Source: Synechococcales cyanobacterium PMM_0003 (GTDB lineage: Bacteria; Cyanobacteriota; Cyanobacteriia; Pseudanabaenales; Pseudanabaenaceae). Taken from it: a stretch of DNA of 17,169 bases. Shown here in pieces: positions 1 to 17,169 of this stretch; positions within the stretch are counted from its first letter, which is position 1, and each line of letters begins with the position of its first letter. The stretch lies in NCBI GenBank assembly GCA_949128015.1, contig CASBRC010000003.1, forward strand, positions 1 to 17,169, written 5' to 3'. The position numbers were made by a program, and so were the translations under genes. The notes below the pieces were generated by a model, which saw only the letters and a list, made by a program, of their open reading frames with translations, searched no databases and was not told the origin of the DNA.

Positions 1-1605
1 CAATCAGATTCTTTGGGTGTATTGCTTGGTATCCAAGAAAAGGTTGCCGAGCGTGAAAAAGTACAAGCACGCATGTCGCAGATTCTTGCAGAAGTATCGC
101 GATCGCGTGACCTTGATGAACTCGATGCACCATTAAGTAGTTACATGGCAGAAATTCGCCAAGACTTAAATTGCGATCGGGTCGTGGTTTACCGATTTTT
201 AATTGATGATCAGGGTAAAAGTCTCGGTTCTATCGTTGCTGAGTCTGGACTAGATAATCTCTCTAGTGCTATGGATTCTGGGCTAAGCGATCCTTGTATC
301 CCAGAAGAATTAATTGTGGCTTATAAGCAAGGGCGTGTAGTCGCAACTAGCGATGTGATGAATGCGGGGTTTGCACCTGCTCACCTTGACCTGATGCGAA
401 GGTTGCAAATCAAATCAAATTTGGTTGTCCCAGTCCTACGAGCAGGTGAACTCGATAGCTTGCTGATTGCTCATTCTTGCAGTCAACCTCGTGATTGGCA
501 AGAACCAGAAATCAAGCTGATGCAAAACTACGCTGAAGAAATTGGACGAGCGATCGGCGGTCTTGCCACAGTGGAACAGCAACGTTTGGTTGCTGACCAA
601 GAGCGTAACCGTAGTGAAGCAATTCAACGGGAGTTAATTAATTTGCTGTCAGATGTTGAAGGTGCGGTATCTGGCGATTTGACCGTTCGCGCTCAAATCT
701 CGGCGGGTGAAATCGGGATTGTTGCTGACTTTTTTAATGCGATCGTTGAAAGTTTGCGAGACGTTGTATCGCAGGTAAAACAAGCAACTTTGCAAGTAAA
801 CACCTCGGTAAATAGCAACAATGAATCAATTCGCGGTCTAGCTAAAGACGCAACATCACAAGCCGCACAGTTAGATAGTGCCTTGCAATCCGTCGCCGAG
901 ATGACTGATTCAATGCAGCAAGTGGCGCTGAGCGCTCAACAAGCTGCTGATGCCTCAAGTCAAGCCGCCGACACTGCCGAAGTTGGTAGTGTGGAAATCG
1001 AACAGTCGGTAAAAAGTATTCTCCAACTCCGTCAAACTGTTGATGACACTGCGAAAAAAGTAAAACGACTTGGGGAAGCATCGCAACAAATTTCTAAGGT
1101 GGTGGTACTGATCGATCAGATTGCACTAAAGACTAACATGTTAGCTTTGAACGCTAGTGTAGAAGCAGCGCGAGCAGGTGAAGAAGGTCGCGGTTTTGCA
1201 GTGGTTGCGGCTGAGGTTGGCGCATTGGCGGCGCAGTCAGCAACTGCGACTAGAGAAATTGGACGATTGGTTGAGAGTATTCAACAAGAAACTAATGAAG
1301 TTGTCCAAGCGATGCAAGCCAGTACAGTCCAAGTGGTTGAAGGTACAAATCGAGTCGAGGACGCAAGGAAGAGCCTAAACCAAATCATGGAAATCTCCCG
1401 CAAGGTAAATACACTTTTTCAAGAGATTTCGCTAGCAACGACTTCGCAGGTACAGACATCACAATCAGTGCGATCGCTAATGTCTGATCTCTCTACACAG
1501 TCACAACGATCTTCAGAGACTTCGCGAGATGTCGCCATCTCTCTCCAAGGAACCGCAGATGTCGCCAGTCAATTGCAATCATCTGTCGAAACCTTCAAGG
1601 TTTAA
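1..1605 (+). CDS. Methyl-accepting chemotaxis protein with cyanobacteriochrome-like GAF domain, PixJ-like (5' truncated by window edge)
   Basis: The reading frame is open from base 1, so the gene begins upstream; the TTG at 13 is not a credible start. Counting residue 1 at base 1, residues about 45-185 form a GAF domain, about 210-262 a HAMP domain, and about 265-534 the cytoplasmic signalling coiled coil whose hairpin tip (near 371-404) carries the receptor hallmark [14 protein letters not shown] followed by GRGFAVVA. No membrane segment is visible in this part. The GAF resembles phototaxis receptors of the PixJ/TaxD1 type: a DPCI motif (D97-C99) sits where DXCF cyanobacteriochromes have their second cysteine, but the usual chromophore-attaching Cys-His is Ala127-His128. 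It should signal through the CheW-like protein and hybrid CheA encoded downstream to control pilus-based movement. Further GAF domains may lie upstream. Receptor identity is secure; light sensing is inference. Confidence 0.93.
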
Positions 1606-1624
1606 TAAGTTCATAAGTTCTGAG

Positions 1625-1663
1625 ATTCAAGAGGAGCAGTGGAACGCACTGCTCCTCTTGAAT
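1625..1663. repeat. Perfect 17-bp intergenic hairpin between the two receptor genes
   Basis: Arms 1625-1641 and 1647-1663 are exact inverted complements with a 5-base loop (1642-1646). It starts 19 bases after the stop of the first receptor gene and lies 51 bases before the next start. There is no T-tract on either side, so it does not look like a classic intrinsic terminator. It may stabilise the 3' end of the upstream message, mark a processing site, or be a dispersed palindromic repeat. Confidence 0.8.
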
Positions 1664-1714
1664 TCTATGTAAGTACTCTAAAAGTATCAGTGCAAGGGTT
1701 ATTTAAAGAAATAT

Positions 1715-3580
1715 ATGCTAGCAAACCAAAAATCAGTCAAAGAATCAGTTCCCATCGACCCACAGACTTCTACACCAGTTGTCTTAAAGCCTTTAATGGT
1801 GACAAAATCAAAATCTCCTAAACCTGAAGAAGACACTAAAATCATTCCGATCTTGACCACATTTGTCGGGGTCGGGTTGGTGGTATTTACGGTTTCTGCA
1901 TGGAACCTTTTTGATATCTCTCGAGGGTTTCGCTCGATCTCTGAAAAAAACTTTCGATTAGAAGCACTAAGTGGCACAATCGTACATCTTGACGAAGTTC
2001 TCACCATGTCAGCGCGAATGGGTGCTGCGACAGGTGAGCCTAGATGGGAAGAGCGATATCTCAAATACGATCCTCAACTTGTAGCGGCGATTGAAGAATC
2101 GACAAAGATCGCTCCTGACGCGTATAAAAATTTGTCTGCCGAAGTTAATAATGCAAATACGAAGTTAGTTGAATTGGAAAAAAAATCCTTTGACTTAGTG
2201 CGTCAAGGTAAAAGGAAAGAAGCCTCACAAGTTCTCTTTGGTACTGAATACGAAGCTCAGAAAAAAATCTATGCTGATGGCACCCAAAAAAATCTTGAGG
2301 CAATTCGGAATGAGACACAAAGAGATTTCGAGGGCTTTAGCCAACGCTTGAGCATTTCTCTAATACTTACGCTCCTGACTTTGCCAGCAGTCATTGCAGC
2401 CTATCTAATTGCTTTGAGGTTAATTCGTGCTTACTTGAGCGATCGCAAAAAATCTCAAAGCGATCGCGAACAATCTCAAAAAGATATTGTGTCTTTGCAA
2501 CTACAACAGGTAGCGACTGAGCAAGAACGTACCAGAATGGAGCTACAGAGGTCTACTGCCGAGCAAGAACGTCAACGGGCTGAACTCTTGCAGCGCGAGC
2601 TAATTAATTTGGTAACTGACGTTGAAGGTGCGACTAGCGGTGATTTGACAGTACGCGCTCAGATCTCGGAGGGTGAAATTGGGATTGTCGCTGACTTTTT
2701 CAATGCCATTATTGAAAACCTGCGAGATGTTGTGCGACAAGTAAAAGAATCCGCAGGGCTAGTAAATACATCAGTTGATGTAAATAACGTCGCAATTCGC
2801 AATCTTGCCCAAGATGCAACCGAGCAATCGCAACAACTTGAGGAGGCTCTGTTATCTGTAGAACAAATGACTAATTCAATTCAGCAGGTTGCGAGTAGCG
2901 CCCAAAGAGCCGCCAATGTAGCGATCACTGCGGCAAATACGGCGGAAACTGGGAGCGTGGCAATTGAACAGTCGGTACAAAGTATTTTGCAATTGCGACA
3001 AACGGTTGCGGAGACTGCCAAGAAAGTAAAACGGCTTGGCGAAGCATCGCAACAAATTGCTAAGGTGGTCGTACTGATCGATCAGATTGCCTTGAAGACA
3101 AACATGCTGGCAGTGAACGCCAGTATTGAAGCGGCTCTGGCTGGTGAAGGCGGTCGAGGTTTTGCGGTAGTTGCCGAAGAAGTTGGCGCATTGGCGGCGC
3201 AGTCAGCAACTGCAACCAAAGAAATCGAAACCCTAGTCGAAAGTATTCAGCAAGAAACTAGCGAAGTGGTACAAGCGATGGAATCAAGTACGGTACAAGT
3301 GGTTGAAGGTACAAATCGAGTCGAGGATGCGCGGCAGAGTTTGAACCAAATTGTGCAAGTGTCACGTCAGGTAAACGAACTCTTCCAAGAGATTTCACGG
3401 GCAACGATCTCTCAAGTGCAAACTTCACAATCGATGAGAACACTAATGTCCAATCTCTCTACTCAGTCACAGCGTTCTTCAGAAACTTCGCGTGGTGTTG
3501 CACTCTCTCTTCAGGAAACCGCCAACGTAGCAAGTAAGCTCCAAGCTTCGGTAGAGACATTTAAAGTGGATGCAGCATAG
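1715..3580 (+). CDS. Methyl-accepting chemotaxis protein, transmembrane (HAMP + signalling domain)
   Basis: 621 residues. A polar N-terminal leader is followed by a membrane segment (about 43-64), an extracytoplasmic helical region (about 65-210) that looks like a four-helix-bundle sensor, a second membrane segment (about 212-237), a charged Gln/Arg/Glu-rich coiled coil (about 240-292), HAMP (about 293-345) and the long signalling helical hairpin (about 350-621). The hairpin tip reads [16 protein letters not shown] then GRGFAVVA, so the Arg normally found in EAARAGE is Leu475. From HAMP onward it closely matches the preceding receptor, including two identical 32-bp stretches, so the pair arose by duplication with different sensory heads. 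It probably acts as the PilJ/PixJ2-type receptor feeding the downstream CheA. The ATG at 1715 was chosen because it precedes the leader; its ribosome site (AAAGAA) is weak. Confidence 0.95.
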
Positions 3581-3615
3581 TTTTCTAAGCCTGTGCGAAG
3601 TACAGGCTTAGAAAA
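3581..3615. repeat. Perfect 14-bp hairpin just after the second receptor gene
   Basis: Arms 3581-3594 and 3602-3615 pair exactly around a 7-base loop (GCGAAGT). It begins on the base after the receptor stop codon. In the + direction it is followed by ATCAAACAA rather than a T-tract; the arms themselves begin with TTTT and end with AAAA. It may be a weak attenuator or an mRNA-stabilising structure inside the operon. Confidence 0.75.
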
Positions 3616-3630
3616 TCAAACAATATAGTC

Positions 3631-3659
3631 TTTGAGTCTGTGCTTCGCACAGACTCAAA
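3631..3659. repeat. Second perfect hairpin (13 bp) before the hybrid CheA gene
   Basis: Arms 3631-3643 and 3647-3659 are exact complements with a 3-base loop, giving the tip GTGCTTCGCAC. It lies 15 bases beyond the hairpin at 3581-3615, and both contain CTGTGC next to a GAAG/CTTC tip, so they look related. The same 11-base tip recurs in the miaA/pilC terminator at 15310-15320. Position inside an operon suggests control of message stability or partial read-through into the kinase gene. Confidence 0.75.
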
Positions 3660-3689
3660 AAAGTCAAACAATTATAATTAGAGGTCGAT

Positions 3690-6593
3690 ATGGCAACGAA
3701 TACATTAACCGATCGCGAATGGGAAGTTCGATTATTATTCCTTGATGAAGTTAAAGATTTTCTCGCCGATATTGAAACAGAAATCTTAGGCGTGAGCGAT
3801 CGCAGTTTACAGCGATCGGCAATTAACACGATCTTACGCGCCGCCCACTCAATGAAAGGTGGGGCAGGAATGATGGGTTTTCATGCACTGAGCGAACTCG
3901 CCCACCGTTTAGAAGACTTTTTTAAGATTTTGCAAGCGAAAAATCAAACTGCGATCGCGCCTGAAATGGAAAGCCTATTTCTAGCTGCGATCGATAGCAT
4001 GACTAAGGTGGCAAATATCCACAAACAGCGTAAAACCCCTGACGAGCAATGGCTACAGGAATACATTAATCATCCCTTCCAACATCTGCACGCCATCTTA
4101 GGAGACTTATCAGCACAAGATGAAGCGAGTCTACTCTCTGAAGAAGCGGGTGAGGATATGCGAGTTCTCATGTTTGCCACAGAAGTAGATGCTTGCCTAG
4201 AAAGGTTAACCAATGTACTTGCCGACCTAGATTCACAAGTACTACGAGAAGAATTTGAACTCACCAGTCAAGAATTTGGCTGCTTGGGTGAAATGTTAGA
4301 ACTACCAGCATTTAGCCAGCTTTGTGAGCAGATAAGTGTAGCTTTAGCAGATCAAAATAATAATTTGCGAGAGATTACCACTGCTGCCTTAGAATCATGG
4401 CGGCGATCGCAAACTCTGGTCTTAGTTGGTCAGTTTCAGGCTTTACCCGACCATTTTGAAATATTGCCCACCAATTTAAGTCTAAAGCCAGTTGCCGTTT
4501 CCATTAAGCCTCCTGTCCTTGCCGAGTTTTTCCAAGACTCCTTAGACAATGCTTTTATCCATGAAACTGAGACAATCAGTATCGATCCTTCACTAGATTT
4601 ACTAGATTCTCAAGATTTAAGCACTATTATTTCCACTGCCACCGAGCCTTTTGCTAAGCCAGACCAAAATTTGGATGCCACGATTCGCATCCCTGTCCGT
4701 CAGTTAGAAGCACTTAGCGATCGCTTTGGTGAGTTGAATGCTGAACGTAGTGGGTTGCGACTGCAACTAAAACGGATGCGCGATCTAGTCCAACTTTTAA
4801 ATACGAGAATGCATGGCTTAGAGCAATCTAATGCTCAATTGAGAGAAGCCTATGATCGCGTAGCCACTTCAGAGCCATTCATCCCGATCAATGCTGTCAT
4901 CGCCTCGGAAAGCCCTACAAAGATTAGAGGTAAAGCAACAGAAAATGAATCATTTCTGCCCTATACCAGTCGCTTTGATTTGCTAGAAATGGATTCCTAC
5001 AGCGAGTTACATGTACTATCACGGGAAATCATGGATAGTGTGGTGCAGTTGCAAGAGGTTTCCAGCGATTTAGAAACAGCTTTAACCGACACGGAAGGCA
5101 CTGAACGCGAGCTAGGACGTGCATCGCGACAAATGCAGACTGCGATCGAGCAAGCGAGAATGCGAATGCTTAGCGAGGTTTTAGGAAGATTTCCGCGTCT
5201 ATTACGAGATTTATCATTGGCTCATGGTAAGCAGGTTGAATTAGTATTGCGTGGTAGTTCGACTCTAGTTGAGCGATCGGTTTTAGAAGTTTTAGAAGAT
5301 CCGCTTTTACATCTAATTCGCAATGCCTTCGATCATGGCATCGAAACCCCAGAAACACGTATTGCGGCGGGTAAATCCCCCAAAGGCAAGATCGAAATTG
5401 CCGCAGGTTATCGCGGCAATCAAACCGTAATTACAATCAGTGACAATGGTAACGGTATTAATTTCGCAAAATTACGCGATCGCGCTTTGCAGATGGGATT
5501 AAGCGCCAGCGATCTGGATGGTTCTAGCGAAGCAGAACTATTAGATCTGATTTTTGAAGCTGGTTTTAGCACCGCCGATCGCGTGACCGAACTTTCAGGT
5601 CGTGGTGTGGGACTAGATGTGGTGCGCTCAAACTTGAGTACGATTGGCGGCAATATTCGCATTGAAACAGAAGCGGGACAAGGTACAACTTTTATTTTGA
5701 CAGTGCCTGTATCTCTCACGATTGCAAGGGTACTATTGTTTGAAGCAAATGGTTTGCAGATGGCAATCCTCACTAGTGCAGTTGAAGAAATTCTTTTAAT
5801 TAAAGATACTTCGATCTATACAGTTGCCAATCAAGAAGTATTAGATTGGGAAGGCTATTCTGTCCCTTTACTAAACCTAGGCGATCGCCTCCATTTTGCG
5901 CGACCCCAATTCCAAATTGAAACCGAAAATCGACCTATTGTCGATGAGCCTTTGATGTTGGTTGTTGCCCGTAATAACGTTCCTTTTGGTTTGCAAGTCG
6001 ATCGCTACTGGGGTGAGCAGGAGGTTACCATTCGCGGTGTCCAGAGCCTGATCCCCATGCCAACTGGCTTTATGGGTTGTGCGATTTTGGGTGGTGGTAA
6101 ACTCGTGCCACTAGTGGATATTGATAATTTACTCACTTGGGCAATTGATGACATCGATCAGCCGCCTAACAAATCCCTCACGTTACCTAATGAGAAAAGC
6201 GATCGCCGCCCTACAGTGTTGGTAGTTGACGATTCAATTAACGTTCGCAGATTCTTAGCGATGACCTTAGAAAAATCTGGCTATCGGGTCGAACAAGCTA
6301 AAGATGGATTAGAAGCGATGGAGAAATTGCGGAAATTGCAAACATTATCCCAAAATTCCAGAGTCAATGTAGTGATTTGTGATATTGAAATGCCAAGACT
6401 AGACGGATTTGGCTTCTTGGTGCAATCTCGTAGCGATGATAATTGCAAAAATATTCCTGTGGTGATGCTCACGTCTCGCAGTGGCACAAAACATCGAGAT
6501 TTAGCAATGCGTCTGGGAGCTTCGGCATATTTTGCCAAGCCTTTCAAAGATAACGAGCTTCTGCAAACTTTATCTCAACTTGTAGCTAGCTAA
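3690..6593 (+). CDS. Hybrid CheA histidine kinase with C-terminal receiver (PixL/TaxAY-like)
   Basis: 967 residues. An N-terminal Hpt domain holds the phosphorylated histidine in AAHSMKGGAG (His53). Residues about 155-250 look like a second, degenerate Hpt-type helical bundle without a suitable histidine. A coiled dimerisation stretch (about 330-490) leads to the GHKL ATPase: N box HLIRNAFDHG (Asn545), G1 DNGNG (585-589), G2 GRGVGLDVV (638-646). A CheW-like regulatory domain follows (about 680-820), then a receiver (about 841-967) with acidic pair Asp847/Asp848, phospho-acceptor Asp898 in CDIEMP, Thr928 and Lys950. The kinase takes input from the receptors just upstream and passes phosphate to its own receiver and probably to separate CheY-type regulators. 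The ATG at 3690 has a good ribosome site (AGAGG, 3680-3684) and a TATAAT at 3673-3678 that could serve as a -10 box, though no convincing -35 was found. PixL-like assignment rests on architecture and context. Confidence 0.95.
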   Translation: MATNTLTDREWEVRLLFLDEVKDFLADIETEILGVSDRSLQRSAINTILRAAHSMKGGAGMMGFHALSELAHRLEDFFKILQAKNQTAIAPEMESLFLAAIDSMTKVANIHKQRKTPDEQWLQEYINHPFQHLHAILGDLSAQDEASLLSEEAGEDMRVLMFATEVDACLERLTNVLADLDSQVLREEFELTSQEFGCLGEMLELPAFSQLCEQISVALADQNNNLREITTAALESWRRSQTLVLVGQFQALPDHFEILPTNLSLKPVAVSIKPPVLAEFFQDSLDNAFIHETETISIDPSLDLLDSQDLSTIISTATEPFAKPDQNLDATIRIPVRQLEALSDRFGELNAERSGLRLQLKRMRDLVQLLNTRMHGLEQSNAQLREAYDRVATSEPFIPINAVIASESPTKIRGKATENESFLPYTSRFDLLEMDSYSELHVLSREIMDSVVQLQEVSSDLETALTDTEGTERELGRASRQMQTAIEQARMRMLSEVLGRFPRLLRDLSLAHGKQVELVLRGSSTLVERSVLEVLEDPLLHLIRNAFDHGIETPETRIAAGKSPKGKIEIAAGYRGNQTVITISDNGNGINFAKLRDRALQMGLSASDLDGSSEAELLDLIFEAGFSTADRVTELSGRGVGLDVVRSNLSTIGGNIRIETEAGQGTTFILTVPVSLTIARVLLFEANGLQMAILTSAVEEILLIKDTSIYTVANQEVLDWEGYSVPLLNLGDRLHFARPQFQIETENRPIVDEPLMLVVARNNVPFGLQVDRYWGEQEVTIRGVQSLIPMPTGFMGCAILGGGKLVPLVDIDNLLTWAIDDIDQPPNKSLTLPNEKSDRRPTVLVVDDSINVRRFLAMTLEKSGYRVEQAKDGLEAMEKLRKLQTLSQNSRVNVVICDIEMPRLDGFGFLVQSRSDDNCKNIPVVMLTSRSGTKHRDLAMRLGASAYFAKPFKDNELLQTLSQLVAS

Positions 6594-6594
6594 A

Positions 6595-6632
6595 CCCAAA
6601 AAGCTCTGGTGCGTGCGCCACAGCTTTTTGGG
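6595..6632. repeat. 18-bp near-perfect hairpin between CheA and CheW-like genes
   Basis: Arms 6595-6612 and 6617-6634-like complement pair from CCCAAAAAGCT inward (left 6595-6612, right ending with CTTTTTGGG at 6632); loop about 4 bases, one C/C mismatch and one G-T pair. It starts two bases after the cheA stop. The core AAAAAGCT-TGG...CCACAGCTTTTT is shared with the hairpin at 8050-8106. No following T-tract in the + direction, so termination would be partial at best. Confidence 0.75.
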
Positions 6633-6680
6633 CTTTGAATTTTCTAATCAAAACAACTAAAAATCAACTAAAAATTAACT

Positions 6681-7211
6681 ATGGCTGCTATTTCTTCCCT
6701 GCGATCGCAAAAACTTTTAGAACTGCGTCCTGATATTGAAAAGCAGTATGTTGCTTTTCGCTTACGTTTTGCTTGGTTTATCCTACCGATCGAATCTATT
6801 TATCGGGTAATTCCCCTTGAAAAGCATATTCCTAAACTTACTTTTTCAGGACAAAAGGTGCCAATTATTGATCTTGGAAAAATACTATTTGGTCAAACTA
6901 AAGTACAAACAGAGATCCCGCAGTTAGTCGTCAATGGCGCGATCGTGGTTTCAAAGCCATCCTTAATTGTTGTGCAAGATCGAAATGTTAATCTCGTTGG
7001 CATACTCAGTAATTCTCAACCTGCGCTTCAAAAAGTCTCACAAGATAAAATTGGGTCGCTACCACTAACCTATAGTCAACGATGGAAGGTTGACTTTATC
7101 AGCTCTATGACTCTTCCTTATGAAAACTTTCCTTCTTTATTTTTAATTGATTGCGATCGCCTTGTCTCCAGCGCGATTAATTACAAAAATAATCCACAGA
7201 AATTATCTTAG
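6681..7211 (+). CDS. CheW-like chemotaxis coupling protein (PixI-type)
   Basis: 176 residues spanning essentially one CheW-like domain: QYVAFRLRFAWFILPIESIYRVI (about 22-44, start of the beta-barrel), KVPIIDLGKILFG (about 59-71, the typical VPVxDL strand), and a C-terminal LFLIDCDRLV strand (about 154-163). Such proteins bridge receptor tips and CheA. It follows the hybrid CheA by 87 bases on the same strand and is likely the last gene of the operon; the next genes run the other way. It is more divergent than textbook CheW, in line with cyanobacterial PixI/PilI proteins. The assignment to a CheW-like fold is firm; that it serves this particular receptor set is inferred from position. The ATG at 6681 is the first methionine and follows an A/T-rich leader without a clear Shine-Dalgarno. 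Confidence 0.85.
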   Translation: MAAISSLRSQKLLELRPDIEKQYVAFRLRFAWFILPIESIYRVIPLEKHIPKLTFSGQKVPIIDLGKILFGQTKVQTEIPQLVVNGAIVVSKPSLIVVQDRNVNLVGILSNSQPALQKVSQDKIGSLPLTYSQRWKVDFISSMTLPYENFPSLFLIDCDRLVSSAINYKNNPQKLS

Positions 7212-7276
7212 GATGTCACCGATGCTAATCGATAATTACGGCAGATTTCGAGCAAATGAAATGAAAATCACTAAAT

Positions 7277-7313
7277 AAAAAAAGAAGGGATGTTTAACAC
7301 CCCTTCTTTTTTT
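7277..7313. terminator. Bidirectional intrinsic terminator (CheW-like operon / RRM gene)
   Basis: Arm GAAGGG (7284-7289) pairs with CCCTTC (7301-7306), with TGT/ACA pairing inside a one-base mismatch and a TTA loop; seven A on the left and seven T on the right give a U-tract in both directions. It lies 66 bases after the CheW-like stop and 3 bases before the stop of the convergent RNA-binding protein gene, so it can end both transcripts. Confidence 0.85.
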
Positions 7314-7315
7314 AC

Positions 7316-7654
7316 TTAATAACGGTCACGACCGCCGCCGCCAGAGGGGCGACCACCGCCGCCGCCACCTTTGTAGCCGCCACGACCGCCGCCACCAAAT
7401 GAGTCAGAGCTTTCGCGGGGCTTAGCCTTATTCACTTTGAGCGCACGACCCATCCATTCGGCTTCGTCTAGTGCTTCGATCGCAGCGTCTTCTTCCTTTT
7501 CGTCAGTCATTTCAACGAAAGCGAAACCGCGTGGACGACCTGACTCACGATCAATCGGTAGATGAACACGAGTGATTTTGCCATATTCTGCAAATACGGC
7601 TTTCAAATCATCTTCTGTAACCTCATAAGAGAGATTACCAACATAAATAGACAT
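7316..7654 (-). CDS. RRM-domain RNA-binding protein with glycine-rich tail (cyanobacterial Rbp type)
   Basis: 112 residues. A single RNA recognition motif fills residues 1-80: RNP2 is IYVGNL (3-8) and RNP1 is RGFAFVEM (42-49), with the aromatic residues that stack on RNA bases in place. Residues about 85-112 are a Gly/Arg-rich tail (GGGGRGGYKGGGGGG). This is the layout of cyanobacterial Rbp proteins, many of which rise in the cold and bind transcripts; cold induction here is family knowledge, not seen directly. The gene is monocistronic, convergent with the taxis operon, with a terminator directly after its stop. Its start ATG is the only one that keeps the RNP2 strand at the normal distance from the N terminus. 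Upstream lies more than 200 bases of leader, which fits the long 5' untranslated regions known for cold-responsive rbp genes. Confidence 0.95.
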   Translation of the reverse strand: MSIYVGNLSYEVTEDDLKAVFAEYGKITRVHLPIDRESGRPRGFAFVEMTDEKEEDAAIEALDEAEWMGRALKVNKAKPRESSDSFGGGGRGGYKGGGGGGRPSGGGGRDRY

Positions 7655-7860
7655 AATACTTGCTTCAACAATCAGATATGTGTAGAGATAGAGATTTCGG
7701 AAAGAAGCCTGTCACGATGAAACAGAAGACGACTGTCAATACTGAAAACAAACATGCGATCTAGAAATACTCATCCGCACATATTCTAGCTTAGTCATCT
7801 TCAATTAGTTGCTGATCTTGAAAATATTTACGCCCATACAGCAAAAAACATATGAAATCG
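7655..7860 (-). other. Probable promoter and 5' leader region of the RRM gene
   Basis: No open frame or repeat is seen here. On the minus strand a TTGACA (complement of 7734-7739) could be a -35 box, but no good -10 sits at the expected distance, so I do not call a promoter. The stretch ends at the mobile element that begins at 7870. Confidence 0.35.
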
Positions 7861-8009
7861 GGAGTAATACAGCAATTCTCATTATAAAAATTGGTTTTTT
7901 GAAAGGCAGCCTACGGCTGCCTTTCAAAAAACCAATTTGGGTGTTTGCAGCGCCATAGGCGCTGCAAACACCCAAATTGGTTTCATAATGAGAATTGCTG
8001 GGAGTAATA
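7861..8009. repeat. 9-bp direct repeats flanking the 7870-8000 element (target-site duplication)
   Basis: GGAGTAATA occurs exactly at 7861-7869 and again at 8001-8009, directly outside the inverted repeat ends. Exact direct repeats abutting both ends are the signature of transposase-mediated insertion. Confidence 0.8.
7870..8000. mobile_element. MITE-like non-autonomous element, 131 bp, with two long internal hairpins
   Basis: The ends are 16-bp perfect inverted repeats: CAGCAATTCTCATTAT at 7870-7885 and its complement at 7985-8000, flanked by 9-bp direct repeats. Inside are a 24-bp perfect stem with a 3-base loop (7888-7911 with 7915-7938) and a 26-bp perfect stem with a 3-base loop (7929-7954 with 7958-7983). 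The two stems share bases 7929-7938, so they cannot both be fully extended. No transposase or convincing ORF is present; a 91-codon minus-strand frame crosses it only by chance. It sits between the RRM gene and the doxX gene. The transposase family that would move it cannot be named from this window; a 9-bp duplication fits several insertion-sequence families. Similar elements are expected elsewhere in the genome. Confidence 0.82.
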
Positions 8010-8049
8010 CCTATCAGTAGATAGACATAATTAAATATAAAGTTAAATA

Positions 8050-8106
8050 CCAAACTTAAAAAGCTGTGGTACACACGCAACGTGTGCCACAGCTTTTCGA
8101 GTTTGG
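8050..8106. repeat. Long interrupted hairpin downstream of doxX
   Basis: Outer arms CCAAACT (8050-8056) and AGTTTGG (8100-8106), then a 2/2 internal loop, then AAAAGCTGTGG (8059-8069) with CCACAGCTTTT (8087-8097), a 2-base bulge, and CACACG/CGTGTG around a CAA loop. It lies 18 bases past the doxX stop on the minus strand and may act as its 3' structure. The middle stem matches the hairpin at 6595-6632, so both are probably copies of one palindromic repeat. Confidence 0.75.
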
Positions 8107-8124
8107 GTTATTTATTACGTCCAC

Positions 8125-8652
8125 CTACTTAGTTGCAGTAAGCCTTACTGAAGGCTCTGTTGATTTGACATCAGCAGAAACAGTCAACCATTTAGTCAAG
8201 GCGTTGGTGATTAACGAATCGATCGCATATTTGCCACCACCGTAAATCACAAAAAAGGCAAAGGATGCGGCATATATCGAAGACAGCTCAATTGACGGAA
8301 TTGAAAAGCCACCGATCAAAATATGATGATAATTTGCCACCATCATCGTTGCAAACAGTCCCAAGGCAGCAGGTCTAGTCAGTAACCCTAAAATTAACAG
8401 TGGCGAAGCAACTACTTCGGTTATCGCCGCGCAGTAAGCAAAGAAGATCGGGAATGGTAGACCGATTGCTTCAACATAGGCTTCAGCAAAGCCAGAAATG
8501 TCGGCTAGTTTATCGAAACCGTTATGGATAATCATTGTCCCAAGCACAACTCTAAGCAAAAGAAGTGCTGATTGGGTCAGTGAGACTGGTGCGGAGTCTG
8601 AACCGAGGATTAGACGAACGATAGATGCTGTGGTGCGAGTTGTGTTGTTCAT
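8125..8652 (-). CDS. DoxX family membrane protein
   Basis: 175 residues, mostly hydrophobic. Four membrane helices are visible at about 26-45, 68-90, 92-108 and 122-140. The first ends in RVVLGTMIIHNGFDKLAD and is followed by the GFA-rich loop; ITEVVASPLLILGLLTRPAAL (about 77-97) is the most typical stretch of the DoxX/DoxD-like family (quinol-oxidase-associated or redox-stress membrane proteins in other bacteria). A charged tail (about 160-175) is probably cytoplasmic. Substrate or partner is not evident and the family name does not establish an oxidase role here. It is transcribed divergently from rseP across a 285-base A/T-rich gap and appears monocistronic. The ATG at 8652 was taken because it gives a short polar N terminus before the first helix. 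Confidence 0.85.
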   Translation of the reverse strand: MNNTTRTTASIVRLILGSDSAPVSLTQSALLLLRVVLGTMIIHNGFDKLADISGFAEAYVEAIGLPFPIFFAYCAAITEVVASPLLILGLLTRPAALGLFATMMVANYHHILIGGFSIPSIELSSIYAASFAFFVIYGGGKYAIDSLITNALTKWLTVSADVKSTEPSVRLTATK

Positions 8653-8755
8653 TTCAGTACATTAATAATCTGATTAATAAAACTTAAAAAATTGCAATAA
8701 TTTGTGACTCATATACACTAATCTTAACATAAGTTTTTGTAATGACCATGTTCCA

Positions 8756-8781
8756 GAAAATTTAAAAAGAAAATTTAAAAA
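8756..8781. repeat. Tandem 13-bp A/T-rich direct repeat in the doxX-rseP divergent spacer
   Basis: GAAAATTTAAAAA occurs twice back to back (8756-8768, 8769-8781) in the 285-base gap between two divergent genes. It could be a curved-DNA or protein-binding element for either promoter, or simple slippage. The rest of the gap shows no ORF; TACAAT at 8901-8906 is a possible -10 for rseP, without a matching -35. Confidence 0.5.
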
Positions 8782-8937
8782 GTACTTGCATGTATCAGAT
8801 TTTGCATTTTTTGTGCTAGATGCTTCGAGAAAAGTCATGGCAATCGTTTACCATTTTCATTGTGCTACGATCGCAAACTAAGCAATCTTTTCGTATTGCA
8901 TACAATATTAAAATTCTAAATTTTTAGAGTAAAGCTT

Positions 8938-10026
8938 ATGTCTGCCTTGCCTGCGATCGCTGTTCTGGCGATTCTGATTTTGGTTCACGAACTTGGTCAC
9001 TTTATGGCTGCTCGTATACAGGGCATTCATGTCAATCGATTTTCGATTGGGTTTGGCCCCGTGCTGTGGAAATATCAAGGCAAGCAAACTGAATACGCAC
9101 TACGGGCCATTCCCCTTGGGGGCTATGTTGGCTTTCCCGATGATGACGAAGAGAGCGATATTCCTAGTGACGATCCTAATTTGATGAAAAATCGTCCGAT
9201 CGGAGATCGGGCGATCGTAATTAGTGCTGGTGTGATTGCCAACTTTGTCTTTGCTTACTTGGTCTTATTAGTAATGACTTTGAGTGTCGGCATTGGTACG
9301 GTCGATCAGGCAGGAGTAAGAATCACAACAATACTTGAGCAAACTTCTCCTGCTGCGGTTGCAGGTTTACAAGCTGGCGATATCGTTTTGTCTGCGAATG
9401 GTACAAAATTTGATACTAGCCTGACCACTCTTGATCGCTTTCAATCTTTGATCGCTAAAAATGCCAATCAAAAGGTTGATTTAGAGGTAATGCGTGAAGG
9501 TAACTTGTTGCAATTACCAATTTTGCCTGATGGCGAGTCTGGAAAAGGTCGAATCGGCGTAAGACTAGACTTTACGGGCAAGCCTCACCGTCGGGCTGTG
9601 CATAACTTAGCTGAAGCCTTTAATAACGCTACTCAAAGTTTTGAGCGCTTAGTGGTGATGACCGCCCAAGGTTTGAAACAACTTGCTACTAATTTTCAAA
9701 ATACGGCGGGTCAACTATCTGGCCCCGTGGCGATCGTGGCGATGGGTTCACAGCTAGTTAAGTCAGATGCAGCAGCGCTATTTGACTTTACGGCGATTAT
9801 TAGTATTAATCTTGCGATCGTGAATATATTGCCTTTACCTGCTCTCGATGGTGGGCAATTAGTATTTTTAGCGATCGAAGCTTTACGCGGTGGCAAGCCA
9901 TTGCCAGAAAATTTACAAAATAATTTGATGCAGGGAGGACTGGTAATTCTGCTTGGTCTAGGGGTAGTGATGATTTTCAAAGATTCATTTAACTTGCTTC
10001 AGCAAAGTGGGTTAAGTCCACTATAA
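8938..10026 (+). CDS. rseP: RIP (site-2) zinc metalloprotease RseP
   Basis: 362 residues. The first membrane helix carries the zinc-binding HELGH motif (17-21, catalytic Glu18); a GFG loop (38-40) and the IPLGGYV stretch (58-64) are typical of the family. A second helix (about 93-117) leads to one PDZ domain (about 125-195), and a C-terminal membrane helix has NILPLPALDGG (296-306), whose Asp304 supplies the third zinc ligand, with a final helix near 333-350. The enzyme cuts membrane-embedded regulators within the bilayer and in other bacteria frees sigma factors from anti-sigma proteins; its substrate here is unknown. Length is normal for single-PDZ cyanobacterial members. The ATG at 8938 puts HELGH 17 residues from the start, as expected, with AGAG about 10 bases upstream. 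No anti-sigma or sigma gene is adjacent. The stop codon overlaps an inverted repeat. Confidence 0.96.
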   Translation: MSALPAIAVLAILILVHELGHFMAARIQGIHVNRFSIGFGPVLWKYQGKQTEYALRAIPLGGYVGFPDDDEESDIPSDDPNLMKNRPIGDRAIVISAGVIANFVFAYLVLLVMTLSVGIGTVDQAGVRITTILEQTSPAAVAGLQAGDIVLSANGTKFDTSLTTLDRFQSLIAKNANQKVDLEVMREGNLLQLPILPDGESGKGRIGVRLDFTGKPHRRAVHNLAEAFNNATQSFERLVVMTAQGLKQLATNFQNTAGQLSGPVAIVAMGSQLVKSDAAALFDFTAIISINLAIVNILPLPALDGGQLVFLAIEALRGGKPLPENLQNNLMQGGLVILLGLGVVMIFKDSFNLLQQSGLSPL

Positions 10027-10187
10027 ATTCTGCATCACGGATTAAACGGATTATTTGATTTCACGGATTTTTATTGAAACAAGCAGGAATAACACTTTGT
10101 GTTATTCCTGCTTGTTTTTTGCGATCGCAAAAAACACCTTAAAAATCCGCGTCATCCCTTAATCCGCCTAATCCGCGATTCAGAATT
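10026..10187. repeat. Imperfect 48-bp inverted repeat surrounding the rseP terminator
   Basis: Left arm 10026-10073 and right arm 10140-10187 match at 38 of 48 positions when one is reverse-complemented (hand count). Each arm carries repeated CGGATTA/CGGATTT units, a pattern I associate with dispersed repeats in several bacterial genomes. The left arm begins at the last base of the rseP stop codon. The 66 bases between the arms hold a terminator and a HIP1-centred palindrome. It may be a mobile or formerly mobile palindromic unit; no target duplication is obvious. Confidence 0.65.
10077..10120 (+). terminator. Intrinsic terminator of rseP
   Basis: A 19-bp perfect stem (10077-10095 with 10099-10117, including the AAA/TTT base) with a TTT loop is followed by a run of T through 10120. 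It lies 50 bases after the rseP stop. The T-run also forms half of the 22-bp perfect palindrome 10114-10135 centred on GCGATCGC. Confidence 0.8.
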
Positions 10188-10281
10188 TTATCAGTATCGG
10201 TATCAATGCAAGTTTTTTGTCAAATTCAAGCATAATAGATAAAGAAATAATAAGTTTTTCGATCAACTCGATACATCACCC

Positions 10282-12081
10282 ATGTCTCTCCCTATCCGTA
10301 ATGTTGCCATCATCGCCCACGTCGATCACGGCAAAACCACTTTAGTTGACGCACTCCTCAGACAGTCAGGCGCTTTTCGTGAAGGTGAAGCCCTTGTCGA
10401 ATGCGTGATGGACTCCAACGACCTAGAGCGTGAGCGCGGTATTACCATCCTTTCAAAAAATACTGCGGTCAAATACAAAGATACTCTGATTAATATTGTC
10501 GATACCCCTGGACACGCCGACTTTGGTGGCGAAGTTGAGCGCGTACTTGGCATGGTCGAGGGTTGTTTGTTGATCGTCGATGCTAACGAAGGTCCGATGC
10601 CCCAAACTCGCTTTGTCTTGAAAAAAGCGCTAGAAAAAGGCTTGCGTCCAATGGTCGTCATCAATAAGATCGATCGCGAATTTGCCGATCCCCATGTAGC
10701 CGTTAGCAAAGTTCTCGATCTTTTCCTCGAACTTGGCGCAGATGATGACCAGTGCGATTTCCCATACCTATTCGCTTCAGGCATGTCTGGCTTTGCCAAA
10801 GAAAAACTAGAAGATGAAGGCGTAGACATGAAGCCTCTATTTGAGGCAGTTTTACACCATGTATCGCCACCCGTTGGTGATCCTGAAAAGCCTTTGCAGT
10901 TGCAAGTTACCACCCTTGACTATTCGGACTATCTAGGTCGGATTGTGATCGGCAAGATCCATAACGGTACGATTACCTCTGGACAGCAAGCGGCGCTAAT
11001 CTCTGAAGATGGCACAATCGTCAAAGGCAAAATCACCAAGCTTTTAGGATTTGACGGTCTAAAAAGAGTGGAAATGCAAAGCTCTTCGGCAGGTAATATT
11101 GTTGCTGTGTCAGGTTTTGCAACTGCCAACATTGGCGAAACCATCACCTGTCCCAACGAGCCTTCGGCTTTGCCAATGATCAAGGTGGATGAGCCAACCT
11201 TGCAGATGACTTTCTGCGTTAACGACTCGCCATTTGTTGGTCAAGAAGGTAAGTTAGTTACGACTCGTCAAGTACGCGATCGCCTAATGCGCGAACTAGA
11301 AACCAACGTCGCATTACGAGTTAAAGAAAACCCAGAATTCCCCGATCGCTTTGCCGTAGCGGGTCGTGGCGAATTACACTTGGGTATCTTGATCGAAACC
11401 ATGCGCCGCGAAGGTTACGAATTCCAAGTTACGCAGCCACAAGTTATTTACCGCGAACTCAATGGCAAACAGTGCGAACCATACGAATGTCTCGTCCTTG
11501 ATGTCCCTGAAGAAGCAGTCGGCGGCTGTATCGAGCGTCTCGGTCAACGTCGTGCCGAAATGGTCGATATGCAAATGTCGAGCAGTGGTCGCTCTCAGTT
11601 AGAGTTTGTAGTTCCTGCCCGTGGCTTAATCGGCTTCCGTGGTGACTTTATGCGTGCAACTCGTGGCGCTGGCATCATGAACCACAGTTTCCTCGATTAC
11701 CGTCCTTCGGCTGGCGAAATTAGCGCCCGTCGTAATGGCGTACTAATCTCCTTTGAAGAAGGCGTAGCCACTGAGTTCTCCTTGAAGAATGCTGAAGATC
11801 GCGGCGTATTCTTTATTAAACCAGGTACTAAGGTTTATAAGGGCATGATCATTGGTGAAAACAATCGTCCTCAAGATATGGAACTGAATGTATGTAAGAG
11901 TAAGCAGCTTACTAACATGCGAGCGGCTGGTGCTGATGATATCGTGCAGTTGCAAGCGCCGATCGAGATGAGTCTCGAACGCGCCTTGGAATACATTGGT
12001 TCCGATGAAATCCTTGAAGTTACGCCAGAGTCAATTCGTTTACGCAAGCTGACTAAGAAATTTGCTGCTGGTAAGCGCTAA
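10282..12081 (+). CDS. typA: Translational GTPase TypA/BipA
   Basis: 599 residues, normal for the family. G-domain motifs in order: P-loop AHVDHGKTT (12-20), switch I RERGIT (50-55), DTPGH (74-78) and NKID (128-131). Domain II beta-barrel (about 205-300), EF-G-like domains III and V, and the TypA-specific C-terminal part (about 480-599; ending in the Lys/Arg-rich RLRKLTKKFAAGKR) follow. TypA binds the ribosome at the EF-G site and helps 50S assembly and growth under cold or other stress; in photosynthetic organisms it is linked to stress tolerance. It is separated from rseP by 255 bases with a terminator, so it has its own promoter; TTGTCA at 10217-10222 is a possible -35 but no good -10 was found. 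The ATG at 10282 starts the usual LPIRNVAIIAHVD beginning. Confidence 0.98.
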   Translation: MSLPIRNVAIIAHVDHGKTTLVDALLRQSGAFREGEALVECVMDSNDLERERGITILSKNTAVKYKDTLINIVDTPGHADFGGEVERVLGMVEGCLLIVDANEGPMPQTRFVLKKALEKGLRPMVVINKIDREFADPHVAVSKVLDLFLELGADDDQCDFPYLFASGMSGFAKEKLEDEGVDMKPLFEAVLHHVSPPVGDPEKPLQLQVTTLDYSDYLGRIVIGKIHNGTITSGQQAALISEDGTIVKGKITKLLGFDGLKRVEMQSSSAGNIVAVSGFATANIGETITCPNEPSALPMIKVDEPTLQMTFCVNDSPFVGQEGKLVTTRQVRDRLMRELETNVALRVKENPEFPDRFAVAGRGELHLGILIETMRREGYEFQVTQPQVIYRELNGKQCEPYECLVLDVPEEAVGGCIERLGQRRAEMVDMQMSSSGRSQLEFVVPARGLIGFRGDFMRATRGAGIMNHSFLDYRPSAGEISARRNGVLISFEEGVATEFSLKNAEDRGVFFIKPGTKVYKGMIIGENNRPQDMELNVCKSKQLTNMRAAGADDIVQLQAPIEMSLERALEYIGSDEILEVTPESIRLRKLTKKFAAGKR

Positions 12082-12098
12082 TTTCTAACGATTTCTCC

Positions 12099-12133
12099 AG
12101 AGTAAAAGGGGCGCTTTGCGCCCCTTTTACTCT
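12099..12133. terminator. Hairpin downstream of typA, possible terminator without U-tract
   Basis: Perfect 16-bp G/C-rich stem (12099-12114 with 12118-12133) with a TTT loop, 17 bases after the typA stop. The run after the right arm is ATGTGC, not T-rich, so if it ends transcription it is not by the classic mechanism. It could equally be a dispersed palindrome that protects the 3' end of the message. Confidence 0.6.
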
Positions 12134-12188
12134 ATGTGCTTATATTTGCTAGACTGTCTTCTAAAGTTTTACGGCTATTTCATTACCT

Positions 12189-12356
12189 ATGCATCAAGTT
12201 GTCCTCGAAATATCTGGAAGTCGAAAAGTGCATGTTATTTCTGAACATGCAACCAAAGAGGACGCTTTGGATAAGTACATCAAGCTTGTAGAGGCAAACA
12301 AGGGTTCGCCAATTACGACTAAAGGAAAATACTCAATTCGCAAAAAGCCAGAATAA
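12189..12356 (+). CDS. Small hypothetical protein, 55 residues
   Basis: ATG at 12189 opens a 55-codon frame ending in TAA at 12354-12356, below the length usually listed. The protein starts MHQVVLEISGSRKVHVISEH and ends YSIRKKPE: two short beta-type stretches (2-9 and 13-18), a charged helix (about 22-36) and a basic tail (KGKYSIRKK). No signal peptide, membrane segment or metal motif. I do not recognise a family. In favour: ATG start, amphipathic composition, position filling the typA to J-domain gap, and two in-frame blocks with normal codon use. Against: no clear Shine-Dalgarno. It lies 63 bases before the J-domain gene on the same strand and could be co-transcribed with it. Confidence 0.5.
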   Translation: MHQVVLEISGSRKVHVISEHATKEDALDKYIKLVEANKGSPITTKGKYSIRKKPE

Positions 12357-12419
12357 TGTCAATAAAATTTGGCATTATTCAATATTGTTAGCCGACTCTT
12401 ATCGTCAAATTTCATCTTC

Positions 12420-13073
12420 ATGCACCTATCCGAATGCTATCGACTCTTGGGAGTTCCCCGCAATGCCACTTTAGATGACATTAAGGTTGCCTATCGTCGT
12501 TTGGCGCGTAAGTATCACCCTGATGTTAACCAGAACGATCCTATGGCAACGGATAAGTTTCGACTGGTGCAGGAAGCGTACAAAATGCTCAAGGATTCTG
12601 ACAAAGAGGATTTGTCTAAGGAGCTATTTGCTAAACATAAAGCTGATGTAGCGCGATCGCAATCTTCACCACCGCCACCGCCTGCTTACAGCAAACCTGC
12701 TGCACCTCATCCCAAAATCAAGATCGAAGTGAAGCAAGTCAATAATCAAGTCGATCCAATTAATAGTGATCCTGAGCTAAAACTCAAATTAGATATGCTG
12801 CGGCGCGTGCAGGATTTGTTAAAGCAAAAAAAATATATTGTTGCGATCGCAGTGGTCGAGGGAATGAGCGAAAGGTTTCCTACTTCACCTGAAGTAATGC
12901 ATTGGAAAGCGGTAACTTATCATCGTCATGCTAGTGAATTAATTTTGGCTGGGAAACTCCGCGAAGCCGAAATCTATCTCAATAAATCCCTAAATACCGA
13001 TCCTAAAAATCGCGAACTTAGTTTTGAAGTGAAGCGTGATTTAGAGAGAGTTCAAAATCTTAAAAAGGGATAA
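12420..13073 (+). CDS. J-domain (DnaJ-like) protein with C-terminal TPR-like region
   Basis: 217 residues from the ATG at 12420. An upstream TTG at 12369 would add 17 residues before the J domain; the ATG is preferred because MHLSECYRLLGV is the ordinary beginning of a J domain. Residues 3-65 form the domain, with HPD at 33-35 in KYHPDVN, the motif that stimulates Hsp70 ATPase. A Ser/Pro-rich linker (about 79-98, five consecutive prolines) leads to a helical part (about 118-213) with repeat pairs resembling TPR units (QDLLKQKKYIVAIAVVEGM, then ASELILAGKLREAEIYLNKSL). It is therefore a specialised co-chaperone that would recruit DnaK to a partner held by the TPR part; it lacks the Gly/Phe and zinc regions of canonical DnaJ. 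Partner unknown. It stands alone, followed by a gap containing an antitoxin relic. Confidence 0.88.
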   Translation: MHLSECYRLLGVPRNATLDDIKVAYRRLARKYHPDVNQNDPMATDKFRLVQEAYKMLKDSDKEDLSKELFAKHKADVARSQSSPPPPPAYSKPAAPHPKIKIEVKQVNNQVDPINSDPELKLKLDMLRRVQDLLKQKKYIVAIAVVEGMSERFPTSPEVMHWKAVTYHRHASELILAGKLREAEIYLNKSLNTDPKNRELSFEVKRDLERVQNLKKG

Positions 13074-13134
13074 TCGCAAGAGAATCGCACTTTAAATTCT
13101 TTAACTTAGCGATCGCTTATCGTTAATATCGATA

Positions 13135-13325
13135 TTAGAATAAACTTGAGAGTAGTCTCAAATCTTTTTCGGAAACTGAAATACTGATAGTACTATTTTG
13201 GGCAAAGGTTGCAGAAGCAATTTTTGGTGCTGCTCTAACTCTTCTTGCCAATTTGCCGATCTAGTCAGTTGATCTGATTCAAAAGCATCTAATATTTCTT
13301 GTTCTTATGGATCTAGTTTATTCAT
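13135..13325 (-). pseudogene. Degraded CopG-type antitoxin gene (relic)
   Basis: On the minus strand an ATG at 13323-13325 begins MNKLDP, then an in-frame TAA (13305-13307, probably once GAA), then EQEILDAFESDQLTRSANW and EELEQHQK. A frame change follows and the next frame reads IASATFAQNSTISISVSEKDLRLL before a stop near 13135. This order matches CopG/BrnA-like antitoxins (acidic EEQEILDAFE start, helix, ATF plus beta-strand, SSKDLRLL). The ribbon-helix-helix end is cut short, so it cannot make a working antitoxin. The partner toxin gene was not found. It sits 83 bases from the Rpn nuclease on the same strand. Identification is by remembered family pattern, so moderate confidence. Confidence 0.65.
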
Positions 13326-13408
13326 GGGTGTCACCTAAGTATTTTTTAGGCATCAGAAATTATTAGGCGATCGCACCAAATTTAAGAAGTCGAGAGGATA
13401 TTTGCTAA

Positions 13409-14275
13409 TTAGGATTTAGGCGATCGCTTTGTTTTTGGAGACTTCGGAGCTTTGGACTCTTTAGCAGAAAGCTTTTGTAGCTTTTGAACTTGCTTTAGAG
13501 TTAATCCAGTAAATTGAGCAACTAAATCTGACGTAACATTAGAACGCAGCATATTTAAAGCAATCTGATTAGTCGCTGTAGCCTCACCCTTAGCTTTGCC
13601 CCTAGCCTCACCTTCAGCCAAGCCTTCAGCTTTGCCTTCAGCCATACCTTCGCTCAAGATATCTTGATAAATTACTGACTCTTTCATGATGTCGCTCCTT
13701 AGTAATCTTTGGATGATTTCCCTGTCTAAGGCTATACCAGATATTATAGCGGTCGAGGCAGCTACACTACTTTGTAATTGCTTATCGGCAATATTTTCAA
13801 TTTGCTTGGCAACCTGTCTTAACGTTTCAACGCGATCGCAAGTTTTCGACAAGGTTGCAAAAGGTAATAGCCCCTGATATTGCTGAAATATTTCTGTTGG
13901 CTGCTCCCATAAACGAATGACATTAAATCTATGGCTCAGCTCTCCTAAGTTAAAAGTCGTTTCATAGACTAGGTTTGATTGGCTGGGAGAAAGATAAATA
14001 ACGACCTGATGGACTTGTCTGTCAGGGAATTTGCGATGCAACCGCAGCCGATAATCCGCCATACGGAAAGGGATATTTTTATTTGGCTCAGTTTGAAACT
14101 CTAAGTGTAGAATAATTTCTGTTGATTCTAGAAATATTACTGAGTCAGCACGGATTGGCTCCACTGAGAGTTCGGATGGTTCGATCTTGGTTAGAGCGAT
14201 CGCTTCTCCTAAGAGCCAACTCGCAAAGTCTGCTGAGAAGTTCTCAGCCAAAAATTTACAGATGTTGTCAATCAT
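13409..14275 (-). CDS. Rpn-type PD-(D/E)XK nuclease family protein (transposase-like, DUF4351-like group)
   Basis: 288 residues. Residues about 1-130 form the PD-(D/E)XK-like domain: Asp44 in RADSVIFL and Glu59-X-Gln61 in LHLEFQ are the likely catalytic residues, followed by the family signature PFRMADYRLRLHRKFPD (about 69-85) and VVIYLSP. Residues 209-232 are a run of EG(K/L/E)A units (EGMAEGKAEGLAEGEARG) that probably forms a flexible or coiled connector, typical of this family. A Lys/Ser-rich tail (about 271-288) is likely nucleic-acid binding. Members related to RpnA/YhgA promote RecA-independent recombination or nick DNA in other bacteria; many cyanobacterial copies have unknown function. 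It lies 83 bases from an antitoxin relic and 123 bases from the divergent miaA. The ATG at 14275 gives the usual short N terminus. Confidence 0.8.
   Translation of the reverse strand: MIDNICKFLAENFSADFASWLLGEAIALTKIEPSELSVEPIRADSVIFLESTEIILHLEFQTEPNKNIPFRMADYRLRLHRKFPDRQVHQVVIYLSPSQSNLVYETTFNLGELSHRFNVIRLWEQPTEIFQQYQGLLPFATLSKTCDRVETLRQVAKQIENIADKQLQSSVAASTAIISGIALDREIIQRLLRSDIMKESVIYQDILSEGMAEGKAEGLAEGEARGKAKGEATATNQIALNMLRSNVTSDLVAQFTGLTLKQVQKLQKLSAKESKAPKSPKTKRSPKS
13580..13651 (-). repeat. Tandem Glu-Gly-x-Ala coding repeat inside the Rpn-type gene
   Basis: About six degenerate 12-base units encode residues 209-232 (EGMAEGKAEG, then LAEGEARG). Such units expand and contract by slippage; length differences among strains are likely. 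Confidence 0.6.
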
Positions 14276-14338
14276 TGCGGAATTTTATCATCTTAGGAGA
14301 ATGTATCATCTAAGAATGATGCTGTATTGCCGTTGGAG

Positions 14339-14360
14339 TCAACTTGTGATCGCAAGTTGA
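14339..14360. repeat. Short hairpin upstream of miaA
   Basis: TCAACTTG (14339-14346) and CAAGTTGA (14353-14360) pair exactly with a 6-base loop, 38 bases before the miaA start and in the divergent gap with the Rpn gene. It could be an operator-like dyad or a leader structure; it is short enough to arise by chance. Confidence 0.4.
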
Positions 14361-14398
14361 TTGTTTGCATATAGCTTTAATTTTATTCTGAGATATCA

Positions 14399-15301
14399 AT
14401 GAATTCTGTCGGCTTAATTGTAATTTTGGGCGCAACTGCAACGGGTAAGACGAGTTTAGCGATCGCACTCGCCAAATATCTCAATTCACCAATTTTGAGC
14501 GCAGATTCGCGGCAAGTTTATCACGGTTTTGATATTGGTACTGCGAAACCGACTTTAGAAGAACGTCAGGGTGTTCCCCATTACTTGATTGATATTATTG
14601 AGCCAGATCAAACTTTGACATTGGCGGATTATCAAGACCAAGCCCAAACTTTAATTGCTAAATTTCATGCTGAAGGAGTTACACCGATTTTAGTCGGAGG
14701 TTCGGGTTTATACATTAAAGCAATTACAGCAGGGCTGAAAATTCCCAGAGTATCGCCACAACCTGAACTGCGATCGCAATTTCAGGAATTAGGACAAAAT
14801 TATTGCTATCAGATTTTGCAACAAGTTGATCCGATGGGTGCGACCAAAATTCATGCCAATGATCAAATTAGAACTTTGCGATCGTTAGAAGTTTTTTATG
14901 TGACGGGACAACCGCTTTCAGTGCAGCAATATGAGCAACCACCCAGTTATCCAATTGTGCAGATTGGCTTGGATTGTGTCGATCTGGATGCTTATCGAAA
15001 ATTAGTTAGCGATCGCACTGAGCAGATGTTAGCCAATGGCTGGCTCGATGAAATTAACGATTTGCAAAAGCGTTATGGTGCAGATTTACCGCTTTTAAAA
15101 ACTCTTGGCTATGGCGAGATGTCCGATTATTTAGCCAATAAGACCGATCTCGAAACTGCCAAATCACTCACCGTAATTCACACCTGCCAATTTGCCAAAC
15201 GTCAACGCACATGGTTTCGTGGTTCTGGAAATGGCAACCTGCCGATTAATTGGTTACCTACGGGCAGTAATTGGGAAAATGCGATCGCGATCATCAAATA
15301 A
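14399..15301 (+). CDS. miaA: tRNA dimethylallyltransferase MiaA
   Basis: 300 residues, normal length. The P-loop GATATGKTSL is at 11-20, the substrate-binding ADSRQVY at 35-41 with the following GTAKP (47-51), the GGSGLYIKA stretch at 100-108, and the C-terminal QFAKRQRTWFR (about 268-278) that contacts tRNA. It transfers a dimethylallyl group from DMAPP to N6 of A37 in tRNAs reading codons beginning with U. Transcribed divergently from the Rpn gene and ended by a bidirectional terminator shared with pilC. The ATG at 14399 starts two residues before the beta-strand leading into the P-loop, as expected; no clear Shine-Dalgarno. Confidence 0.97.
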   Translation: MNSVGLIVILGATATGKTSLAIALAKYLNSPILSADSRQVYHGFDIGTAKPTLEERQGVPHYLIDIIEPDQTLTLADYQDQAQTLIAKFHAEGVTPILVGGSGLYIKAITAGLKIPRVSPQPELRSQFQELGQNYCYQILQQVDPMGATKIHANDQIRTLRSLEVFYVTGQPLSVQQYEQPPSYPIVQIGLDCVDLDAYRKLVSDRTEQMLANGWLDEINDLQKRYGADLPLLKTLGYGEMSDYLANKTDLETAKSLTVIHTCQFAKRQRTWFRGSGNGNLPINWLPTGSNWENAIAIIK

Positions 15302-15330
15302 AAAAAGCGGTGCTTCGCACCGCTTTTTTT
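15300..15330. terminator. Bidirectional intrinsic terminator between miaA and pilC
   Basis: Perfect 14-bp stem (15300-15313 with 15317-15330) with a TTC loop, seven A on the left and seven T on the right, so it works in both directions. The left arm starts within the miaA stop codon; the pilC stop is at 15348. The stem tip GTGCTTCGCAC (15310-15320) is identical to that of the hairpin at 3631-3659. Confidence 0.92.
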
Positions 15331-15347
15331 AAGCCAATAATTTTTGG

Positions 15348-16556
15348 TTATTTGATCTTGTCCATAATCGAGAAGATCGGTAAGTACATCCCGACAATAA
15401 TCGAACCGACCATACCACCGAGGACAACGATCATCAATGGTTCCATTAAGCTGGTCAGTGCTTTCACCGCTTCCTCAACTTCATTCTCATAAAAGTCAGC
15501 GACTTTCATGAGCATCTTGTCAATTTCACCAGTTTCTTCACCGATACTCACCATTTGTAGCGCCATAACGGGAAATACTTCTGTTTTCTCCATTGCAGGA
15601 GCAATTTGACCACCTTCTCGAACCGCATTTCTTGCCGAATCGATCGCATTAGAGATCACCAGATTGCCTGCGGTCTCTGCCGTAATTTCCAGCGAAGCCA
15701 AAATTGGTACACCTGCACGAGAAAGTGAACCAAAAGTCCGTGCAAAACGAGCCACCGCAGTCTTCACCACAAGATCGCCAAACAAAGGCAATTTCAAGAA
15801 AACGCCGTCAAGATAGAGTTGACCAGCAGGAGTTGCATAAACACGTTTGTAAACAAACACAATAGCAAAAGCGATCGCAGGAATAATAAATATCTTCTCA
15901 CTCTTTAAAAAGTTGCTGATATTCACCAATATTTGCGTAAATGCGGGTAACTCACCACCTAGGCTCTTAAATACACCATCAAATACAGGAATGATGAAAA
16001 TACACATCGCTAAAAAGATTAAAACTGCGATCGAGCTAACCACAATCGGATAAGTCATCGCGGATTTGATCTGGTTATTTAAGCGTGCCGAGTCTTCGAG
16101 TAACGTCGCTAGACGCGCTAAAACATCATCTAGCACACCACCCGTTTCCCCTGCCTGCACCATTGCGCAATATAACTTGTCAAATACCTTAGGGTGCTTA
16201 CGCAGAGCATCTGAAAAGTTAGTACCTTGCTGAACATCATCGAGGACTTCAGTGAGGGCTATTTTGAGTCTAGGATTAGCACATTGATCGCACATTACGC
16301 CCAATCCACGCACCATTGATACACCCGCATTGACCAAGGTCGCTAATTGTCGTGAGAACAGAGCCAAATCCTTGACCGTTACCTTTTTCATCGTAAAGGC
16401 AGCAAAATCAAAACCGCCCTTTACCTCTTTCACGTCTTGAACATAAAAGCCTTTTTGCTTCCAAGTATCACGCGCTTCTTTGAGGGATACCGCAACCATC
16501 GTCTGCTGTACCGATTTACCTTTAGAATCTTTGAGATTTGCCTGAAATTTTGTCAT
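15348..16556 (-). CDS. pilC: Type IV pilus inner-membrane platform protein PilC
   Basis: 402 residues. Two T2SF/GspF helical domains are seen, the first at about 60-190 (LALFSRQLATLVNAGVSMVRGL, then the VFDKLYCAMVQAGETGG motif near 125-141) and the second at about 260-385 (VARFARTFGSLSRAGVPILASL, then MVSIGEETGEID). Membrane helices lie at about 173-197, 223-240 and 373-396. PilC is the inner-membrane platform on which the PilB and PilT motors turn to add or remove pilin. The ATG at 16556 is preceded by AGAGGTG (complement of 16562-16568), a strong ribosome site. It follows pilT by 44 bases on the same strand, fitting the pilB-pilT-pilC order common in cyanobacteria. Confidence 0.96.
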   Translation of the reverse strand: MTKFQANLKDSKGKSVQQTMVAVSLKEARDTWKQKGFYVQDVKEVKGGFDFAAFTMKKVTVKDLALFSRQLATLVNAGVSMVRGLGVMCDQCANPRLKIALTEVLDDVQQGTNFSDALRKHPKVFDKLYCAMVQAGETGGVLDDVLARLATLLEDSARLNNQIKSAMTYPIVVSSIAVLIFLAMCIFIIPVFDGVFKSLGGELPAFTQILVNISNFLKSEKIFIIPAIAFAIVFVYKRVYATPAGQLYLDGVFLKLPLFGDLVVKTAVARFARTFGSLSRAGVPILASLEITAETAGNLVISNAIDSARNAVREGGQIAPAMEKTEVFPVMALQMVSIGEETGEIDKMLMKVADFYENEVEEAVKALTSLMEPLMIVVLGGMVGSIIVGMYLPIFSIMDKIK

Positions 16557-16600
16557 TATTGCACCTCTTTAATCGGAATTAGGGATAGAGAACTATCTAA

Positions 16601-17169
16601 CTAGCCACTGATCGATCGCGACTTGATCATGTCTGGCGATCGCAAATCTCCAGTTGCTTTTCGCTTCATTACAGGCGCAGGATTGGGCCCAACTACACGT
16701 AATAACTCTTCAGGGCGAGAAGTTTTAGATATTGCCGATTCAAAGGTAATATCGCCATCCAGATATAACTTTGCTAAGACCGATTCAAGGGTTTGCATCG
16801 ACTCTTTACCACCCGTTTGAATAAAGCCGTATATTTGGGCAGTTTTTCCTTCACGAATTAGATTAGAAATCGCAGGTGTGACCACCATAATTTCCTGAGC
16901 CATGACTCGTCCAAATTGTCCTGGTTGTGGATTATGTCGTTGCACAAGAGTTTGGCTTAACACGGCAACAAGAGAGTTGGAAAGTTGCACCCGAATTTGA
17001 CCTTGCTGCTCTGGTGGGAACACATCCACCATCCGATCTACAGTTTGCGATGCAGAACTGGTATGTAAAGTACCAAATACTAAATGTCCAGTTTCGGCAG
17101 CAGATACCGCAAGCTGGATGGTTTCTAAGTCACGCATTTCGCCAACGAGAATTACGTCTGGATCTTCGC
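16601..17169 (-). CDS. pilT: Type IV pilus retraction ATPase PilT (N-terminal part beyond the window)
   Basis: The frame runs from the right edge to a TAG at 16601-16603; about 189 C-terminal residues are visible. It starts EDPDVILVGEMRDLETI, the Walker B region with its catalytic Glu, then GHLVFGTLHTSSA (His box), and AISNLIREGKT, the PilT-type AIRNLIRE motif with Ser in place of the first Arg. This motif separates retraction ATPases from PilB. A Lys/Arg-rich tail (VMKRKATGD, SPDMIKSRSISG) follows, as in cyanobacterial PilT. PilT powers pilus disassembly and twitching, and is essential for phototaxis. The methionine at 17137 is internal, not a start. Confidence 0.95.
   Translation of the reverse strand, partial: EDPDVILVGEMRDLETIQLAVSAAETGHLVFGTLHTSSASQTVDRMVDVFPPEQQGQIRVQLSNSLVAVLSQTLVQRHNPQPGQFGRVMAQEIMVVTPAISNLIREGKTAQIYGFIQTGGKESMQTLESVLAKLYLDGDITFESAISKTSRPEELLRVVGPNPAPVMKRKATGDLRSPDMIKSRSISG

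What the first reader, a model, noticed from the sequence alone, without database searches (positions are those of the whole stretch)
7861..8009. Complete-looking MITE with 16-bp terminal repeats and 9-bp target duplication
The 131-bp block 7870-8000 has perfect terminal inverted repeats (CAGCAATTCTCATTAT) and is bounded by an exact 9-base direct repeat GGAGTAATA. Removing the block and one copy leaves a continuous simple sequence. It carries no transposase, so it would depend on one elsewhere. Exactness of both the ends and the duplication suggests recent insertion. The identification of ends is seen in the sequence; mobility is inference.
Basis: partly seen in the sequence, partly recalled or inferred. 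Interest (0 to 1): 0.75.

Follow-up and report, generated by a model that had tools for sequence, protein, structure and literature searches.

The report
Double-hairpin miniature transposon in cyanobacteria
This is a real, non-coding mobile DNA element, one of many copies in a cyanobacterial genus, with the same ends as a larger transposase-carrying element; its two inner hairpins seem to be kept near-perfect by copying errors that also flip their loops.

Summary
Window 7870-8000 is a 131-bp element with perfect 16-bp terminal inverted repeats (TIRs) and an exact 9-bp target duplication. It is a MITE, on four tests. (1) The end sequence occurs 65 times in its own genome (up to 2 mismatches), against 0 for a reversed control. 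(2) Of 135 TIR-bounded candidates held, 46 have an exact 9-bp duplication, one has 10 bp, and none another length. (3) The site is empty in relatives; three keep a recognisable single-copy target. (4) A congener carries a 1,418-bp insertion sequence with identical ends and 9-bp (rarely 10-bp) duplications. No close copy of its transposase was found in the window's own incomplete genome. The unexpected part lies inside: the element folds as a Y, a TIR stem plus two abutting hairpins with 3-nt loops. Across 43 copies the hairpin arms change in concert (110 double-changed cells; the TIR stem has 1), and loops occur in both orientations. The closest sibling differs only by two flipped loops. This is the signature of replication template switching. 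The same Y plan, with hairpins showing no detectable sequence similarity, occurs in a second cyanobacterial family. Movement and template switching are inferred, not shown.

The parts
7861..7869 (.). left copy of the 9-bp target duplication GGAGTAATA
   Evidence: family duplications are 9 bp, once 10 bp
7870..7885 (+). left 16-bp terminal inverted repeat CAGCAATTCTCATTAT
   Evidence: identical to both ends of the 1,418-bp IS of congener G020
7888..7938 (.). hairpin 1: arms 7888-7911 and 7915-7938, 24 bp, 100% complementary, loop TAC 7912-7914
   Evidence: I2; covariation across copies
7939..7973 (.). hairpin 2: arms 7939-7954 and 7958-7973, 16 bp, loop ATA 7955-7957 (can extend to 26 bp, 7929-7983, in competition with hairpin 1)
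   Evidence: I1; covariation across copies
7888..7897 (+). direct repeat AAATTGGTTT, first copy; its partner is 7974-7983. Deletion between them gives a 45-bp form like those seen elsewhere
   Evidence: (D4)
7985..8000 (-). right 16-bp terminal inverted repeat
8001..8009 (.). right copy of the 9-bp target duplication
   Evidence: single copy at the empty site in three relatives
7316..7654 (-). neighbouring gene, 112 aa, reads as an RNA-recognition-motif (Rbp-type) protein; synteny anchor. The name is my reading; no family search was run on it
8125..8652 (-). neighbouring gene, 175 aa, reads as a DoxX-type membrane protein; synteny anchor. The name is my reading; no family search was run on it

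Best explanation
It is a non-autonomous MITE that inserted between two genes by transposition. A DDE-type transposase recognised its two TIRs and made a 9-bp staggered cut in the target. The transposase came from an insertion sequence of the family found in congener G020 (1,418 bp, 435-aa transposase, same ends). Inside, the two hairpins are kept near-perfect mainly by DNA replication: the polymerase switches template between the arms of each short hairpin, copies one arm onto the other and inverts the loop. Shown here: ends, duplication, family, empty site, an IS with the same ends, concerted arm changes, loops in both orientations. Inferred: that this IS family moved this copy, and that template switching causes the concerted changes.
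For: Exact TIRs and duplication. First count: of 81 TIR-bounded candidates with flanks, 27 have an exact 9-bp duplication, 46 at least 8 of 9, none an exact duplication of another length from 4 to 13; with right flanks shuffled among candidates, 0.63 candidates per shuffle reach 8 of 9, about what chance self-pairing gives. Recount over all loci held: 46 of 135 exact 9 bp, 1 of 135 exact 10 bp, no other length. IS in G020: of 14 fetched copies of 1,416-1,419 bp, 10 have an exact 9-bp and 2 an exact 10-bp duplication, all with the identical 16-bp TIRs. IS-sized pairs of these ends over all loci held: 25 of 48 exact 9 bp, 4 of 48 exact 10 bp, no other length, so MITE and IS share the same duplication habit. 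Related ends with 9-bp duplications occur in named Pseudanabaena biceps, Laspinema, Leptolyngbya, Arthrospira and Desulfoferrobacter records. The element is absent from 14 of 14 congener loci that hold the DoxX-like neighbour, 10 of which also hold the other neighbour; in 3 of those 10 one copy of the target is recognisable. Hairpins: in 43 full-length copies, double-changed Watson-Crick cells are 57 (hairpin 1) and 53 (hairpin 2) against shuffle means 11.5 and 5.9, but 1 in the TIR stem against 0.9. 16 of 24 and 13 of 16 hairpin pairs have changes on both sides, 1 of 16 TIR pairs. One-sided G-T states in the hairpins are 13 cells (summed). Loops occur in both orientations: GTT 11/AAC 9, TAC 8/GTA 4, GAA 11/TTC 10, AAA 5/TTT 5. 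The closest sibling (G000:C353:650-780) is identical at all 125 non-loop positions and has both loops exactly reverse-complemented. Arm homogenisation plus spacer inversion is the stated outcome of template switching in PMC8604942 (start of abstract in the listing only).
Against: No close copy of the partner transposase was found in the window's own genome, only a 46% relative whose ends match 11 of 16 positions by my count and which has no 9-bp duplication; that genome is 76.8% complete in 503 contigs, so absence proves little. Six congeners rich in the element (G005, G008, G010, G012, G016, G019) have no match to the transposase at E 0.001, so those copies are stranded or moved by something else. 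Most candidates lack an exact duplication (54 of 81; 88 of 135), as expected of old copies, and the lists include some false end pairings. Loops also differ in ways that are not flips: among 156 pairs of copies with at most 8 non-loop differences, loop 1 is the same in 30, flipped in 27, other in 99; loop 2 same in 34, flipped in 41, other in 81. Covariation cells count sequences, not independent events.
Confidence: 0.85

Rival explanations
1. The hairpins are conserved because the transcribed RNA (terminator, mRNA stabiliser or small RNA) is under selection, and the double changes are ordinary compensatory evolution.
For: On the minus strand, the direction of both neighbouring genes, a consensus scan finds terminator-like sites at both hairpins (6 overlapping calls; shuffles average 0.3). 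The Y elements have strong RNA fold energies.
Against: RNA selection does not explain loops in both orientations in similar numbers, nor the sibling that differs only by two loop flips. Compensatory RNA evolution should leave many one-sided G-U states; 13 hairpin cells are in that state against 110 double-changed. No Rfam family reaches its gathering score.
Confidence: 0.12
2. It is a palindromic repeat of REP/BIME type and the 9-bp repeat is coincidence.
For: Palindromic, intergenic, many copies.
Against: Exact 9-bp duplications in 46 of 135 candidates, one of 10 bp and no other length; TIRs identical to an IS; empty site.
Confidence: 0.02
3. The copies of the own genome were mobilised by its resident 46% relative (G000:C88), not by a G020-type IS.
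For: It is the only match to the transposase in the own genome, and its ends also begin CAGCARTTC.
Against: Its ends depart from the MITE after the ninth base, whereas the G020 IS ends match 16 of 16.
Confidence: 0.1

Closest known systems
Nezha MITE of cyanobacteria (Zhou, Tran and Xu 2008)
   Same: Cyanobacterial MITE proposed to be moved by ISNpu3-like elements (stated in PMC3049150, one passage seen).
   Different: The original paper was not seen, so its end sequence, length, duplication and fold could not be compared; I recall a length of about 134-142 bp, from memory only. It may use the same IS family; untested.
Insertion sequences with transposases of about 435 aa, some homologues named ISNCY family
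   Same: Identical or near-identical TIRs (CAGCAATTCTCATTWT) and 9-bp, rarely 10-bp, duplications.
   Different: They code for a transposase; by eye the MITE interior shares only the ends and a few adjacent bases with the IS.
Other MITEs with the same ends (122, 130-131, 141-142 and 146 bp)
   Same: Same TIRs, non-coding size, 9-bp duplications.
   Different: No double perfect hairpin in the ten such copies folded; other interiors.
Quasipalindrome template switching (E. coli, yeast)
   Same: Homogenised inverted-repeat arms and inverted spacers (PMC8604942, PMC7202029: starts of abstracts).
   Different: Studied there as mutation at particular sites or in genes; here the pattern is seen across copies of a mobile element family.

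Membership tests
MITE | short, no coding capacity | tested here: met
   131 bp. The only listed ORF of 60 aa or more that overlaps it (7805-8080, minus, 91 aa) runs through both flanks and the palindromes and is not taken as a gene.
MITE | terminal inverted repeats | tested here: met
   16 of 16 bp
MITE | target site duplication | tested here: met
   exact 9 bp here; family 46 of 135 candidates 9 bp, 1 of 135 10 bp, no other length
MITE | multiple dispersed copies | tested here: met
MITE | an autonomous element with the same ends | tested here: met
   in congener G020; not found in the window's own incomplete genome
MITE | demonstrated transposition | not testable with these tools
   only the empty-site comparison was possible
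ISNCY-named / DDE_Tnp_1 family (the partner IS) | match to a curated family profile | tested here: inconclusive
   The G020 protein is below cut-off in Pfam (DDE_Tnp_1 13.6 against 23 bits) and NCBIfam; homologue P0034 passes DDE_Tnp_1 with 25.9 bits. 'ISNCY' is a source's name for some homologues.
Nezha | Nezha end sequence and interior | not tested
   original paper not seen; some searches gave secondary mentions only
REP/BIME | no target duplication | tested here: not met
   9-bp duplication
REP/BIME | GTAG/CGTC tag and RAYT partner | not tested
   no search was made

The most novel reading that the evidence does not exclude
The Y fold itself is what is selected: extruding two hairpins would bring the two ends of a stiff 131-bp element together and help the transposase pair them. 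Template switching keeps the hairpins perfect while their sequence drifts, so the plan (16-bp TIR stem, two abutting hairpins, 131-133 bp) is inherited or re-invented without sequence conservation. In support: the same plan, with hairpins that give no BLAST match outside the ends, occurs in genomes G151 and G059 of another cyanobacterial family. Against: MITEs of 122-146 bp with the same ends and without the double hairpin have also duplicated their targets (7 of 10 with exact 9 bp), and one hairpin of the G059 copy has a large, imperfect apex.
Probability: 0.25. Interest if true: 0.7.

Novelty: new variant of a known kind. Interest (0 to 1): 0.45.

Why it matters
MITEs are common, but this family makes several things testable at once: which IS moves it, when a copy inserted, and how palindromes inside mobile DNA stay perfect. 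The loop flips look like a natural record of template switching, readable in many copies, with the TIR stem of the same element as internal control. If the Y plan is selected, it would be a structural rather than a sequence requirement of a transposon.

Tried and rejected
Unpaired TIR sites of the own genome and G002 (ORFs listed for three of the loci) gave degenerate MITEs and no transposase gene that I recognised; the IS came from G020. The 1,319-bp end pair in G022 (L088) looks like two MITE copies flanking a non-transposase gene, not an IS. Rfam matches inside the element are all below gathering scores. Palindromic 87- and 89-bp forms of the own genome lie at contig ends with mirrored flanks (L014 21 of 21 bases; L020 inverted with small differences; L158 5 of 5), probably assembly fold-backs; they are not used as evidence, but they were not removed from the candidate counts where they had enough flank and two of them are the own-genome hits. 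The candidate counts also hold some false end pairings (in one search: 37, 170, 186, 194 and 224 bp), not removed. For covariation, 43 of the 56 oriented elements were used: 12 of other lengths and one 131-bp row (L008, wrongly oriented by my motif rule) were dropped. The plasmid and phage collections hold no DNA match to the element. Literature: no held paper contains both Pseudanabaena and 'miniature inverted-repeat transposable'; the end sequence string gave two papers, judged unrelated from their titles and not opened. Papers seen: passages of PMC10969869, PMC3733652, PMC2246112 and PMC3049150; all others as listings. A possible helical phasing of MITE lengths was noticed, not tested. Correction made on re-checking: I had taken the 10-bp duplications of two G020 copies for 9 bp plus a chance base; they are true 10-bp duplications, and recounts all loci.

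Full report
WHAT IS THERE. Window 7870-8000 has perfect 16-bp terminal inverted repeats (CAGCAATTCTCATTAT) and is flanked by an exact 9-bp direct repeat GGAGTAATA. Between the ends lie two perfect hairpins of 24 and 16 bp with 3-nt loops. With its duplications the strand folds as a three-way junction at -64.5 kcal/mol against a shuffle mean of -16.9 (DNA parameters, z -16.1, 0 of 200 shuffles as good).

IT IS A FAMILY. In the own genome (G000: 3.1 Mb, 503 contigs, 76.8% complete) the element with its duplications gives 91 BLAST matches; a palindrome matches itself on both strands, so this is not a copy number. The end sequence occurs 35+30 times with up to 2 mismatches, against 0+0 for the reversed control. 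In one search, 21 of 38 genomes matched: the own one and 20 of 22 congeners, but 0 of 15 genomes of other genera.

IT TRANSPOSED. I collected TIR-bounded stretches of 32-240 bp in the loci held at the time: 82 candidates, 81 with enough flank. An abutting exact 9-bp direct repeat is present in 27 of 81, and 8 or 9 matches in 46 of 81; no exact repeat of 4-8 or 10-13 bp was found. A recount over all loci held at the end, with T or A allowed at position 15 of the ends, gives 46 of 135 with exactly 9 bp, 1 of 135 with exactly 10 bp, 88 of 135 without an exact repeat, and no other length. Both lists contain some false pairings. At the window's site no pair of element ends is found in 14 of 14 congener loci that hold the neighbouring DoxX-like gene; four of them have a single weak end elsewhere in the locus. 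Both neighbours are present in 10 of the 14. Eight of the 22 congeners were not in that search. Three of the 10 keep a recognisable target. G000 reads GGAGTAATA-[element]-GGAGTAATA-CCTAT; the relatives read GAAGTAATA-CCTAT (L125), GAAGTAATA-CCTAC (L122) and GAAATAATA-CCTAT (L131), one copy each. A fourth (L134) is partly similar; the other six have diverged too far to read.

THE PARTNER. Congener G020 carries many copies of a 1,418-bp IS whose two ends are exactly the MITE's 16 bp. Of 20 stretches fetched, 19 are from G020: 14 with an IS of 1,416-1,419 bp, one with a 2,679-bp copy, three with 141-bp MITEs and one with a single end; the twentieth is from G022. Of the 14, 10 have an exact 9-bp and 2 an exact 10-bp duplication; the other two belong to copies with a partial second unit attached. 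The 2,679-bp copy and the three 141-bp MITEs have exact 9-bp duplications. Among all IS-sized pairs of these ends held (1,380-1,450 bp), 25 of 48 have exactly 9 bp, 4 of 48 exactly 10 bp and 19 none. The transposase (435 aa) reaches no Pfam cut-off itself, but homologue P0034 passes DDE_Tnp_1. Sources name some homologues 'ISNCY family transposase'. Of 62 of the 80 named loci that I scanned for ends (L210-L271), 19 have an exact 9-bp duplication, among them Pseudanabaena biceps O153, Laspinema olomoucense, Leptolyngbya sp. PCC 7375 (two), Desulfoferrobacter suflitae (four of four) and Arthrospira sp. PCC 9108 (10 of 14, and 2 of 14 with 10 bp). A relative in another family of the class, G030 (48% identity), has ends CAGCARTTTYAATTTTAGAA and 9-bp duplications in the four loci read.

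WHERE THE PARTNER IS MISSING. In the own genome the transposase search gave only a 46% relative (G000:C88), with ends starting CAGCARTTCCAAATTC and no 9-bp duplication. Six congeners rich in the MITE (G005, G008, G010, G012, G016, G019; 26-44 matches each) gave no transposase match. The element may therefore be stranded in much of the genus, moved now and then by incoming copies of the IS. This last step is inference.

THE HAIRPINS ARE KEPT NEAR-PERFECT. In 43 full-length copies (own genome and congeners) the TIR stem mutates without compensation: 1 double-changed cell, 57 broken, shuffle means 0.9 and 59.2. The hairpins change in concert: hairpin 1 has 57 double-changed and 30 broken cells (shuffle means 11.5 and 121.7), hairpin 2 has 53 and 17 (5.9 and 107.4). 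The formal count on 42 distinct rows agrees: 97.1% of cells paired, 30 of 56 pairs with a change on both sides, 0 of 500 shuffles as high. That shuffle does not allow for relatedness, and cells count sequences, not events; sliding the partner by 1-3 columns gives 35.6-48.9% paired and 6-10 such pairs. The TIR stem, read from the same sequences, is the better control: 1 of 16 pairs has a change on both sides, against 16 of 24 and 13 of 16. One-sided G-T states make up 13 hairpin cells against 110 double-changed.

LOOPS FLIP. The commonest 3-nt loops occur as reverse-complement pairs in similar numbers (loop 1: GTT 11/AAC 9, TAC 8/GTA 4; loop 2: GAA 11/TTC 10, AAA 5/TTT 5); some rare loops occur in one orientation only, such as TTA. 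The closest relative of the window copy, at G000:C353:650-780 with its own 9-bp duplication, is identical at all 125 other positions and has both loops exactly reverse-complemented. Against a simple picture, loops also change otherwise: in 156 pairs of copies with at most 8 non-loop differences, loop 1 is same/flipped/other in 30/27/99 and loop 2 in 34/41/81. Arm homogenisation with spacer inversion is what template switching between short inverted repeats produces (PMC8604942, start of the abstract in the listing; not read further). I therefore attribute the palindromes mainly to DNA replication, not to selection on an RNA. This is inference from pattern. Whether the flip happens in place or during transposition is open.

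SHORT FORMS. Eight candidates are 45 bp long, only the ends and a 13-bp core; some have decayed ends. Deleting between the two AAATTGGTTT repeats of the window copy gives exactly that form, so slippage past the hairpins would explain it. At least one has an exact 9-bp duplication (L039).

BREADTH. Exact ends (A or T at position 15) 85-115 bp apart occur in 27 of 388 genomes of the class, in 10 of 160 genera. In the 26 genus genomes no exact-ended pair lies 115-145 bp apart; pairs 25-85 bp apart occur in 5 of 26, seven elements, two of them the suspected fold-backs. A covariance model of the Y form matches 28 of 388 genomes at E 1e-5: 22 of 26 in the genus, some weakly, and 6 in one other family, in 4 genera. 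Of those six I could confirm two as Y elements. G151: six copies read, one with a ruined hairpin; duplications 9 of 9 in one, 8 of 9 in three, 3 of 9 in two. G059: one copy, 9 of 9, with one large imperfect hairpin apex. Five of these seven copies were compared by BLAST with the 56 oriented Pseudanabaena-type elements and match only at the ends. L348 and L349 showed no pair of ends, L350 only a poor one, and G176 matched one hairpin. The shared plan without detectable shared sequence may be descent with hairpin turnover, horizontal transfer, or convergence; I cannot separate these.

EFFECT HERE. The element lies 215 bp upstream of the start of the RNA-binding-protein-like gene, just beyond the stretch conserved among relatives. 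On the minus strand, in which both neighbours read, its hairpins look like terminators (consensus only). No effect on either gene is shown.

VERDICT. The element belongs to a MITE family whose likely IS partner is identified by shared ends and duplication habit.

Noticed in passing
window 8043-8131: A second repeat family: a single imperfect hairpin (arms 8050-8074/8082-8106) that recurs at more than 20 listed places in the own genome and in several congeners (G002, G003, G006 and others). By eye it sits where some relatives have a terminator-like hairpin behind the DoxX-like gene.
   Followed up: no
L084 (G020:C3:253900-257700): A 2,679-bp copy of the partner IS carries a second transposase gene (380 aa; passes Pfam DDE_Tnp_1, below cut-off for NCBIfam IS701 and IS4 models), while its outer 9-bp duplication is intact.
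   Followed up: partly
G020, G004, G005, G006, G018, G044, G186 and others: MITEs with the same ends cluster at 122, 130-133 and 141-142 bp, steps of about one helical turn; in G044 the 131- and 141/142-bp forms look like one family. Families are not independent, so no test was made.
   Followed up: no
L333, L079, L081, L223, L233: True 10-bp target duplications occur now and then in both the MITE (1) and the IS (4).
   Followed up: partly
L014, L020, L158: Palindromic 87- and 89-bp forms at contig ends with mirrored flanks, probably assembly fold-backs caused by the hairpins.
   Followed up: yes
L072 and L076 (G020): IS copies with a partial second unit sharing one end, giving composites of 1,906-1,907 bp.
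   Followed up: no
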